DNA of 64,000 nt, from positions 1 through 64,000 of the forward strand of contig NZ_QKTO01000007.1 in the NCBI RefSeq assembly GCF_003234855.1. Direction: 5' to 3'. Within the stretch, counting starts at the first letter, position 1. The number at the start of each line of letters is the position of its first letter. This document shows positions 1-64,000 of this stretch, in pieces. Both the position numbers and the translations under genes were made by a program. Source of the stretch: Curtobacterium sp. MCBD17_032. GTDB taxonomy: Bacteria > Actinomycetota > Actinomycetes > Actinomycetales > Microbacteriaceae. The notes under the pieces were generated by a model. It was given only the letters and a program-made list of their open reading frames with translations, had not been told where the DNA came from and ran no database searches.

Positions 1-1005
1 GCGCCGCGCGACCTCCCACAGGGTGACACTCGCGGCGATGCCGGCGTTCAGGGACTCGGTCGCGCTCGAGATCGGGATGGAGACGATCGCGTCGCACGTC
101 TCGGTGACGAGGCGGGACAGGCCCTTGCCCTCCGAGCCGACGACGATGACGATCGGGCGGTCGGCGAGCTCGAGGGCGTCCAGCTCGACGTCCCCGCCCC
201 CGTCGAGACCGAGCACGAACAGGCCCATCGACTTGAGCGACTTGAGGGTCTGCGTCAGGTTCGGGGCCATCGCGACGGGCGTCCGGGCTGCGGCACCCGC
301 CGAGGTCTTCCACGCCGAGGCCGTCACGCCGACGGAGCGGCGCTGGGGCACGATGACCCCGTGCCCGCCGAAGGCGGCCGTCGACCGGATGATCGCACCG
401 AGGTTGCGCGGGTCGGTGATGCCGTCGAGCGCCACGATGAGCGGGACCTGGTCGCGCGAGAACGCCCGCTCGACGAGGTCCTCGGCGACGGCGTACTCGT
501 ACGCCGGCACCTTGAGCGCGACGCCCTGGTGCACGCTGTCGTGCCCCGTGATGCGGTCGAGCTCCGGACGCATGATCTCCATGATCGGCACGCCGCGGTG
601 GTTGGCGAGCGCCAGGATCTCCTTGACGCGGTCGTCGACCTCGATCCGGGCGGCGATGTAGAGCGTCGTCGACGGGGTCTTCGTCCGGAGCGCCTCGAGC
701 ACCGAGTTGCGGCCGGTCACGAGCTCGCTGTCGTCGGTCTTGCGGGCCGGCGGGCGACCACCCGAGCGCGTCTGCGGCGCCGAGGCGCTGCTGCCGCCAC
801 GGCGGGCACGCGCAGCCTCGAAGCGCTCCTTGGCGGCCTTGCGCTTACCGGCCGGGTGGTACGGGCGGTCCTCGGCCTTCGGCGTCGGCTTGCGGCCCTC
901 GAGTGCCTGTGCGCCCTGGCCGCCCGAGCCGACCTGCTTGTTGCCCTTGCGGCCGGTGCGGACGGCGCCCGGACGACCCTTCTTGCTCCCCGAGACGTTC
1001 TTCAT
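1..1005 (-). CDS. rlmB: 23S rRNA 2'-O-ribose methyltransferase, RlmB type (SpoU/TrmH family), partial
   Basis: Methylates a guanosine ribose in 23S rRNA using S-adenosylmethionine. The frame opens at the ATG ending at 1005 and is still open at base 1, so the C-terminus lies outside the window, probably by only a few residues. The first ~95 residues are a basic, Gly/Lys/Arg-rich tail (MKNVSGSKKGRPGAVRTGRK), common in actinobacterial members. A substrate-binding domain follows, then the SpoU motifs: LDGITDPRNLGAIIRS (motif 1, Asn and Arg), VVGSEGKGLSRLV (motif 2) and ISSATESLNAGIAAS (motif 3, knot-forming Asn). It lies directly downstream of cysS on the same strand (28-nt gap), the usual actinobacterial order. 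The family is clear; assignment to G2251 is by family resemblance. Confidence 0.9.
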   Translation of the reverse strand, partial: MKNVSGSKKGRPGAVRTGRKGNKQVGSGGQGAQALEGRKPTPKAEDRPYHPAGKRKAAKERFEAARARRGGSSASAPQTRSGGRPPARKTDDSELVTGRNSVLEALRTKTPSTTLYIAARIEVDDRVKEILALANHRGVPIMEIMRPELDRITGHDSVHQGVALKVPAYEYAVAEDLVERAFSRDQVPLIVALDGITDPRNLGAIIRSTAAFGGHGVIVPQRRSVGVTASAWKTSAGAAARTPVAMAPNLTQTLKSLKSMGLFVLGLDGGGDVELDALELADRPIVIVVGSEGKGLSRLVTETCDAIVSIPISSATESLNAGIAASVTLWEVARR

Positions 1006-1033
1006 GCAGTTCTCCTGTTCGGCACTGCCGTGT

Positions 1034-2443
1034 TCAGGCGATGCTCCAGCGTGTTCCGGACGGTGTGTCCTCGATCGTGATGCCCGCGCCTGCGAGGTCG
1101 TCCCGGACGCGGTCGGCCGTGGCGAAGTCCCGAGCGGCCCTGGCGTCGGCGCGTTCCTGTACGAGGCGTTCGACGAGGGCGGCGAGCGGTGCTGCGGCGG
1201 TGTCGTGCGCACCGCCCGACCAGTGCGGTGCCCGCGGGTCGATGCCGAGCACCTCCACCATCGCGGCCACCTGATGGTACGCGACGCCGAGCGCTTCCGC
1301 ATCGTCGGCGTCGAGCGCGGCGTTCCCGGCACGGACGGTCTCGTGCAGGACGGCCAGTGCCTGGGGCACCGCGAGGTCGTCGTCCATGGCGTCGGCGAAC
1401 GCCTCGGGCACGGCCGGGGCGTCCGCGAGCTGGACACCCTCGAGTCGTGCCGCACCCCGCTCGAGGAACCCCTCGATGCGGTCGAGCGCGGCCTCGGCCT
1501 CGGCGAGGGAGCCGTCGTGGTGGTCGATCGTGGACCGGTAGTGGGCGGCGCCGAGGAAGTAGCGGACGACGACGGGCCGCGCGGCACCGAGGAACTCCGC
1601 CGCGAAGATCGAGTTGCCGAGCGACTTCGACATCTTCTGGCCGCCGACGGTCACGAGCCCGTTGTGCAGCCAGTACGAGGCGAAGGGGTCCCCCGCCGCG
1701 GTCGACTGCGCGAGCTCGTTCTCGTGGTGCGGGAACCGCAGGTCGAGCCCGCCGCCGTGGATGTCGAATGCCGGGCCGAGGTAGCGCCGGGACATCGCCG
1801 AGCACTCGATGTGCCAACCCGGTCGGCCGGCACCCCACGGCGAGTCCCAACTGGCCGTCGAGGGTTCCCCGGCCTTGCTGCCCTTCCACAGGGCGAAGTC
1901 GCGGGCGTCCCGCTTGCCGCGGGGGTCCGCGTCGGTGGCGTCGACCATGTCGTCGCGGCGCTGCCGGGTGAGCGCGCCGTACCCCGGCCAGCTGGCGGTG
2001 TCGAAGTAGACGTCACCGCTGCCGTCCGCCGCCGGGTACGCGTGTCCACGCTCGATGAGACGGGTGACGATGTCCTGCATCTGCGGGATGCTCGCCGTCG
2101 CACGGGGCTCGTACGTCGGCGGCAGGATGCCGAGCGCGGTGTAGGCGGCGGTGAACTCGAGCTCGACGCGGTACGCCCGTGCCCACCACGGCTCGTCGGT
2201 GCCCGCAGCGAGGTCGAGCACCTTGTCGTCGATGTCGGTGACGTTCCGCACGAGGGTGACCCGGTAGCCGCGGTGGCTCAGCCAACGACGCCAGATGTCG
2301 TAGACGAGCGCGGACCGCAGGTGTCCGATGTGCGGGGACGACTGCACGGTCGGCCCACAGACGTACATGCTGACCTGCCCGTCGACCAGGGGCACGAGGT
2401 CGACGACGTCGGCGGCGCGGGAGTCGTACAGGCGAACGGTCAC
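1034..2443 (-). CDS. cysS: cysteinyl-tRNA synthetase
   Basis: Charges tRNA-Cys with cysteine (class I synthetase, zinc-dependent). The 469-residue product has the Zn-ligand cysteine in YVCGPTVQ, the HIGH-like motif [10 protein letters not shown] (about residue 35), [25 protein letters not shown] and the KMSKS loop [12 protein letters not shown]. Its full length and its place between ispDF and rlmB favour CysS over the shorter paralogue MshC of mycothiol synthesis. The start is a GTG at 2443, six nucleotides after a TAGGCT -10 element, so the mRNA is probably leaderless. Confidence 0.96.
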
Positions 2444-2449
2444 ACCACA

Positions 2450-2455
2450 AGCCTA
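2450..2455 (-). promoter_or_regulatory. -10 element of cysS
   Basis: TAGGCT on the minus strand, exactly 6 nt before the GTG of cysS. This spacing puts transcription start at or next to the start codon. No clear -35 was identified. Confidence 0.5.
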
Positions 2456-2504
2456 GAGGGGGACGCCCCCACCGCGACGGAACAGGGCAGGGCCTGTGGA
2501 GTGT

Positions 2505-3731
2505 TCAGACGGCCCGGACGACGGCCGTGGCGATCGCGGTGAGCCCCTCGCCCCGCCCGGTGAAGCCGAGCCCGTCGGTCGTCGTCCCGGAGACCGCGAC
2601 GGGAGCGCCGACGACCGCGCCGAGCGCGTCCTGCATCTCCTCGCGGCGGGCCCCGATGCGCGGGCGGTTCCCGATCACCTGGACCGTGACGCGGACCGGG
2701 ACGAGGCCGGCGGCACGGAGCAGCTCGACGGCCCCGCGGACGAACACGTCCCCGCTCGCGCCGGCGTACCGCGGGTCCGCGGTGCCGAACCGTCCGCCGA
2801 TGTCGCCGAGGCCCCCGGCGGAGAGCAGCGCATCGCACACCGCGTGAGCCACCGCGTCCCCGTCGCTGTGCCCGGAGAGTCCTGCCTCGTCGGGGAAGTC
2901 GAGGAGCCCGACGCGGCACGGGCTCGCGGGGTCGAAGGCGTGCACGTCGACGCCGAGCCCGACCCGCAGGTCGACCGACGGACGGGGGCCCAGGGCTGCC
3001 GCCCGCTCGGCGACGACGGCCTCCGCGCGTCCCAGGTCCCAGCGTGTGGTGATCTTGAACGCGTCGGCGTCCCCGGGGACCGTGCGGACGGTGCCGCCGG
3101 CCGCCTGGAACACGCCGGCGTCGTCGGTCTCAGCCCGGGCCGCTCCGGCGTAGGCACGGCGGAGCTCCGCGAGCGGGAAGCCCTGCGGGGTCTGCACGCC
3201 GACGAGCGTCGACCGGTCGACCGTCTCGACCACGGTGTCCCCGTCGACGCGCTTGACCGTGTCCGTGACCGGCAGGGCCGGGACCACCCCGACGCCGGAG
3301 TCGCGCACCGCCGCGAAGACCCGTTCGAACTGGCTCGCCGGGGTCAGGCAGCGCGCGGCGTCGTGCACGAGGACGGTGGTGACGGCGTCCGGCAGGGCTG
3401 CCAAGCCGACCTCGACCGAGGCGTGACGATCCGCGCCTCCCGGCACGACCGTCGTGTACCCGGCCGCAGCGCCCGCGGCGGCGGCGACCAGCGCGCGGCA
3501 CTCGTCGAGCCGGTCCGCCGGCGCGACGACCGCGACGAACGTCGGCTCGGCCAGCGTGAGGACCGTCCGGAGCGCACGGACGAGCATCCGTTCACCGGCG
3601 ACGGGGACGAACGCCTTCGCCGTCCCGAGTCCGAGCCGGGTGCCGGACCCGGCCGCGACGACGACGACCGCACGGGCTGCCAGAGCTGGGCTCTGCGCCG
3701 GTGCGGTCGTCGTGGTGTCGCTGGAGGTCAC
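2505..3731 (-). CDS. ispDF: bifunctional IspD-IspF isoprenoid enzyme
   Basis: Carries two non-consecutive steps of the MEP isoprenoid pathway. Residues 1-230 are a CTP:2-C-methyl-D-erythritol 4-phosphate cytidylyltransferase with the nucleotide-binding start [26 protein letters not shown] and QTPQGFP. Residues 250-408 are 2-C-methyl-D-erythritol 2,4-cyclodiphosphate synthase, with metal ligands in GVDVHAF and [11 protein letters not shown] and then GDIGGRFG. The start chosen is the GTG at 3731, seven nucleotides after the carD stop; a longer reading into carD has no family support. Fused IspDF is less usual than separate genes but known in several phyla. Probably co-transcribed with carD. Confidence 0.94.
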
Positions 3732-3738
3732 TCGCCGG

Positions 3739-4221
3739 TCAGGACGCGAGGACCTCGTCGAGGACGGTCGATGCCTTGTCCTCGTCGGTCTTCTCGGCCA
3801 GGGCCAGCTCCGAGATGAGGATCTGCCGGGCCTTGGCCAGCATCCGCTTCTCGCCCGCGGAGAGCCCGCGGTCCTGGTCGCGGCGCCAGAGGTCACGCAC
3901 GACCTCGGACACCTTGATGACGTCCCCCGACGCGAGCTTCTCGAGGTTCGCCTTGTAACGGCGCGACCAGTTGGTCGGTTCCTCGGTGAACGGTGCCCGC
4001 AGGACCTCGAAGACCTTGTCGAGGCCTTCCTTGCCGATCACGTCGCGGACGCCGACCAGGTCGACGTTGTCCGCCGGGACCTCGATCGTCAGGTCACCCT
4101 GCGTGACGCGCAGCTTCAGGTAGACCTTCTCCTCGCCCTTGATGACGCGAGTCTTGACTTCAGAGATGGTTGCCGCCCCGTGATGGGGGTAGACGACGGT
4201 CTCGCCGACCTCGAATTGCAT
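3739..4221 (-). CDS. carD: CarD-family RNA polymerase-binding regulator
   Basis: Stabilises the RNA polymerase open complex and tunes rRNA and general promoter activity. The 160-residue protein starts with the Tudor-like RNAP-beta interacting domain ([19 protein letters not shown]) and continues into a helical DNA-binding domain; [15 protein letters not shown] and the Trp/Arg-rich segment [20 protein letters not shown] match CarD proteins. It is the first gene before ispDF, the normal actinobacterial arrangement. The short region upstream also carries the promoter of the divergent lipoprotein gene. Confidence 0.96.
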
Positions 4222-4353
4222 GTATCAGGCTCCGTTCCCAGACCTCCAGTTTACCACAAGGGTGGTACGGGTAATGGGCCAGGACCGCACCACCGACCGC
4301 GCACCTCGGCCCGCCGCCGAACCGTCTGACGACGGCCCCCGCCGGGGCCTGGG

Positions 4354-4359
4354 TAGGAT
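4354..4359 (+). promoter_or_regulatory. candidate -10 element of lipoprotein gene
   Basis: TAGGAT lies 50 nt before the TTG start. A transcript beginning near 4366 would carry the strong GGAGGA ribosome binding site at 4398-4403. Confidence 0.4.
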
Positions 4360-4408
4360 GATCGCCAGGGCCGTACGGTCCGCCATCGTTGACTTCCGGA
4401 GGAACCTC

Positions 4409-4996
4409 TTGCGAGCTCGGGTACTCGTTTCCGTCGCCGTCGCCGCGTCGATCGCCCTCGGCGCGACCGGCTGCGAGTTCTTGTCGCCGGCGCGCACGAA
4501 GGAGATCCGCCAGATCACCGACGGCGTCGACGTGTCGACCGGCAGCATCGACGTGCGCAACGCCCTGCTCATCACGGACACCGGCGAGGACGCCCGCTTC
4601 GTCGGCACCCTGGTCAACACCGGGGAGCGCGACCGCACCGTCACGCTCGAGCTGGACGGCACCGACCAGACCGTCGAGGTGCCGAGCAACTCCACCCTCG
4701 TCCTGGCCGACGACGAACAGCACGACACCGTCGACTTCGACGACGTCACCGCGAAGCCGGGCTCGCTCGTGAAGATGTACTTCTCGTACCAGGGTGCCGA
4801 GGGCGCCTCCGCCACCGTGCCGGTCCTGACGAGCGCGCAGGAGGAGTACCAGACCCTCGCGCCGACGCCGACCCCGATGTCCACCTCGACGTCCCCGGCC
4901 GAGAGCGGCACGCAGTCGACCGGCGAGGCCGTCCCCGGGACGCAGCCGTCCGACTCCCAGACCGACTCGTCCGAGGGCGACAACGGCACGAACTGA
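4409..4996 (+). CDS. secreted lipoprotein of unknown function
   Basis: A 195-residue protein whose start is decided by the GGAGGA site at 4398-4403, five nucleotides before a TTG codon. The open frame extends further upstream, but that part reads back into the carD promoter region. A short basic N-terminus and hydrophobic segment lead to a lipobox-like ALGATGC, so cleavage and lipidation at that Cys is likely. The middle is a beta-rich domain (SIDVRNALLITDTGEDARFV, LVNTGERDRTVTLELDG) resembling copper-chaperone-like or LEA-like extracellular folds, and the last ~45 residues are a Thr/Pro/Ser tail. Homologues next to carD in related genomes are usually uncharacterised; no function is assigned here. 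Confidence 0.8.
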   Translation: MRARVLVSVAVAASIALGATGCEFLSPARTKEIRQITDGVDVSTGSIDVRNALLITDTGEDARFVGTLVNTGERDRTVTLELDGTDQTVEVPSNSTLVLADDEQHDTVDFDDVTAKPGSLVKMYFSYQGAEGASATVPVLTSAQEEYQTLAPTPTPMSTSTSPAESGTQSTGEAVPGTQPSDSQTDSSEGDNGTN

Positions 4997-5010
4997 CGCA
5001 GCAGACACCC

Positions 5011-5053
5011 GGGAGGCCCGGGCCGGTCCCGCAGGACCGGCTCCGGGCCTCCT
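5011..5053. terminator. bidirectional hairpin terminator
   Basis: A long GC stem (GGAGGCCCGGGCCGGTCC pairing with its imperfect complement ending CCGGGCCTCC) lies between convergent genes, the lipoprotein and the response regulator. Confidence 0.75.
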
Positions 5054-5130
5054 GTCCGTCCGGACGCGGTCGCGGCGACCAGGCTTCGTACCGCCGACAG
5101 GCGGCTCCGCCCCGTACCGCCGACAGGCGG

Positions 5131-5811
5131 CTACGCCTCGATGCGGTACCCGAGTCCGCGGACCGTCACGAGGACCTCCGGTGTGCTCGGCACGCGCTCG
5201 ATCTTCGAGCGGATGCGCTTGATGTGCACGTCGAGCGTCTTCGTGTCGCCGAAGTAGTCCGAGCCCCACACCCGGTCGATGAGCTGCCCGCGGGTGAGCA
5301 CACGGCCGGCGTTGCGCAGCAGCAGTTCGAGGAGCTCGAACTCCTTGAGGGGCATCGGCGTCTCCGAACCGTCGACCGAGACCGTGTGGCGCTCGACGTC
5401 CATGCGGATGCCGCCGACCTGCAGGATGCCGACGTCGCCCGGGTCGTCCTCGGTGCGACGGCGGAGGACCGCACGGATCCGCGCCAGGAGCTCCCGCGTC
5501 GAGTACGGCTTCGTCACGTAGTCGTCCGCGCCGAGCTCGAGCCCGACGACGATGTCCACCTCCGAGTCCTTCGCGGTCAGCATGATGATCGGCACGTTCG
5601 ACCGCGTCCGGATCTGCCGGCACACCTCGGTACCGCTCAGTCCCGGCAGCATGAGGTCCAGCAGGACGAGGTCCGGGTTGTCCGTGTCGAACTTCGACAG
5701 CGCGGTGACGCCGTCGGCAGCGACGGAGGTGTCGTACCCCTCGCGCTGCAGCAGGAACTCCAGGGGTTCGCTCAGGGCCGGCTCGTCGTCGACGATGAGG
5801 ATCTTGGTCAC
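5131..5811 (-). CDS. regX3: OmpR-type response regulator, RegX3/PhoP phosphate-response type
   Basis: A 226-residue DNA-binding response regulator. The receiver domain (residues 1-120) has the acidic pair in KILIVDDEPALS, the phospho-acceptor Asp in LVLLDLMLPGLSG and the Lys in GADDYVTKPYSTRELL. The C-terminal winged helix (MPLKEFELLELLLRNAGRVL, then RVWGSDYFGDTKTLDVHIKR) is typical of the OmpR family. Its GTG start overlaps the stop of the kinase gene in GTGA, so the two are translationally coupled. Divergent phoU and nearby PHO boxes identify it as the phosphate-starvation regulator. The choice between the names RegX3 and PhoP is only nomenclature. Confidence 0.9.
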   Translation of the reverse strand: MTKILIVDDEPALSEPLEFLLQREGYDTSVAADGVTALSKFDTDNPDLVLLDLMLPGLSGTEVCRQIRTRSNVPIIMLTAKDSEVDIVVGLELGADDYVTKPYSTRELLARIRAVLRRRTEDDPGDVGILQVGGIRMDVERHTVSVDGSETPMPLKEFELLELLLRNAGRVLTRGQLIDRVWGSDYFGDTKTLDVHIKRIRSKIERVPSTPEVLVTVRGLGYRIEA

Positions 5812-6974
5812 GATGGCTGCTCTTCCAGTTGCTCTTCGAGTGCTGTGGTCAGTTCGGGGTCTGCTTCGGGGAGACGGATGGTGAACGTCGAACCCTTGCC
5901 GGGCTGCGACCAGACGCGGACGTCGCCGCCGTGGTTGCTCACGACGTGCTTCACGATCGCGAGCCCGAGGCCGGTCCCACCGGTCGCTCGGGACCGCGCG
6001 GGGTCGACACGGTAGAACCGCTCGAACACGCGGTCGAGGTCGGACTGGGGGATGCCGACACCCTGGTCGGTGACGGCGATCTCGACGAACCCCTTCACGC
6101 GCCGCACACCGACGCCGACGCGGGTGTGGTCCGGGGAGTACTTGACGGCGTTCGCGATGAGGTTCGACACCGCCACCTGGAGCAGGCCGGGGTCCCCGAT
6201 GACGAGCGCCTTCGAGCGCTTCGCGCGGACGAGCTCGATGTCCCGGGCCCGTGCGACGACCTCGTTGCCGTCGATCGCCGCCTGCACCACCTTGTCGATC
6301 GCGGTCTCCTCGCTGGCCTCGAGCGCGTCGACGGACTGCAGTCGGGACAGCTCGATGATGTCCTTCGTCAGGGCGCCGAGGCGCTCCGACTCGGACACGA
6401 GCTGCGCGGCGAACTTCCGCACGTGCGCCGGGTCGTCGGCGGCGAGGACCAGGGTCTCCGAGAGCAGACCGATCGCGCCGATCGGGGTCTTCAACTCGTG
6501 CGAGATGTTGGCGACGAAGTCCCGCCGGACCTCGTCGATCCGCCGGCTCTCGGTGAGGTCGTCGGCGGTGAGGAGCACGTACCGGTTGCCGAGCTGCGCC
6601 GCGCGGAAGCTGAGGTAGCCGATGACCTCGCCCCGCCCACCGCGCGGGAGTTCGAGGTCCTCCGACCCCATCTCGCCACTGCGGCGCACCTGGTCGACGA
6701 GCTCGGTGAGTTCGGCGTGCACGAGCTTGCGGCGGACGACCAGTCCGACCGCGAGCGCCTGCGGCGAGGCGGCCACCACGGTGTTCGACGGGTCCACGAC
6801 GACGGCGGGGTTGTGCATGGTGGCGATCACGGCCGCGACGCCGTCGGGGAGGCTCCGTTCCGCCACGTCGGCAGCCCGTGCCGTGCGCTCGGCGGTGATG
6901 ATCAGCACCACGACGCCCGCGCCGAACACACCGCCGAGGAGCATCGACAGTGGCACGAGCCACGCGTTGTCCAT
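5808..6974 (-). CDS. senX3: membrane sensor histidine kinase, SenX3 type
   Basis: A 388-residue kinase with one N-terminal membrane segment (residues 5-27), a PAS-like domain (about 45-135) and the catalytic core. The H-box SHELKTPIGAIG has its phospho-acceptor His near residue 159. N-box NLIANAVKYSP, G1 DQGVGIP and G2 GGTGLGLAIVKHV follow. The start ATG at 6974 lies six nucleotides after TACACT; a 15-residue longer frame would read through that promoter. In this family signalling depends on PhoU and the Pst transporter, both encoded in this window. It overlaps the regulator gene by 4 nt. Confidence 0.92.
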   Translation of the reverse strand: MDNAWLVPLSMLLGGVFGAGVVVLIITAERTARAADVAERSLPDGVAAVIATMHNPAVVVDPSNTVVAASPQALAVGLVVRRKLVHAELTELVDQVRRSGEMGSEDLELPRGGRGEVIGYLSFRAAQLGNRYVLLTADDLTESRRIDEVRRDFVANISHELKTPIGAIGLLSETLVLAADDPAHVRKFAAQLVSESERLGALTKDIIELSRLQSVDALEASEETAIDKVVQAAIDGNEVVARARDIELVRAKRSKALVIGDPGLLQVAVSNLIANAVKYSPDHTRVGVGVRRVKGFVEIAVTDQGVGIPQSDLDRVFERFYRVDPARSRATGGTGLGLAIVKHVVSNHGGDVRVWSQPGKGSTFTIRLPEADPELTTALEEQLEEQPS

Positions 6975-6980
6975 GCCGCC

Positions 6981-6986
6981 AGTGTA
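6981..6986 (-). promoter_or_regulatory. -10 element of senX3-regX3
   Basis: TACACT on the minus strand, 6 nt before the ATG of senX3, predicting a leaderless or nearly leaderless mRNA. Confidence 0.5.
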
Positions 6987-7046
6987 AGAGTGGTCACACG
7001 CGGTTCCGATGCCGTTCACCGCTCTCCGGAGGCCGGAACGCGAACC

Positions 7047-7075
7047 GTTCAGCCGCAGGTCACCGATCGTTCACC
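7047..7075 (+). promoter_or_regulatory. PHO box upstream of phoU
   Basis: Three direct units in 11-nt steps: GTTCAGC at 7047, GGTCACC at 7058 and GTTCACC at 7069. This is the GTTCACC direct-repeat pattern bound by actinobacterial PhoP/RegX3. A fourth GTTCACC at 7014 is out of step. A -10-like GACACT at 7085-7090 begins 16 nt after the start of the last unit, the same distance as at pstS. Confidence 0.75.
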
Positions 7076-7119
7076 TGGGCTGAGGACACTCGTCCAGTAC
7101 GCAGAGAGAGGTTCTCCCC

Positions 7120-7791
7120 ATGCGCGAAGTGTTCCAGCAGGAGCTGCAGGACGTCCAAGAGCGTCTGACCGAGATCGCCGGACTCGTCGAGTCCGCGATC
7201 ACCCGAGCGACCCAGGCGTTCAGCGACTCCGACGTCGCACTCGCCGAGGAGGTGATCGCCGACGACCAGAAGATCGACGAGGCCGCCTCGAACCTCGACG
7301 AGGTCGCGATCGACATCCTCGCCCGCCAGGCTCCGGTCGCGCGTGACCTCCGCGTCGTCGTGACCGCCCTCCGCGTGAGCTCCTCGCTCGAGCGCATGGG
7401 CGACATGGCCGAGCACATCGCGCAGCTCACCCGCCAGCGCTTCCCCGAGAAGGTCGTGCCGAAGGGCCTCCGCGGCACGTTCAAGCAGATGGGCGCGCAC
7501 GACGTCGCCATGGCGCAGAAGCTCACGCGCCTGCTCGCGACCGAGGACATCGCCCTCGCCGCCGAGATCCGCGACGAGGACGACGCCGTCGACGAGCTGC
7601 ACGCCAGCGTCTTCGACTTCGTGCTCGGGGAGGCGTGGAAGGGCGGCCCGGTCGACACGGTCGACGCCACGCTCGCCTCCCGCTACCACGAACGCTTCGC
7701 CGACCACGCGGTCTCGATCGCGAAGAAGGTCGAGTACCTCGCGACCGGCGACTGGGCCGGCGCTGCGTCGGTCACGGTCTCGCCCGCCTGA
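7120..7791 (+). CDS. phoU: phosphate signalling protein PhoU
   Basis: A 223-residue all-helical cytoplasmic protein with two tandem PhoU repeats. The metal-binding-type segments are SSLERMGDMAEHIAQLT (about residues 87-105) and SRYHERFADHAVSIAKKVEYL (about 187-207). It links the Pst transporter to the SenX3-type kinase and represses the Pho regulon when phosphate is plentiful. It is divergent from senX3-regX3 and preceded by a PHO box, so it is probably induced on starvation as a feedback element. Confidence 0.95.
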   Translation: MREVFQQELQDVQERLTEIAGLVESAITRATQAFSDSDVALAEEVIADDQKIDEAASNLDEVAIDILARQAPVARDLRVVVTALRVSSSLERMGDMAEHIAQLTRQRFPEKVVPKGLRGTFKQMGAHDVAMAQKLTRLLATEDIALAAEIRDEDDAVDELHASVFDFVLGEAWKGGPVDTVDATLASRYHERFADHAVSIAKKVEYLATGDWAGAASVTVSPA

Positions 7792-7802
7792 CGCGCCCGC
7801 CG

Positions 7803-7890
7803 CCGTCGCCTCGTCGAGACGCCGCCGAGCCACCGAGACGCCGCCACTCCGGGCGGCGCCGCACGTGGTCGGCGGCGTCTCGCGTGCCCG
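7803..7890. repeat. intergenic GAGACGCC / GGCGTCTC repeat cluster
   Basis: The spacer after phoU holds two copies of GAGACGCCGCC and one inverted GGCGGCGTCTC, able to fold as a hairpin. The same word recurs in the spacers near 35455-35780 and 57757-57875. It may also terminate phoU transcription. Confidence 0.6.
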
Positions 7891-7921
7891 ACGGCGTCCG
7901 GCCGTCTGAGAGGATCGGGGC

Positions 7922-8464
7922 ATGGCCCAGGTCGCGATCATCGTCAACGGCATGCCCGGTTCCGGGAAGAGCACGGTGGGGGCCGCCCTCGCCGAGGTGC
8001 TCGGGTGCCCCTTCCTGTCGAAGGACCGCATCAAGGAGCCCCTGGCCGACATCGCGGGTCCGACGATCGCCGCACCGACGCTCGGCGGCGTCGCGATGGA
8101 CACGATGTGGGCGATGGCCGGTGCGGTCGAGAACGGGGTCGTCGTCGACGCCGTCTGGCTCCCGTCCCGTGACCGCGCCTTCCTGGAGGCCGGACTCGCC
8201 ACCGCCGGGTCGCCCCGAGCCGTCGAGGTGTGGTGCGACGTCGACCGTGCCACCGCCGAGGAACGGCTCCGCGACCGCTACGACCCCGGCACGCTGCCGG
8301 TGCGGCACGACGTGCACGGGGACCTGGCCGCGGTGCTCACCTTCTGGGACGAGCACGGCGACGCGGCCGCTCCGGTCGGCGTGACACCCGTCGTCCGGGT
8401 CGACACCGCCCGGCCGTACGACGTCGGCGCGCTCGTCCAGGAGATCGCCGCGCACTTCGCCTGA
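7922..8464 (+). CDS. P-loop ATPase / small-molecule kinase-like protein
   Basis: A 180-residue protein with an N-terminal Walker A (VNGMPGSGKSTVGAALAEVL, residues 8-27) followed by SKDRIKEPLAD, a layout typical of the AAA_33/zeta-toxin-like kinase group that phosphorylates small molecules. An Arg-rich lid (RATAEERLRDRYDPG) lies near residue 110. The substrate is unknown. It stands alone behind a GAGGAT element six nucleotides before its ATG. Nothing nearby suggests a toxin-antitoxin partner. Confidence 0.75.
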   Translation: MAQVAIIVNGMPGSGKSTVGAALAEVLGCPFLSKDRIKEPLADIAGPTIAAPTLGGVAMDTMWAMAGAVENGVVVDAVWLPSRDRAFLEAGLATAGSPRAVEVWCDVDRATAEERLRDRYDPGTLPVRHDVHGDLAAVLTFWDEHGDAAAPVGVTPVVRVDTARPYDVGALVQEIAAHFA

Positions 8465-8479
8465 GGGCGAACGGCCGGC

Positions 8480-8750
8480 GCGGGACCGCTCGAGCAGGCC
8501 GTCGGACCACCGGCCCGTCGGGCCATCGGACTGCCCGGCCGCATGACCGCATGGCTGCAGGACCGCCCGACCGCCTGGCCACCGGACCGCCCGACCGCCC
8601 GACCACCGGACCGCCTGGCCGCCTGGCCGCCGGAACACCGGACCGCCTGGCCGCCAGACCGCCAGACCGGCAGACCGCCAGACCGCCAGACCGCCAGACC
8701 ACCGAACCGCCCGGTCGCCGCCGCCGCACCATCGGACGGCCCGACCACCG
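8480..8750. repeat. degenerate 8-bp tandem repeat (GACCGCC-N)
   Basis: The 356-nt spacer between the P-loop gene and gpmA is mostly a degenerate array of units such as GACCGCCA and GACCGCCT. The most regular part is 8655-8700. No gene is supported inside it; open frames here translate to low-complexity Arg/Pro/Thr strings. Confidence 0.7.
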
Positions 8751-8753
8751 GAC

Positions 8754-8792
8754 GACAGGAGGCCCGCCCCAGCCGGGACGGGCCTCCTGTCC
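8754..8792. terminator. hairpin terminator downstream of gpmA
   Basis: GACAGGAGGCCCG (8754-8766) pairs with its complement at 8779-8792. It lies between the P-loop gene (+) and gpmA (-), so it can serve both. Confidence 0.75.
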
Positions 8793-8820
8793 GGACGCGA
8801 CGCAGGTCGCCCCGGGTGGT

Positions 8821-9567
8821 CTACTTCTTCGCGCCCTGCGCGGCGACGGCCGCGGCACCGGCTGCGGCGGCCTCGGGGTCGAGGTAGGTCGCGGGCTTCG
8901 TCGGACGGTGATCGTCGTCGAGCTCGTACACGAGCGGGATGCCCGTCGGGATGTTCAGCCCGGCGATGTCGTCGTCGGAGATGCCGTCGAGGTGCTTCAC
9001 GAGCGCGCGGAGCGAGTTGCCGTGCGCGGTGACGAGGACGGTCTTCCCCGCCGCGAGGTCCTTCGTGATGTCGGACTCCCAGTACGGCAGGAGGCGCTCG
9101 ATGACGAGCTTGAGCGACTCGGTCCGGGGCAGCTGGTCGCCGAGGTCGGCGTAGCGCCGGTCGCCGGCCTGCGACCACTCGGCGTCGTCGGCGATGGGCG
9201 GCGGCGGCACGTCGAACGAGCGACGCCACTCCATGAACTGCTCCTCGCCGTACTGCTCGAGGGTCTGCGCCTTGTCCTTGCCCTGCAGGTCCCCGTAGTG
9301 GCGCTCGTTGAGACGCCAGTCGCGCTTCACCGGCAGCCACGCGAGGTCCGCCTCGAGCAGGGCGATGTCGGCGGTCTGGATCGCGCGGGTCAGCAGCGAC
9401 GTGTACAGGACGTCGGGGACGATGCCCGACTCGGCGATGAGCTCGCCGGCGCGCTTCGCCTCCTTCTCGCCCAGCTCGCTGAGTCGGACGTCGACCCAGC
9501 CGGTGAACAGGTTCTTCTGGTTCCAGTCACTGTTGCCGTGACGCAGCAGGACGAGCGTGGAGGTCAT
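8821..9567 (-). CDS. gpmA: 2,3-bisphosphoglycerate-dependent phosphoglycerate mutase
   Basis: Interconverts 3- and 2-phosphoglycerate in glycolysis. The 248 residues show the histidine-phosphatase motif [20 protein letters not shown] with the phosphorylated His near residue 11, [15 protein letters not shown], and the second catalytic His in [17 protein letters not shown]. The start ATG at 9567 lies seven nucleotides after TAGACT (9575-9580), consistent with a leaderless message. Divergent from the methyltransferase gene. Confidence 0.96.
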
Positions 9568-9599
9568 GCGACGGAGTCTACCGAGCGGCGCTCCACCCG

Positions 9600-9605
9600 T
9601 ACCCT
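9600..9605 (+). promoter_or_regulatory. -10 element of methyltransferase gene
   Basis: TACCCT exactly 6 nt before the ATG at 9612, with no room for a ribosome binding site: a predicted leaderless mRNA. Confidence 0.5.
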
Positions 9606-9611
9606 GGTCCC

Positions 9612-10400
9612 ATGCCCGGGAACGCCTCGCCGATCGGCACGGTCACGCGCGGGACGACCGGGCACAACCGCCTCCGCCGCGTCGACCGGTGGATCGCCAC
9701 GCTCCCGGTGCTCCGCCGGACCGACGACCCGCTCGTCGCCGACGTCGGCTACGGCGCGAGCCCGACGACGACGCTCGAGCTCCGCGACCGGCTGGCCCGC
9801 GTCCGACCGGACGTCGAGGTCACCGGCATCGAGATCGAGCCCTCGCGCGTGGCCCTCGCGAACGCCGGGACGCGTGACGGCGTCACCTTCCGGCTCGGCG
9901 GCTTCGAGACCCCGACGCCGGGCGGACGGCGGCCGGCCGTGATCCGCGCGTTCAACGTGCTCCGGCAGTACGACGAGTCGGCGGTCGTCGGCTCGTGGCG
10001 CATCATGCAGGACCGGCTCCAGCCCGGCGGCCAGCTCGTCGAGGGCACGTGCAACGAGGTCGGTCGCGTCGCCTCGTGGGTCACGCTCGACCGGGAGGCC
10101 CCGCACACCTTCACGGTCGCGCTGCGGCTGGCCGGGCTCGACGTCCCGAGCATCGTGGCGGAACGCCTGCCGAAGGCGCTCATCCACCGCAACGTCCCCG
10201 GCGAGCGGGTGCACGCGTTCCTGCGCGACCTCGACCTGGCCTGGGCGGTCGCGGCACCGCTCGGCACGTACGGCCCCCGGCAGCGCTGGATCGCGACGGC
10301 CCGCGGCATGCGGGACCGCGGCTGGCCGGTGCTGCACGGGGTGGCGCGGTGGAGGCTGGGCGAACTCAGCGTCCCCTGGTCGGCGGTCGCTCCGGCGTGA
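9612..10400 (+). CDS. class I SAM-dependent methyltransferase-like protein
   Basis: A 262-residue protein with a Rossmann methyltransferase layout: [19 protein letters not shown] (motif I, about residues 42-60), [15 protein letters not shown] (acidic residue at the end of strand 2) and [13 protein letters not shown] (motif IV region). The substrate is not evident. Homologues are widespread in Actinobacteria beside gpmA and uncharacterised. The downstream 200 nt to the next gene show no feature. Confidence 0.75.
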
Positions 10401-10604
10401 GCGACGTCGGTGGGCGCGCGTCGCACCCGCTGACCGGCGACGCCTGGACGGCCACGACCTCGACACGGTGGAGGGGCGCGTCGGACCGCGACCACGGCGA
10501 CGCGGGAGTCGGACGTCGCGCCGCGTCAGGACCGGGCGCGATGAGCGGGACGGGGCTCGGTGCGGGGCGCGGGCGGGGTGTGGGGCGCGCCCGCGCTCGG
10601 CCGG

Positions 10605-11681
10605 TCAGCCGCGGCGGACGGCCCCGAGGCGCGGGAGGCGCGGCACGTCGGCCGTCGCACCGGCGCCGGGCGGCACGACCACTTCCTGCGCGGCGGTCAC
10701 CACGACGTCGTCGACCGGGAGCGTCAGCACCGCCGACGGGTCGAGCGAGCGCTTGACCACGGCGAGCCCCACCGGCCCGAGCTCGTGGTGCGTGGCCGAG
10801 GCGACGAGCCGCCCGACCTCGGTGCCGTCGAGCGTCACGGGGGTACCGGGTGCGGGGACGACACCGTCCGAGCCGTCGAGGTGCAGCATCACGAGCCGCC
10901 GCGGCGGACGCCCGAGGTTGTGCACCTTCGCGACGGTCTCCTGCCCGCGGTAGCAGCCCTTCGACAGGTGCACGGCGGAGCGGAGCCAGTCGAGCTCGTG
11001 CGGGATCGTCCGCTCGTCGACGTCGGTCAGTGCCGGACGCCAGGCCGCGATCCGCAGGGCCTCGAGCGCCAGGAGGCCGGCGACCGGCACGTCCGAGGCC
11101 GCGACGGCAGCGGCGGTGTCGGGGGTGACCACGGCGATGCGGAGGGTCCAATCGGAGCCGGGGTGGGCCTCCTGGTCGGCGTAGCCCCAGCCGCCCGGCG
11201 TGACCGACGCCCACGGGTCGACCCACGTCGCGAGCGGCTCGGCACCGCCGAGCGGGTCGGCGCCCGCGAACCAGCCGAGCGTGGTGAGGTCTGCCGACCG
11301 GTCGGTGACCTCGACGCGGAGCATGAACCGCATCGACGCCAACCACGCGGTGAGGGGCGCGGCGTCGTCCGGCTCGGTGAGGAGCCACGTCGTCTCACCG
11401 TCGTCGACCACGCGGGCGGCGTGCTCGACACGGCCGGAGGCGTCGAGCACGAGCGTCTCGGTACTGACCCCCGGCGCCAGCCCGAGCAGCAGCTGCGACG
11501 TGATCGAGTTCAGCCAGGACAGCCGGTCCGGGCCCGACACCGTGACGACCCCGAGCCCGAGCTCCACGACCGCGCGGCCGCGGACCAGCAGGCGCTGCTC
11601 CCCGATCGGGTTGCCGAAGTGCGCCGCCGGACCGGCCTCGGACGCCACGAAGCCGTCGTGCCCCGCGAACGGCGACGGCAT
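10605..11681 (-). CDS. ygfZ: YgfZ/GcvT-domain folate-binding protein
   Basis: A 358-residue protein of the tetrahydrofolate-binding YgfZ family, which helps mature or repair some Fe-S enzymes. The diagnostic segment LSKGCYRGQETVAKVHNLG carries the conserved Cys in K-G-C-Y-x-G-Q-E, about residue 240; the GcvT-like fold precedes it (DRLSWLNSITSQLL). The ATG at 11681 overlaps the stop of the upstream gene in ATGA; a 23-residue longer reading would run back into that gene. Confidence 0.9.
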   Translation of the reverse strand: MPSPFAGHDGFVASEAGPAAHFGNPIGEQRLLVRGRAVVELGLGVVTVSGPDRLSWLNSITSQLLLGLAPGVSTETLVLDASGRVEHAARVVDDGETTWLLTEPDDAAPLTAWLASMRFMLRVEVTDRSADLTTLGWFAGADPLGGAEPLATWVDPWASVTPGGWGYADQEAHPGSDWTLRIAVVTPDTAAAVAASDVPVAGLLALEALRIAAWRPALTDVDERTIPHELDWLRSAVHLSKGCYRGQETVAKVHNLGRPPRRLVMLHLDGSDGVVPAPGTPVTLDGTEVGRLVASATHHELGPVGLAVVKRSLDPSAVLTLPVDDVVVTAAQEVVVPPGAGATADVPRLPRLGAVRRG

Positions 11682-12283
11682 CAGTCGACCTTCGCGAGCT
11701 GCCCCGAGGCGTGCGAGGTGAGCTCGCGGCCGAGCGCGGCGATGTCCCACGCCCAGAACAGCTTGCCCTCGACGAGGCCGTACATGCGCGTCGCCGCCGA
11801 GTACTCCTTGGCGTTGGCGGAGCGCATCACGGCGTCGGTGGCGAGGTCGATGCGGCCCTGCTTCACCCGGCCCACGTAGAGCTCGTTGACGCCCGTGGGG
11901 TGGATGATCGCCGCCTCGACGTCGAACCCGTCGGTCTGGTTGCGCAGCGTCTCGACGCTCTGCGTGGTCGAGAACGGCACCGGTCCGTCGCCGAGCAGCA
12001 TCGCCGGACCGCGGTCACCGGGCTCGGACGGACGGTCGAGCCGCCAGTACCCCATCTCGGCGGCGAGCGGGGTGTGGTCCTCGTCGAGCAGCCACGTCGT
12101 GGACGAGTAGTTGAGGTACGGCAGACCGTCGTGGCTGAAGCTCACGCGCTGGCCGAACTCGTACGTGCGGACGGTGTCGTCCTCGCCCACGGGGTACTCG
12201 ACGACCCCGGTGCCCTCCCACACGCCGACCAGCCACGACAGCGGGACGAGCTCGGCCGAGAGGCCTTCCGGCAGTTCGATCAC
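11681..12283 (-). CDS. FABP/nitrobindin-like heme-binding domain protein
   Basis: A 200-residue beta-barrel protein of the DUF1794/nitrobindin group. It has the N-terminal LSWLVGVWEGTGVVEYP, matching the family's LxxxxGxWxGxG signature, and a C-terminal ARMYGLVEGKLFWAWDIAA. Related proteins bind ferric heme and interact with NO or peroxynitrite; activity here is inferred. The GTG start overlaps the stop of the 38-codon membrane ORF (GTGA) and the end overlaps ygfZ (ATGA), so the three form one coupled operon. Confidence 0.85.
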   Translation of the reverse strand: MIELPEGLSAELVPLSWLVGVWEGTGVVEYPVGEDDTVRTYEFGQRVSFSHDGLPYLNYSSTTWLLDEDHTPLAAEMGYWRLDRPSEPGDRGPAMLLGDGPVPFSTTQSVETLRNQTDGFDVEAAIIHPTGVNELYVGRVKQGRIDLATDAVMRSANAKEYSAATRMYGLVEGKLFWAWDIAALGRELTSHASGQLAKVD

Positions 12284-12396
12284 CGCTGGCCCTTGAAGAG
12301 CTTGACGATGACCGTCACCGAGATGAACGCGATGGCGAGCGACGCCAGGCCGAGCAGGCCCACGTAGAAGAGCTCGAGCGCAAGCAGCGAATCCAT
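12280..12396 (-). CDS. 38-residue single-pass membrane peptide
   Basis: Starts MDSLLALELFYVGLLGL and ends in a short basic tail (KLFKGQR). Most of its length is one hydrophobic helix. Support comes from position: an ATG six nucleotides after TAGAGT (12403-12408), and a TGA overlapping the GTG of the nitrobindin-like gene. It is therefore the first gene of that operon. Function unknown. Confidence 0.7.
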   Translation of the reverse strand: MDSLLALELFYVGLLGLASLAIAFISVTVIVKLFKGQR

Positions 12397-12402
12397 GCCG
12401 CA

Positions 12403-12408
12403 ACTCTA
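12403..12408 (-). promoter_or_regulatory. -10 element of small-peptide/nitrobindin/ygfZ operon
   Basis: TAGAGT on the minus strand, 6 nt before the ATG of the 38-codon gene, so a leaderless start. Confidence 0.5.
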
Positions 12409-12436
12409 CGCGGCCGGCACCGACAGCGCAGGACGC

Positions 12437-12742
12437 TCAGCGAGCCAGCAGTACGAGCGCGGTGACGAGCACGACCACGAACGACCCGGACGAGGCGATG
12501 CTGATCCGCTCGACCAGACCGTCCTTCGTCTGCGTCGCGAGTTGGAGCACGAAGCTGACGAACACCGCCGCGACGAACACGAGCAGGAGCCAGGCGAACG
12601 AGTCCTTCGCCGTCAGGGTGAGCACGAGCACCGCCCCGACCACCGCGAGCAACCAGACCGGCACGACGGACACCAGGCGCAGTCGGCGCTGGCTCGGCCC
12701 GACGGGCGGCTCTGCCGTCGCGGGGTCGGTGGTCTCGCTCAC
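12437..12742 (-). CDS. small three-helix membrane protein
   Basis: A 101-residue protein with three predicted membrane segments: VPVWLLAVVGAVLVLTL (residues 29-45), the FAWLLLVFVAAVFVSFVL region and a C-terminal FVVVLVTALVLLA. The N-terminus is hydrophilic and Pro/Thr-rich. The start is the GTG at 12742, as an ATG just upstream is out of frame. No functional motif; a conserved-hypothetical type common in Microbacteriaceae. It shares an intergenic promoter region with divergent glnR. Confidence 0.75.
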   Translation of the reverse strand: MSETTDPATAEPPVGPSQRRLRLVSVVPVWLLAVVGAVLVLTLTAKDSFAWLLLVFVAAVFVSFVLQLATQTKDGLVERISIASSGSFVVVLVTALVLLAR

Positions 12743-12802
12743 GCACCCATCATGACAGTCCGCCGCTGGACCGTCCGTCCGGGTCGGTCCCGCGGGGCTC
12801 AC

Positions 12803-12808
12803 TAGGAT
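12803..12808 (+). promoter_or_regulatory. -10 element of glnR-mshD
   Basis: TAGGAT 33 nt before the glnR GTG. The resulting leader of about 27 nt carries the ribosome binding site GGAGG at 12833-12837. Confidence 0.5.
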
Positions 12809-12841
12809 GGCGCAACGACGTCTTCTCCCTCTGGAGGTCCT

Positions 12842-13522
12842 GTGGCACAGCTCCTGGTACTCACCTCGGCCGCGCCCGGCGACGTCCTCCCGAGCCTCGG
12901 CCTGTTGAGCCACCGGATCCGCCACGTGCCGGCCGAGGCCGCGCAGCTGGTGAACGCACCGCAGAGCGACCTCATGTTCGTGGACGCCCGGACCGACCTG
13001 GTCAGCGCCAAGGCCCTGTGCAAGATCCTCGCCACGAGCGGCTCGACCACCCCGGTCGTCCTCGTGGTCACCGAGGGCGGCCTCACCGCGGTGACGACCG
13101 AGTGGAACATCGACGACGTCGTGCTCGAGTCCGCCGGCCCGGCCGAGGTCGACGCGCGCATCCGCCTGAACGCCGGTCGCGCGTCGAAGAACCCGACCGG
13201 GTCCAAGATCCAGGCGTCCGGCGTCGTCATCGACGAGGCCAGCTACTCCGCCAAGGTGCGCGGCCGGCCGCTCGACCTGACCTTCAAGGAGTTCGAACTC
13301 CTCCGCTTCTTCGCGTCGCACCCCGCGCGGGTCTTCACCCGCGAGCAGCTGCTCAGCGAGGTCTGGGGGTACGACTACTTCGGCGGCACCCGGACGGTCG
13401 ACGTGCACGTCCGACGCCTGCGCGCCAAGCTCGGCGACCTCGAGTCGCTCATCGGCACCGTCCGCAACGTCGGGTACCGCTTCAACGTCCACGACGACGA
13501 CGAACGGCTGCAGGGGCAGTGA
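12842..13522 (+). CDS. glnR: GlnR-type atypical response regulator
   Basis: A 226-residue OmpR-family regulator with the GlnR-type receiver: [40 protein letters not shown] and [20 protein letters not shown] match actinobacterial GlnR, where the acidic pocket is incomplete and phosphorylation is not the usual switch. The winged helix follows ([20 protein letters not shown], then [20 protein letters not shown]). GlnR controls nitrogen assimilation in this phylum. It is directly followed by mshD with a one-base overlap (TGATG), the same neighbour order as in mycobacteria. Confidence 0.85.
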
Positions 13523-14346
13523 TGCTCGCCGTCGTCGAGCAGCTCGCCGACGCCGCGGTCGCGGACGGCGAGGCTCCCCCGTTCTCCGACCAGACGCTCG
13601 TGGACCTGCGGGCCGGTCGGGCGCGGGTCCTCGGTGACGACTCCGGCATCGCGGTCGTCCGGGACGACGAGGTCGAGGTCGTCGTCCGCCGGGAGGCCCG
13701 GGGGCGCGGCATCGGGACCGGCCTCGTCGAGCAGGTGCTCGCCCTCGGCGACGACGCCCCGGTCCGCGCGTGGGCGCACGGCGACCACCCGGCCGCACGC
13801 GCCCTCGCGGCCCGGTACAGCTGGTCCGCGGAGCGGACGTTGCTGCAGTTGCGGGCACCGGTGCCGACGTCGGTGCCCGATCCGCGCCTCCCGGCCGGCT
13901 ACCGGCTCGACGCGTTCCGCGCCGGCTCGGCGGAGGACGAGACCGACTGGCTCGCACTCAACGCGGCCGCCTTCGCCACGCACCCGGAGCAGGGCCGGAT
14001 GACGCTCGAGGACCTGCGGGCCCGCGAGTCCGACGCGTGGTTCTCCGGCGAGGACCTCGTGCTGCTCCGGGACGCCGACGGTCGCCTGGCCGGCTCGTGC
14101 TGGCTCAAGGTCGAGGACGGCGTCGGCGAGTACTACGCGGTCGCCGTCCGCCCCGACCTGCAGGGGCAGGGCCTCGGCGGCGTGCTCATGCGTGCGGGGT
14201 CCGCCCGGCTCGTCGGCCGCGGGCTCGACGCCGTCGCCCTGTACGTCGAGGGCGACAACACCCCGGCGCTGGCGCTGTACCGACGGCAGGGGTTCGTCGA
14301 CCACACGATCGACGTGCAGTACGCGGCGCCGGGGTCCGGCCGGTAA
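13522..14346 (+). CDS. mshD: mycothiol synthase (tandem GNAT acetyltransferase)
   Basis: Acetylates Cys-GlcN-Ins with acetyl-CoA in the last step of mycothiol synthesis, the main thiol of Actinobacteria. The 274 residues hold two GNAT domains: a degenerate N-terminal one (VVVRREARGRGIGTGLVEQV, residues 52-72) and an active-type C-terminal one (VAVRPDLQGQGLGGVLMRA, about 212-230), followed by YVEGDNTPALALYRRQGF, typical of MshD. The ATG overlaps the glnR stop by one base. Length fits the family (about 290-310) at the short end. Confidence 0.9.
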   Translation: MLAVVEQLADAAVADGEAPPFSDQTLVDLRAGRARVLGDDSGIAVVRDDEVEVVVRREARGRGIGTGLVEQVLALGDDAPVRAWAHGDHPAARALAARYSWSAERTLLQLRAPVPTSVPDPRLPAGYRLDAFRAGSAEDETDWLALNAAAFATHPEQGRMTLEDLRARESDAWFSGEDLVLLRDADGRLAGSCWLKVEDGVGEYYAVAVRPDLQGQGLGGVLMRAGSARLVGRGLDAVALYVEGDNTPALALYRRQGFVDHTIDVQYAAPGSGR

Positions 14347-14393
14347 CATGGGGCGGCCGGTGACGCGCCGGTGATCGTGGGTTCGGGGGATCT

Positions 14394-16514
14394 GTGGCGC
14401 AGGACGGGCAGCACGCGCAGTACGGCCGCGGGGAACCCCTCGGTGCGTCGTACCGTCTCGTCGAACTGCTCGGGACCGGGGCGTCCGGCGAGGTCTGGCG
14501 GACCGAGCACACCGCGACCGGTGAGCAGTTCGCCGCCAAGCTCCTGCGCGCCGAACTCGCCGCGGAGCCCGACGTCGTCGAGCGGTTCGTCCGCGAGCGC
14601 TCCGTGCTGCTCGCCCTCCGGCACCCCTCGATCGTCCGGGTGCGCGACCTCGTCGTCGAGGGCGACCGGCTCGCGATCGTCATGGACCTGGTCGGCGGCG
14701 GCTCCGCGCGGGACCTGCTGCTCGCCGTCGGCACACTCCCCCCGGCCGACGCGCTGACGATCACCGCGGAGACCCTCGACGCCCTCGCCGCCGCGCACGA
14801 ACAGGACGTCAGCCACCGGGACGTCAAGCCCGACAACGTCCTGCTCGACTCCGCATGGACCGCGGGCAGCACGGGTGCCGTCCGGGTGTCGGACTTCGGC
14901 ATCGCGTCCGTCGTGGCCGAGCGGGACCGCAAGACGACCGGGCTGCTCGGCACGCCGCAGTACATGGCGCCGGAGTCGATCAGCCAGGGCCGGTCCGGTC
15001 CCGCCTCTGACGTGTACGGCGCCGGCGTCATGCTCTACGAGCTGCTGTCCGGGCGGACGCCGTTCGCCGGACCGGGCACGGACTTCGCGGTCGCGTACCG
15101 ACACGTGACCTCCACCCCGCCACGGCTCGACGTGCCGGACCCGCTCTGGGTTGCGCTCGCGTCGCTCCTGTCGAAGGACCCGGCCGCGCGTCCCTCCGCC
15201 GTCGACGCCGCGGCCACGCTCCGCCGCCTGGCCCGGTCGCTGCGGGAGGCGCCCGCCCTGCCGCGGGCTGACGACCCCGAGTCGTTCGACGAGGTCGAGC
15301 GACCGGCCACCGTGGTGCGCGGTGGGTCCGGCGCCGCGGGTGGCACCGGTGGTGTCGGCGGCGGCGCTCTCTCGGCGAGTGCATCCCCGGCCGTGGGCGA
15401 CGGGGACGCCGGCAGCGCGCTCGCAGCCGTCGACGCCGGCCCCGAACCCGAGCTCGGGCAAGCCGCTTCGCAGACCGTCATCCGACCCCTCGCCCGCCCG
15501 CCGGTCGCCGTCGCCGCAGCCGAACCCGAGCCGCACCGACGCCGCTTCCGTCGACCGGACTGGCTGACGAACCGGATGCTCGCCCTCGGCGTCGTCGGGG
15601 TCGTCCTCGTCGTGGTGCTCGTCGTCGCCGCCGTCGTGTGGCTGCCGGGCGCCGGCCGGGAGGAGCCCGGCGCGGGCACCGGCATCGCGCAGGCAGCGAG
15701 CGCGTACCAGCAGGACCGACCGCTCCCCACAGGGCTGACGACCACGCGGAAGGCCGTCGTCGACCCGCAGGCCGGCACCGTCGAGGTCTCGATCACGTAC
15801 GCCGCGCAGACCGCACCGCTCAGCGGACCGCTGCTCGAGGTCGTCCCCGGCGCGGACGAGGACGCCGACTGCCCCGTGGTGACGTGGAGCGGCGAGGGCG
15901 TGACCGCCAAGCGGAACCAGCCGTCCCTGACCGGGGTCGACACCGCGTGCGCGTGGAGCCTGACGGGGGTCGAGATCGAGGCCGGCGGCTCCGTCACCGT
16001 GCAGGCCTCCGTACCGCAGGACGTCGTGGCGGCCGGTGACTCGGGGGCGGGCGTCACGGGGGCTGGCGGTTCGGGGTCTGGCGGTTCCGGGCTGCAGGAG
16101 TGGCTCGACGCCGTCGGTGCGGCGACCACCGCAGCGGTGACCGACCAGGAGGTGACCGGTACCGCGTACCCGGTGCAGCGCCTCCAGGGTGTCGACGTCC
16201 GCACCCCCGACCGCACCGTCAGCCAGACCACGCTGCCCGTGACGCTCGTGCCCGTGTGGCCGAGCGGTGCGGACGAGCTGAACCCGCTGTACCGCAGCCC
16301 GAGCGCCGGGAAGCCCTCGGAGATGCTGACGGACGTCGCGGGTGGTGAGTCCGGCGTGCGGTTCGCCGACGGCTGCTCGGGGGCGCTCGCGGTGTCGTCG
16401 GACGGGCTCGTCGTGACCGCGCTGTCGGTCGCGCCGTCGTGCACGGTGCGGGCGACCGTGGGGAACTTCACGAACCTCGAGAGCCAGCCGTTCGGGATCA
16501 CGACGCGCGACTGA
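14394..16514 (+). CDS. membrane Ser/Thr protein kinase (PknB-like) with extracellular domain
   Basis: A 706-residue receptor-type kinase. The cytosolic catalytic domain (residues 18-285) shows the Gly loop LLGTGASGEVW, VAIK-type Lys in FAAKLL, catalytic loop SHRDVKPDNVLL, SDFGIAS and GTPQYMAPE. An Ala/Gly/Pro linker (290-390) follows, then one membrane helix (about 397-421) and an extracytoplasmic C-terminal domain with two Cys pairs and no PASTA repeats. The start is a GTG behind GGGGGA (14385-14390); a TAACAT element overlaps the mshD stop. It converges on the FHA-containing secretion ATPase, suggesting phospho-control of that system (inference). Confidence 0.9.
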   Translation: MAQDGQHAQYGRGEPLGASYRLVELLGTGASGEVWRTEHTATGEQFAAKLLRAELAAEPDVVERFVRERSVLLALRHPSIVRVRDLVVEGDRLAIVMDLVGGGSARDLLLAVGTLPPADALTITAETLDALAAAHEQDVSHRDVKPDNVLLDSAWTAGSTGAVRVSDFGIASVVAERDRKTTGLLGTPQYMAPESISQGRSGPASDVYGAGVMLYELLSGRTPFAGPGTDFAVAYRHVTSTPPRLDVPDPLWVALASLLSKDPAARPSAVDAAATLRRLARSLREAPALPRADDPESFDEVERPATVVRGGSGAAGGTGGVGGGALSASASPAVGDGDAGSALAAVDAGPEPELGQAASQTVIRPLARPPVAVAAAEPEPHRRRFRRPDWLTNRMLALGVVGVVLVVVLVVAAVVWLPGAGREEPGAGTGIAQAASAYQQDRPLPTGLTTTRKAVVDPQAGTVEVSITYAAQTAPLSGPLLEVVPGADEDADCPVVTWSGEGVTAKRNQPSLTGVDTACAWSLTGVEIEAGGSVTVQASVPQDVVAAGDSGAGVTGAGGSGSGGSGLQEWLDAVGAATTAAVTDQEVTGTAYPVQRLQGVDVRTPDRTVSQTTLPVTLVPVWPSGADELNPLYRSPSAGKPSEMLTDVAGGESGVRFADGCSGALAVSSDGLVVTALSVAPSCTVRATVGNFTNLESQPFGITTRD

Positions 16515-16566
16515 CCGGCAGGCCGCGGTCTCGGCGGGAGCCGCCCGGGCGGTCGGTATGGGCGCG

Positions 16567-16611
16567 GAACCGACAGATCAGCCCGGGACGTCCGCGGTGA
16601 TCTGTCGGTTC
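16567..16611. terminator. bidirectional hairpin terminator
   Basis: GAACCGACAGATCA (16567-16580) and its exact complement (16598-16611) form a 14-bp stem around a 17-nt loop between the convergent kinase and secretion-ATPase genes. Confidence 0.8.
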
Positions 16612-16718
16612 GATGCCTGAGTCCGGCTCTGGCCTCGGCCCCGGCCACGGGGCGCGCCGGGCCGTGCCGGCCCGACCGGGTTGGGCCGGGCGGCTGTTCC
16701 GGGGGTGGGCGGGCCGGG

Positions 16719-19700
16719 TCAGCGCGCGGCGGACGCCGTCTGCACGAGCCGCACCGCGCCTCCCGAGGCCGCGTACCCGCGCCCGGTCGTCAACGCGACC
16801 GGTGAGCGGCGGGGCAGCGTGACCCCGAGCAGCTCACCGTCGTAGTCGACGTCCGGCTGCAGGAGCACGCCACAGCGGGCCTTGCGGACCGCGCGGGTCC
16901 AGTGGCTGTACATCGAGCGGAGGTCGGCGGACCGACCCGCGGCGACGACGCAGAGGCCGGGACGTTCGGTCGCGAGGAGCGACGCGATGCCCTGGTCGCC
17001 GTCTTCGAACCGTTCGGCGTCGTCGATGAGCAGCAGCACCGGTCCACGCTCGAGCCGGAGGCCGGCGAGCAGCGCCGGGACCTCGTCGGCACCGACGGCG
17101 AGACGGTCGACCGCCCCGGTGTCGAGCGCGCTCGCGAGCGGTGAGCGTCGGTCGCAGACGGCCCACACGGCGGGTCGGGTGCCCTCCGCGCTCCGTGCGG
17201 CTGCGGCCAGGGCGAGGAGCACCGAGGACTTGCCGGAGCGCGCGGGTCCGGCGACGAGGACGTGCTCGCCGTCGTACACCTCGAGCACGGCGGTGCCGAG
17301 GTCGTCCTCCGCGATGCCGACCGGGAGCTGCCACGGCTCGGTGTCGAAGCGGGCGGGGACGGCGAGGTCGGTGACCGCGACCGAGCCCGGGAGCCGACCG
17401 ACCGCGCTGGCCTTCGGCGTGACGTCGCCCCACTGCTCGCGGACCGCGCGGACGGCCTCGGCGAGGGAGCCCGTCGGCGTGCCCACGTGCGACTGCAGCT
17501 TCGCCGTCGAGTCGATGAACCGGCCGGGCACCGGCGGCGGGACGTCCTTCGCACGGACGCCGATCGTCGCGTAGTCGTACGGGTCTGCGAGGCGGAAGAG
17601 CCACTTCTGCGTCGTCACCTCGTCCATCGCCGAGGGAACCGCCTTCGCGCGGGTGGTGGACACGGCGAACGAGATGCCGAGTGCCGGCCCCTCGGCGTAG
17701 ACGCGGTAGAGCGCGTCGAGGAGCTGCTGTCCCTCGAAGTCCTGGTACTCGTCACGGAGCGCCGCCAGACCGTCGAGGAGCACGACCGCCCGGCGGCCAC
17801 CGGGCGCGGCACGGCGACGGTCGAGCTCGGTGCGGAGGTGTCGGAGCATGCGGGTCTGCAGCTCGGCAGCGCCGGCGCCGGACCCGACGTAGGCGCTCGT
17901 GTGGGGCAGCTCCGCCAGGGGCGCGAGGTCGCCGGCGCCCATGTCGAGGACGAGCAGGTCGAGGTCGTCGGGGCTCGTCGTGCGGGACAGCTGCAACGCG
18001 ATCGAGGCGAGGGCCGTGCTCGTCCCGCTGCCGGGGATGCCCATGAGCATGAGGTTGCCCTCGGCGAGGTCCCACCCGGTCCGGATCTGCCGCTGGTTGT
18101 CGGGGTCGTCGGCCAGGGCCACCGGGACGAGCGTCGGCGCCGGGGACGCACCCGTCGGTTGCATGGCGTCGGGAGCCGGCAGGAGCGCGTCGAGCGGGAC
18201 CGAGGCACCGAGCGCTTCCGGCCAGATCGGACGTGGCGGCGCGTACCCGGCCTCGTCGTTCGCCGTCCGGATCGCGTCGATGAGGACGTCGAGGTCGGTG
18301 AGGTCGTTCGACGCCGGTGCGGAGAACGCCACGGGTGCGGGGACGCCGAAGACGTCGGTGGGGCGGACCGTGACGGGCTGTTCGGCGCGGGCATCACGGG
18401 CCCGACCGGTGACGAGCGCGGTCTGCACGGGCGTGATGTCGTCCTGGCCGAGCTTCACGTAGGCGCGGCCGGTCTGCTGCCGCCCGATGCCCGCGGCGGA
18501 CGGCACACCGATGACGTTCGTCGAGTCCTCGCGGCTCTGCACGCGCAGGGCCACGCGCATGTTCGTGTTCGCCAGGATGTCCTCGCTGACCACTCCGGCC
18601 GGTCGCTGCGTCGCGAGGACCATGTGCACGCCGAGGGTACGACCGACCGCGGCGATCGCCACGAGGGACGTCAGGACGTCCGGGAAGTCCTTCGCCAGCA
18701 TCGCGAACTCGTCCACCACGAAGAGCAGTCGCGGCATCGGCTCGGTCGGCCCCGTCGCGAGGTAGGCGTCGAGGTTGTCGATGTCGGCACCCGCGGCGGC
18801 GAACACCCGCTGGCGTCGCCCGAGCTCGGCCTCGAGGGCGCGGATGGCCCGGTCGGCCAGCTGCTCGTCGAGGTTCGAGATCGTGCCGATCGTGTGCGGC
18901 AGCCGTTCACACGCGGCGAACGCGGCGCCGCCCTTGAAGTCCACGAGCAGGAAGTTCAGGCGGGTCGGGTCGTTGCGCGCGGCGAGCCCGGCGACGAAGG
19001 ACCGCAGGAACTCGCTCTTGCCGGAGCCCGTCGTCCCACCGACCAGGCCGTGCGGGCCGTCGCGCACCAGGTCGATCTCGAGGACGCCGCTCTCCGACGA
19101 GCCGATCGGCGTCGAGAAGCCGGTCCGGGCCTCCCAGGCGGCGCGGATCGCCGCGGGACCGGTGGGCTCCCCTGCCGAGGCAGGTGCGTCGCTCGCGAGC
19201 AGGTCGGGCAGCCGCACGAGCGACGGCAGCGAGGCACCCGGCACCAGGAGTTCCGGGTCGTCGAAGTGGGCGACGTGCCGGGCGCACTGCTCGGCGTCGA
19301 CCGGGCTGAGCCCGGCGAGCACGACGTCGTCGACGCGGGTGCGGTCCTCCGGGCGGTACACGGTCGCGGCCGCGTCGGCGCCCACGGTGATGATCGTCGT
19401 GCACGCCGCGGGGAGCTGCTGCTCGTTCGTCGCGATGACGATGCCGCTCACCCGACGGGGCCGCTCGCCGGGACGACGGACCTGGCCGAGCGCGGCCCGT
19501 CCGTGGCCGAGCAGGCTCCGGGCGGGGGCGTCGCGCCCCTCGGTGAGGACCTCCGAGTCGATGAGGACGAGGAGCTCCGGCGTCGGCAGTTCGTCGATGG
19601 ACTCGCGCAGGCCGCGGAGGACCGCGGCGCCCTGGTCACGCTGCGCGGACATCCACCGCTGACCGGTGCTGCTCCCCGCGACGCGGGTGTGCGGCAGCCA

Positions 19701-21014
19701 GGAGGCCCAGGACCAGTCGTCCTCGCGGCCGCGGTCGCAGAACACCCCGACGGTCAGGTCCGCGGGTCCGCAGTGCACCGTCGCCTGGACCAGGAGGCTC
19801 CGGGCCAGGGCGAGGGCGCCCTCGCGGTCGCCGACGATGCCCACGACGCCGGCGTCGCTGAGGTCCGCGACGACCGGGGCCGCCGTCAGCTTGCTCTCCT
19901 CGATCGCGGACTTCGCCGCCTCTTCCAGCTTCATCTGCGTGGCGCGGGAGTCGAGTTCGGGACGCCAGGGCGCGTCACCCGTGCCCGCGTGCAGGCTGAG
20001 GAAGTCGACGTCGTCGGCCCGGCGCTGCCACAGGGTGGTCGCGGGCAACAGCGCACGGCGGACCACGGTCGCCGGGTCGGGGACGAGCTCCTGGCGACGA
20101 GCGGCCTCGATCGCTGCGGCAGCGGCGATCTCCCCGCTGAAGTCGCGGACCGCCTCCGCGAAGCGCTCGTCCTCTTCCTTCAGGTTCTTCGCGCGCCGGT
20201 GCTTCTGCTCGAACCACATGCCGATCGCCGTCACGGGACTGAGCAGGGCGAAGAGCGCGAAACGGGCGTCGCCGAGGAGTGCGACCATCGCCCCGGCGAG
20301 GACCAGCGGAGCGGCGACGGTGATCCAGCTGAACTTCGACGCCGGCGGCACGTCACGCTTGCTCGGCGGTGACACCGGTTCGACGTCCCGGTTCCGTCCG
20401 GGGCGCGGGGGCCGGTTGAACGGTGCCGTCGCCGCGGGTGTGAGGTTCGGGAGCGACCCCGGAGCGGGCACGGGCGTCTCGTGCAGATCCGGTCGCACGA
20501 GCAGCACGGCACCGCCGACGATGACGCTCGTGCCGACCTCGACGAGCACGCCCTCCTCGTCGAGCCGCTCCCCCGCCACGACGGTGCCGTTCGTCGACCC
20601 GGAGTCCCGGATCCGGACGCCGTCGTCCTCGAGCTCGAGCGTGCAGTGCTCCCACGAGGCGCTCTCGGTGGGCAGGACCAGGTCGGCCTGCGGTGCCCGA
20701 CCGACGACGAGCCTCCTGGACCGCGGGATCGGGACGACCGGGCCGGTGTCGAGGCCGCCGGCGAGGGTGACGGTCCATCCGTCCACCAGCTGAGGCCGTT
20801 CCTCCGGCGTGCGCGCGATGCGGGAACCCTCGAGCAGGACGAGGTCGCGGAGCGGGGTGTCCACGCTCGTCCGGTGTCCGTCGACCGCCAGCGTCGTGCC
20901 GGGCTCGAGGGTGATGCCGGCGGCCCGGACGAGTTCACCGAGGCTCGACGCGGCGGCCCACCCGTCGACCTCGACCGCTTCACGTCGGTCGTCGAGCTCG
21001 ATCAACAGACGCAT
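16719..21014 (-). CDS. essC: type VII-like secretion ATPase, FHA + FtsK/SpoIIIE (EssC/EccC type)
   Basis: A 1431-residue motor. The N-terminus has a ubiquitin/FHA-like first domain and then an FHA domain (about residues 95-165: LVVGRAPQADLVLP, DSGSTNGTVV). Two membrane segments lie near 225-265. Three ATPase modules follow: D1 with GGTTGSGKSEFLRS (near 658) and Walker B LLFVVDEFAML; D2 with GIPGSGTST (near 986), where Walker A Lys is replaced by Thr; D3 with AGPARSGKSSVLL (near 1256). FHA domains at the N-terminus are an EssC feature and not typical of mycobacterial EccC. It starts at ATG 21014 behind AGGAGG. No WXG100 gene, EccB/D/E or mycosin is seen in the window. Confidence 0.9.
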   Translation of the reverse strand: MRLLIELDDRREAVEVDGWAAASSLGELVRAAGITLEPGTTLAVDGHRTSVDTPLRDLVLLEGSRIARTPEERPQLVDGWTVTLAGGLDTGPVVPIPRSRRLVVGRAPQADLVLPTESASWEHCTLELEDDGVRIRDSGSTNGTVVAGERLDEEGVLVEVGTSVIVGGAVLLVRPDLHETPVPAPGSLPNLTPAATAPFNRPPRPGRNRDVEPVSPPSKRDVPPASKFSWITVAAPLVLAGAMVALLGDARFALFALLSPVTAIGMWFEQKHRRAKNLKEEDERFAEAVRDFSGEIAAAAAIEAARRQELVPDPATVVRRALLPATTLWQRRADDVDFLSLHAGTGDAPWRPELDSRATQMKLEEAAKSAIEESKLTAAPVVADLSDAGVVGIVGDREGALALARSLLVQATVHCGPADLTVGVFCDRGREDDWSWASWLPHTRVAGSSTGQRWMSAQRDQGAAVLRGLRESIDELPTPELLVLIDSEVLTEGRDAPARSLLGHGRAALGQVRRPGERPRRVSGIVIATNEQQLPAACTTIITVGADAAATVYRPEDRTRVDDVVLAGLSPVDAEQCARHVAHFDDPELLVPGASLPSLVRLPDLLASDAPASAGEPTGPAAIRAAWEARTGFSTPIGSSESGVLEIDLVRDGPHGLVGGTTGSGKSEFLRSFVAGLAARNDPTRLNFLLVDFKGGAAFAACERLPHTIGTISNLDEQLADRAIRALEAELGRRQRVFAAAGADIDNLDAYLATGPTEPMPRLLFVVDEFAMLAKDFPDVLTSLVAIAAVGRTLGVHMVLATQRPAGVVSEDILANTNMRVALRVQSREDSTNVIGVPSAAGIGRQQTGRAYVKLGQDDITPVQTALVTGRARDARAEQPVTVRPTDVFGVPAPVAFSAPASNDLTDLDVLIDAIRTANDEAGYAPPRPIWPEALGASVPLDALLPAPDAMQPTGASPAPTLVPVALADDPDNQRQIRTGWDLAEGNLMLMGIPGSGTSTALASIALQLSRTTSPDDLDLLVLDMGAGDLAPLAELPHTSAYVGSGAGAAELQTRMLRHLRTELDRRRAAPGGRRAVVLLDGLAALRDEYQDFEGQQLLDALYRVYAEGPALGISFAVSTTRAKAVPSAMDEVTTQKWLFRLADPYDYATIGVRAKDVPPPVPGRFIDSTAKLQSHVGTPTGSLAEAVRAVREQWGDVTPKASAVGRLPGSVAVTDLAVPARFDTEPWQLPVGIAEDDLGTAVLEVYDGEHVLVAGPARSGKSSVLLALAAAARSAEGTRPAVWAVCDRRSPLASALDTGAVDRLAVGADEVPALLAGLRLERGPVLLLIDDAERFEDGDQGIASLLATERPGLCVVAAGRSADLRSMYSHWTRAVRKARCGVLLQPDVDYDGELLGVTLPRRSPVALTTGRGYAASGGAVRLVQTASAAR

Positions 21015-21128
21015 CAGCGCGCTCCTCCTGGTCGTGCGGTGGGTGGGTGTCCGACATGCAGTCGGCCGGCCGGACTGCCCGCGCCTCGTCGGCTCGTGGC
21101 CCGCCCGGCCCTGTGGTCGCCGGCTCCG

Positions 21129-22475
21129 TCAGTCGGCGGTCGAGTCCTCGAACCACACGAGGGACGCGGTCGGTTCCGCCGTCGCCGGGCGGAGTCCGAG
21201 GGTCTGCGACGTAGCGGCGAGCACCGTCGCGTCCGTCCGCAGTGCCTGCTGCTGCCGGAAGTCCAGTGCCGGGCCGGCGATCCCGTCACCGGCGTCGAGC
21301 CGCAGGGACGACAGGGCTTCCGTGACGGCCTCCGGGTCGTCGCTCCGCGCAGCGCCCACGGCCCGCACGAGTGCCACGACCGCATCGTGACTGCGCGAGT
21401 CGGCGGCCCAGGAGACGGCGGAGAACGGCTGGTCCGCGGTGAGGTTCTGGGCGTCCGCGTCGTCCGCGAGCACCCGGACACCGCCGAGGAACGCGGACAT
21501 GGCGCGGCCCTGCTCGTCGGAGGTGAGGGCACGGGCGTCGTCGGTCGCGACACCCGCCGAGACGAACGACCCGGACAGGCTGCCGTCGGCGTCGGCCAAC
21601 GCCGCGCCGAACGCGGGGCTGGTGGCCTGCGGCGTGAGCACCACCGGGACCGTGACGTCCGCCGACTGCAGCGCTGCGACGAACGCTCCCTGTCGTGCCG
21701 CCGATCCGCTCACGACGACCGCGTCGGAGTCGGCGGGCACCACGGCGTCCGCGTCGTCACCAGCAGCGGGGGTGGCCGTGACGGCGCCGGTCCGTTCCGC
21801 GACGGTGGTCGCGAGGGCGGTGTCGTCGGTGCCGTCGGGAGCGGTCATCACGTGCGCGACCTCGAGGCCGGACGGAGCGCCGCCACCGAGGTCGACCAGG
21901 AGCGGCGACTCCGCACCGCGCAGTGCCTGTTCCATCGCCGCGCTCACCGAGTCGGGCGAGGGCGCGGTCGACCACGAGTCGGTGCCGCTCCGGGCGTACG
22001 GGAGGACCACCGGGACGCCTGCGTCCGCGGCGGCCTCGAGCGCACCGGAGACGTGCGCTCCCGACGAGGCCACCACGATGCCGGCGACACCGCTGTCGAC
22101 GAGCGCCTCGACGGCGCGTTGGCCGCCGCCGGCGCTGCCGCCGTCGTTCCGGGTCACGAGCTGGACGTCGACTCCGCCGAGCGTCAGACGGCGCTCGGCC
22201 ACCAGGGCGCCCTGCGCCGCCTCGTCCCACTCGGAGCCCTCGCCGTTCCCGAGCGTGACGACGACACCGATCTTCGTCCCGTCGGGGACGTGCGCGACCC
22301 GGAGCGGGACGGGGACGGTCGCAGGGACCGCCTCGGCCGCCGGGGTGTTCCGGTCCACCACGAACACGACGGCTGCGAGCACGACGGCGACGACGAGCAC
22401 CGCGACCGCCACGATGGCGAGGGGCTGCCGTGGGCCGCGGGCGTCCGGGGTGGTGTCGACGGCCTGGTGCGTCAT
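21129..22475 (-). CDS. membrane-anchored type I periplasmic-binding-fold protein
   Basis: A 448-residue protein with an N-terminal cytosolic tail, one membrane helix (about residues 20-42) and a large extracytoplasmic domain resembling branched-chain amino-acid/receptor-type binding proteins: GTKIGVVVTLGNGEG, AQGALVAERRLTLGGVDVQL, GVAGIVVASSGAHVSGAL. It has no lipobox and no ABC permease or ATPase beside it, so uptake is unlikely. Its ATG overlaps the stop of the lipoprotein gene (ATGA) and it precedes the secretion ATPase by 114 nt. A sensing or scaffold role in that system is inferred from position only. Confidence 0.75.
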   Translation of the reverse strand: MTHQAVDTTPDARGPRQPLAIVAVAVLVVAVVLAAVVFVVDRNTPAAEAVPATVPVPLRVAHVPDGTKIGVVVTLGNGEGSEWDEAAQGALVAERRLTLGGVDVQLVTRNDGGSAGGGQRAVEALVDSGVAGIVVASSGAHVSGALEAAADAGVPVVLPYARSGTDSWSTAPSPDSVSAAMEQALRGAESPLLVDLGGGAPSGLEVAHVMTAPDGTDDTALATTVAERTGAVTATPAAGDDADAVVPADSDAVVVSGSAARQGAFVAALQSADVTVPVVLTPQATSPAFGAALADADGSLSGSFVSAGVATDDARALTSDEQGRAMSAFLGGVRVLADDADAQNLTADQPFSAVSWAADSRSHDAVVALVRAVGAARSDDPEAVTEALSSLRLDAGDGIAGPALDFRQQQALRTDATVLAATSQTLGLRPATAEPTASLVWFEDSTAD

Positions 22476-25267
22476 CGTGCGTCCCCGATGGTGAAGGTGT
22501 ACAGCGTCGTCGAGGTCGCGCCCTCCGGCACGTCCATGCGGAACGCCGGCAGGGTCGTGGCCGCGTCGAGGGAGGCCCGGAACTGCTCCTGCTGCAGCAG
22601 GATGCCGGACACGTCCTCGGCGCGGACGTTCGCGTACCCGGCGGCGTTCTGCGACGCGAGGGCGAGCTGGTAGTCCGCGGAGTCCGACTTGGCCGCGCTC
22701 GTGGCCATCGCGCCGAGGATGCCGGAGCCGTTGACCTTCCGGTCGCCGAGGTCGAGCATCACGCGGTTGAGGTCGCCGGTCAGGAGCGTGCGCGCGCCTT
22801 CGACGTCGCGGGTCGAGGCTGTGGTGCTCGCGTCGATCCGCGCGAGGCTCTGCTTCGTCTGCTCGTCGACCGCGCTCGCCAGGGCGGTGTTCTCCTGCTC
22901 GAGTTCGCCCTTCTGCTGGTCGATCGTGCCCTTGGCACCGGAGGTGACGTCCGTCGAGGTCGCGCGGAGGCCGGCGATGGACTGGTCGAAGGCCTCGAGC
23001 ACCGCCGAGTTGCTCGTCTGCGCCTGCTTCGAGACGTCGCGGACCTGCTGGTCGATGAGGTCGTCGATCTTCTTCGACGTCTCGGCATCCGCCTCGGCGA
23101 ACGCGTCCTTGACGTCCTGCCCGAGCGCGTCCTGCTCCAGCTTCAACTTCTCGAGCTCCGCCTTGACGTCGTCGCCGGCCTTGTTCGCCTCGACCGACGC
23201 TGCCCGCAGGGCGTCCAGGGTCCCGGTCGTGCTGGTGTCGGTGACGTCGATCGTCTGGACGGCCTTCTGCCGGGCGGCCTCGGCTTCGTCGAGTGCCGTC
23301 CGGAGAGCAGAGACGATCGCGCTGATCCCGGCGTCGCCCTCCTCGAGATCGGTGCTGTCGATCACGGCGTCCCACTCGCGCGCCTGGACGGCGAGGCGCT
23401 CGTTCAACGGCGTGCCGTAGCCGAGCGGCATGGTCAGGGTCTCGCCGTCCTCGGGTCGGCATGCGGTCTTCGTCAGGTAGGACCGGAGCTCGTCGGCCTG
23501 CTGCTCGCTGAGCCCGGGGCCCCTGGGCAACAGCCCCGTCGGGTCGGTCGGTGCGATCATCTGGCAGATGCGCCTCGCGAGGGCCGCGGTCTGACCCTGC
23601 ACGGAGAGGTCACCGGCGGACGCACCGAGTTCGCCGATGGCCCCGCGGGCGCCCACCGCACGGTCGTGCACGGCATCGATCGCTCGGAGGAGCGGATCGA
23701 CGGCAGACCGAGCGTCCTGGATCCGGTCCTCCAGAGTGCCCAGGGCGACCTCGCGCTCCGCCACGCCTCCTGATGACCCGGCTGCCAGATCAGCGAGCAC
23801 CTCGTCGATCGCGGCGAGCTGCGCGTCGAGGCGACCGTAGCTGTCGATCGCTTCCTGTGCCTGTTCCGGCTGCAGGCTCGCTGCGAGCTCCGCACCGGTG
23901 GTGACCAGGTCGGCGAGCGCCGTCGTGATCGTCGTCGACGAGGCGAACAGCGCGCAGGTGAGGGAGGAGCGGCTGGCCTCGACGGCGCACTTCTCGGCGG
24001 TCGGGTCGCTCGGGCCGACCGACGACGCGAGCTGCGTGCTCACCTGCTGCTTGCAGGCCTCGCTCGCGTCCGCGTACCCGGCGAGCTGCGCCGACACCCG
24101 GAGGAGGTTGCCGTAGACACTGGCCCCGCCACTGGCCGGCTTCGGCTCGGCAGCGCACCCGTTGCCGTCGATCGCCGGCGTCGGCACCGTGGCCGACGTG
24201 TCGCCGAGGAGCGCGTCGAGACTGGTGGTCGTCTCCTGCAGCTGCTGGAGCACCGTGGACTGGGTCGCGCCCACCGTCGCACCAAGGTCGGTCTGCAGCG
24301 AGCCGAGCTGCCCCGACAGGGACTGCATGGTGCTCGCGAGCGAGGTGCTGCTGTCCTGGAGCCGCTCCGCCGTCCGCACGCCGAGCGTCGCCGACGTCGT
24401 CTCGAGGTTCGAGCGGACCTCGGTGATCGTGCCGCCTGCTCGCGCGAGGACCTCGTTGACCTGGGAGATGAGGTCGATCGTCCGGCGCTGCAGTGCGAGC
24501 TCGGAGTCCGTCTCGGACCCGAACGCCGCGTCCATGACACCGGTGGACGACAGGTCGGTCGTCACCCCGGGCTGCGCCGCCAGGTCGAAGGAGGGTGCCG
24601 CGAAGTCCTCGACGTCCGCCACGAGGTGGAGCGTGCTGCTCGCACCCGAGGTCGGCGGAGCCAGGAGACGGCCCCACTGCACGACGGCGTCGCCGTCGCC
24701 GTTCGCGCTGACGACCCCGTCGGTCGCCGTACCGGCGTCCGCGGTGTCGGTGACGACGCGGTTCGGTGCGGTCCCCGTCAGGACCGTCGACGCGGCGATG
24801 CTGAACGGCGCACCCACGAGCGCCGGGGTCGTCCGGGAGGCGCCCGCCACGTCGTAGGTGAGGTTGCGCGAGCGGACGGTCAGGTTCTCGACGGTCAGGT
24901 CGATCTCGACCCGGCCGGAGTAGCCGGCGAGGTCGGCGAGGTCGGTGCCGCTCTTCTTCGCGGTCGTGTACTGCGTCGTCACGCGCAGGGGGAGGTCGGT
25001 GGCGGCCTTCGCCGCCTCGTGCTCCGTCACCGCGGACGACGAGCCGTCGTTGCCCACCGAGATGGCGGTGTCGGAGATCGTGGTGATCGATCCGTCCGCC
25101 GCCAAGCGTGTGTCGACGGTCTGCAGGACGCGAGACGGGTTCTCCACCGCGCGGTCCGACGACGTGCAACCGGCCAGGACGACCGCTGCCGCACCCGCCA
25201 TCGCCACCACGGCGAGCGCGCGACCGTTCCTCGTGCGTACCCCTGGATGCTGCATGCGCAACGACAT
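22472..25267 (-). CDS. large coiled-coil lipoprotein of secretion cluster
   Basis: A 931-residue secreted protein with a signal peptide ending in the lipobox VLAGC (Cys about residue 34). The N-terminal ~230 residues are beta-rich (VEIDLTVENLTVRSRNLTY); the rest is long helical, Ala/Gln/Glu/Asp-rich and coiled-coil-like, with repeated DLGATVGATQST-, ELEKLKLEQDALGQ- and EQENTALASAVDEQ-type segments. Four to six Cys lie in the middle (residues about 370-460). Such an elongated exposed protein beside an EssC-like ATPase recalls the EsaA/YueB component of Firmicutes type VII systems, but no sequence match is claimed. Starts at ATG 25267, with an AGGGGG-type site upstream. Confidence 0.75.
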   Translation of the reverse strand: MSLRMQHPGVRTRNGRALAVVAMAGAAAVVLAGCTSSDRAVENPSRVLQTVDTRLAADGSITTISDTAISVGNDGSSSAVTEHEAAKAATDLPLRVTTQYTTAKKSGTDLADLAGYSGRVEIDLTVENLTVRSRNLTYDVAGASRTTPALVGAPFSIAASTVLTGTAPNRVVTDTADAGTATDGVVSANGDGDAVVQWGRLLAPPTSGASSTLHLVADVEDFAAPSFDLAAQPGVTTDLSSTGVMDAAFGSETDSELALQRRTIDLISQVNEVLARAGGTITEVRSNLETTSATLGVRTAERLQDSSTSLASTMQSLSGQLGSLQTDLGATVGATQSTVLQQLQETTTSLDALLGDTSATVPTPAIDGNGCAAEPKPASGGASVYGNLLRVSAQLAGYADASEACKQQVSTQLASSVGPSDPTAEKCAVEASRSSLTCALFASSTTITTALADLVTTGAELAASLQPEQAQEAIDSYGRLDAQLAAIDEVLADLAAGSSGGVAEREVALGTLEDRIQDARSAVDPLLRAIDAVHDRAVGARGAIGELGASAGDLSVQGQTAALARRICQMIAPTDPTGLLPRGPGLSEQQADELRSYLTKTACRPEDGETLTMPLGYGTPLNERLAVQAREWDAVIDSTDLEEGDAGISAIVSALRTALDEAEAARQKAVQTIDVTDTSTTGTLDALRAASVEANKAGDDVKAELEKLKLEQDALGQDVKDAFAEADAETSKKIDDLIDQQVRDVSKQAQTSNSAVLEAFDQSIAGLRATSTDVTSGAKGTIDQQKGELEQENTALASAVDEQTKQSLARIDASTTASTRDVEGARTLLTGDLNRVMLDLGDRKVNGSGILGAMATSAAKSDSADYQLALASQNAAGYANVRAEDVSGILLQQEQFRASLDAATTLPAFRMDVPEGATSTTLYTFTIGDAR

Positions 25268-25304
25268 TGGCGATCGTCCCCCTCAAGAACCGACAAGCGA
25301 CTCG

Positions 25305-25310
25305 ATCCTA
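25305..25310 (-). promoter_or_regulatory. -10 element of lipoprotein/essC transcription unit
   Basis: TAGGAT on the minus strand, 37 nt before the lipoprotein ATG, with a GGGGG-rich ribosome binding site between. It suggests the lipoprotein, binding-fold protein and ATPase genes can be transcribed separately from the upstream small genes. Confidence 0.4.
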
Positions 25311-25407
25311 ACCGGGCTGCAGCGCCGGGGTACGACTGTCCACAGGCCCGCGGGTCCCCCGTTCGGGCGACACGACAGACGGAACTGCAGTCACCGATGC
25401 GCGGTGG

Positions 25408-25818
25408 TCACGGCCCCTCGGACGTCGCACCGGACGGGGCACTCCTCCGTTGATGCCGTCGGAGGTGACGAGCGCGGAGGAACCGGAGATGCCCGCCCAG
25501 CGTGGCGCTGCCGAACGCACTGAGGACGTGACTGGGGATGAGCACGAGCCAGACACCACCCGCCTGACGACTGGAGAACATGACGGCGAGCATCGAGAGC
25601 ACCAGGACCGGGCCACCCACGGCTGCACGACAGGCGAGGAAGACGCCTCCCACGAGGAGGATCCCTCCGGCGACTCCCTCCGAAGCGACCGAGAGCACCC
25701 CGCCGACCCGATCGCCGATCTGGAGAACGGGGAAGAGGACTCCCATCACGATCGCGACGACCGCCGCCACGAGCGCGATCGGCTGCTGCCGCGCACCGGC
25801 GTCTCCAGGCGTCTTCAT
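25408..25818 (-). CDS. small polytopic membrane protein
   Basis: A 136-residue protein with about four hydrophobic segments (near residues 14-34, 40-62, 66-84 and 86-104) and a strongly basic C-terminal tail (HLRFLRARHLRRHQRR). Positive-inside reasoning puts the tail in the cytosol. The start ATG at 25818 has GGAGAGGA upstream. It lies on the same strand as the secretion cluster, between the immunity-like genes and the lipoprotein. No family recognised. Confidence 0.65.
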   Translation of the reverse strand: MKTPGDAGARQQPIALVAAVVAIVMGVLFPVLQIGDRVGGVLSVASEGVAGGILLVGGVFLACRAAVGGPVLVLSMLAVMFSSRQAGGVWLVLIPSHVLSAFGSATLGGHLRFLRARHLRRHQRRSAPSGATSEGP

Positions 25819-25964
25819 GCGTTCCTCTCCGTCGTGCATCGTCCCAGGGTCCGGAGCGTGGCGGATCCCCGGACCCACTCCTCGCCGAACGTCATCGTCG
25901 TTGCGGTGACCGCTTCCTCGGATCGATCGTTCCGCCCTCGTCGGCCCGAACGCAGCTCCCCCGC

Positions 25965-26276
25965 CTAGGGGAACGTGCGCGTCGCGCGGAGGAGGGCGTG
26001 GAGACACCTGTAGTACGCATCGGTCGTGGGGACGTCGCCGGTTCCGTCGGGCTTGACGACGTGCAGATCGCTCATCCCGCCGGCCCCGGTGTTCGACGCC
26101 GAGTAGATGGTGCGGTAGGTCCGTCGCCGCCCGAGGTACGTCGGTTCGTCGCGCAGGGCTTCCGCCTGTCGCAGGTAGAACGGCTGGGCCTCCTGCATGC
26201 CCATGCGGCACATGAAGCCCGCCATCTCCTCGCACAGAGCGATGACGCGATCGCGCTTCCTGTCAGCTCTCGACAT
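25965..26276 (-). CDS. small protein, paralogue 3 of immunity-like array
   Basis: A 103-residue soluble protein, mostly helical, without signal peptide. It aligns by eye with the 132-residue protein at 26681-27079: both have R-x(3)-V-x-A-(I/L)-C-E-(D/E), then YLR, a D-x-P-T segment and AS-x(3)-AG-x(2)-SD. Its C-terminal half also aligns with the 91-residue product at 27076-27351 (DLHVVKPDGTGD against [12 protein letters not shown]). Start ATG 26276 follows AGGA. The function is unknown; an immunity role is inferred from tandem paralogy next to a toxin-like remnant. Confidence 0.65.
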   Translation of the reverse strand: MSRADRKRDRVIALCEEMAGFMCRMGMQEAQPFYLRQAEALRDEPTYLGRRRTYRTIYSASNTGAGGMSDLHVVKPDGTGDVPTTDAYYRCLHALLRATRTFP

Positions 26277-26326
26277 GGTTCCTGCTCATGGGTGCATCTT
26301 CCGGCCGACGTGCTCCATCACGGCTC

Positions 26327-26572
26327 TCACCGGACGCGGCGCTGCACCGCTTCGGAGAACGCCAGCACGAGTGTGCCCAGTTCACTCGAGAAGGGCCACG
26401 TCTCGGAGACGAGTCGGGCAGCACCCTGGACACCGCTCTGGTACGCCGTGCTCCCCGGGTCCTGAGCTACGGCGACGGCGAGACCGCGGCGCACGGAAGC
26501 GACCTGGTCAGTCGACGCGGCATCCGCGACACCGCGCTCGTCGAGCGCCCTGATGAGCTCGGTCAGGGTCAT
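26327..26572 (-). CDS. small protein within immunity-like array
   Basis: An 81-residue helical protein (MTLTELIRALDERGVADA, then VRRGLAVAVAQDPGSTAYQ and SSELGTLVLAFSEAVQRRVR). The ATG at 26572 has GGAG at a suitable distance. An in-frame GTG at 26677, four nucleotides after the preceding stop, would give 116 residues; the extra part has no recognisable content, so the shorter form is preferred. No homology to its neighbours was evident by eye. It sits between two paralogues on the same strand. Confidence 0.55.
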   Translation of the reverse strand: MTLTELIRALDERGVADAASTDQVASVRRGLAVAVAQDPGSTAYQSGVQGAARLVSETWPFSSELGTLVLAFSEAVQRRVR

Positions 26573-26680
26573 GTCCACTCCACTCGTCGCAAGGTCCGGG
26601 ACGTACGTCTGGCGATCACGAACTGACCAGCGGGAACCCGGCGAGGAGGCCCGCAGCGCCTCGACTCCGGAGCCCACAGC

Positions 26681-27079
26681 TCACCGCGGACCGCCGCCCT
26701 TCTGGTTCACCCATCGTAGGAACCGCGATCGTCGATACGTGGACGCGGTCGCTTCCCCGAGAGCGTTCATCAGCCGGATCAGCGTTGCAGAAGCGCCCCA
26801 GTCGATCGAGCGGTCGTCGTTCATCACCGGCTCGTCGGACGGGCCGGCCCTGCCCGCCGAGGCGAGTTCGAACAACTCCACGAAGGCCAGGCGGGCAGCA
26901 TCACCAGTCGGCGCGTCGCCCAGCAACGCCGCACGTTCCCTGAGGTAGGACGCGGTCTCGTTCGCACCGTTCTCCTGGAACACCGGGACCAAGTCCTCAC
27001 AGATCGCCGCCACCTCGCGTTGACGAGTGGCGCTGGTCCACGGTCTCGGTGTCAGGAGAACAAGAATCGACGACGTCAC
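26681..27079 (-). CDS. small protein, paralogue 2 of immunity-like array
   Basis: A 132-residue protein. Its core (residues 19-110: REVAAICEDLVPVFQENG, then ASYLRERAALLGDAPTGD and ELFELASAGRAGPSD) aligns with the 103-residue product downstream. The GTG start overlaps the stop of the preceding 91-residue gene (GTGA). Codons such as AGA, ATT, CTT and ACA are commoner than in flanking housekeeping genes, a possible sign of acquisition. Function unknown, possibly immunity. Confidence 0.65.
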   Translation of the reverse strand: MTSSILVLLTPRPWTSATRQREVAAICEDLVPVFQENGANETASYLRERAALLGDAPTGDAARLAFVELFELASAGRAGPSDEPVMNDDRSIDWGASATLIRLMNALGEATASTYRRSRFLRWVNQKGGGPR

Positions 27080-27351
27080 GCTTGCCCGCGGATCGTGATC
27101 GCGAGCGATCGGAACAGATCCGAAGGCTCGATGTCGGGTGAGCCGTCCGGGTGAGCGAGGTGACGATCGGGCAGGGACCGCGAACCGCCGGTGAGCAGCC
27201 CCTGGACGTCCCGCAGTGTCGGGCGGTGCGCTCGATGGTTCCCCGTACGCAGAACCCCGATCCTCTGGCGGGAAGCAGCGGCGTGGTGGTGCTCGCCCAT
27301 GTCCTCCGACAACGGCACGGGTCGCTCAAGTCCACTCAGCTGCGTCTCCAC
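27076..27351 (-). CDS. small protein, paralogue 1 of immunity-like array
   Basis: A 91-residue product starting with GTG at 27351 behind a strong GAGGAG. Its residues ~40-85 align without gaps to the C-terminal half of the 103-residue paralogue: R-x-T-x-R near residue 41, then D-x-H-x(3)-PDG-(S/T)-x-D-(I/V)-x(3)-D. The N-terminal third ([19 protein letters not shown]) is less convincing and shorter than in the other copies, so this copy may be degenerate. It begins 9 nt after the stop of the toxin-like remnant and overlaps the next gene by 4 nt. Confidence 0.5.
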
Positions 27352-27360
27352 GATGTCTCC

Positions 27361-27527
27361 TCAGTTCTGCGGACACTTGCGAATGATCGTTCCGTCCTCG
27401 AAGAGCTCGGGATGTGGACCGGCTCCGTGCCTCCTGGACCGAGAGTCCCGAGCGTTCCGTCTTCGCCTTGTCCAGCGCAGCCTTCGTCTCCGGCCACGTC
27501 GACCCACGGAAGTTCGCGCCAGTTCAC
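27361..27527 (-). pseudogene. frameshifted remnant resembling a secreted-toxin C-terminus
   Basis: Two adjacent minus-strand frames read as protein-like but are out of phase. The first (27527 to about 27425) reads [20 protein letters not shown] and then [15 protein letters not shown]. The second (about 27425 to stop at 27361) reads [20 protein letters not shown]. One small indel near 27420-27430 would join them. An in-frame stop lies just upstream of the first part and no N-terminal secretion domain remains, so it is a truncated fragment. The stop sits inside the ribosome binding region of the next gene, as in toxin-immunity pairs. The toxin reading is an inference. Confidence 0.45.
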
Positions 27528-27592
27528 CACACGTCTCCACAGGGGCAACCTGGCGCGCTCCCGCTGCAGGTCGCTGGTGGCAGGATGTGGCC

Positions 27593-29758
27593 ATGGACAC
27601 CGAACCGCAGCTGGACGGCGACTCCGTCGCGAACGACCTCGACGACTTCGACGAGGTCGTCGAGATCGAGCACGAGTCGCTGCCCTCGGACCGGTACTTC
27701 GACCGTGAGCTCAGCTGGCTCCGCTTCAACCAGCGCGTGCTCGAGCTCGGCGAGGACCGGACGCAGCCGCTGCTCGAGCGGGCGAACTTCCTCGCGATCT
27801 TCGCGTCGAACCTCGATGAGTTCTTCATGGTCCGCGTCGCCGGCCTGAAGCGCCGCATCGACACCGGCATCGCGGTCCCCACCAACGTCGGCCGCGCGCC
27901 GAGCGACGTCCTCCGCGACATCGCGATGAAGGCGCACGAGCTGCAGGAACGGCACGCCAACGCCTTCATCGGGTCGCTCAAGCCCGACCTCGACGCCGCC
28001 GGCATCCACGTCGAGCACTGGTCCGACCTCGGCGAAGACGACCGCCTGCGGATGCGTGAGTACTTCAGCGAGCAGATCTTCCCGGTGCTCATGCCGCTCG
28101 CGGTCGACCCGGCACACCCGTTCCCCTACATCTCGGGTCTGTCGCTCAACCTGGCGGTCCGGGTGCGGAACCCGAAGTCGCAGCGGCAGGAGTTCGCGCG
28201 CCTCAAGGTGCCGCAGAACTACCCGCGCTTCATCAAGCTCCCGGACGACAACTCGGGGCGGCTGCGCTTCATCCCCCTCGAAGACCTCATCGCGAACCAC
28301 CTGCCGGACCTGTTCCCGGGCATGGAGGTCCTCGAGCACCACGTGTTCCGGATCACCCGCAACGAGGACGTCGAGATCGAGGAGGACGAGGCCGAGAACC
28401 TCATCCAGGCACTCGAGCGAGAGCTCCTCCGCCGTCGCTTCGGTCCGCCGATCCGGCTCGAGATCACCGAGGACATGGACCCGGTGACGCTCGACCTCCT
28501 GGTGCGCGAACTCGACATCACCGAGCAGGAGGTCTACCGCCTGCCGTCGCCGCTCGACCTCGGCGGGCTGTTCGAGATCGCCAAGATCGCCCGTCCCGAC
28601 CTGCACTACCCGCGCCACGTCCCGACGACCCCGGTGCAGTTCCAGCCGGGCGAACCGAACACGAAGCCCGACCTGTTCCGCGCGATCGCCGCGCGCGACG
28701 TCCTGGTCCACCACCCGTACGAGTCCTTCGCGACCAGCGTGCAGGCGTTCCTCGAGCAGGCCGCAGCAGACCCGAACGTCCTCGCGATCAAGCAGACGCT
28801 GTACCGCACGTCGGGCGACTCGCCCATCGTCGAGGCCCTCATCGACGCCGCAGCTGCCGGTAAGCAGGTCCTCGCCCTGGTCGAGATCAAGGCGCGCTTC
28901 GACGAGCAGAACAACATCACGTGGGCCCGCAAGCTCGAGAAGGCCGGCGTGCACGTCGTCTACGGCCTGGTCGGGCTGAAGACGCACTCCAAGCTGGTGC
29001 TCGTCATCCGGCAGGAGGGCGGGACGCTCAAGCACTACAGCCACATCGGCACGGGCAACTACAACCCGAAGACCTCGCGGATCTACGAGGACATGGGCCT
29101 CTTCACCGCGGACGACACGGTGGGCAAGGACCTGACGCGCCTGTTCAACGAGCTGTCCGGCTACGCGATCGAGAAGAAGTTCAAGCGCCTCCTCGTCGCG
29201 CCGTTGCACCTGCGGAAGGGCCTGGTGAAGCGCATCCAGACCGAGGCGCAGAACGCCCGCGAGGGGAAGCCCTCGGGCATCCGCATCAAGGTCAACTCGA
29301 TGGTCGACGAGCAGATCATCGACGCGCTGTACCTCGCGAGCCAGGCCGGTGTCCCCGTCGACGTCTGGGTCCGCGGGATCTGTTCGCTGAAGCCGGGACT
29401 CGAAGGGGTCAGCGAGACCATCCGGGTCCGGAGCATCGTGGGGCGGTACCTGGAGCACTCCCGGGCCTTCGCGTTCCACAACGACGGCGACCCGGTGGTG
29501 TTCATCGGCAGCGCGGACATGATGCACCGCAACCTCGACCGGCGCGTCGAGGCCCTCGTGCGGCTGACCGCTCCCGCGCACATCGACGAGGTCCAGGGGA
29601 TGTTCGACCTGGCGATGGCCGAGACCACCAGCTCGTGGCACCTCGAGAGCGACGGTGAGTGGACCCGCCGCTCGACGGACGAGGACGGTCGGCCGCTCGA
29701 CGACGCCCAGAACGTGCAGATGCGGACCATCTCGGCCCGGAAGCGCTCGACGCGGTGA
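27593..29758 (+). CDS. ppk: polyphosphate kinase 1
   Basis: Polymerises the gamma-phosphate of ATP into polyphosphate at the membrane. The 721 residues begin at ATG 27593 ([19 protein letters not shown] near residue 32 is the PPK N-domain). Active-site motifs are [33 protein letters not shown], the autophosphorylated His in [14 protein letters not shown] and [24 protein letters not shown] two codons upstream is an alternative start. It overlaps the next gene by 4 nt and sits 1.4 kb before pstS, a phosphate-storage and uptake block. Confidence 0.97.
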
Positions 29759-30702
29759 GTGGCGGTCGAATGGGCCCGGTCATCGCGGCCGGGGCGGTCG
29801 TGTGGCGCGAGCAGGACGGCGTCCCGTTCGTGCTCCTCATCCACCGCGAGCACCACAAGGACGTCTCGTTCCCCAAGGGCAAGGCCGACCCGGGCGAGAG
29901 CGTGCCCGAGGCGGCCGTCCGCGAGATCGACGAGGAGACCGGGTACCGCGTGCACCTCGGCGCTCCCCTCGGCCGTGCCGAGTACGTCCTGCCCAGCGGG
30001 CGCGACAAGGTCGTGCACTACTGGTCGGCGCGGGTGAGCCGGAAGGAGTTCGAACGGGCGGGAGCGTTCCGTCCGAACGACGAGGTCGCCGCGGTCGAGT
30101 GGGTCTCGATCGACGATGCTCGCGCACGGCTCACCTACGAGCGGGACGTTGCGATCCTCGAGCGCTTCGCCGAGCGAGCGGCAGCGGGCGAGCACGACAC
30201 CTTCGCGCTGATCGCCCTCCGGCACGCCAAGACGGTCCCGGGTTCGGACTGGGACGGACCCGACGCGACCCGCCCCCTCCTGCCGATCGGCCGGGCGCAG
30301 GCGAAGTCCGTGGCGGCACCGGTCGCGGCGTTCGGCCCGAAGAAGATCGTCAGCAGCACCGCGGCCCGGTGCCTGGCGACCGTCGAGCCGCTGTCGAGCA
30401 GGACGAAGCTCGGCGTGTCGGACACCTCGGACATCAGCCAGGACGCCCACGAACGCGGCACCGCTGACGTGAAGGGCGTCGTGCGGAAACGCCTCGACAA
30501 GGCCAAGTCCACGGTGTTGTGCTCGCACGGGCCCGTGCTGCCGGACATCATCTCCCGGATCGCGCGCGACACCGCCGACGACCGGTCACGCTTCGACCTC
30601 CGCCGCGCCGCCTCGCTCGCGGTCGGGGACTTCGCCGTCATGCACATCGCCGGTCGCAAGCTCGTCGCGGTCGAGACGCACCGCAACACCGTCAGCGCCT
30701 GA
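29755..30702 (+). CDS. mutT1: NUDIX hydrolase fused to histidine-phosphatase domain (MutT1 type)
   Basis: A 315-residue two-domain protein. Residues 5-140 hold the NUDIX box [20 protein letters not shown], followed by TGY, which matches the full G-x5-E-x7-REUxEExGU pattern. Residues 150-315 resemble SixA/phosphoglycerate-mutase-type phosphatases ([32 protein letters not shown] with the second His). This is the architecture of mycobacterial MutT1, which removes 8-oxo-dGTP and diadenosine polyphosphates. The GTG start overlaps the ppk stop (GTGA); an ATG 15 nt downstream is possible. Confidence 0.88.
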
Positions 30703-30863
30703 CGCCCACCCGCAGCCCGGCCGCTCCACCCGGGGCGACCTGGCGTCCCGGCGGCCTGACGGCGGACCACCGGTTCGCCAGCACCACGCACAGTCGGGCC
30801 TCGGGACGGATCCCGACGAACGTGACCGCCCCTGATCCGTGACGGCCCCACCGCGTCCCCCCG

Positions 30864-30954
30864 GGCCTCCCGGGTCTGCGGGGCCTGCGGGCCTCCCGGG
30901 TCTGCGGGGCCTGCTGGCCTCCCGGGTCTGCGGGGCCTGCTGGCCTCCCGCGGG
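30864..30954. repeat. 26-bp tandem repeat
   Basis: Copies begin at 30864, 30890, 30916 and (partial) 30942 with a period of 26 bp and a core of GGCCTCCCGGGTCTGCGGGG. They lie in the 472-nt spacer between mutT1 and pstS, which otherwise contains the Pho promoter and no gene. Confidence 0.85.
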
Positions 30955-31048
30955 CTTCCCGCGCGCCCGCCAGCCGCAGGGCAGCGTGCCCCAGATCCTG
31001 CCCCCGCGCGCCGTCCGTGTCCGCCGACCCGCACCGAGTGAACGCCGC

Positions 31049-31088
31049 GTTCACCTGCCGTTCACCAGGGGGCGTCATCCCGGTCACC
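31049..31088 (+). promoter_or_regulatory. PHO box upstream of pstSCAB
   Basis: Four 11-nt steps: GTTCACC at 31049, GTTCACC at 31060, a degenerate GGCGTCA at 31071 and GGTCACC at 31082. This matches direct-repeat operators for PhoP/RegX3, which activate in place of a -35 contact. Confidence 0.85.
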
Positions 31089-31097
31089 TCTCGTCCC

Positions 31098-31103
31098 TAC
31101 AGT
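31098..31103 (+). promoter_or_regulatory. -10 element of pstS
   Basis: TACAGT begins 16 nt after the start of the last PHO unit. The leader to the GTG start is about 65 nt. Confidence 0.6.
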
Positions 31104-31174
31104 CGCTCCCGGGTCAGCACCGGCCCGGGGACCACACAGCGGTCCCACTGCACTCACATCCCGAAGGGACCCCT

Positions 31175-32290
31175 GTGAACATCAAGCGAATCGGCTCGGT
31201 CGCGGCAATCGCGATCGCCGGCGCCGTCGTGCTCTCCTCCTGCGCGGCGAACGAGGACACCGCGGGCAGCGACACCTCGTCGTCCGCCGCCTCCTCGGGT
31301 GTCGACTACTCGAAGCTCTCCGGCACCCTGACCGGCTCGGGCTCCTCCGCGCAGCAGACCGCCGAGGCCACCTGGGCCGCCGGCTTCCAGGAGCAGGCAT
31401 CCGGCGTCACGGTGAACTACACGCCCGACGGCTCCGGTGCCGGGCGCGAGAACTTCATGTCCGGTGCCGCTGACTTCGCCGGCTCCGACGCCGCGCTGAA
31501 GGAAGAGGAGCTCTCCGGCGAGTTCGAGAACTGCGCCGCGGACGCCAAGGGCATCGACATCCCCGTCTACATCTCCCCGATCGCGATCGCCTACAAGGTC
31601 GACGGCGTCTCGGACCTCACCCTCGACGCGAAGAGCATCGCGGGCATCTTCTCCGGCAAGATCACCAAGTGGAACGACGACGAGATCGCCGCGCTGAACG
31701 ACGGTGTCGACCTGCCGGACTCGAACATCACGGTCGTCCACCGTTCGGACGACTCGGGCACCACGCAGAACTTCTCCGAGTACGTCGCGGCGAACGCCCC
31801 CGACGTCTGGACCGAAGAGCCCAGCCAGACCTTCCCGTTCCAGGTCGGCGACAGCGCGAAGGGCACCTCGGGTGTGGCCTCGGCCATGCAGGGCGCCTCG
31901 AACGCCATCACCTACATCGACGACTCCGGCGCCGGTGACCTCGACAAGGCGAAGCTGATGGTCGGCGACAAGGCCACCGAGCTCTCCGCCGAGGGTGCTG
32001 CGCAGGTCGTGGCCGACTCCGACGTGGCCTCGGGCCGCGAGGAGAACGACCTCGCCATCGACATCGACCGCAAGGACACCGCTGACGGCGCCTGGCCGCT
32101 CGTGCTCGTCTCCTACGCCATCGCGTGCCAGGAGTACGAGGACAAGGACAAGGCCGACCTCGTGAAGGCGTACCTCGGCTACGTCGTGTCCGAGGACGCG
32201 CAGAAGGCCGCGGCGACGGAGGCCAAGTCGGCCGCCCTGTCGTCCGAGCTGTCGGAGAAGGCCGCCGCAGCGGTCGAGTCCATCAAGTAA
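31175..32290 (+). CDS. pstS: phosphate ABC transporter substrate-binding lipoprotein
   Basis: Binds extracellular phosphate for the Pst importer. The 371-residue precursor starts at GTG 31175 and has a signal peptide with lipobox VLSSC. Phosphate-contact segments are TGSGSSAQQTAEATW, GSGAGRENFMSGAADFAGSD and VVHRSDDSGTTQNFSEY. First gene of pstSCAB, under a PHO box, with a stable hairpin after its stop that may give PstS in excess over the membrane subunits. Confidence 0.97.
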   Translation: MNIKRIGSVAAIAIAGAVVLSSCAANEDTAGSDTSSSAASSGVDYSKLSGTLTGSGSSAQQTAEATWAAGFQEQASGVTVNYTPDGSGAGRENFMSGAADFAGSDAALKEEELSGEFENCAADAKGIDIPVYISPIAIAYKVDGVSDLTLDAKSIAGIFSGKITKWNDDEIAALNDGVDLPDSNITVVHRSDDSGTTQNFSEYVAANAPDVWTEEPSQTFPFQVGDSAKGTSGVASAMQGASNAITYIDDSGAGDLDKAKLMVGDKATELSAEGAAQVVADSDVASGREENDLAIDIDRKDTADGAWPLVLVSYAIACQEYEDKDKADLVKAYLGYVVSEDAQKAAATEAKSAALSSELSEKAAAAVESIK

Positions 32291-32301
32291 GTCCCGCTCG
32301 C

Positions 32302-32341
32302 GCCCGGACGCCGGTCCCACCCACCTGACCGGCGTCCGGGC
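32302..32341 (+). terminator. intra-operon hairpin after pstS
   Basis: GCCCGGACGCCGGT and its exact complement form a 14-bp stem with a 12-nt loop, directly after pstS. No long T run follows, so it is probably an attenuator or an mRNA 3'-end stabiliser. Confidence 0.65.
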
Positions 32342-32449
32342 TCTCGCCCGTCCCGACGCGAGCCGCCTCCGCGCCCGTCGCGACCCCCACGATCCACCTC
32401 TCCCCCGAACCCTCGCGTCCACCCGGCGCGATCCTCCGACAGGAGCCCC

Positions 32450-33400
32450 ATGACGACTGCACCGGTCCGAGACCAGGACACCGCCACCCCGTCGAAGCCC
32501 AAGGCCGTCGTGCGCATCGGCGACCGGGTGTTCTCCACCGCCTCCGTCGTGGCCGGCAGCCTCATCCTCTTCGTCCTCGCGCTCGTCGCGGCGTTCCTCA
32601 TCTGGCAGAGCCTCCCTGCGTTCTCAGCGAAGGCCGGCGACCTGCCGAACGACGCCGCGAACTTCTGGGACTACGTCGGCCCGCTCGTCTTCGGCACGGT
32701 GTGGTCGGCGTTCCTGGCGCTCGTCATGGCCGTGCCGCTGTCGCTCGGCATCGCGCTCTTCATCTCGCACTACGCGCCGCGCCGCCTGGCACCGGTGCTC
32801 GGGTACGTCATCGACCTGCTGGCCGCGGTCCCGTCGGTCGTCTACGGCCTGTGGGGCATCGTGGTGCTGGCACGGTTCGTCCGGCCGTTCTACGAGTTCC
32901 TCAACGAGCACTTCGGCTGGATCCCGCTGTTCTCCGGTCAGGTCTCCGGGACCGGGCGCACCATCCTCACCGCGTCGATCGTCCTCGCGGTCATGGCGAT
33001 CCCGATCATGACCGCGGTCATGCGCGAGATCTTCCTGCAGGCGCCGACCCTGAACGAGGAAGCGGCCCTGGCACTCGGCGCGACGCGCTGGGAGATGATC
33101 CGGATGTCGGTCCTGCCGTTCGCCAAGTCCGGCATCGTGTCCGCGATCATGCTCGGGCTCGGTCGTGCACTCGGCGAGACGATGGCGATCGCGCTGGTCC
33201 TGTCGGTGTCGACGAACATCACCTTCAACCTGATCGGGTCGCTCAACCCGTCGACCATCGCGGCGAACATCGCGCTGCAGTTCGCCGAGGCCTCGGGGAC
33301 GGCGCTCAACGCCCTGGTCGCCTCCGGCCTGATCCTCTTCGTCATCACCCTGGTCATCAACATGCTCGCGCGGTACATCGTCCGCAAGCGAGTCTCCTGA
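32450..33400 (+). CDS. pstC: phosphate ABC transporter permease PstC
   Basis: A 316-residue membrane subunit with six predicted helices. The EAA-loop segment NEEAALALGATRWEMIRMSV (near residue 203) contacts the ATPase, and SVVYGLWGIVVLA is typical of PstC. An N-terminal cytosolic tail of about 25 residues precedes the first helix. It lies 159 nt after pstS and 20 nt before pstA. Confidence 0.96.
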   Translation: MTTAPVRDQDTATPSKPKAVVRIGDRVFSTASVVAGSLILFVLALVAAFLIWQSLPAFSAKAGDLPNDAANFWDYVGPLVFGTVWSAFLALVMAVPLSLGIALFISHYAPRRLAPVLGYVIDLLAAVPSVVYGLWGIVVLARFVRPFYEFLNEHFGWIPLFSGQVSGTGRTILTASIVLAVMAIPIMTAVMREIFLQAPTLNEEAALALGATRWEMIRMSVLPFAKSGIVSAIMLGLGRALGETMAIALVLSVSTNITFNLIGSLNPSTIAANIALQFAEASGTALNALVASGLILFVITLVINMLARYIVRKRVS

Positions 33401-33420
33401 CGGGAAAGGTCGCACACCCG

Positions 33421-34500
33421 ATGTCCCTCGCACTCCGTCAGCCCGCCGGCAACGTCTTCGCCAACGGGAAGCTCCACAAGTCCGTCCCGTGGCTTCTCCT
33501 CATCGGCAGCTGGGTCGTCCTCGGCCTGGTGTTCGCCCTGCTCGCCGCCAGCGGCGCCACGGAGGACTTCAACATCGTGGCCGCGGTCTTCCTCGGCACG
33601 GTCCTGTTCGACGTCCTCATCGTCGTCCTCTCCCGGATCGTCGAGGGCGGGCGGAAGGCCGTCGACCGGCTCATCACCTCGCTCGTCGTCACCGCCTTCG
33701 TGATCGCGGTGCTGCCGCTGATCTCCCTGCTCTACACGGTGCTCGCGAAGGGCCTGGCACGCTTCGACGCCCAGTACTTCTCGTACTCAATGCGCGGGGT
33801 CATCTCCGAGGGCGGCGGCGCGGTCCACGCCCTCGTCGGCACCCTGGAGATCACGCTCTTCGCAGCGCTCATCAGCGTGCCGATCGGCCTCCTGACCTCC
33901 ATCTACCTGGTCGAGTACGGCAAGGGTCCGCTCGCCCGGGGCATCACGTTCTTCGTGGACGTCATGACGGGCATCCCGTCGATCGTCGCCGGCCTCTTCG
34001 CCTACTCGCTCTTCGCGTTGATCCTCGGCCCGGGCTCGCGCTTCGGCCTGGTGGGCTCGATCGCCCTCGCGGTGCTGATGATCCCGATCGTCGTGCGCTC
34101 CACCGAAGAGGTCCTGAAGATCGTGCCGATGGAGCTCCGCGAAGCCTCGTACGCGCTCGGAGTCCCGAAGTGGCTGACGATCGTGAAGGTCGTCCTGCCC
34201 ACGAGCCTCGCCGGCATCACCACCGGTGTCATGCTCTCGATCGCCCGCGTCATCGGCGAGACCGCACCACTGCTCGTCACGGCCGGCTTCACCTCGAGCA
34301 TGAACTACGACCTGTTCGGGGACCCGATGATGACGCTGCCGGTGTTCGCGTACACGCAGTACTCGCAGCAGGGCGCCAACCCGGTGCCGTTCGTCGACCG
34401 GGCCTGGACGGCAGCGCTGCTCCTCATCCTCATCGTGATGGTGCTGAACCTGCTCGCCCGCTTCATCACCCGCCTCTTCGCCCCGAAGCTCCCGCGCTAG
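33421..34500 (+). CDS. pstA: phosphate ABC transporter permease PstA
   Basis: The second permease, 359 residues. It has an N-terminal three-helix extension (residues 20-110), as often in Actinobacteria, and then the BPD permease core with [18 protein letters not shown] and the EAA loop [23 protein letters not shown] at 33421 follows GGGAAAGG. Forms the channel with PstC. Confidence 0.95.
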
Positions 34501-34567
34501 CGCGGGACGCCTCCGAGAACCCGACTCCCCGCCCAGCGGTTCGACCACCCAACCCAGAAGGATCCAC

Positions 34568-35347
34568 GTGTCCAAGCGCATCGAGGTCGACGGCCTCAAC
34601 GTCTACTACTCGAAGTTCAAGGCCGTCGAGGGCGTCGACATGACGATCGAGCCCCGCACCGTCACCGCCTTCATCGGCCCGTCCGGCTGCGGCAAGTCGA
34701 CCTTCCTCCGCACCCTCAACCGTATGCACGAGGTCATCCCCGGTGCGTACGTCGAGGGCTCGGTCAAGGTCGACGGTGACGACCTGTACGCCCCGGGCGT
34801 CGACCCGGTCATCGTCCGCCGTCAGGTCGGCATGGTCTTCCAGCGCCCGAACCCGTTCCCGACGATGTCCATCAAGGACAACGTGCTCGCCGGCGTGAAG
34901 CTCAACAACAAGCGGATCTCCCGCTCCGAGGCCGACGACATCGTCGAGCGCTCTCTGCAGGGCGCGAACCTGTGGAACGAGGTCAAGGACCGCCTCGAGA
35001 AGCCCGGCATGGGCCTGTCCGGCGGTCAGCAGCAGCGTCTCTGCATCGCCCGCGCGATCGCCGTGCAGCCGGACGTGCTGCTCATGGACGAGCCCTGCTC
35101 GGCGCTCGACCCGATCTCGACCCTGGCGATCGAGGACCTCATCGAGGAGCTGAAGAAGGAGTTCACGATCGTCATCGTGACCCACAACATGCAGCAGGCC
35201 TCGCGCGTCAGCGACAAGACCGCGTTCTTCAACATCGCCGGCACCGGTCAGCCCGGCCACCTCATCGAGTTCGACGACACGGCGACGATCTTCTCGAACC
35301 CGTCCGTGAAGTCGACCGAGGACTACGTCTCGGGTCGCTTCGGGTGA
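34568..35347 (+). CDS. pstB: phosphate ABC transporter ATPase PstB
   Basis: A 259-residue ATPase with Walker [22 protein letters not shown]-loop [19 protein letters not shown] signature [15 protein letters not shown], Walker [17 protein letters not shown] and switch His in [15 protein letters not shown] start. It ends the operon and is followed by a clear terminator. Confidence 0.97.
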
Positions 35348-35378
35348 CCGGCCGCCGGTCGGCCCGCTGACCACCAGC

Positions 35379-35424
35379 CGGGAGGCCCGGTGCACGTCCG
35401 CCACGGACGGCACCGGGCCTCCCG
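35379..35424 (+). terminator. pst operon terminator
   Basis: CGGGAGGCCCGGTGC pairs with its complement at 35409-35424 across a short loop, 32 nt after pstB. Confidence 0.8.
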
Positions 35425-35439
35425 CCGTTCGCGGCGATC

Positions 35440-35780
35440 GTCCCGTCCGAACGAGACGCCCCCGTCTGCACGGGACGCCGCCCCGCGCCCCCACGGAAGA
35501 CGCCCCCGTCTGCACGGGACGCCGCCCCACGCGCCCAGAACACGCCCCGTCTGCAGAAGACACCTCGATCCGAGCGAAACGCCGCCGGATCCGGCGGCGT
35601 CTCACCCGCCCGGGGGCGTCTCGCGCGCACGCGGGCGTCCCGCGCGCACGCCGGCGTCCCGCGCGCACGCCGGCGTCCCGCGCACGCGGGCGTCCCGCGC
35701 ACGCGGGCGTCCCGCGCCCGCGGGCGTCTCGCGCCCGCGGGCGTCCCGCGCGCACGCCGGCGTCCCGAGCGGGCGGGCGC
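35440..35780. repeat. GACGCC/GGCGTC repeat-filled spacer
   Basis: The spacer between pstB and the anti-sigma gene holds several (G/A)GACGCC words and then, from about 35600, a tandem run of 17-19 bp units around GGCGTCCCGCGC. The word is shared with the spacers at 7803-7890 and 57757-57875. No gene supported. Confidence 0.7.
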
Positions 35781-35790
35781 GTCTCGGCCG

Positions 35791-35846
35791 CCACGACGAA
35801 CGGGAGGCTCCCCACCAGCTGGTGGGGAGCCTCCCGTTCGTCGTGG
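35791..35846. terminator. 56-bp perfect palindrome downstream of rskA
   Basis: Each of 28 bases left of the centre (between 35818 and 35819) pairs with its mate on the right, with no mismatch and no spacer; the centre is CCAGCTGG. It lies 16 nt after the rskA stop and probably ends that transcript, and can act from either direction. Perfect symmetry without a loop is unusual for a terminator. Confidence 0.75.
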
Positions 35847-35861
35847 GAACCGCCCGGCGGC

Positions 35862-36719
35862 TCAGGCCTCCGACGTGGGCACGGCCACGACCGGCTCGGA
35901 GGTCGGCTGGTCCGAGCCGCTCGCCGGCTCGACCGTGATGCCGATGGTGTCCCCCGCGCCCATGGTGCCGCGGAGCACGGCGGACCGGACCCCGCCGTCG
36001 ACGTCGTGCATGAGGCCCGCTGCCTCGATGGTGCCACCGGACTCCGGCGAACCGATGTACCAGAGCTCGTACGTCTTGCCCTTCGGCGCCGCCTTGACGC
36101 CATCGAGGATGACCGCGGAGCGCCCGAGCTGCCCGGACCAGACGACCGTGGCTGTACCGCCGCCCTTGACCTTCGCGGAACTGCGCTGGAAGTCCGGCGC
36201 GGCGTAGATCTGGTCGAGGCCGGAGGCGGCCTGCGTGGTCGCGGGGGCGCCGCCGTCGTCCGAGAAGACCGACGGGCCGACGCCGAGTCCGATGCCGAGG
36301 AAGACGACGGCCACGGCAGCGGCTGCGCCCAGGGCGGCCGCAGGGCGCTGGAACCAGCGTGCGCGGGCCTTCGTCGCGGCGCGACCGGTGCCGGGGGCGA
36401 GGTCGGTGACGGGCGCGGGCCGGGCCTCCTGGACCGGTTCGACCGGACGCTCGTCGGCCGGTGCTTCCGCATCGAGCGCGGGCAGCTGCGGTGTCTGGGC
36501 GATCTTCGCCATGAGCGAGGCCTTGAGGTCGGCGCGGGGCTCGACCGGCGAGACGGCGTAGGCGAGGGCCAAGGCGGTCTCCCGCAGCGAGTCGGCCTCG
36601 AGTCGGAGTTCGGGAGAGGTGCGGAGGGCCTGCTCCACCGAGCGGCGTTCCTCGTCGCTGAGCGCGTCGAGGGCGTGGGAGCCGGTCATCAGCTCCGGGT
36701 CGTCGTGTCGTCCGGTCAT
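35862..36719 (-). CDS. rskA: membrane anti-sigma factor, RskA type
   Basis: A 285-residue single-pass protein. The N-terminal cytosolic zinc-less anti-sigma domain (residues 10-80: TGSHALDALSDEERRSVEQA) is followed by a linker, one membrane helix (about 143-165, ALGAAAAVAVVFLGIGLGVG) and an extracytoplasmic RskA domain (GTATVVWSGQLGRSAVILDG, KTYELWYIG, TIGITVEPASGS). It binds the SigK-type factor and releases it after regulated proteolysis. The ATG overlaps the sigma gene stop (ATGA). Confidence 0.92.
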   Translation of the reverse strand: MTGRHDDPELMTGSHALDALSDEERRSVEQALRTSPELRLEADSLRETALALAYAVSPVEPRADLKASLMAKIAQTPQLPALDAEAPADERPVEPVQEARPAPVTDLAPGTGRAATKARARWFQRPAAALGAAAAVAVVFLGIGLGVGPSVFSDDGGAPATTQAASGLDQIYAAPDFQRSSAKVKGGGTATVVWSGQLGRSAVILDGVKAAPKGKTYELWYIGSPESGGTIEAAGLMHDVDGGVRSAVLRGTMGAGDTIGITVEPASGSDQPTSEPVVAVPTSEA

Positions 36720-37315
36720 GCTTCCACCCCCATCTCGTCGCGGAGTCGGATCATCCCGTCGCGGAGACGGGTCTTGACGGTGCCGATCGGCACCCCGAGC
36801 TTCTCGGCCATCTCGCTGTGCGAGAAGCCGCCGTAGTAGGCGAGCTGCACCGCCTGCCGCTGGAACTCGGTGAGTCGGGAGAGCGCCCGGCTGACGCGTT
36901 CGTGCTCGAGTCGGATCTCGACGGACTCGGAAACGGAGTCGAAGTCCGTCTCGAAGTCGCGGATGCCGATCTTCGTGTCGCGGTCGCGGGAGGACTGCGA
37001 TGCCCGGACCCGGTCGACCGCTCGGCGGTGTGCCATCGTCAGCACCCAGCTGGCGGCGCTGCCGCGGGCCTGGTCGAAGCGCGTGGCTTGCTGCCAGACC
37101 TCGAGGAAGACCTCCTGCGTGACCTCCTCCGACTGCGCCCGGTCCTTGAGGAGCCGCGTCACGAGTCCGAGGACCCGGCCGGACAGCTCGTCGTACAGGT
37201 CGGAGAACGCGGCCTGGTCGCCGGTCGCGACCCGACTGAGCAGGTCGTCCGCCGACACCGGCACGGGAGCGGCGGGAGTCCAACCATCGATGTCGCCTTC
37301 CACGAGAGTGAGCAT
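36716..37315 (-). CDS. sigK: ECF sigma factor, SigK type
   Basis: A 199-residue ECF sigma factor: region 2 (DLYDELSGRVLGLVTRLLKD, EEVTQEVFLEVW, SWVLTMAHRRAVDRVR) and region 4 (QAVQLAYYGGFSHSEMAEKL, then VPIGTVKTRLRDGM). The ATG at 37315 is chosen because AAGGAGG lies just upstream. The frame stays open to a GTG at 37552, giving a 278-residue version with a low-complexity N-terminus. Seven nucleotides before that GTG is CCGAAT (37560-37565), the -10 reported for mycobacterial SigK promoters; the matching -35 (CCATCC) is absent, so autoregulation is only suggestive. Confidence 0.9.
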   Translation of the reverse strand: MLTLVEGDIDGWTPAAPVPVSADDLLSRVATGDQAAFSDLYDELSGRVLGLVTRLLKDRAQSEEVTQEVFLEVWQQATRFDQARGSAASWVLTMAHRRAVDRVRASQSSRDRDTKIGIRDFETDFDSVSESVEIRLEHERVSRALSRLTEFQRQAVQLAYYGGFSHSEMAEKLGVPIGTVKTRLRDGMIRLRDEMGVEA

Positions 37316-37729
37316 TGCAGGTTTTCCTCCTTCCCGTGTGGACGGCGTCCTCCGCGCGCACTGGACAGTGCGCTCGGCGACGGCGGTCGAGGTGGTCATC
37401 AGCTGGGTCCCGTTCGGATCGGGTCGCGGCAGCGGGGGCTGCGCGGTGGTGCGGTGTCGGTGTGACGAGGCCCCGCGCGACCCACAGGGAATTGACCCGG
37501 GAGCGGGCCCGGGTCGCACGGGGACCTCGTGTGTCCGTCCGAGGACGGTCACGCTGATGATTCGGCGCCCTCGCGTCGACGGTTTGGGTGAGGATCACTT
37601 CGGATCCACGCCGCGGTCTGCGGACGGTCGTCCGCGTACCGGACCGCGCGCCGAGCTGTCCACGGCGCGCGCGGTCGCGGATCTGTCCCCCCAGAGTGAA
37701 CACCTGGGTACGGACGACGAGGCGTCTCG
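37316..37729. other. sigK upstream region without a supported gene
   Basis: This 414-nt stretch carries the sigK ribosome binding site, a possible N-terminal extension of sigK up to 37552 and the CCGAAT element at 37560-37565. Plus-strand frames here have no protein-like content. Confidence 0.5.
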
Positions 37730-37735
37730 TACACT
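37730..37735 (+). promoter_or_regulatory. -10 element of candidate RNA
   Basis: TACACT, predicting transcription from about 37742-37744, just at the first paired base of the structured element. No recognisable -35. Confidence 0.4.
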
Positions 37736-37743
37736 TGACCATG

Positions 37744-37821
37744 CCGGGCCGCAGCAAGCCCCGGGCTCCAATATTCGCCGCTCCGAGCGGCCTCGCGCCG
37801 AGAGGCGCTTCTGCGGCCCGG
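37744..37821 (+). ncRNA. candidate structured small RNA
   Basis: CCGGGCCGCAG (37744-37754) pairs perfectly with CTGCGGCCCGG (37811-37821). Inside this 11-bp stem are three local hairpins: AGCC/GGCU, CCGCU-CCG-AGCGG and GCGCC-GAGA-GGCGC with a GNRA-type loop, so the predicted fold is a four-way junction. A T-rich stretch (GTCTTCTC) follows. It is not a tRNA and lacks the SRP RNA core. An ATG at 37741 opens a frame with no protein-like content. Confidence 0.4.
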
Positions 37822-37954
37822 TCTTCTCATGTCCGGCGGCGGACGTGTCCGGGCGTGCTCGACCCTCGGGCGGCCACAGTCGCTGGCGCCGACGACGAGC
37901 GGCCGAGTGGTGGTCTGCCCGCGCCGCCGGGCGGCCTACCCCGCCGTGCGGTGG

Positions 37955-38105
37955 TCCCGGCCGTCGGGAGCCTGCTCACCGTCGGGAGCCTGCTCACCGT
38001 CGGGTGGTCTGCTCACCGTCAGGTGGTCTGCCCGCCGCCGGGTGGTCCGCCCGCCGTCGAGTGGTCTGCCCGCCGTCGGACGGTCCCAGCCGTCGGGTGG
38101 TCTTC
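37955..38105. repeat. 18-bp tandem repeat
   Basis: Degenerate copies of an 18-bp unit (type CCGTCGGGAGCCTGCTCA / CCGTCGGGTGGTCTGCTCA) fill the spacer just after the 3' end of the minus-strand gene at 38109. Confidence 0.75.
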
Positions 38106-38108
38106 TAC

Positions 38109-38738
38109 TCAGTCCAGGCTGTCACGACGCCACAGCGCCGCAGCGGCGGACAGGTCCTCGGCCAGCTCGGCGAGACGGTACGCGCGCGTCGTCAGCGCCG
38201 ACGCCCGCTCCGCCGCCGTCCGGTCCGAGTCGTCCGCGACGGAGGTCGCCCCGGCTGCCGTCAACCGGGCGAACGCCGCGCCGCGCTCGAGCGCGACCGC
38301 GAAGTCACCCGTGTACAGCCCGTGCAGGATCCGGTCGGACAGGGTGAGGATCTCTGCCGGTCCGGTCGGCTCCTCGGCGCCCGCGACGGCCTGGTCGATC
38401 GTGCCGATGAGCTGCGTCCCGCGCTCGAAGAGGTAGGCGATCTCCTCGGGGGCCTGTCGGATGACGGTCCGCACCAGGTAGATGCGCCAGAGCGCTCCGG
38501 GCAGGGTGTGCGCGCCGACGCGGGCCCAGAGTTCGGCGATCGCGTCGATGCCGTGCACGTCCGTGTAGGTCACCAGCCGCTCGACGACGGCGGGGTCCGG
38601 GTCCTCGCGCACGCGGTGGAGCAACGCGTTCGCCGTGTCGTGCGCGACGCGGTTGACCAACGCCGGGTCCTCACCACCCTGGATGGCGGCGAACTCGGCG
38701 TCGGTGAACTGGACGGGACGGTGGTGTTCACGAGGCAC
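38109..38738 (-). CDS. conserved actinobacterial protein of unknown function
   Basis: A 209-residue, mainly helical cytosolic protein (FTDAEFAAIQGGEDPALVNR, ELWARVGAHTLPGALWRIYL, EEIAYLFERGTQLIGTIDQA). Homologues beside tRNA-Lys in Micrococcales are sometimes labelled as an RNA polymerase beta subunit, which nothing in the sequence supports. The GTG start at 38738 lies six nucleotides after TACACT. No catalytic motif. Confidence 0.8.
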   Translation of the reverse strand: MPREHHRPVQFTDAEFAAIQGGEDPALVNRVAHDTANALLHRVREDPDPAVVERLVTYTDVHGIDAIAELWARVGAHTLPGALWRIYLVRTVIRQAPEEIAYLFERGTQLIGTIDQAVAGAEEPTGPAEILTLSDRILHGLYTGDFAVALERGAAFARLTAAGATSVADDSDRTAAERASALTTRAYRLAELAEDLSAAAALWRRDSLD

Positions 38739-38744
38739 CGCGAC

Positions 38745-38750
38745 AGTGTA
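38745..38750 (-). promoter_or_regulatory. -10 element of 38109-38738 gene
   Basis: TACACT on the minus strand, 6 nt before the GTG start; predicted leaderless. Confidence 0.5.
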
Positions 38751-38767
38751 GGCGCTGCTCTCTTCGG

Positions 38768-38773
38768 TACCCT
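38768..38773 (+). promoter_or_regulatory. -10 element of tRNA-Lys
   Basis: TACCCT, 9 nt before the first base of the tRNA. Confidence 0.4.
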
Positions 38774-38782
38774 TGGTCGCGA

Positions 38783-38855
38783 GGGCCTCTAGCTCAGTCG
38801 GTAGAGCACCGGACTTTTAATCCGAGGGTCGTGGGTTCGAGCCCCACGGGGCCCA
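38783..38855 (+). tRNA. tRNA-Lys (anticodon TTT)
   Basis: A 73-nt cloverleaf: acceptor GGGCCTC/GGGGCCC with a T-G wobble, D-arm AGCTCAGTCGGTAGAGC, anticodon loop CTTTTAA flanked by CGGA/TCCG, and T-arm GTGGG-TTCGAGC-CCCAC. Discriminator base A; the 3' CCA is not encoded. Confidence 0.97.
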
Positions 38856-38916
38856 CCTCTCCGATCGGATGCAGTGCCCGCAACGGCTGGTCCGGGCACC
38901 TCCCCGGCCGAGTCCG

Positions 38917-38922
38917 TAGGAT
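38917..38922 (+). promoter_or_regulatory. -10 element of SGNH hydrolase gene
   Basis: TAGGAT, 6 nt before the GTG at 38929; predicted leaderless. Confidence 0.5.
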
Positions 38923-38928
38923 CCACAC

Positions 38929-39735
38929 GTGCTCAGGCAGGACAACCGTGATGCGCGCACCGGAACTCGGCGCGGACGTGGCTCCAGACGTGGTGGGCGG
39001 GATCGCCGACCTGTGGTGCCCCTCCTCCTGATGGCGCTCGGCGTCACGGCGTTCCTCGTGCTCCTCCCGTCCATCTCGGATGCTTGTCCGGCGACGGGAA
39101 CGCCCGCAACCACGCAGGCCCAGCGAGCGGTGTCGGTGGGCTCTCGTGTCCTCATCATCGGCGACTCCTACACAGCGGGACGCGGCTCGACGGATCGGCA
39201 CACCGGCTGGGCGCAGATGCTCTCGGCCAGCAGCGGCTGGGACAGCACGATCGACGGCCGTCCCGGCACCGGGTACGTCAATCTCGGCTCGACCGGCTCG
39301 ACGCAGAACACTTACCTGCAACGCGTCCTCGCGAGCAAGGACGAGGACCCCGACCTGGTGATCGTGCAGGGCAGCCAGAACGACTGGATCGTGAGCGGGG
39401 CCGAGCTCCGCCCGAGAGTGGAAGCAACCCTCCGGCAGGCCGTCCGCCAGTGGCCACGCGCGCTGATCGTCGCCATCGGCCCGTCCGCACCACAACCGCG
39501 CGCCCAGACCACCGTCGAGATCGACGCGGCGGTCTCCGAGGGTGCTCGAACAGCCGGGGTCCCGTACATCGACCCGAACCAGGAGAGGTGGTTCACGTCC
39601 GCCAACAGTCGCGTGTACACGGCTGCCGACGGGGAACACGTCAACGACGACGGACACCGCTACCTCGCTCGTCGGATCGACTCCGCGATCCGCGGGTTGG
39701 GCACGACCGAAGCCTCGGAGTGCCGCGCCTCGTGA
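38929..39735 (+). CDS. secreted/anchored SGNH (GDSL-like) hydrolase
   Basis: A 268-residue esterase-type protein. A very basic N-terminus (residues 1-28) and one hydrophobic segment (PLLLMALGVTAFLVLLPSI, about 31-49) suggest a signal anchor. SGNH blocks are present: block I VLIIGDSYTAGRG with the nucleophile Ser, Gly in GRPGTGYVNLG, block III Asn in VQGSQNDW and block V DGEHVNDDGHRYL with the catalytic Asp and His. The substrate is unknown; acetylated cell-surface or plant polysaccharides are possible. Only a leaderless promoter separates it from tRNA-Lys. Confidence 0.85.
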   Translation: MLRQDNRDARTGTRRGRGSRRGGRDRRPVVPLLLMALGVTAFLVLLPSISDACPATGTPATTQAQRAVSVGSRVLIIGDSYTAGRGSTDRHTGWAQMLSASSGWDSTIDGRPGTGYVNLGSTGSTQNTYLQRVLASKDEDPDLVIVQGSQNDWIVSGAELRPRVEATLRQAVRQWPRALIVAIGPSAPQPRAQTTVEIDAAVSEGARTAGVPYIDPNQERWFTSANSRVYTAADGEHVNDDGHRYLARRIDSAIRGLGTTEASECRAS

Positions 39736-39913
39736 CGGCGGGCGTCCGCGCTGCGGTGAGGCGAGCACGGGACGTGGAGGATCGGTACCGCACCGCCGAT
39801 GGGAGCCGATCCGGTCATGCGGTCCTCGTCGGGAGGGCCGACCGTGCGCGAGGCGGACATGGTGCTCGTTGTGGGGGTACCACGGCTCGGTGCGCCTGTG
39901 GTGGGGTGCTGTC

Positions 39914-40552
39914 ATGCCCAGCGCCTCCATGGACTCCGCACAGCACGACGACGTCTTCACCCGTACCAGGATCGTCGATGCGATGATCCACGTGCTCCAC
40001 CAACTCCCCCTGCACGAGGTCACCCCCGCCCTCGTCGCCGCCCAGGCGGACATGAGTGTCGAGGCGATGACCGCCTCGTTCCCGAGCTGGGACGGCCTAC
40101 TGCTCGCGAGCATCGACCGGTGGAACGACCAGCGCACGACGCCGCTGATGCCGATCGCCGCCGAGCAGGGCACGATCCGGTTCCTCCGCGCCATCGTGAT
40201 GAAGAACATCGAGAACCCTTCGCTCATGCGGTTCCTCACCGCCACGCTGAACATCGCCGCAGCGCCGAACCACCCCCTCGCACCGATGCTGCACAGCCGG
40301 TGGCGCCGGTTCCAGGGCTTCGTGCAGCAGTCCCTGGCGCAGGACATCGCCGTCGGTCGTGAACCGCACACGATGGAGCCGGCTCGCGGCGCCGAGCAGC
40401 TGATCGCCACGTACGAGGGCCTGCAGCTGCAGTCGATGGTCCGCCCGGAGATGGACCTGCTCGAGTCGTTCGACCGCGCCGTGACGCGGCTCCGCGAGGG
40501 GTGGTCGCGTGCCTACGTGCCGCCGGTGTGGGACCTCACCCGCGCGGGCTGA
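39914..40552 (+). CDS. TetR/AcrR-like transcriptional regulator
   Basis: A 212-residue protein. The N-terminal HTH is TetR-like (RTRIVDAMIHVLHQLPLHEV, VAAQADMSVEAMTASFPSWD, then LLLASIDRW), and the C-terminal helical domain would bind an unknown ligand. Starts at ATG 39914 or 39929; the first gives the longer N-terminus. The target is not evident, and the two flanking genes are unrelated. Confidence 0.75.
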   Translation: MPSASMDSAQHDDVFTRTRIVDAMIHVLHQLPLHEVTPALVAAQADMSVEAMTASFPSWDGLLLASIDRWNDQRTTPLMPIAAEQGTIRFLRAIVMKNIENPSLMRFLTATLNIAAAPNHPLAPMLHSRWRRFQGFVQQSLAQDIAVGREPHTMEPARGAEQLIATYEGLQLQSMVRPEMDLLESFDRAVTRLREGWSRAYVPPVWDLTRAG

Positions 40553-40712
40553 TCCCGGGGTACAAGTCACCCCCAGGTGATCCTTGGTCGCCGCACTGTC
40601 CACATCAGTCGCTCGCTCAGCCGTCTGTTGGATTCGCCCCGATATGGTCGTTCGTGGTTCCGCTCACCGCGGGACACCAGCACCGAACGAACCACACCGA
40701 ACGGGGTACACC

Positions 40713-41033
40713 GTGATCGAGCCCATCGACGCCACGCAGACCAGCTCCACCGGTGACGCGCGCCGCCTCGTGGAGCTCGCCGCCGCCACCGGGACGAGCA
40801 TGAGCGACGAGCTCCTGTTGGACACCCTGCGCCGGAACGCGAAGGTCACCATCCGGCACATCCGCACCGACTTCGCCGAGGTCGCCACCGGTACGACCGT
40901 GCTCGGCTACGTCTGCCGACAGCGCAAGGACTTCCTCGCGCTGCGCGGGGACGATCCGGCGTGGGCGCAGGAGATCGGCCGCTACCCGAGCGAGTCGCTC
41001 GCGGTCGAGGCGCTCCGGATGCGCCGGGCCTGA
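40713..41033 (+). CDS. small hypothetical protein
   Basis: A 106-residue acidic/neutral cytosolic protein (VIEPIDATQTSSTGDARRLV, then RNAKVTIRHIRTDFAEVATG). GTG start at 40713. Composition and codon use match neighbouring genes, supporting a real gene; no family recognised. Confidence 0.6.
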   Translation: MIEPIDATQTSSTGDARRLVELAAATGTSMSDELLLDTLRRNAKVTIRHIRTDFAEVATGTTVLGYVCRQRKDFLALRGDDPAWAQEIGRYPSESLAVEALRMRRA

Positions 41034-41039
41034 CCCGGA

Positions 41040-41065
41040 GGGCGGGCGCGGACACCCGCCCGGGA
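41040..41065. terminator. hairpin between convergent genes
   Basis: GGGCGGG and CCCGCCC form a 7-bp stem between the 106-residue gene and galM. Short direct repeats (CCAGACTCCCCGCG, CCGCGGTCAGGACC) follow. Confidence 0.5.
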
Positions 41066-41112
41066 CCAGACTCCCCGCGAACCAGACTCCCCGCGGTCAG
41101 GACCCGCCGCGG

Positions 41113-42048
41113 TCAGGACCAGACGCGCCGGATCCCCCACGAGCCGGTCCAGGTCTCGTCCGCCTCGAGCCAGCGCAGACCCTCTCCGGAGTTCAGCGCG
41201 TCCGCCGGCGCCGTCATCGGCTCGACGGCAACCGCGAGCCCCTTCCCGTCGCCACGGGGGAACTCGCGGGAGGTGAACACCTGCACGTACGGGAACGACT
41301 CGTCCTGCCAGAGCTCGACGCCGTCACCCTCGGGCCCGTGCAGCGACGTCCGCCGGATGCCGTCCGCACCGGGCACCACGTCGGTGTACGCGGTGTCCAG
41401 GTCGGCGTCCCCGGCACGGAGGCCCTGCCGCAGGTCCAGGTCCGTCCCCTCGACCGGACGGGTGCCGTTCGGGATCTTCCGCTCGTCGACCGTGAAGGCG
41501 GTGGCCGCGTCGAGGCGGATGACCAGGTCCTCTGCAGGGGTGTCCCCGGCTCGGAGGTACGGGTGCGACCCGACCGCGAACGGCGCCGGGCGGCCCGACC
41601 GGTTCGTGATCGTGTGGGTGATCCGGATGCCGTCCTCCACGAGCTCGTGGTGCACACGCGTCTCGAGGGTGAACGGCCAGCCGTGCTGCGGGTGGATCGT
41701 CGCCTGCTGCTCGATCGACGACTCGGTCTGCCCGACCACGCGGTACGGCGCGAACCGGAGCAACCCGTGCGACGCGTTGCCGAACTTCGGCTCCGAGATG
41801 TCGAGCTGCTGCGCCGCCCCGTCGAGCTGCCACACCCCACCGGCCACCCGGTTCGGCCACGGGACGAGCACGATGCCGTTCGCGCCGGCCGGCGCCTCGC
41901 TCGCGGGGAAGGGCTCGGTGAGGTTGAACCCGGCGACCCGCAGCTCGCGGATGCCGGCGGCGACCTCGGTGACGACGGCCTCGACGACTCCGTCAGGTCC
42001 CGCGTGCCGCAGGTGGTACTGGCCGCCGGTGGGTGCCGCTGTGCTCAT
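41113..42048 (-). CDS. galM: aldose 1-epimerase (galactose mutarotase)
   Basis: Interconverts alpha and beta anomers of galactose before phosphorylation. The 311 residues show the mutarotase fold: VLVPWPNRVAGGVWQLDG, GNASHGLLRFAPYRVVGQ (conserved His), the second His in FAVGSHPYLRAGDTP and AVAVEPMTAPADALNSGE with the catalytic Glu. It overlaps the DeoR-type gene (ATGA) and is divergent from galT-galK. Confidence 0.92.
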   Translation of the reverse strand: MSTAAPTGGQYHLRHAGPDGVVEAVVTEVAAGIRELRVAGFNLTEPFPASEAPAGANGIVLVPWPNRVAGGVWQLDGAAQQLDISEPKFGNASHGLLRFAPYRVVGQTESSIEQQATIHPQHGWPFTLETRVHHELVEDGIRITHTITNRSGRPAPFAVGSHPYLRAGDTPAEDLVIRLDAATAFTVDERKIPNGTRPVEGTDLDLRQGLRAGDADLDTAYTDVVPGADGIRRTSLHGPEGDGVELWQDESFPYVQVFTSREFPRGDGKGLAVAVEPMTAPADALNSGEGLRWLEADETWTGSWGIRRVWS

Positions 42049-42890
42049 GGGTGCTGCTTCCTCTCCGCTGTGCGGGTCGTCCCCGCTGGTCCGTCCGCGA
42101 CCACCACGTGGACGCCGGCCGCCCGGATCGGGTCGACCGCGTCCGCACTGGCGCCCGCGGTGACGACGACGTCGACGTCCTCCAGCGTGCTCACCACGCC
42201 GATGTCGGCCCGGCCGAACTTCGACCCGTCCGCGACCACGACGGTACGCCTGCCCGCGGCGGCGAGGACCCGCTTCGCCTCGGTCTCGGGCAGGTTCACG
42301 TTCGTCAACCCGTGCTCGACGTCCAGCCCGGTGCCGCCGAGGAACACCAGGTCGGCGGACAGCATCGGCAGCACGGTGGCGTTGAAGGGCGCGACGAGCG
42401 AGTGCTGCAACGGCCGGAGCGTGCCACCGGTGACGACGACGGTGAAGCGCGGCACCGCCCGTTCGAGCGCGAGGGCGGTGGTGAGCGAGTTCGTCACGAC
42501 GGTCAGGTCGACGAGGTCCTCGCGTGCGACGAGCGCCTCGGCGACGGCCGCCGGGGTCGTCCCGACGTCGAGGACGATGCACTGCCCCGACCGCACGAGG
42601 TCCGCCGCGGCACGTCCGATCGCGGCCTTCGCGGTGCTGTTCTCGACGGCCGTGACCTCGAGCGGACGCTCGCGTGAGCCGGCTCCGAGGCGGACGGCAC
42701 CGCCGTGCACCCGGCGGATCCGGGCCTCCCGGTCGAGGGCGGCGAGGTCCTGTCGGACCGTCACCTCACTGGTCCCGACGGCCGCGGCCAGGTCGGCGGT
42801 CCGGACCATGCCGCGGGCGCCGTCGAGGATCGCGACGATGCGGTCCTGGCGCAGCAGCGCCGGCAGGACGGGAGGCTCGTCAGTCGTCAC
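42045..42890 (-). CDS. DeoR-family transcriptional regulator of galactose genes
   Basis: A 281-residue sugar regulator: an N-terminal HTH_DeoR (RQDRIVAILDGARGMVRTAD, then SEVTVRQDLAALDREARIRR) and a C-terminal DeoRC sensor domain (residues 85-240: GRAAADLVRSGQCIVLDVGT, LVFLGGTGLDVEHGLTNVN, KFGRADIGVV). The GTG at 42890 gives the usual N-terminus; a TTG at 42926 would add 12 residues overlapping the operator. It shares its upstream region with galT, so it likely represses both directions until a sugar phosphate binds. Confidence 0.9.
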   Translation of the reverse strand: MTTDEPPVLPALLRQDRIVAILDGARGMVRTADLAAAVGTSEVTVRQDLAALDREARIRRVHGGAVRLGAGSRERPLEVTAVENSTAKAAIGRAAADLVRSGQCIVLDVGTTPAAVAEALVAREDLVDLTVVTNSLTTALALERAVPRFTVVVTGGTLRPLQHSLVAPFNATVLPMLSADLVFLGGTGLDVEHGLTNVNLPETEAKRVLAAAGRRTVVVADGSKFGRADIGVVSTLEDVDVVVTAGASADAVDPIRAAGVHVVVADGPAGTTRTAERKQHP

Positions 42891-42913
42891 GGGACGAGTT
42901 TCGTCTGCTTCCA

Positions 42914-42927
42914 CTTGCTTTCGCAAG
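42914..42927. promoter_or_regulatory. candidate operator of deoR/galTK
   Basis: Inverted repeat CTTGC-TTTC-GCAAG covering the expected -35 position of the galT promoter. DeoR-type regulators often bind CTTTCG-containing sites. Confidence 0.5.
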
Positions 42928-42941
42928 CCTTCGAGCCGGAG

Positions 42942-42947
42942 TACAGT
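42942..42947 (+). promoter_or_regulatory. -10 element of galT-galK
   Basis: TACAGT, 6 nt before the GTG at 42954; predicted leaderless. Confidence 0.55.
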
Positions 42948-42953
42948 GAGGTC

Positions 42954-44051
42954 GTGATCACGAAACGTGCGACGACGCTCGCGGACGGCCGCGACCTCTT
43001 CTACTTCGACGATGCCGACTCGACGCTCCCCGCCGAGCGGAGCATCGACGAGCGGGTCCTCGATCCCCGGCCGGAGACCGCGCGGATGCGGCAGGACGTG
43101 CTGACCGGCGAGTGGGTGTCCATCGCCGCGAGTCGCCAGAACCGGGTGTTCCTGCCCCCGGCCGACCAGGACCCGCTCGCGCCGCAGACCGCCGCGAACC
43201 CGTCGGAGATCCCGAGCCGCTACGACGTCGCCGTGTTCGAGAACCGCTCCCCGTCGTTCGGGCCGGTGCTCGAGGCGGACGACGCCCCGTCATCGCTCGA
43301 TTCCCTGTCCGAGGTGGGGCTGAACCGGGAGCTCCGGAGCGTCGGCCGCTGCGAGGTCGTGTGCTTCTCCCCCGAGACGAGCGGTTCCTTCGCGTCCATC
43401 TCCGAGTCCCGGGCCCGTACGGTCGTCGAGGCCTGGGCGGACCGCACCGCCGCGCTCTCCGCGATGCCCGGCATCCACCAGGTGTTCCCGTTCGAGAACC
43501 GCGGCGAGGCGATCGGCGTCACGCTGCACCACCCGCACGGGCAGATCTACGCGTACCCGTACGTCACCCCCCGCACCCAGCGACTGCTGGCGTCGATCGA
43601 GCGGTTCGGACCGGACCTGTTCGAGCAGCACCTGGCGAACGAGCGCGGGTCGGAACGGGTCGTCCTCGCTGGTGAGCACTTCACCGCCTTCGTGCCGTTC
43701 GCCGCGCGCTGGCCGATCGAGATCCACATGCTCCCGCACCGCCACGTGCCGGACTTCGCCGGGCTCACCGAGCCCGAGAAGGACGAACTCGCGCACATGC
43801 ACCTGCGACTCACCCGGGGCCTCGACGCGCTCTACGGGGACCCGACGCCGTACATCGCCGCGTGGCACCAGGCCCCGGTGCACATCGCCCGGGACACCGT
43901 GCGCCTCATGCTGCAGATCACCTCGCCGCGTCGGGCGGCGGACAAGTTGAAGTTCCTGGCAGGCAGCGAAGCCGCCATGGGCGCCTGGATCGGGGACCTG
44001 GTGCCCGAGAAGGCGGCCGAGTTCATCCGAGGAGGGATCGAACGCGCATGA
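42954..44051 (+). CDS. galT: galactose-1-phosphate uridylyltransferase
   Basis: Transfers UMP from UDP-glucose to galactose-1-phosphate (Leloir pathway). The 365 residues include GEWVSIAASRQNRVFLPP, the first HIT-like half (NRSPSFGPV) and the active-site VTLHHPHGQIYAYPY with the nucleophilic His of H-P-H-G-Q. The second half has PIEIHMLPHRHVPDFAGL. The GTG start is set by the leaderless promoter; the end overlaps galK (ATGA). Confidence 0.95.
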   Translation: MITKRATTLADGRDLFYFDDADSTLPAERSIDERVLDPRPETARMRQDVLTGEWVSIAASRQNRVFLPPADQDPLAPQTAANPSEIPSRYDVAVFENRSPSFGPVLEADDAPSSLDSLSEVGLNRELRSVGRCEVVCFSPETSGSFASISESRARTVVEAWADRTAALSAMPGIHQVFPFENRGEAIGVTLHHPHGQIYAYPYVTPRTQRLLASIERFGPDLFEQHLANERGSERVVLAGEHFTAFVPFAARWPIEIHMLPHRHVPDFAGLTEPEKDELAHMHLRLTRGLDALYGDPTPYIAAWHQAPVHIARDTVRLMLQITSPRRAADKLKFLAGSEAAMGAWIGDLVPEKAAEFIRGGIERA

Positions 44052-45184
44052 CGTTCCAGCAGGTGTTCGGGTACGAGCCAGCGGTGCGGTACTCCGCCCC
44101 GGGCCGCGTGAACCTGATCGGTGAGCACACCGACTACAACGACGGGTACGTCCTGCCCTTCGCGATCGACCGGCGCACGGTGGCCTCGATCGGGCAGCGG
44201 GACGACCGTCTGATCCGGGTCGCCTCGGCGTTCGAGCCCGGTGCGGTGCACGAGCTCTCGCTCGACGACCTCGATCCGTCCCGGATGGACGGTTGGTCGG
44301 CGTATGTCTTCGGCATCGCCTGGGCGCTCCGGGAGCAGGCCGACGCCTCGCTCGACAGTCGGACCGGGTTCGACGTCTTCATCGACTCCGACGTGCCGGT
44401 CGGTGCGGGTCTGTCGTCGAGTGCGGCGATCGAGTGCGGCGTGGCCCTCGCGTTCAACGACCTGTGGGAGCTCGGCCTCGACCGCAAGACCCTGGCCCGC
44501 GTGGGCCAGTACTCCGAGAACCACGCCGTCGGCGCACCGACCGGCATCATGGACCAGTCCGCGTCGCTCCTCGGCGAGCAGGACGCCGTCGTGTTCCTCG
44601 ACTGCCGCACGCTCGACACCGCGGTGGTGGACCTGGCGCTCGAGGCGAACGGCCTCGAGGTCCTCGTCATCGACACCCGCGTCGAGCACGCTCACGCCAC
44701 CGGCGGCTACAAGGCCCGTCGGGACTCGTGCGAGAAGGGCGCGCAGGTGCTCGGTGTCCCGGCCCTGCGCGACGTTGCGGTCGAGGACCTGCCGCGCGCG
44801 CAGGAGCTGCTCGACGACGAGACCTTCCGCCGCGTCCGCCACATCGTCACCGAGGACCAGCGCGTCCTCGACACCGTCCGCACGCTCCGCGAGCAGGGTC
44901 CGCGCGCGATCGGCGAGCTGCTCGTCGCCTCGCACGCGTCCATGCGTGACGACTTCGAGATCTCGGTGCCGGAGCTCGACCTGGCGGTCGAGACCGCGAT
45001 GGCGCACGGAGCCGTCGGTGCCCGCATGACCGGTGGCGGCTTCGGCGGTGCGGCGATCGCGCTCGTCGACCGGGAGGCCCGTGGCACCATCACGGATGCC
45101 GTCACGTCCGCCTTCGCGTCGGCCGGGTACCGCGAGCCGACGGTCTTCACCGTCCACGCGGCGCAGGGCGCACGGCGCGACTGA
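44048..45184 (+). CDS. galK: galactokinase
   Basis: Phosphorylates galactose at C1. The 378-residue GHMP kinase shows the galactokinase signature GRVNLIGEHTDYNDGYVLP, the ATP loop PVGAGLSSSAAIECG, the catalytic Asp region GIMDQSASLLGEQDAVVFLD and the C-terminal GHMP motif RMTGGGFGGAAIAL. Coupled to galT through ATGA. No galE lies in the window, so the epimerase is encoded elsewhere. Confidence 0.96.
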   Translation: MTFQQVFGYEPAVRYSAPGRVNLIGEHTDYNDGYVLPFAIDRRTVASIGQRDDRLIRVASAFEPGAVHELSLDDLDPSRMDGWSAYVFGIAWALREQADASLDSRTGFDVFIDSDVPVGAGLSSSAAIECGVALAFNDLWELGLDRKTLARVGQYSENHAVGAPTGIMDQSASLLGEQDAVVFLDCRTLDTAVVDLALEANGLEVLVIDTRVEHAHATGGYKARRDSCEKGAQVLGVPALRDVAVEDLPRAQELLDDETFRRVRHIVTEDQRVLDTVRTLREQGPRAIGELLVASHASMRDDFEISVPELDLAVETAMAHGAVGARMTGGGFGGAAIALVDREARGTITDAVTSAFASAGYREPTVFTVHAAQGARRD

Positions 45185-45190
45185 CGCGCG

Positions 45191-45270
45191 GCGCGGTGCC
45201 GGCCGGACCCGCGCAACGCGGCGCGGTGCCGGCTGGACCCGCGCAGCGGCGCGGTGCCGGCTGGACCCGC
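45191..45270. repeat. 28-30 bp tandem repeat
   Basis: Three copies of a unit with core GCGCGGTGCCGGCTGGACCC begin near 45191, 45221 and 45249, directly after galK. Confidence 0.8.
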
Positions 45271-45327
45271 ACAACGGAAACCGGCTCGCGCCACGGACTC
45301 CCGTGGTGCGAGCCGGTTTCTGTTGTG
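45271..45327. terminator. bidirectional terminator galK/folD
   Basis: A near-perfect stem: ACAACGGAAACCGGCTCGC on the left pairs with GCGAGCCGGTTTCTGTTGT on the right, with an inner CCACGG/CCGTGG pair. It lies between convergent galK and folD. From 45351 to 45421 follows a GC-only stretch with a 24-bp unit repeated twice. Confidence 0.8.
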
Positions 45328-45421
45328 CGGTGCCGGTCTGCGCCGGGTGCCGGCCAGCGGCCGGCGGCCGCCGCCGGCCAGCGGCCGGCGGCCGCCGCCG
45401 GCCGGCGGCCGGCCGGCCGGC

Positions 45422-46354
45422 CTACTTCAGGTGGCGCTCGGCGGCCTCGACGACGTTCTTCATGAGCATCGCGCGGGTCATCGGGCCGACGCCGCCCGGC
45501 GTCGGCGACAGGAAGCCGGCGACCGACGCCACCGCGGGATCGACATCGCCGCGGAGCTTCGCCTTGCCGGTCGACTCGTCGACGATCCGGCTGATGCCCA
45601 CGTCGATGACGGCCGCACCGGGCTTGACCCAGTCCGGCTGCACGAGCCCGGCCACCCCGGCCGCGGCGACGATGATGTCGGCACGACGGCACTCGGCAGC
45701 GACGTCCTCGGTGAGGGAGTGCGTCAGCGTCGCGGTTGCCTCGAGCCGGGTCAGCAGCAGGCCGAGCGGACGACCGACCGTCAGGCCCTGGCCGATGATC
45801 GTGACGTGCTTGCCCCGGATCGGGACGCCGTACGCCTCGAGCATCGCGACGATCCCCCGCGGGGTGCACGGCAGCGGGGCGTCGATCGTACCGGCACCAC
45901 CGGGGACGGCGAGCACGAGCTCACCGAGGTTCGTCGGGTGCAGGCCGTCGGCGTCCTTCGCCGGGTTCATCAGCTCGAGCATCGGGATCGGGTCGATGCC
46001 CTGCGGCAGCGGGAGCTGCACGATGAACGCGGTGACCCGGGGGTCGTCGTTCATCTGCAGGATGGCCCCGCGGATGTCCGCTGCACTGGCCGTCTCCGGC
46101 AGGTCGATGCGGACCGAGTCGAGCCCGATCTGCGCCGAGTCCTTGTGCTTGCCGGCGACGTACGACACGGAGCCCGGGTTCTGGCCGACCATGATCGTGC
46201 CGAGACCGGGCCGGAAGCCGTGGTCGTGCAGCCGGTCGATGCGGACCTTCAGGTCGTCGAGCGTGCGGGCGGCGAGGGCGGTGCCGTCGATGCGGACGGC
46301 ACTGCCCTCCCCCGCCCAGAGCGCTCGCGGCAGGTCGGCCACGGCGGCGCTCAC
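45422..46354 (-). CDS. folD: methylene-THF dehydrogenase / methenyl-THF cyclohydrolase
   Basis: A bifunctional NADP-dependent enzyme of one-carbon metabolism, 310 residues. The catalytic Lys is in [26 protein letters not shown] carries the substrate-binding segment, and the nucleotide-binding loop is [17 protein letters not shown]. The GTG overlaps the glyA stop (GTGA), so it is co-translated with glyA and under the same riboswitch. Confidence 0.95.
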
Positions 46355-47658
46355 GCGTAGAGCGGGAACGCGTCGGTCAGGGCCTTGACCCGGGCCGAGA
46401 GCGCCTCGATGTCCGGCTCCGGCATGAGGGTCAGCGCGATGATGTCGGCCACCTCGGTGAACTCGGCGTCGCCGAAGCCACGGGTCGCGAGCGCCGAGGT
46501 GCCGATGCGGACACCCGAGGTGACCATCGGCGGGCGCGGGTCGAACGGCACCGAGTTGCGGTTCACGGTGATGCCGACCTCGTGCAGCAGGTCCTCGGCC
46601 TGCTTGCCGTCCACCTCGGACTCGCGCAGGTCGACGAGCACCAGGTGCACGTCGGTGCCACCGGTGAGGACGTCGATGCCCGCGGCCTTGGCGTCGTCCT
46701 GTGTCAGACGCTCAGCGAGTGCCTTCGCGCCGCGGAGCGTGCGCTCCTGGCGGTCCTTGAACTCCGGCGTCGCGGCGAGCAGGAACGCGGTGGCCTTGGC
46801 GGCGATCACGTGCATGAGCGGACCGCCCTGCTGGCCCGGGAACACCGCGGAGTTCAGCTTCTTGAAGAGCGACTCCTCGTTGGACAGGATGATGCCCGAG
46901 CGGGGGCCGGCGAGCGTCTTGTGCACCGTCGACGACACGACGTGGGCGTGCGGCAGCGGCGACGGGTGCAGGCCCGCGGCGACGAGACCGGCGAAGTGCG
47001 CCATGTCCACCCAGAGCGTCGCGCCGACCTCGTCCGCGATCTCGCGGAACTTCGCGAAGTCGAGCTGACGCGGGTACGCCGACCAGCCGGCGATGAGGAC
47101 CTTCGGCTGGTGCTCGATCGCCTTCGCGCGGATGTCGTCGTAGTCGACCTCGAACGTCTCCGGGTCGACGCCGTAGGACACCGCGTTGTAGATGCGGCCG
47201 GAGAAGTTGAGCTTCATGCCGTGGGTCAGGTGACCGCCGTGGGCGAGCTCGAGGCCGAGGATCGTGTCCCCGGCGGAGGCGATGGCGTGCAGGACCGCGG
47301 CGTTCGCGCTGGCGCCGGAGTGCGGCTGGACGTTCGCGTACGCGGCACCGAAGAGGGCCTTCGCGCGGTCGATGGCGAGCTGCTCGGCGACGTCGACGAA
47401 CTCGCAGCCGCCGTAGTAGCGCTTGCCGGGGTAGCCCTCGGCGTACTTGTTCGTCAGGACGGAGCCCTGCGACTCGAGGACGGCGCGCGGGACGAAGTTC
47501 TCGGACGCGATCATCTCGAGGGTGTCGCGCTGGCGACCGAGCTCGTTCTGCAGGACCGCGGCGATCTCGGGGTCGACCTCGGCGAGGGAGGCGTTGAAGC
47601 TGGACGGCGTGGAACTCGCGGACTGCGTGGACGCAGCGGGCAGATCGGTGATGGACAC
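46351..47658 (-). CDS. glyA: serine hydroxymethyltransferase
   Basis: A PLP enzyme converting serine and THF to glycine and methylene-THF. The 435 residues include [38 protein letters not shown], the PLP-binding Lys in [16 protein letters not shown] and [17 protein letters not shown]. Its first ~25 residues form a Ser/Thr-rich extension. GTG start at 47658 behind GAGGAG. The 5' leader of about 130 nt holds a ZTP riboswitch. Confidence 0.96.
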
Positions 47659-47710
47659 GGGACTCCTCGTTGTCTGATCGCCGCGCGGACGCGACGAGGT
47701 GGACGGGTGG

Positions 47711-47788
47711 GCGCTGCCCAGGCGTACGGCTGCGCTCCGTGTCAGGTGTCGCTCCCCGATGGTGACCCATCCAACGCCAGTCGCGACC
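47711..47788 (-). promoter_or_regulatory. ZTP (pfl) riboswitch of glyA-folD
   Basis: Read on the minus strand, the leader contains GGTCGCGACTGGCG at its 5' end, then ATCGGGGAGCGACACC and the 3' pseudoknot segment CGCCTGGGCAGC. These are the conserved pieces of the ZTP/ZMP-sensing pfl motif, which controls folate and purine genes such as glyA and folD in this phylum. The first pairing element begins at the predicted transcription start. Confidence 0.88.
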
Positions 47789-47793
47789 GTTCG

Positions 47794-47822
47794 ATCGTAC
47801 CGAGGCCGCAGGTTCGTGTCAC
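47794..47822 (-). promoter_or_regulatory. promoter of riboswitch-glyA-folD
   Basis: On the minus strand: -35 GTGACA (47817-47822), a 17-nt spacer and -10 TACGAT (47794-47799). Start is predicted at about 47787, the first base region of the riboswitch. Confidence 0.7.
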
Positions 47823-47831
47823 CCTTGTCCC

Positions 47832-48119
47832 ATGACCATGCTGAGTCCGGACGTCGACGAGCGCACCTCGGTGCGGGCCGACGTCCCGTGGACCACGGTG
47901 GTGTGGGACGACCCGGTGAACCTGATGTCGTACGTCACCTACGTCTTCGAGTCGTACTTCGGGTTCCCGCGGGCGAAGGCCGAGCGCCTCATGCACCAGG
48001 TCGACTCGGACGGTCGGGCGGTCGTCGCGACCGGGCACCGCGAGGAGATGGAGCGCCACGTGGAGGCCATGCACGGGTACGGCCTGCAGGCGACCGTCGA
48101 CCGGGCTCCCGCCGCGTGA
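47832..48119 (+). CDS. clpS: ATP-dependent Clp protease adaptor ClpS
   Basis: Delivers N-degron substrates to ClpC/ClpA. The 95 residues have the ClpS core: [40 protein letters not shown] and the C-terminal [20 protein letters not shown]. Two ATGs (47832, 47838) are possible. The end overlaps the next gene (GTGA). Confidence 0.95.
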
Positions 48120-48592
48120 TCCCCTTCGTCCGTCGAGCCGACGGGGTGCACCTCGGTCTCGCCGCCGGCGAGCGCGCCGTGTTGACGTCCCTCGTGGAGC
48201 AGTTGCGCCAGGTCCTCGACCACGACCTGACGACGGACCCGGTGGCGACGCGGATGTTCCCGGACGCCTACCCGGGGGACGACGAGGCCAGCGCCGAGTT
48301 CCGCCGGTACACGCAGGACGACCTGCGCACCGCCAAGTCCGCGAACGCGACCGTCGTGCACGAATGGTTGACGGGCACGCGGGACGGAGCGCTCACCCGC
48401 GCCGACGAGCAGGCCTGGCTCCGGTCCCTCACCGACCTGCGGCTCACCATCGCGGACCGCCTGGGCATCGTGGACCGGGACACCGCCGACAACGGCCTCG
48501 ACGGGGACGACGGCAGCATCGGCCTGCGGGACGTCTACGACTGGCTCGGGTACGTGCAGGAGCACCTGGTCGTCACGATCTCGTCCCGCTGA
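48116..48592 (+). CDS. DUF2017 family protein
   Basis: A 158-residue helical protein (ERAVLTSLVEQLRQVLDHDL, LRLTIADRLGIVDRD, YDWLGYVQEHLV), matching the DUF2017 family that accompanies clpS throughout Actinobacteria. GTG start in a 4-nt overlap with clpS. The function is unknown; the fixed neighbourhood suggests a link to ClpS. Confidence 0.88.
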   Translation: MIPFVRRADGVHLGLAAGERAVLTSLVEQLRQVLDHDLTTDPVATRMFPDAYPGDDEASAEFRRYTQDDLRTAKSANATVVHEWLTGTRDGALTRADEQAWLRSLTDLRLTIADRLGIVDRDTADNGLDGDDGSIGLRDVYDWLGYVQEHLVVTISSR

Positions 48593-48593
48593 C

Positions 48594-48637
48594 GGACGGG
48601 AGGCACGGGGCTCCGCCGCCACGTGCCTCCCGTCCGG
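48594..48637 (+). terminator. clpS operon terminator
   Basis: GGACGGGAGGCACG and its complement CGTGCCTCCCGTCC flank a GC loop directly after the DUF2017 stop. Confidence 0.8.
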
Positions 48638-48663
48638 TCGCGCGGACGCGCACACGCCCCCGG

Positions 48664-48669
48664 TACCCT
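48664..48669 (+). promoter_or_regulatory. -10 element of purU
   Basis: TACCCT, 6 nt before the GTG at 48676; predicted leaderless. Confidence 0.5.
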
Positions 48670-48675
48670 GATCCG

Positions 48676-49545
48676 GTGACGACCCCGACGCCCGAGACCC
48701 CCACGCACTGGACCCTGACGCTGGTCTGCGACGACCAGCCCGGCATCGTACACGCCGTCTCCGGAGCGGTCGTCGCGGCCGAGGGGAACATCACCGAGTC
48801 CCAGCAGTTCTCCAGCGCCGACACGGACACCTTCTTCATGCGCCTGCAGGTGATGGCACCGGTGGACCGCCAGACGTTCCAGGAGGCCCTGGCCCCCGTC
48901 GTCGAGCGGTACCGCATGCGCGTCCAGCTCGACGTCGTCGGCCGGCCGATGCGCACGCTCGTCCTGGTGTCGAAGGCCGGACACTGTCTCAACGACCTGC
49001 TGTACCGGCAGCGCGGCGGGCAGCTGCCGATCGACGTGCCGCTCGTGCTGTCGAACCACACCGATCTCGCCGAGTTGGCGTCGTTCTACTCGGTGCCGTT
49101 CGAACACCGGCCCGTCACCGACGCCGGGTCGAAGGCCGCGATGGAGCGCCGGGTCCTCGAGGCGGTCGAGGAGCACGACATCGAACTCGTCGTCCTCGCC
49201 CGGTACATGCAGATCCTCTCCCCCGAGCTGTGTGCGGCCCTCGCCGGCCGTGCGGTGAACATCCACCACTCGTTCCTGCCCGGCTTCAAGGGCGCGAACC
49301 CGTACCGGCAGGCGCACGCCCGCGGGGTGAAGCTCATCGGCGCGACGGCCCACTTCGTCACGAGCGACCTCGACGAGGGCCCGATCATCGAGCAGAACGT
49401 CGTGCGGGTCGACCACACCAAGGAGCCCGCCGAGCTCGTGTCCATCGGGCAGGACGAGGAGTCCCGCACCCTGACCCAGGCCGTCCGCTGGATCGCCGAG
49501 GACCGCGTGCTCCTCGACGGTGCCCGCACGATCATCTTCAAGTAG
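48676..49545 (+). CDS. purU: formyltetrahydrofolate deformylase
   Basis: Hydrolyses 10-formyl-THF to THF and formate, balancing the one-carbon pool. The 289 residues have an N-terminal ACT domain (residues 8-80: LTLVCDDQPGIVHAVSG) and a formyltransferase-like domain with VNIHHSFLPGFKGANPYRQA (catalytic Asn-His) and FVTSDLDEGPII (catalytic Asp). Its location 1 kb from glyA-folD fits a shared pathway. Confidence 0.95.
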   Translation: MTTPTPETPTHWTLTLVCDDQPGIVHAVSGAVVAAEGNITESQQFSSADTDTFFMRLQVMAPVDRQTFQEALAPVVERYRMRVQLDVVGRPMRTLVLVSKAGHCLNDLLYRQRGGQLPIDVPLVLSNHTDLAELASFYSVPFEHRPVTDAGSKAAMERRVLEAVEEHDIELVVLARYMQILSPELCAALAGRAVNIHHSFLPGFKGANPYRQAHARGVKLIGATAHFVTSDLDEGPIIEQNVVRVDHTKEPAELVSIGQDEESRTLTQAVRWIAEDRVLLDGARTIIFK

Positions 49546-49553
49546 GTCCGCCG

Positions 49554-49961
49554 ATGCGTGACGCTCCCCGCAGCCCGGTCGATCCCGGCGACGACCTCGC
49601 TCCGGCGTCGACCCCCGCTCCGCGTCGTCCCGTCGACGCCTGGACGGTCGTCCGCGTCCTGGTGTGCGCGTTCGGTCTGCTGTCCCTGGCGTACTGGGGC
49701 TACCTGTCCTGGCCGTACCCGTTCCCGGCGGTGTTCTTCATCGTCGGCGCCCCGCTGTTCGCTGCCGTCGTCTGGTACCTCTTCCGGTCACCGCGCTCCC
49801 CCATCGAGACCGACGTGGTCGGCAAGACCGTCGTCGAGACCGCCCTGGTCGTCGCCGCCGGCGCGACGTGGATCTCGCTCGGCCACCCCGTGGTCGGGCT
49901 GGTGTTCGTCGTGGTGGCGGCGGTCAGCGGCGTGGTCGCGTTCCGGCGGGAGACCGTATGA
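49554..49961 (+). CDS. DUF2568/YrdB-like small membrane protein
   Basis: A 135-residue protein with four membrane helices (VVRVLVCAFGLLSLAYWGYL, FPAVFFIVGAPLFAAVVWYL, VVETALVVAAGATWISLG, VVGLVFVVVAAVSGVVAF) after a hydrophilic start. The layout resembles DUF2568 proteins. It lies 8 nt after purU and overlaps nagA by 4 nt. Function unknown. Confidence 0.75.
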   Translation: MRDAPRSPVDPGDDLAPASTPAPRRPVDAWTVVRVLVCAFGLLSLAYWGYLSWPYPFPAVFFIVGAPLFAAVVWYLFRSPRSPIETDVVGKTVVETALVVAAGATWISLGHPVVGLVFVVVAAVSGVVAFRRETV

Positions 49962-51118
49962 CCGGCACGGGCTTCCAGGGCCGGGAGGCGCGGACCACCC
50001 TGGTGCGCGCCGACCGCCTGGTCGACGTGGCCGGGTCCGTCGACGACGGGTGGGTGCTCGTGGGAGGTGACACGGTCCTCCAGGTCGGGTCCGGAGCCGC
50101 ACCAGCGGCGGACGAGGTGGTCGACCTCGGGGACGCGGTCCTGACGCCGGGCTTAGTCGACCTGCACGGCCACGGCGGCGGGACCGAGGCGTACGAGGAC
50201 GCGTCGTTCGCCCGGGCCCTGGCGGTGCACCGCGCGCACGGCACCACCCGGTCCGTCCTGTCGCTCGTCGCGAACCCCGTCCCCGCGCTCGTCGCCTCGC
50301 TGGCGCAGGTGCGGGCCGTCATGGCGACGGACCCGCTCGTGCTCGGCGTCCACCTGGAAGGGCCGTTCCTCTCCCCGCGCAACAAGGGCGCCCACAACGA
50401 GGACCACCTCCTCACGCCGACCCCGGCGGACGTCGACACCCTGCTCGAAGCCGGTGCGGGTGTCCTCCGGCAGGTCACCATCGCACCCGAGCTGCCGGGA
50501 GCGATCGACGCCGTCCGCCGCTTCGTCGCCGCCGGCGTCACGGTGGCGGTCGGGCACACCGTGGCGACCGTCGACCAGGCGCGTGCCGCGTTCGACGCCG
50601 GGGCGACCGTCCTGACGCACGCCTTCAACGCGATGCCCGGGCTGCACCACCGTGCGCCGGGGCCGATCGGGGCGGCGGTGTCGGACGACCGGGTCACGCT
50701 CGAGCTGATCCTGGACGCGGTCCACGTGCACCCCCTCGTCGCCGAGACGCTGTTCCGCGCCGCCCCGGGTCGGGTCGCGCTGATCACCGACGCGATGGGT
50801 GCGGCGGGAGCGGCTGACGGTGACTACCGCCTCGGGTCCCTCGACGTCACCGTGACGGACGGGGTCGCGCGCGTCGCCGGGACGGAGACCATCGCGGGGT
50901 CGACCCTGACGCAGGACGTGGCACTCCGGAACGCCGTGACCCTCGCCGGGCGGACGCTGCCCGAGGCCGTGACGGCGCTCACGAGCATCCCGGCGGCGGC
51001 GCTCGGGCTCGGGGACCGGCTCGGTCGCCTCGCTCCGGGCTACGCGGCGGACCTCGTCGCGATGTCGCCGGCGATCGAGGTGCAGCGGGTGTGGGGCGGC
51101 GGGCGCGAGCTGCGCTGA
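49958..51118 (+). CDS. nagA: N-acetylglucosamine-6-phosphate deacetylase
   Basis: A metal-dependent amidohydrolase removing acetate from GlcNAc-6-P, 386 residues. The metal site has the H-x-H of GLVDLHGHGG, the Glu and following residues of GVHLEGPFLSPRNKGAH, AVGHTVAT, LTHAFNAMPG and the catalytic Asp in LITDAMGAAG. Works with nagB at 57.9 kb. ATG overlaps the preceding membrane gene (ATGA). Confidence 0.95.
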   Translation: MTGTGFQGREARTTLVRADRLVDVAGSVDDGWVLVGGDTVLQVGSGAAPAADEVVDLGDAVLTPGLVDLHGHGGGTEAYEDASFARALAVHRAHGTTRSVLSLVANPVPALVASLAQVRAVMATDPLVLGVHLEGPFLSPRNKGAHNEDHLLTPTPADVDTLLEAGAGVLRQVTIAPELPGAIDAVRRFVAAGVTVAVGHTVATVDQARAAFDAGATVLTHAFNAMPGLHHRAPGPIGAAVSDDRVTLELILDAVHVHPLVAETLFRAAPGRVALITDAMGAAGAADGDYRLGSLDVTVTDGVARVAGTETIAGSTLTQDVALRNAVTLAGRTLPEAVTALTSIPAAALGLGDRLGRLAPGYAADLVAMSPAIEVQRVWGGGRELR

Positions 51119-51241
51119 CGGGTCCCCGTCCCGTCGGCGGCGGTCTGTGACGCTCCGTGACGAGCGTCGGGACCGGCCCTGGCCCTGCTGCATAGGCTCC
51201 CTGCACCGGCGGACCCGTCGCCGCGACCCCGAGGAGCCCCG

Positions 51242-51903
51242 ATGTCCGCGCAGACCATCGCCGAGCAGGTCGACACGTTCAACGCGGGCTTCACGGCCCA
51301 GATCGGTCCCGAGTTGAGCGCGGTCTTCGACCGGGAGCAGGCCGACCTCCGCGCAGCGGGCGTGCCGAGCGCTGTCGCCGGCGTGGGCGGCACCGTCCCC
51401 GACGCGGCGCTGCTGACGGCGGCCGGGGCCGACACGTCACTGGCCGCCGAGATCGACGGCACGCCCGCCGTCGTGGTGTTCTACCGCGGCGCCTGGTGCC
51501 CGTACTGCAACCTGACGCTCCGCACCTACCAGCAGGACCTGCTGCCGGAACTCACCGCGCGCGGGGTCCGGCTCGTCGCGATCTCGCCGCAGACGCCCGA
51601 GGGCTCCGAGCAGGCGATCGCGAACGGCGAGCTGGCCTTCCCCCCCTGTCCGACCCGGCGAACGCCCTGGCCGCCCAGCTGGGCATCGTCACGGAACCGG
51701 ACGGGCCCGCACGGGAGGCCCACACGCAGCTCGGCTTCGACGTCGCCGACAGCAACGCCGACCACACGGCGCAGATCCCGTTCCCGTCGGTGTTCGTGGT
51801 CGACCGCGACCGGGTCATCCGGTTCGCCGACGTGCACGTCGACTACACGACGCGCACCGAGGTGGCGACGATCGTCGAAGCCGTCCCCCGCGTCGCCGGG
51901 TAG
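51242..51903 (+). pseudogene. peroxiredoxin-like (AhpC/TSA) gene with a frameshift
   Basis: The ATG at 51242 (after GAGGAG) begins a thioredoxin-fold protein with the active motif VFYRGAWCPYCNLTLRTYQQ, followed by VRLVAISPQTPEGSEQAIAN. At the run of seven C (51640-51646) the reading changes: the family-like continuation LSDPANALAAQLGIVTEPDG to IVEAVPRVAG, ending at 51903, is in another frame. Adding one C would give FPPLSDPANA and a 220-residue intact protein. Unless corrected, the first frame runs on into the next gene. Real mutation, phase variation and a sequencing error in the C run cannot be told apart here. Confidence 0.85.
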
Positions 51904-51959
51904 CGGCTCGCCGGGTAGCGGCCCGCCCGGCATCGGGCGCTCGGTCATCGGGCCGATCG

Positions 51960-51965
51960 TAGAGT
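51960..51965 (+). promoter_or_regulatory. -10 element of GNAT gene
   Basis: TAGAGT, 6 nt before the ATG at 51972; predicted leaderless. Confidence 0.5.
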
Positions 51966-51971
51966 GCAGCC

Positions 51972-52946
51972 ATGGACCACTCCGACGTCGTGGACGCCCT
52001 CGGCATCTGGACGCCCGACACCACGAAGGACCGGGACCCGACCTGGCGGGACGCGCTCGCTGGGTGGGTCGGCCCGAGCCTCGACCTCGTCGGCGACGCC
52101 GCATGGGGCGCGATGGTGCGGGACGCCGTCGGGCTGCCCGTCGAGGATCCGCTCGCCTGGGCCAACCGGTGGATCGAGCTGCCGGGCGGTGGGTGGGCCG
52201 TCACCGGCATCCGGTTCCGCGGGCGGGACGTCGAGAAGCCCTTCGTCGACGTCATCGCGACGACGGCGACCCCGGATGCGGCGGGCATCGACGACCTCGC
52301 CGTCCTCCTGGACCACTACGCCCTGTTCGCGCCCCGGTGCCTCCGAGTACACCTGCCGGGTGACGTCTCGGCGCACGGTGCCTCTGCGGTCACCCCGCGC
52401 GGCGCCGCCCTGCGGCCAGATCTGCTGGTCGTCGCCGGCGGGGTCCACGAGGTCACCGCGCAGCCACCGACCCGTCGGTACGAGGACGTGACGCTGGTCA
52501 GCACGAGCGCCGAGGACGCCGCCGGAGTGGTGGCCTCGATCTACCGGGAGCGCATCGCCGACCAGCCGCGCTCCGCCGACTGGGCGACACCGTCCGACGC
52601 GGAGTCCCTCACGGAGGCGGACGAGCAGGGCCTCCTGTTCGAGGTCGTCGTGGCTGGCACGGTGGCCGGGGTGGTCGCAGCGGAGCGGGACGACGCCTAC
52701 GGGCTGGCCGGGTTCAGCGTGCAGGAGATCGTGCTCGACGCCGGCCACCGCGGGCAGGGCCTCGGGACGGCGACCGGCCAGCACCTGGCCCGTGCGCTCC
52801 CCGCCGGCCCGACCGACGTCCTCTGGGGCCACATCCACCCCGGCAACCGCGCGTCGCTGGCCAACGCGCGGTCGCTGGGTCGGCGGGTGGTGTCCTCGCT
52901 CGTCTGGGTCACGCCGCCCGGTGCGAGCGGCATGCCCGAACGCTGA
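51972..52946 (+). CDS. GNAT-domain acetyltransferase
   Basis: A 324-residue protein. The N-terminal half (residues 1-190) has no recognised domain (WGAMVRDAVGLPVEDPLAWA; FRGRDVEKPFVDVIAT). The C-terminal half is a GNAT fold with motif A QEIVLDAGHRGQGLGTATGQ (near residue 257) and HIHPGNRASLANARSLGRRV. The acceptor is unknown. Confidence 0.8.
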   Translation: MDHSDVVDALGIWTPDTTKDRDPTWRDALAGWVGPSLDLVGDAAWGAMVRDAVGLPVEDPLAWANRWIELPGGGWAVTGIRFRGRDVEKPFVDVIATTATPDAAGIDDLAVLLDHYALFAPRCLRVHLPGDVSAHGASAVTPRGAALRPDLLVVAGGVHEVTAQPPTRRYEDVTLVSTSAEDAAGVVASIYRERIADQPRSADWATPSDAESLTEADEQGLLFEVVVAGTVAGVVAAERDDAYGLAGFSVQEIVLDAGHRGQGLGTATGQHLARALPAGPTDVLWGHIHPGNRASLANARSLGRRVVSSLVWVTPPGASGMPER

Positions 52947-52964
52947 ACGGGCGGCCAGTAAGCG

Positions 52965-53834
52965 TCACAACCAGCTCGCGACGCCTCCGTGCGAGGAACA
53001 GGTCCCGCGGCGCGACTGGCTGAAGCTGTACGTCCCGTCGACGCAATGCGCGGTCGCCCCGCTCGGTGCACTGGTCGAGACCTCCGGTCGACACACGGAC
53101 TCTCCCGCGCTGTTGACGTAGCTGCCATTGGTGCAGGCCGCCATCGGAGGTGCCGGCGCCGGCGGAGCGACGTACGTCCCGACTGTGGTCACCTGCGCGA
53201 TCGGCGGCGTCGTGATGACCGTGCTGGTGAGGGTCCGACCGGTCTCGACACCGTCGGTGTACGTGACGGTGAACGTCTTCGTCTCGATGCCATCGACACC
53301 GGCGGTCGTGACCGAGGACGTGCCCTTCGCTGCGGTTGCGCTCTCGACGGTGGTCGTGCTGAACGGAACCGCTGCCGTTTCGGTGACTCGCTTCGTGGTG
53401 ACGACCGGCTTCGCGGTCCGGGTCGGCGTCGGCTTGGGTGTGGTCGTCTGGGTCGGCGTAGCGACGGGGCGGGTATGCGTGGGAGCCGCTGTCACTGCCG
53501 CGGTCGGTTGCGCCGGCGTTGGTGGGGTTGGGTGCGTCGCGCCGAACGCCGACGTCGACCCGATCAGGACGACGAAGGCGACGCCGACGCCGAGTGCCCC
53601 CGCCGAACGCTTCCGCGGCAGTCGGAGCCAGGTGGTCCGGCGGAAGAGGGCCCCGTAGACCGCGGTGATGAGGATGATGAGCGCGACCATCATCAGCATC
53701 GACCAGACGCCACCCGAGGCGAGACCGAGCAGCGCCAGGAGGAGAGTACTGGCGCCACCGATCCACGTCGACACCGGGACGCTCCGCCGTCGCGTCGATT
53801 GCGATTGCGGCCCTCGGGTGGAACGGTTGCTCAT
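52965..53834 (-). CDS. membrane-anchored G5 + DUF3761 surface protein
   Basis: A 289-residue protein with two adjacent membrane segments (about residues 25-60) and a third near 80-100, then a Thr/Pro-rich linker (PTPPTPAQPTAAVTAAPTHT). A G5 domain follows (about 155-220: GIETKTFTVTYTDGVETGRT, then STVITTPPIAQV), associated with binding N-acetylglucosamine polymers. The C-terminal Cys-rich DUF3761 module has CTNGSYVNSAGESVCRPE and ends GTCSSHGGVASWL. Starts at ATG 53834 behind GAGGAG. Probably a cell-wall surface protein. Confidence 0.85.
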   Translation of the reverse strand: MSNRSTRGPQSQSTRRRSVPVSTWIGGASTLLLALLGLASGGVWSMLMMVALIILITAVYGALFRRTTWLRLPRKRSAGALGVGVAFVVLIGSTSAFGATHPTPPTPAQPTAAVTAAPTHTRPVATPTQTTTPKPTPTRTAKPVVTTKRVTETAAVPFSTTTVESATAAKGTSSVTTAGVDGIETKTFTVTYTDGVETGRTLTSTVITTPPIAQVTTVGTYVAPPAPAPPMAACTNGSYVNSAGESVCRPEVSTSAPSGATAHCVDGTYSFSQSRRGTCSSHGGVASWL

Positions 53835-53959
53835 GGCACTCCTCGAAGATGAGAACTGCGCAAGTATGGGGGCTACGCAGACGAGCTCCTGAGCCCCACT
53901 TCGGGGGGAATCAGGATCTGCGCAACCGCTGGGTTACCACTCGTGCCATTGAGGCAGCC

Positions 53960-56431
53960 TCACCGGTCGCGCGGCCGGTCGCGCTCAGCGGTCGCCCACG
54001 TCGTGTCGGCGGTGTCACCCACGCGGAGCGACAGCGTGCCGCCCCGGTTGACGAACGAGGCCGGCACCCACGACTTCGTGAGGGTCTTCCCGTCGAGCCG
54101 CGCACCCTGTACGTACTGGTCCGTGCCCGAGGACCGGATCACGATCCGCTCCCCGCTCGACCGCCGGATGTCGACCGTGCTGAACGTCGGGCTGCCGACG
54201 AGCATCTCGGCTCGGCCGGGCGTCTGCGGGAACAGACCGATCGAGGCGAAGACGTACCAGGCGCTCATCGTGCCGAGGTCGTCGTTGCCCGGCAGTCCGC
54301 TCGGTCCGGTGCGGTAGGCGTCGTCGACGACCCGGCGCACGGTCTCCTGCGTCTTCCACGGCTGGCCGAGCGCGTTGTACATCCACGGCGTGTGAATGTC
54401 GGGCTCGTTCGTCGGGTCGAACCGCGTCGCGTCGCCGCCGGTCACGGCCCAGTTGCCCGCGGCGTCGTGGAAGAACGCGTCGAGCCGGGCGACCGCCTGC
54501 TCGTCACCGCCGAGCGCCGAGGACAGCCCGCTGACGTCCTGCGGTACGAGCCACGTGTACTGGGCACTCGTCCCCTGCGCGAAGCCGGTGCCGGTGGACG
54601 GCGACCACCCCGGCGTCCACGACCCGTCGGCCTGGCGTGCGGCCTGGTACCCGACGGCCGCGTTGAACGTGTTCTCCCAGTACTCGCCCCGGGCGGCGAA
54701 CATCCGGGCGTCGGAGCGCAGCCCGAGCGACGACGCCCAGTACCCGAGGGCGCTGTCGGAGATCGAGTCCTCGAGCGTCTCGGCCGCGCCGCCCCAGCAC
54801 GAGCAGTCGTCGTTCGCGGCGTAGTGCCGCTGCAGGTACTCGTCGAGCGCGGGCCGCTGCGCCAGGCACTGCCCCGGGCAGCCGATGTCGCTCTCGGCGT
54901 CGGCGTTCTCGACGGTCGCCTGCTTGCGGAGCGAGGCGTACGCGGCCCGCACGTCGAAGTTCCGGACGCCCATGGCGTACCAGGTGGCGAGGGTAGCGGC
55001 CGAGGGGTCGCCGGTCATCACGTGGGTCGGTGCGCCGAGGTGCAGCCACCGGTCCCACACGCCGCCGTTCTGCTCGGCGAACCGCAGCATCGACTGCGCC
55101 ATGTCCCCGGCGACGTCCGGCCGCAGCAGCGCGAGCAGCTGGATCTGCGCCCGGTACTGGTCCCATCCGGAGTACGTGCCGTAGACGGCGCCGTGCCCGC
55201 GGTCCATGCGGTGCACCCGCATGTCGGGACCGAGGTACCGGCCGTCACGGTCGTTCAGCGTGTTCGGCTGCATGAGCGCGTGGTACACGGCGGTGTACAG
55301 CTGCGTGGTGCGGTCCGCGGTGCCGCCACCGACCCGGATGCGCGAGAGCTCGCGGTTCCAGGAGGCGCGGGTGTCGGCCGCCACGCTGGCGACGGTGGCG
55401 TGCTTCCGCACCTCGGCGTCGCGGTTCGCGACGGCGCCGGCGGCGCTGACGTACGAGATGCCGATCTTCGCGTGCACGGTGGCACCGCGACGCGCGTCGA
55501 ACCCGACCCACGCGCCGGAGCCGCGTCCGGCTCGGTCGGCGCCGGTGAGGTACCCCTCCCCACCGGAGGCGCGCGTGCCTCCCGGCTGGACGGCACCGTC
55601 CTTCCAGGTGCCGGTGCTCGTGAACGGCTTGTCGAAGGTGGCCGTGAAGAACAGGCGGTAGTAGCTGCGGCGGTCGGGGTTCGTCGCGCCGCCGCCGTTC
55701 GCGCGGCGGCTGCAGAAGCCGCCGGTCAGGACGCTGCCGCTGACCGTGCGGGTGCGGGCGTCGACACGGGTGTCGGCGGCCTCGCTGCCGTTGATCGAGT
55801 TCGAGGTGCGGAAGAGCAGGTTCGCGTCCGTGCCGGCCGGGAAGGCGAACTCGCCGACGCCGGCGCGGGTGGTGACGGCGAGGTCGGTGCGGACGCCGTT
55901 GTCGAGCGTGACGCCGTAGCGGCCGGGGCTGGCGTGCTCCTGGTCATGCGAGTAGCCCGCTGCGTAGACGGTGTCGGTCGTGTCCGCGGAGGGCGAGGTC
56001 GTGACGGGCGTCGTCACCGGCATGATCGGCACGTCACCGGCAGCACCCGGAGCACAGCCGGCACCGTTCAGGTGCGTGAGGCTGAACCCGCGCAGCCGGT
56101 TGACGTCGTACGAGTAGCCGTTCGCGACCGGGGTGGAGGTCTGGTCGCCCTTCGTGCCGGTCGGGCTCCACTGCATCATGCCGAACGGTGCGGTGGCGCC
56201 GGGCCAGGTGTTGCCGTCGTGGCTGGTCCCGATGAACGGGTCGACCGACCCGGCCGGGTCGGTGACGGGACGGGAGGCCGCGCTGGCCCCCGCCCCGGAC
56301 GCTGCGGTCCCCGGGGCGGCCGCGGCCGGCGCGACCACCACCCCGGTGCCGAGGAGCGCGGCGATCGTGGCCACCGCGGCGAGCGGGACCGGACGGAGGA
56401 GCGGGCGACGGTGCACGCGAGAACGAGTCAC
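53960..56431 (-). CDS. secreted GH92 alpha-mannosidase
   Basis: An 823-residue exo-acting enzyme of glycoside hydrolase family 92. A signal peptide (residues 1-38, LAAVATIAALLGTGVVVAPA) precedes the N-terminal beta domain (VDPFIGTSHDGNTWPGATAP; FSLTHLNGAGCAPGAAGDVP) and the catalytic (alpha/alpha)6 domain with EQNGGVWDRW, NEPDIHTPWMYNALGQPWKT and GNDDLGTMSAWYVFASIGLF, all family signatures. GTG start seven nucleotides after TAGCGT (56439-56444). Together with the GH38 enzyme at the window end it suggests use of fungal or plant mannose-rich glycans. Confidence 0.93.
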   Translation of the reverse strand: MTRSRVHRRPLLRPVPLAAVATIAALLGTGVVVAPAAAAPGTAASGAGASAASRPVTDPAGSVDPFIGTSHDGNTWPGATAPFGMMQWSPTGTKGDQTSTPVANGYSYDVNRLRGFSLTHLNGAGCAPGAAGDVPIMPVTTPVTTSPSADTTDTVYAAGYSHDQEHASPGRYGVTLDNGVRTDLAVTTRAGVGEFAFPAGTDANLLFRTSNSINGSEAADTRVDARTRTVSGSVLTGGFCSRRANGGGATNPDRRSYYRLFFTATFDKPFTSTGTWKDGAVQPGGTRASGGEGYLTGADRAGRGSGAWVGFDARRGATVHAKIGISYVSAAGAVANRDAEVRKHATVASVAADTRASWNRELSRIRVGGGTADRTTQLYTAVYHALMQPNTLNDRDGRYLGPDMRVHRMDRGHGAVYGTYSGWDQYRAQIQLLALLRPDVAGDMAQSMLRFAEQNGGVWDRWLHLGAPTHVMTGDPSAATLATWYAMGVRNFDVRAAYASLRKQATVENADAESDIGCPGQCLAQRPALDEYLQRHYAANDDCSCWGGAAETLEDSISDSALGYWASSLGLRSDARMFAARGEYWENTFNAAVGYQAARQADGSWTPGWSPSTGTGFAQGTSAQYTWLVPQDVSGLSSALGGDEQAVARLDAFFHDAAGNWAVTGGDATRFDPTNEPDIHTPWMYNALGQPWKTQETVRRVVDDAYRTGPSGLPGNDDLGTMSAWYVFASIGLFPQTPGRAEMLVGSPTFSTVDIRRSSGERIVIRSSGTDQYVQGARLDGKTLTKSWVPASFVNRGGTLSLRVGDTADTTWATAERDRPRDR

Positions 56432-56577
56432 GTCTGCGACGCTAGCCCCCTCGGACGGGGGACGCCTCCGATGTCACCGGGCGGTCGGCGGTTGTTCATG
56501 CCGAGGCCGTCTCGAGACGTCCACGCTCGGGGCCGGTCGCCCTGGTCGCCGGACCGGCGTGCTGCGAGGATGACGAC

Positions 56578-57747
56578 ATGAGCGTCATGGTCTCCGTGTT
56601 CGATGCCCGCCGGACCCGCACGAGCGAGAAGTACACCGCGTTCGGGCCCGAGGTGCTGCCGATGTTCGTCGCCGAGATGGACTGTGCCCTCGCCGAACCC
56701 GTGCGGGATGCCCTGGTCCGAGCGGTCACCGACGGCGACACCGGGTACGTCGGGCACCACCGGGTCCTGCCCGAGGCCTTCGCGACGTTCGCCGCCGACC
56801 GGTGGGACTGGGCGGTGGACCCCGACCTCGTCCGCACCACCACGGACGTCTCGGTCGCCGCGGTCGAGGTCCTCCGCCGGGTGATCGAGCCCGGGGACCA
56901 GGTCGTGATCATGCCGCCGGTGTACGCGCCGTTCTGGGAGTACGTCAGCGAGGCCGGCGGGTCCGTCACCGAGGTACCGCTCCTCGCCCCCGAGGGCCCG
57001 GCCGACCCCTTCGACACGACGGCCGGTTGGCGGATGGACCTGGACGGCGTGCGGCAGGCCTTCGCGGACGGTGCCCGGACCGTGCTGCTCTGCAACCCGC
57101 ACAACCCGCTCGGGCTCGTGCACGACCGGGAGTCCTTGGCGGCACTCGCCCGGCTCGCCGCGGAGTGGGACGCCGTGGTGGTGTCCGACGAGATCCACGC
57201 CCCGCTCGTGCACGCCGACGCCGTGTTCACGCCGTTCCTCGACTCCTGCCCGGAGGCCGCCGCCCTCGGGGTCGCCCTGACGAGCGCGAGCAAGGCGTTC
57301 AACCTCGCCGGCACGAAGTGCGCCCTCATGGTCGGTGCGTCGGACCGGGCTCGCGGGTGGTTCGACGGGTTGCCGGGCGAGGTCGTCGAGCGCACCGGGA
57401 TCCTCGGCTACACCGCGAGCGTCGCCGGGTTCACGGAGGGCGGCCCGTGGCTGGCGTCCCTGCTCGCCGAACTCGCGGCGAACCGCCGGGTCCTCGCGGA
57501 GGAACTCGGCGCCGCGCTGCCCGGCGCGGGGTACCGGCAGCCGCGGGCCTCGTACCTGGCCTGGCTCGACCTGCGGGCCCTGCCGTGGGGCGACGACCCC
57601 GCGCCGCTCCTGGTCGACCGGGCGCAGGTGGCGCTGTCGAACGGGCGGGACTTCGGGCGGCAGGGCATCGGGCACGTCCGGCTCAACTTCGGCTGCTCGG
57701 AGGAGACCCTCCGCGAGGGGCTCGCGCGCCTGGCCGCCGCCCGCTGA
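56578..57747 (+). CDS. patB: MalY/PatB-type PLP-dependent cystathionine beta-lyase
   Basis: A 389-residue fold-type I aminotransferase. The MalY/PatB signs are MFVAEMDCALAEPVRDAL, GYVGHHRV, VVIMPPVYAPFWEYV, NPHNPLGLVHDRE, DEIHAPLVH and the PLP Lys in TSASKAFNLAGTKCALM. Members cleave C-S bonds of cystathionine or cysteine conjugates; the in vivo substrate is uncertain. A GAGGAT element lies six nucleotides before the ATG. Confidence 0.9.
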   Translation: MSVMVSVFDARRTRTSEKYTAFGPEVLPMFVAEMDCALAEPVRDALVRAVTDGDTGYVGHHRVLPEAFATFAADRWDWAVDPDLVRTTTDVSVAAVEVLRRVIEPGDQVVIMPPVYAPFWEYVSEAGGSVTEVPLLAPEGPADPFDTTAGWRMDLDGVRQAFADGARTVLLCNPHNPLGLVHDRESLAALARLAAEWDAVVVSDEIHAPLVHADAVFTPFLDSCPEAAALGVALTSASKAFNLAGTKCALMVGASDRARGWFDGLPGEVVERTGILGYTASVAGFTEGGPWLASLLAELAANRRVLAEELGAALPGAGYRQPRASYLAWLDLRALPWGDDPAPLLVDRAQVALSNGRDFGRQGIGHVRLNFGCSEETLREGLARLAAAR

Positions 57748-57756
57748 CCGGCGCCG

Positions 57757-57875
57757 CGCGAGACGCCCCCGTTAGTGCGAGACGCCCCGCGCTCGGCGGG
57801 ACGCCGCCGAACTCGGCGGCGTCCCGGGCACGTGGCGGCGTCCCGCGGAGACGCCGGCGTCTCGCGCAGTCACCG
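57757..57875. repeat. GAGACGCC / GGCGTCTC repeat cluster
   Basis: Several direct and inverted (A/G)GACGCC words (GCGAGACGCC twice, GACGCCGCCGAACTCGGCGG as a hairpin, GCCGGCGTCTCGCG) fill the spacer between convergent malY-type and nagB genes. They can fold as stacked hairpins and probably terminate both. Confidence 0.7.
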
Positions 57876-57893
57876 CGGGCCGAGGACGGACCG

Positions 57894-58679
57894 CTACTCG
57901 AACCGCTGCCACTCCGGCTTGTTCGCGTACGTGTAGCGGTAGTAATCGGCGAGCTGCAGGCCCGCGGCCGCTTCCTCGTCCACGACGACCGTGGCGTGCT
58001 CGTGCAGCTGCAGCGCGGAGCCCGGGACGAAGGACGACAGCGGCCCCTCGACGGCCGCGGCGACCGCGTCCGCCTTCGCCGAGCCCTGGGCGACGAGGAC
58101 GAGCTCCCGGGCCTCGAGGATGGTGCCGAGCCCCTGGGTCATGCAGTGCGTCGGCACCTGGTCGAGCGAGTCGAAGAACCGCGCGTTGGCCTCGCGGGTG
58201 CTCGGCGCGAGCGTCTTGATCCGGGTGCGGGACGCGAACGAGGACGTCGGCTCGTTGAACCCGATGTGCCCGTTCGCCCCGATGCCGAGGATCTGCACGT
58301 CGACACCGCCGGCAGCGCGGATCGCCGCGTCGTACTCCTTCGCGGCGAACGCCAGGTCCCCCGCGCGGCCGTCCGGCACCCGTACGCGCGAAGGGTCGAA
58401 GCCGAGCGGCTCGACGACATCGCGAGCGATGACGCTCGCGTACGACTCCGGGTGCTCGAGCGGGATGCCGACGTACTCGTCGAGGGCGAACCCGCGCGCC
58501 TGCGCGAACGACAGCTCGCCGGCCTCGACCCGGCGGCGCAGGTCGGCGTAGATGCCCTGCGGGCTCGACCCGGTGGCGAGTCCGACGACCGCTGCGGGCT
58601 TCGTGGTGACGACCGACGCGATCTTGGCCGCGGCGACGCGACCGACCTCCGCCGGGGTGGGCAGGATGATGATCTCCAC
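57894..58679 (-). CDS. nagB: glucosamine-6-phosphate deaminase
   Basis: Converts GlcN-6-P to fructose-6-P and ammonia. The 261 residues include MEIIILPTPAEVGRVAA, VVGLATGSSPQGIYADL, FALDEYVGIPLEHPESY (catalytic Asp), ILGIGANGHIGFNEPTSSF and SRTRIKTLAPSTREANARFF. GTG start six nucleotides after TAGGCT (58686-58691). Partner of nagA, though 7 kb away. Confidence 0.96.
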   Translation of the reverse strand: MEIIILPTPAEVGRVAAAKIASVVTTKPAAVVGLATGSSPQGIYADLRRRVEAGELSFAQARGFALDEYVGIPLEHPESYASVIARDVVEPLGFDPSRVRVPDGRAGDLAFAAKEYDAAIRAAGGVDVQILGIGANGHIGFNEPTSSFASRTRIKTLAPSTREANARFFDSLDQVPTHCMTQGLGTILEARELVLVAQGSAKADAVAAAVEGPLSSFVPGSALQLHEHATVVVDEEAAAGLQLADYYRYTYANKPEWQRFE

Positions 58680-58685
58680 GCCGTC

Positions 58686-58691
58686 AGCCTA
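58686..58691 (-). promoter_or_regulatory. -10 element of nagB
   Basis: TAGGCT on the minus strand, 6 nt before the GTG; predicted leaderless. Confidence 0.5.
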
Positions 58692-58733
58692 CTGGTCATG
58701 ACCAGTTCTCGACAGGGCGCGGAGAGCGGCCGG

Positions 58734-58739
58734 TAGCGT
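58734..58739 (+). promoter_or_regulatory. -10 element of NUDIX gene
   Basis: TAGCGT, 6 nt before the ATG at 58746; predicted leaderless. Confidence 0.5.
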
Positions 58740-58745
58740 GACGAC

Positions 58746-59225
58746 ATGCCCACCCCCGACTTCGTCCTGTCCCTGCGCGAGAAGGTCGGCAACGACCTGC
58801 TCTGGCTCACCGGCGTCACCGCCGTCGTCACCCGCGGGGAGGGCGACGACCGCGAGCTGCTCGTCGTCCGTCGGGCTGACACCGGCGCGCTCACCCCGGT
58901 CACCGGCATCGTCGACCCGGGCGAGGAACCCGCCGTCGCCGCCGAGCGCGAGGTCCTCGAGGAAGCCGACGTCGTCGCCGTCGCCGAACGCCTGGCCTGG
59001 GTGCAGACGCTCGAGCCGATGACCTACCCGAACGGCGACCGCGCCCAGTACATGGACCTCGTCTTCGCCTGCCGTTGGGTCTCCGGGGACCCGTACCCGG
59101 CCGACGGCGAGAACACGGAGGCGTTCTGGGCACCGGTCACGGGCCTCCCGGACATGCCGGCGAACATGCGCCGACGGGTCGAGGCAGCCCTCGCCGACGA
59201 GGTCGCGGCCCGCTTCGAGCGCTGA
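58746..59225 (+). CDS. NUDIX hydrolase
   Basis: A 159-residue NUDIX protein with the box GIVDPGEEPAVAAEREVLEE followed by ADV: the catalytic REx2EE is intact, but the late Gly of the consensus is Asp. MTYPNGDRAQYMDLVFACRW is typical of the ADP-ribose/nucleotide-sugar-like NUDIX group common in Actinobacteria. Substrate unknown. Single gene, divergent from nagB. Confidence 0.88.
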   Translation: MPTPDFVLSLREKVGNDLLWLTGVTAVVTRGEGDDRELLVVRRADTGALTPVTGIVDPGEEPAVAAEREVLEEADVVAVAERLAWVQTLEPMTYPNGDRAQYMDLVFACRWVSGDPYPADGENTEAFWAPVTGLPDMPANMRRRVEAALADEVAARFER

Positions 59226-59335
59226 CGGTCGGTGGCGGGACGCCACCCGCGCAGGTACCGTCGTGGTGATCCGCAGTGGTGCGTGACGCGCGCGCCGGAG
59301 ACCGCGGCTGACGCCGCACCGCCCTGGAGGCCCGC

Positions 59336-59773
59336 ATGCAGTTCACGACGACCGTCCGGCAGGCGCGCGTCGACGCGACCGGACTGCCCGTCCCCGCCGA
59401 GGTCGTCGAGGGACTCGGATCCGGGAAGCGCCCGGCCGTCGTCGTGACGATCGACGGTGGGTACACCTACCGGTCGACGATCGGTGTCATGGGTGGGGAG
59501 TTCCTCGTCCCGCTGTCCGCGGAGCACCGGACGGCTGCCGGGATCGCCGCCGGGGACAGCGTGACCGTGTCCCTCGAGGTCGACTCCCTGCCGCGGACGG
59601 TCACCGTGCCGGCCGACCTCGACGCGGCCCTCACCGCAGCGGGGGTCCGTGCGGCGTTCGACACCCTGTCGGGGTCACGACAGCGGGCGCTCGTCGAACC
59701 GGTCGAGCAGGCGAAGGCGCCGGAGACCCGCGCGCGGCGGATCGAGAGGGCGGTGGCGTCGCTCCGGGGGTGA
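59336..59773 (+). CDS. DUF1905 / YdeI-like (OmpD-associated) protein
   Basis: A 145-residue protein. The N-terminal DUF1905 barrel (residues 1-90: VVVTIDGGYTYRSTIGVMGG) leads to a helical YdeI-type tail (AAFDTLSGSRQRALVEPVEQ, ETRARRIERAVASLR), a pairing annotated as bacteriocin-protection-like in other genomes. That role is not demonstrated. ATG at 59336 behind TGGAGG (59325-59330). Confidence 0.82.
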   Translation: MQFTTTVRQARVDATGLPVPAEVVEGLGSGKRPAVVVTIDGGYTYRSTIGVMGGEFLVPLSAEHRTAAGIAAGDSVTVSLEVDSLPRTVTVPADLDAALTAAGVRAAFDTLSGSRQRALVEPVEQAKAPETRARRIERAVASLRG

Positions 59774-59778
59774 CCCGG

Positions 59779-60642
59779 TCAGGCGCCGAACTCGACCAGG
59801 ACCCGCGGGATCTCGCCGAGCAGCTCGCTCGCCAGGTACCCCATCGGCCCGACCTGCACGGCCAGTCGGTCGCCGGCCGCCGCGTGCACCTGGGTCGCCC
59901 AGACGGTGGCCTGGGCGACGTCGGCCCCGCGCGCCAGCAGGCCGGTGATCGCCCCCGAGAGCACGTCCCCGCTGCCGCTCGTCCCGAGTCCGCCCGCACC
60001 GGTGCCCTTCGCCCACGCACGGCCGTCCGGCGCGGCGACGACCCCGCCGAGGGACACGACGGCCCCGAAGCGCTCGGCGATCTCGGCGGCGTCGGTGTGG
60101 TCGTCGGCGCAGGCGCGACCGAGGAGCCGTTCCGCCTCGCCGGAGTTCGGGGTCATCACGAGTCGTCCGCGCAGGAGCGCGAGTTCGTCCACGAGGTCCG
60201 CCGCGACACCGAGCGCGAAGGCGTCGAGCACCACGATCGTCTCGTCGCCGACGGCTGCGGCGAGTCCGGCGACGAGGTCGCGGCTGCCGTCGGGTTCGTC
60301 CAGCCCGGGACCGACGAGCACGGCGTCGGCACTGGCGAGGTCGTCCGTCAGCGTGTCGACCGCGCCGACCGCGACGTGGCCGTCGTCGTCCTGGGGAAGT
60401 GGTTGCACGCCGGACTCGGGCAGGGCGACGGCGACGTGCGGGGCGACGCTCGCCGCGACGGCGAGCGTCAGTCGACCACCACCGACGCGGAGCGCTGCGG
60501 TCGCGGACAGCATCGCGGCGCCGGGGGTCTTCGCGGCGCCGCCGACGACGAGCACCTGGCCGCGGCCGTACTTGCTCCCGCCGACCTCCGGCAGGGCCCA
60601 CTCGCGGAGCAGGTTCGGGGTGACGGGGACGGGCTCAGACAC
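59779..60642 (-). CDS. nnrD: ADP-dependent NAD(P)H-hydrate dehydratase
   Basis: Repairs hydrated NAD(P)H. The 287 residues form a ribokinase-like fold: KYGRGQVLVVGGAAKTPGAA, VLVGPGLDEPDGSRD, VMTPNSGEAERLLG and the anion-hole motif TSGSGDVLSGAITGLLARG. Only the dehydratase half of the YjeF pair is present; the epimerase domain is not fused. GTG start overlaps the end of the upstream phosphatase gene by 8 nt. Confidence 0.92.
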   Translation of the reverse strand: MSEPVPVTPNLLREWALPEVGGSKYGRGQVLVVGGAAKTPGAAMLSATAALRVGGGRLTLAVAASVAPHVAVALPESGVQPLPQDDDGHVAVGAVDTLTDDLASADAVLVGPGLDEPDGSRDLVAGLAAAVGDETIVVLDAFALGVAADLVDELALLRGRLVMTPNSGEAERLLGRACADDHTDAAEIAERFGAVVSLGGVVAAPDGRAWAKGTGAGGLGTSGSGDVLSGAITGLLARGADVAQATVWATQVHAAAGDRLAVQVGPMGYLASELLGEIPRVLVEFGA

Positions 60643-61381
60643 GTGCGTCGTCCTTCCGGCCTTCGTGTTCGGTGACGGTGGCGCCCGGGTCCTCGTCGAG
60701 GTGGTCGGTGCCGGCGAACTCCTCGAGGGACCAGCGGCTCCCGAGGGCGTCCCGCCGGAGTCGCGTCAGCGAGGCGTTCGCCACCGTGTGCGTCTCCGCG
60801 AAGTCCATGAGCTCCGGCTCGTCGAGGTCGAGGCAGACGGCGATGACGAGCATGACGACGGCGTCGTGCGCGGCGATGACGAGACGGTCGGCACCGTCGA
60901 TCCGGTCCACGTCGGCGAGCAGCGAGCGCAGCCGGAGCATGACGTCCACCCAGGACTCACCGCCCGCGGGTCGGTGGTAGTACTTGCCGAGCCACTGCCG
61001 GCGCTGTTCCTCGTCGGGGTGCAGGTTCGCCGAGCCGGTCCGGGTGAGCCGGTCGAGCACGCCGAGCTCACGGTCGCGGAGTCGCTCGTCGACGCGCCGC
61101 GGGGGCTCGGCGAGGCCGCCGGCCTCGAGCGCGATGCCGATCGTCTGCTGCGCGCGTCGGTACGGGGAGACCCAGAGCACGACCGGGACGTCGTCGACCC
61201 CGCGTTCGGCGAGTTCGGTGCCGAGGGCTCGGGACTGCTCCTCGCCGAGGGGACTCAGCGGGACGTCGGCGTCACGGTGGTCGACCTCGATGACGTCGGC
61301 CCCCGCGGCCTCCGCCCGGGCTGCAGCGACGTTGGCGGTGGACTCGCCGTGGCGGACGAGCCAGATCTCGGTGACGGCCAT
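60635..61381 (-). CDS. histidine phosphatase family protein
   Basis: A 248-residue phosphoglycerate-mutase-like phosphatase with the RHG motif EIWLVRHGESTANVAAARAE, a second Arg in VLWVSPYRRAQQTIGIAL and the catalytic His in DRLVIAAHDAVVMLVIAV. The A-H-D in place of the usual S/T-H-G is less common. Substrate unknown. ATG at 61381 follows TAGCGT (61389-61394) by seven nucleotides. Confidence 0.87.
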   Translation of the reverse strand: MAVTEIWLVRHGESTANVAAARAEAAGADVIEVDHRDADVPLSPLGEEQSRALGTELAERGVDDVPVVLWVSPYRRAQQTIGIALEAGGLAEPPRRVDERLRDRELGVLDRLTRTGSANLHPDEEQRRQWLGKYYHRPAGGESWVDVMLRLRSLLADVDRIDGADRLVIAAHDAVVMLVIAVCLDLDEPELMDFAETHTVANASLTRLRRDALGSRWSLEEFAGTDHLDEDPGATVTEHEGRKDDARV

Positions 61382-61499
61382 GGCGGCCACGCTATCCGGG
61401 AGGCGCTGGGTCGGTTCCCGGGCGGGCGCGGCCCCGGCCCGACATGCAGCCGCACGCGGCAGGGCCGGCCGGGAGGCGAGCGGCGCCGACGCACGGACA

Positions 61500-61539
61500 C
61501 ACACGGCACCGCCCGTCGGGGGACGAGCGGTGCCGTGTG
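61500..61539 (-). terminator. terminator of DUF3494 gene
   Basis: CACACGGCACCGC pairs with GCGGTGCCGTGTG around a 14-nt loop, 20 nt after the stop at 61559. Confidence 0.8.
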
Positions 61540-61558
61540 CGTCGGATCGCGGTCGGGG

Positions 61559-62884
61559 TCAGGCGCGGCTGGCTCGACGGCGTCGGGCGACGACCGCCAG
61601 TCCGGTGCCCGCGGCGAGCAGGACGACGGCGATGCCGAGCGGGAGCGTCGGGTCGCTGCCGGTGAAGGCCAGCGTCCCGGGAGGAGTCCGACCGTCACCG
61701 GTGACCAGGCCCGCGGCCGTCGGGCCGTCGGTGGGCGTCGTCCCGGCCGGTGTGGTGGGCGTCGTCCCGGCCGGTGTGGTGGGCGTCGTCCCGGGAGCCG
61801 GGGTGGTCGGCGTCGGGACCGGAACGGTCGGGGTCGGGACCGGAACGGTCGGTGTCGGGGTCGGGGTCGGTGCCACGACCCGGACGGTGACGACCTGCGT
61901 GTCGGCCGGGGCGGTCCCGTTCGATGCGGTGATCGTCACGGTCGACGAGCCCGCGGCGGTCGGGGTGCCCGAGATCACGCCGGTGGCGCTGTCGATCGTG
62001 AGACCGGCGGGCAGTCCGGTGGCGGTGAAGGTCGGCGTCGGCGTCCCGGTGGCGATCACGGTGTAGCGGTAGGGCTGTCCGGTCGTCGCGTCCGTGGGCG
62101 TCCCGGAGGTGATCGCCGGCGCGACGGTCGGGGTGGGGGTGGGAGGCGGCGGGCAGGCCTGCGACGGGGTGATCGTGTTCGTGTCGAGCGTCACGGCACC
62201 GTTCAGCGCGAGCAGTCGGCCCTGCACGGTCGCGCCGGTGACCGCGGTCACGGACTGCTGGGCGAGGACGGTGCCCTGGAACTGCGCGCCACTCTGGATG
62301 GTCGCGGAACTGCCGACCTGCCAGAAGACGTTGCACGAGCTCGCGCCACCGGTGATGAGGATCCGGGTGTCCGTCCCGACGACCAGGGTGGACGCGGCCT
62401 GGAACACCCAGGTCGACTGCGCGTCACCGTCCAGGGTGAGCGTGTTGCCGTCCGACAGGTCCAGTGCACCCCCGGAGTAGACCCCGGGGACGAGCGGCGC
62501 ACGGTCGTCGAGGTCGGTGACGTCGACGCCGCTCGGCGTGAGCGCCGCGGCCGCGTCGTACGCGGTCCGTGCGTCCTGCTGCGCCTGTGCGGCCTCGGTG
62601 CGGGACCGGACCGTGCCGGTGACGACGCCGTCCGGTGCCGCTCCGAACCCGGTGACCGCGGTGCCGGGCGAGACGCCGAGGTCACCGTTGACGACGGTCG
62701 GTCCGGTGTTGGTGACGGCGCTGGCCCCGAGGACGCCGTAGGTGGCGGCGGTCCCGAGCGTGACGGGCCCGTCGATCTCGGTGGCCGCGGAGGCGCCGGA
62801 AGAGGCCGCGAGGACGAGCGACACTGCGAGGCCCAGGCCGGCACCACCCGTCAGGACGCTGCGGAGGAACGGTGACGCGGCCAT
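61559..62884 (-). CDS. DUF3494 (ice-binding-like) cell-wall protein with LAFTG sorting signal
   Basis: A 441-residue exported protein: signal peptide (1-34), a DUF3494 beta-helix (about 35-240: GTAATYGVLGASAVTNTGPT; LSDGNTLTLDGDAQSTWVFQ; GRLLALNGAVTLDTNTI), an Ig-like domain (about 258-345: GQPYRYTVIATGTPTPTFTA) and a Pro/Thr linker with short repeats (PTVPVPTPTVPVPTPTTP; three GTTPTTPA-type units). The C-terminus has LAFTG, a hydrophobic helix and RRRR, a class E-type sortase signal. Many DUF3494 proteins bind ice; others act as adhesins. Start ATG 62884. Confidence 0.9.
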   Translation of the reverse strand: MAASPFLRSVLTGGAGLGLAVSLVLAASSGASAATEIDGPVTLGTAATYGVLGASAVTNTGPTVVNGDLGVSPGTAVTGFGAAPDGVVTGTVRSRTEAAQAQQDARTAYDAAAALTPSGVDVTDLDDRAPLVPGVYSGGALDLSDGNTLTLDGDAQSTWVFQAASTLVVGTDTRILITGGASSCNVFWQVGSSATIQSGAQFQGTVLAQQSVTAVTGATVQGRLLALNGAVTLDTNTITPSQACPPPPTPTPTVAPAITSGTPTDATTGQPYRYTVIATGTPTPTFTATGLPAGLTIDSATGVISGTPTAAGSSTVTITASNGTAPADTQVVTVRVVAPTPTPTPTVPVPTPTVPVPTPTTPAPGTTPTTPAGTTPTTPAGTTPTDGPTAAGLVTGDGRTPPGTLAFTGSDPTLPLGIAVVLLAAGTGLAVVARRRRASRA

Positions 62885-63092
62885 GGAGGCACCTGTCTGA
62901 GAGGGAGAGGCACAGTGCGTTCGTCGACGACGGGCGCATGATCTCCGGTCTCCGGAGTATGCGTCACTTCTCTGCGGAACAGGGCGGAGTCGCCGGAAAC
63001 CGTCCGGTCCCGCCCGGACTCCCAGGTCGCACACACGCTCGGGAGCCTCGCGGCCCGCGCGGCACCCCCAGTGCAGGGGGTACCGCGCACGA

Positions 63093-63134
63093 GCGGCGTC
63101 GGACGGGTGCACCCAGAGCCCCGTCCGACGCCGC
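63093..63134 (-). terminator. terminator of GH38 gene
   Basis: GCGGCGTCGGACGGG and its exact complement form a 15-bp stem with a 12-nt loop, 16 nt after the stop at 63150. Confidence 0.8.
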
Positions 63135-63149
63135 GGTCGTGCCGCCCGC

Positions 63150-64000
63150 CTACGGCCGTCGCACCCGCAGGGTGACGATCTCGAACGGCCGGAGCGTCAG
63201 CACGACGGGTTCGCCGTCCTCCCACGTCCCGTCGTCGAGCGGTCGTTCGAGCAGGTCCACCCGGGCGACCCCGGCGACGTCGAAGCCGAACTCGACGCCG
63301 ACGTCGGCGGCCCGTCCGCCGAGCGCCTCGTACAGCCGCACGACGACGTCCCCGCTCCGGTCCTCGGCGAGCTTCACGGCCTCGACGAACACCTGGGACG
63401 ACGACACCGTGACGAGCGGCTCGACGGCGGTGTCCCCGGGTACCGTCCGCACCGGCAGGTTGAGCCGGTAGCCGGAGTCGGCGGCGTCGAGCACCGAGGC
63501 GCCGACGCGCAGCACCGTGTGGAACACGTGGTGTCCCTGGTCGGCCTCGGGGTCGGGGAACTTCGGCCCGCGCACGAGCGACTCCCGCACCTGCGTGGTC
63601 GTCCCGCCGTCCGGCCGGGTGCTCCTCGTGACGTCGTGCCCGTACGTCGAGTCGTTCGCGATCGCGACCCCGAAGCCCGGCTCGGCGACGTGCACCCACC
63701 GGTGCGCACTTGTCTCGAACCGTGCGAAGTCCCATGAGGTGTTCTGGTGCGTCGGCCGGTCGATGTGCCCGAACTGGATCTCGCTCGACGCCTGGTCGGC
63801 CTTGAGGTCGAGCGGGAACGCCAGCTTGAGGAGCTTCTGCTGCTCGTGCCAGTCGACCTCGGTCTCGACGACGAGTTCCGGCTGCCCCGCGGTCGCGGTG
63901 TACCGGGTGGTCACGGTCGAGCTGCCGAACGGACGGACGACGACGAGCGCGTCGCCCTCGACCGTGACGCTCGTCGCGGTGAGCGCGGACCCGTGGCGCT
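63150..64000 (-). CDS. alpha-mannosidase, GH38 family, C-terminal part
   Basis: The frame is open from the right edge to the TAG at 63150 (283 residues visible). It matches the C-terminal beta domains of bacterial GH38 alpha-mannosidases: VETEVDWHEQQKLLKLAFPL, FGHIDRPTHQNTSWDFARFE, HRWVHVAEPGFGVAIANDST and the final VLTLRPFEIVTLRVRR. An internal GTG at 63914 is not the true start, since the upstream codons continue in-family (LTATSVTVEGDALVVVRPFG). The catalytic N-terminus lies beyond the window. Confidence 0.9.
   Translation of the reverse strand, partial: RHGSALTATSVTVEGDALVVVRPFGSSTVTTRYTATAGQPELVVETEVDWHEQQKLLKLAFPLDLKADQASSEIQFGHIDRPTHQNTSWDFARFETSAHRWVHVAEPGFGVAIANDSTYGHDVTRSTRPDGGTTTQVRESLVRGPKFPDPEADQGHHVFHTVLRVGASVLDAADSGYRLNLPVRTVPGDTAVEPLVTVSSSQVFVEAVKLAEDRSGDVVVRLYEALGGRAADVGVEFGFDVAGVARVDLLERPLDDGTWEDGEPVVLTLRPFEIVTLRVRRP

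Follow-up and report, generated by a model that had tools for sequence, protein, structure and literature searches.

A ZMP/ZTP riboswitch ahead of glyA-folD in Curtobacterium, with its linker as a candidate switching strand

Introduction

The ZMP/ZTP riboswitches (RF01750, the pfl motif) are a well-known class of leader RNAs that senses a folate-stress signal. In the first listing of the motif, glyA and folD are among the five commonest genes, and predicted terminators overlap many of the pfl RNAs (PMC2864571). ZTP riboswitches typically turn genes on, with OFF examples also predicted (PMC9481103), and in the pfl riboswitch of Clostridium beijerinckii, the switch is made by a terminator that invades the P3 helix (PMC10907184). 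The covariation between aptamer and expression platform that is examined here has likewise been sought for RF01750 with a whole-riboswitch covariation model, which was seeded from sequences that carry predicted terminators and have 5-35 nt past the aptamer; applying covariation analysis to expression platforms is said there to have been hard (PMC13273304). In the same paper, a tree of termination results, which by its context belongs to the fluoride riboswitch set, has nearly no transcriptional variants in Actinomycetota (PMC13273304).

The leader considered here precedes glyA in a 64,000-nucleotide stretch of the genome of Curtobacterium sp. MCBD17_032, the whole of which is called the window. 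It shares P1, P2, P3, the conserved loops and the glyA/folD genes with the pfl motif as first listed, but it carries no terminator-like site of the kind predicted for many of those RNAs (PMC2864571). With the C. beijerinckii riboswitch, it has the aptamer class and the expected ON direction in common, whereas its proposed switching strand is the linker of the aptamer and its proposed target is the start of translation instead of a terminator (PMC10907184). A terminator-less leader of this type would probably have been left out of the seed of the whole-riboswitch model (PMC13273304).

The riboswitch and its operon

Judged from its sequence, the element in the glyA leader is a ZMP/ZTP riboswitch, which would presumably bind its ligand. 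The covariance-model search that the initial annotation had suggested as a check on this assignment places RF01750 at 47794..47709 on the minus strand with 54.7 bits (cmscan, E 4e-06 for the whole window), well over the Rfam gathering score of 39 bits. The alignment spans model positions 1-86 of 86, permissive settings return the same match, and an assembly-wide search gives this one match in the entire 3.3 Mb. All three sequence pieces that had been quoted as pfl/ZTP signatures are found on the minus strand, CGCGACTGGCG at 47785..47775, CGGGGAGCGAC at 47758..47748 and CGCCTGGGCA at 47724..47715; the same strand carries the promoter, glyA and folD, a point on which the initial annotation was silent. 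The conserved loop pieces and the P1, P2, P3 arrangement are present in the Rfam alignment (Table 1), and the folate genes glyA and folD stand downstream, which is the genomic context of RF01750. The outer CGC/GCG pairs of P3, past an A-A mismatch, were read by eye, and the outermost four model pairs of P1, which lie upstream of the probable transcript start, are unformed. One of the 30 sampled genus loci (L045, genome G257) has a 24-base tandem duplication about 70-95 bases past the aptamer start, by which the conserved P3 loop and 3' strand occur twice (CGCCTGGGC).

Table 1. Positions of the features discussed, in window coordinates
Feature	Position	Strand	Basis
Promoter: GTGACA (47822..47817), 17-nt spacer, TACGAT (47799..47794)	47794..47822	-	sole sigma-70-like site in 47500-47900
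ZMP/ZTP aptamer, RF01750 match	47709..47794	-	cmscan, 54.7 bits; first bases precede the probable transcript start
P1 5' strand GUCGC	47783..47787	-	invariant together with partner strand, 30/30 genus loci
P1 3' strand GCGAC	47748..47752	-	Rfam alignment; invariant in 30/30 genus loci
P2 hairpin, GAUGG pairs with CCAUC	47758..47771	-	Rfam alignment
Linker block GACACGG, proposed switching strand	47737..47743	-	30/30 genus loci, with varied neighbours; linker/initiation-region covariation in other genera
P3 and conserved loop GUACGCCUG	47712..47734	-	Rfam alignment
glyA Shine-Dalgarno GAGGAG	47663..47668	-	sequence; AGGAG kept in genus alignment
CCGUGUC over glyA GUG start, proposed linker partner	47654..47660	-	exact complement of 47743..47737; 30/30 genus loci
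glyA, serine hydroxymethyltransferase	46351..47658	-	NF000586, 600.3 bits, cut-off 335
folD, methylenetetrahydrofolate dehydrogenase/cyclohydrolase	45422..46354	-	open frame; best NCBIfam NF010789, 392.9 bits, slightly below cut-off 401
protein with partial match to the AosR regulator family	48119..48589	+	47.1 bits, far below cut-off 260
purU	48676..49545	+	TIGR00655, 298.3 bits, cut-off 285.95

The promoter is present just as it had been described, and shuffled versions of the region 47500-47900 contain a mean of 0.0 sigma-70-like sites (50 shuffles). It is kept in all 30 sampled genus loci, with a spacer of 17 in 29 of them and of 18 in one, and none of 173 loci outside the genus has it. 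The usual distance between a -10 box and +1, counted from TACGAT, puts the start of the glyA-folD transcript probably at or near 47787, where P1 begins. This agrees with the initial annotation, which places the start exactly at the first helix. The start codon of clpS (47832, plus strand) is ten bases away from the glyA -35 site (47817..47832), so that a promoter of clpS would have to share DNA with that of glyA or with the riboswitch.

The two genes of the operon overlap by GTGA in their open frames, in agreement with the junction that had been claimed. The gene purU is indeed nearby by position, but it lies on the opposite strand, past clpS and one more gene, and hence outside the riboswitch transcript. 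An opposite-strand purU match occurs in 8 of 60 loci, a count that is confined to 1.5 kb flanks and misses more distant copies. Downstream of the aptamer, glyA is found in 59 of the 60 loci and is followed by folD in 45, the 1.5 kb flank often holding only the first part of folD.

The motif scores over its cut-off in 40 of 40 genomes of the genus, 263 of 299 of the family, 126 of 198 of the order and 10 of 119 of the phylum; 12 of the 119 phylum genomes have a match, one of them the genome of the window and another from its order, too few for a wider test. The identification of a ZTP riboswitch before glyA-folD is correct but ordinary: most family genomes have the motif, and glyA and folD are already named in its first listing (PMC2864571). 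A purH-like frame stands behind the ZTP aptamer in 20 out-of-family loci (e.g. L153, L173, L209) and likewise in four in-family ones (L017, L082, L103, L139), and in several out-of-family genomes the purH-linked aptamer is a second copy, about 10-30 kb from the first. The aptamer of L116 is followed by a small frame that is related to neither glyA nor purH, and in L052 glyA is out of frame near its start, one base short relative to its relatives, for which a sequencing error is a possible cause.

Complementarity between the linker and the glyA start

A transcriptional ZTP riboswitch, whose terminator hairpin would invade P3 in the ligand-free state, has its precedent in C. beijerinckii (PMC10907184), and two leaders from another family of the same order (L184 and L202) have a hairpin followed by a T run after P3, as read by eye. 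The region 47500-47900, however, contains 0 terminator-like sites and so no intrinsic terminator overlapping P3, the window leader has no T run, and the 3' strand of P3 does not covary with the initiation region across the loci compared below (z -1.1 to 0.9). Terminator attenuation, which was set aside for want of a terminator-like site in 47500-47900, is highly improbable here. L184 and L202 themselves are divergent ZTP-like leaders before a purE-like frame, lost to the anchor pattern and therefore outside the covariation test; their terminator-like hairpins mean that the order is not uniform.

In the window, the block GACACGG in the linker between the P1-P2 half and P3 is matched by CCGUGUC over the start of glyA, and the duplex of the two has an energy of -10.5 kcal/mol. 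When 30 genus leaders are aligned, much of the spacer from P3 to the ribosome site varies and the flanks of the linker block vary too; GACACGG and CCGUGUC are each invariant in 30 of 30 loci, which leaves no within-genus covariation. Because both blocks are invariant, the genus by itself cannot separate pairing from independent conservation, and other genera were therefore compared. The coding bases past the glyA start are also well kept, so the start side is not specially conserved.

Thermodynamic folding counts against the helix. In the window leader, ViennaRNA assigns the linker/start helix a probability of 0.00-0.02, and for a leader ending at 47650 the structure in which the helix is forced lies 2.6 kcal/mol above the best one; as the best structure of a single sequence, neither the aptamer nor the linker helix is recovered. 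In the genus, the helix is clear of P1, so that the aptamer helices and the start helix are not mutually exclusive on paper.

Ribosome access could also be governed without the linker, by a local hairpin between the spacer segment CCUCGU and ACGAGG in the Shine-Dalgarno region. All six bases match in the window leader, as they do in 14 of 30 genus loci, and the linker helix could coexist with such a hairpin; yet 16 of 30 are without it, ViennaRNA gives it a probability of 0.00 in the window leader, and across loci the spacer fits its own Shine-Dalgarno region no better than that of another locus (family z -2.1 to -1.2; other families z -0.3 to 0.1). With its occurrence limited to 14 of 30 loci and no covariation, against z 4.4-5.1 for the linker in the same script, the local hairpin was rejected and is quite unlikely. 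A second hairpin, UGGGC-AGC-GCCCA, follows the aptamer and might compete with P3 and govern ribosome access by another route. It has at least 4 pairs in 16 of 30 genus loci, the window included, and was rejected for being confined to these 16; that it is missing in 14 of 30 makes this reading very unlikely. The 3' extension of P3 does give a repeated signal with positions -28 to -8 (family z 2.6-2.9; other families z 1.6-1.8), but the linker scores higher when run through the same script (4.4-5.1).

Covariation across genera

For each locus, the longest Watson-Crick match between the linker with its adjacent P1 strand and the region around the downstream start was determined, and the linker/start pairs of each genome were compared with pairs shuffled between genomes, one locus being drawn per genus. 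The loci (L001-L210) come mostly from score-ordered lists, best first, so that the sample may be biased. L146 duplicates L062, and L155, an in-family locus from the order search, was left out, so 208 remain; of these, L165, L184 and L202 (no anchors), L199 (no start) and L116 (by hand) were dropped, which leaves 203. L017 was assigned to purH and L187 to glyA by visual inspection, and L052 had its start set by hand. A first version with a narrower pattern, in which 22 of 140 loci dropped out, as did 20 of 68 from outside the family, gave similar results.

Among in-family glyA leaders (52 genera), the mean helix with positions -30 to -8 is 4.81 pairs for own pairs vs 4.15 for shuffled ones (z 5.0), in a comparison whose shuffles do not model the shared ancestry of genera; two other draws give z 6.0 and 5.5. 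In the same window, 8 helices of at least 7 pairs are found vs 1.6 expected. The signal recurs in other families, whose loci were collected once the in-family pattern was known, with z 4.3, 4.3 and 3.8 (33 genera). Control windows in the coding sequence, for which one draw was made, range from z -1.7 to 1.8, the family's +12 to +34 window ranking highest (p 0.045). When the start codon itself is the target (-8 to +8), no significant mean emerges for the family (z 0.9-1.4), although 6-7 helices of at least 7 pairs occur vs about 3 expected (p 0.02-0.05); outside the family, this window gives z 3.4-3.5. The purH leaders (n=20) reach only z 1.6-1.7. For the window -32 to +12, z 3.0-5.4 remains after removal of ACACGG linkers, and z 3.1-4.5 when only dissimilar linkers are kept.

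A map of ten segments by ten downstream windows in 79 genera, which rests on the first, narrower-pattern version, sets the linker and its 5' half apart, with z 6.0-6.6 against -28 to -7 (6.3-6.6 for the linker as a whole). The 3' half of the linker against the same positions has z 3.0-3.6, the 3' end of P3 against -28 to -14 has z 3.5, and P2 and the first loop reach up to 2.8 near the start. By the same version, a helix of 6 pairs is missing from all sampled loci in 39 of the 79 genera. In the 40 genera having a helix of at least 6 pairs, the longest one extends into the 3' strand of P1 in 15, where it would exclude P1, and it stops short of that strand in the other 25, among them the genus of the window.

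The type of start codon also goes with the linker sequence. In family glyA loci outside the genus, CCGTG lies upstream of an ATG start in 9 of 11 loci with a CACGG linker vs 1 of 33 without (p 7e-7, from counts of loci and not of independent events, the 11 loci belonging to six genera and five of them to one genus). With GTG starts, CCGTG lies over the start in 13 of 18 loci with a CACGG linker vs 11 of 39 otherwise (p 0.002, again counted by loci). This association is the main support for the version seen in the window, in which the glyA start codon is the target.

The aptamer might also be real and the complementarity in the genus a product of chance or of other constraints, with the switch acting through Rho-dependent termination, RNA decay or the like. 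The invariance of both blocks in the genus and the failure of folding to predict the helix agree with that, as does the weaker family-wide support for the start-codon version than for a site upstream of the ribosome site. That the covariation recurs in both taxon sets, and that linker sequence goes with the type of start codon, speaks against it, and it appears rather unlikely. Across genera there is a covarying helix at the ribosome site or start, and in the genus of the window there is conservation only. As covariation analysis has reportedly been hard to apply to expression platforms (PMC13273304), a signal in two taxon sets is useful.

Proposed mechanism and significance

The leader is somewhat more probably than otherwise a translational ON switch, in which the ligand-free linker hides the glyA start or ribosome-binding site and ZMP or ZTP frees the start; on the route from ligand binding to glyA, the initial annotation was silent. 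Without ligand, the linker between the P1-P2 half and P3 would pair with the initiation region of glyA, in the window's genus by GACACGG with CCGUGUC, inside which the GUG start codon lies, and this pairing would bar ribosomes from glyA, with folD following suit through the GTGA overlap. Binding of ZMP or ZTP would dock the two halves, hold the linker in the aptamer and so free the start, upon which both enzymes, GlyA and FolD, would be made. That the ligand frees the site is proposed because ZTP riboswitches typically act as ON switches and a helix at the start should hinder initiation. Ligand binding, the helix as OFF state, release by ligand and the translational coupling of folD are the inferred parts of this scheme; in genera with a helix clear of P1, release would have to come from the docking of the halves.

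For the order as a whole, the chances seem about even that the variable linker serves as the switching strand, antisense to the ribosome-binding site or the start codon and kept so by compensatory change, with the target site set by a GTG or an ATG start and with neither a terminator nor invasion of P3. This probable output stage, with the linker as switching strand, appears to be new: a pairing of the linker with the initiation region was not found described in the literature searched, which did not extend to the 2015 founding papers, so an earlier description is possible. If the linker is the switching strand, this would show by what means ZTP riboswitches without a terminator can function across a large group of bacteria, and it would give the linker of the aptamer a role.
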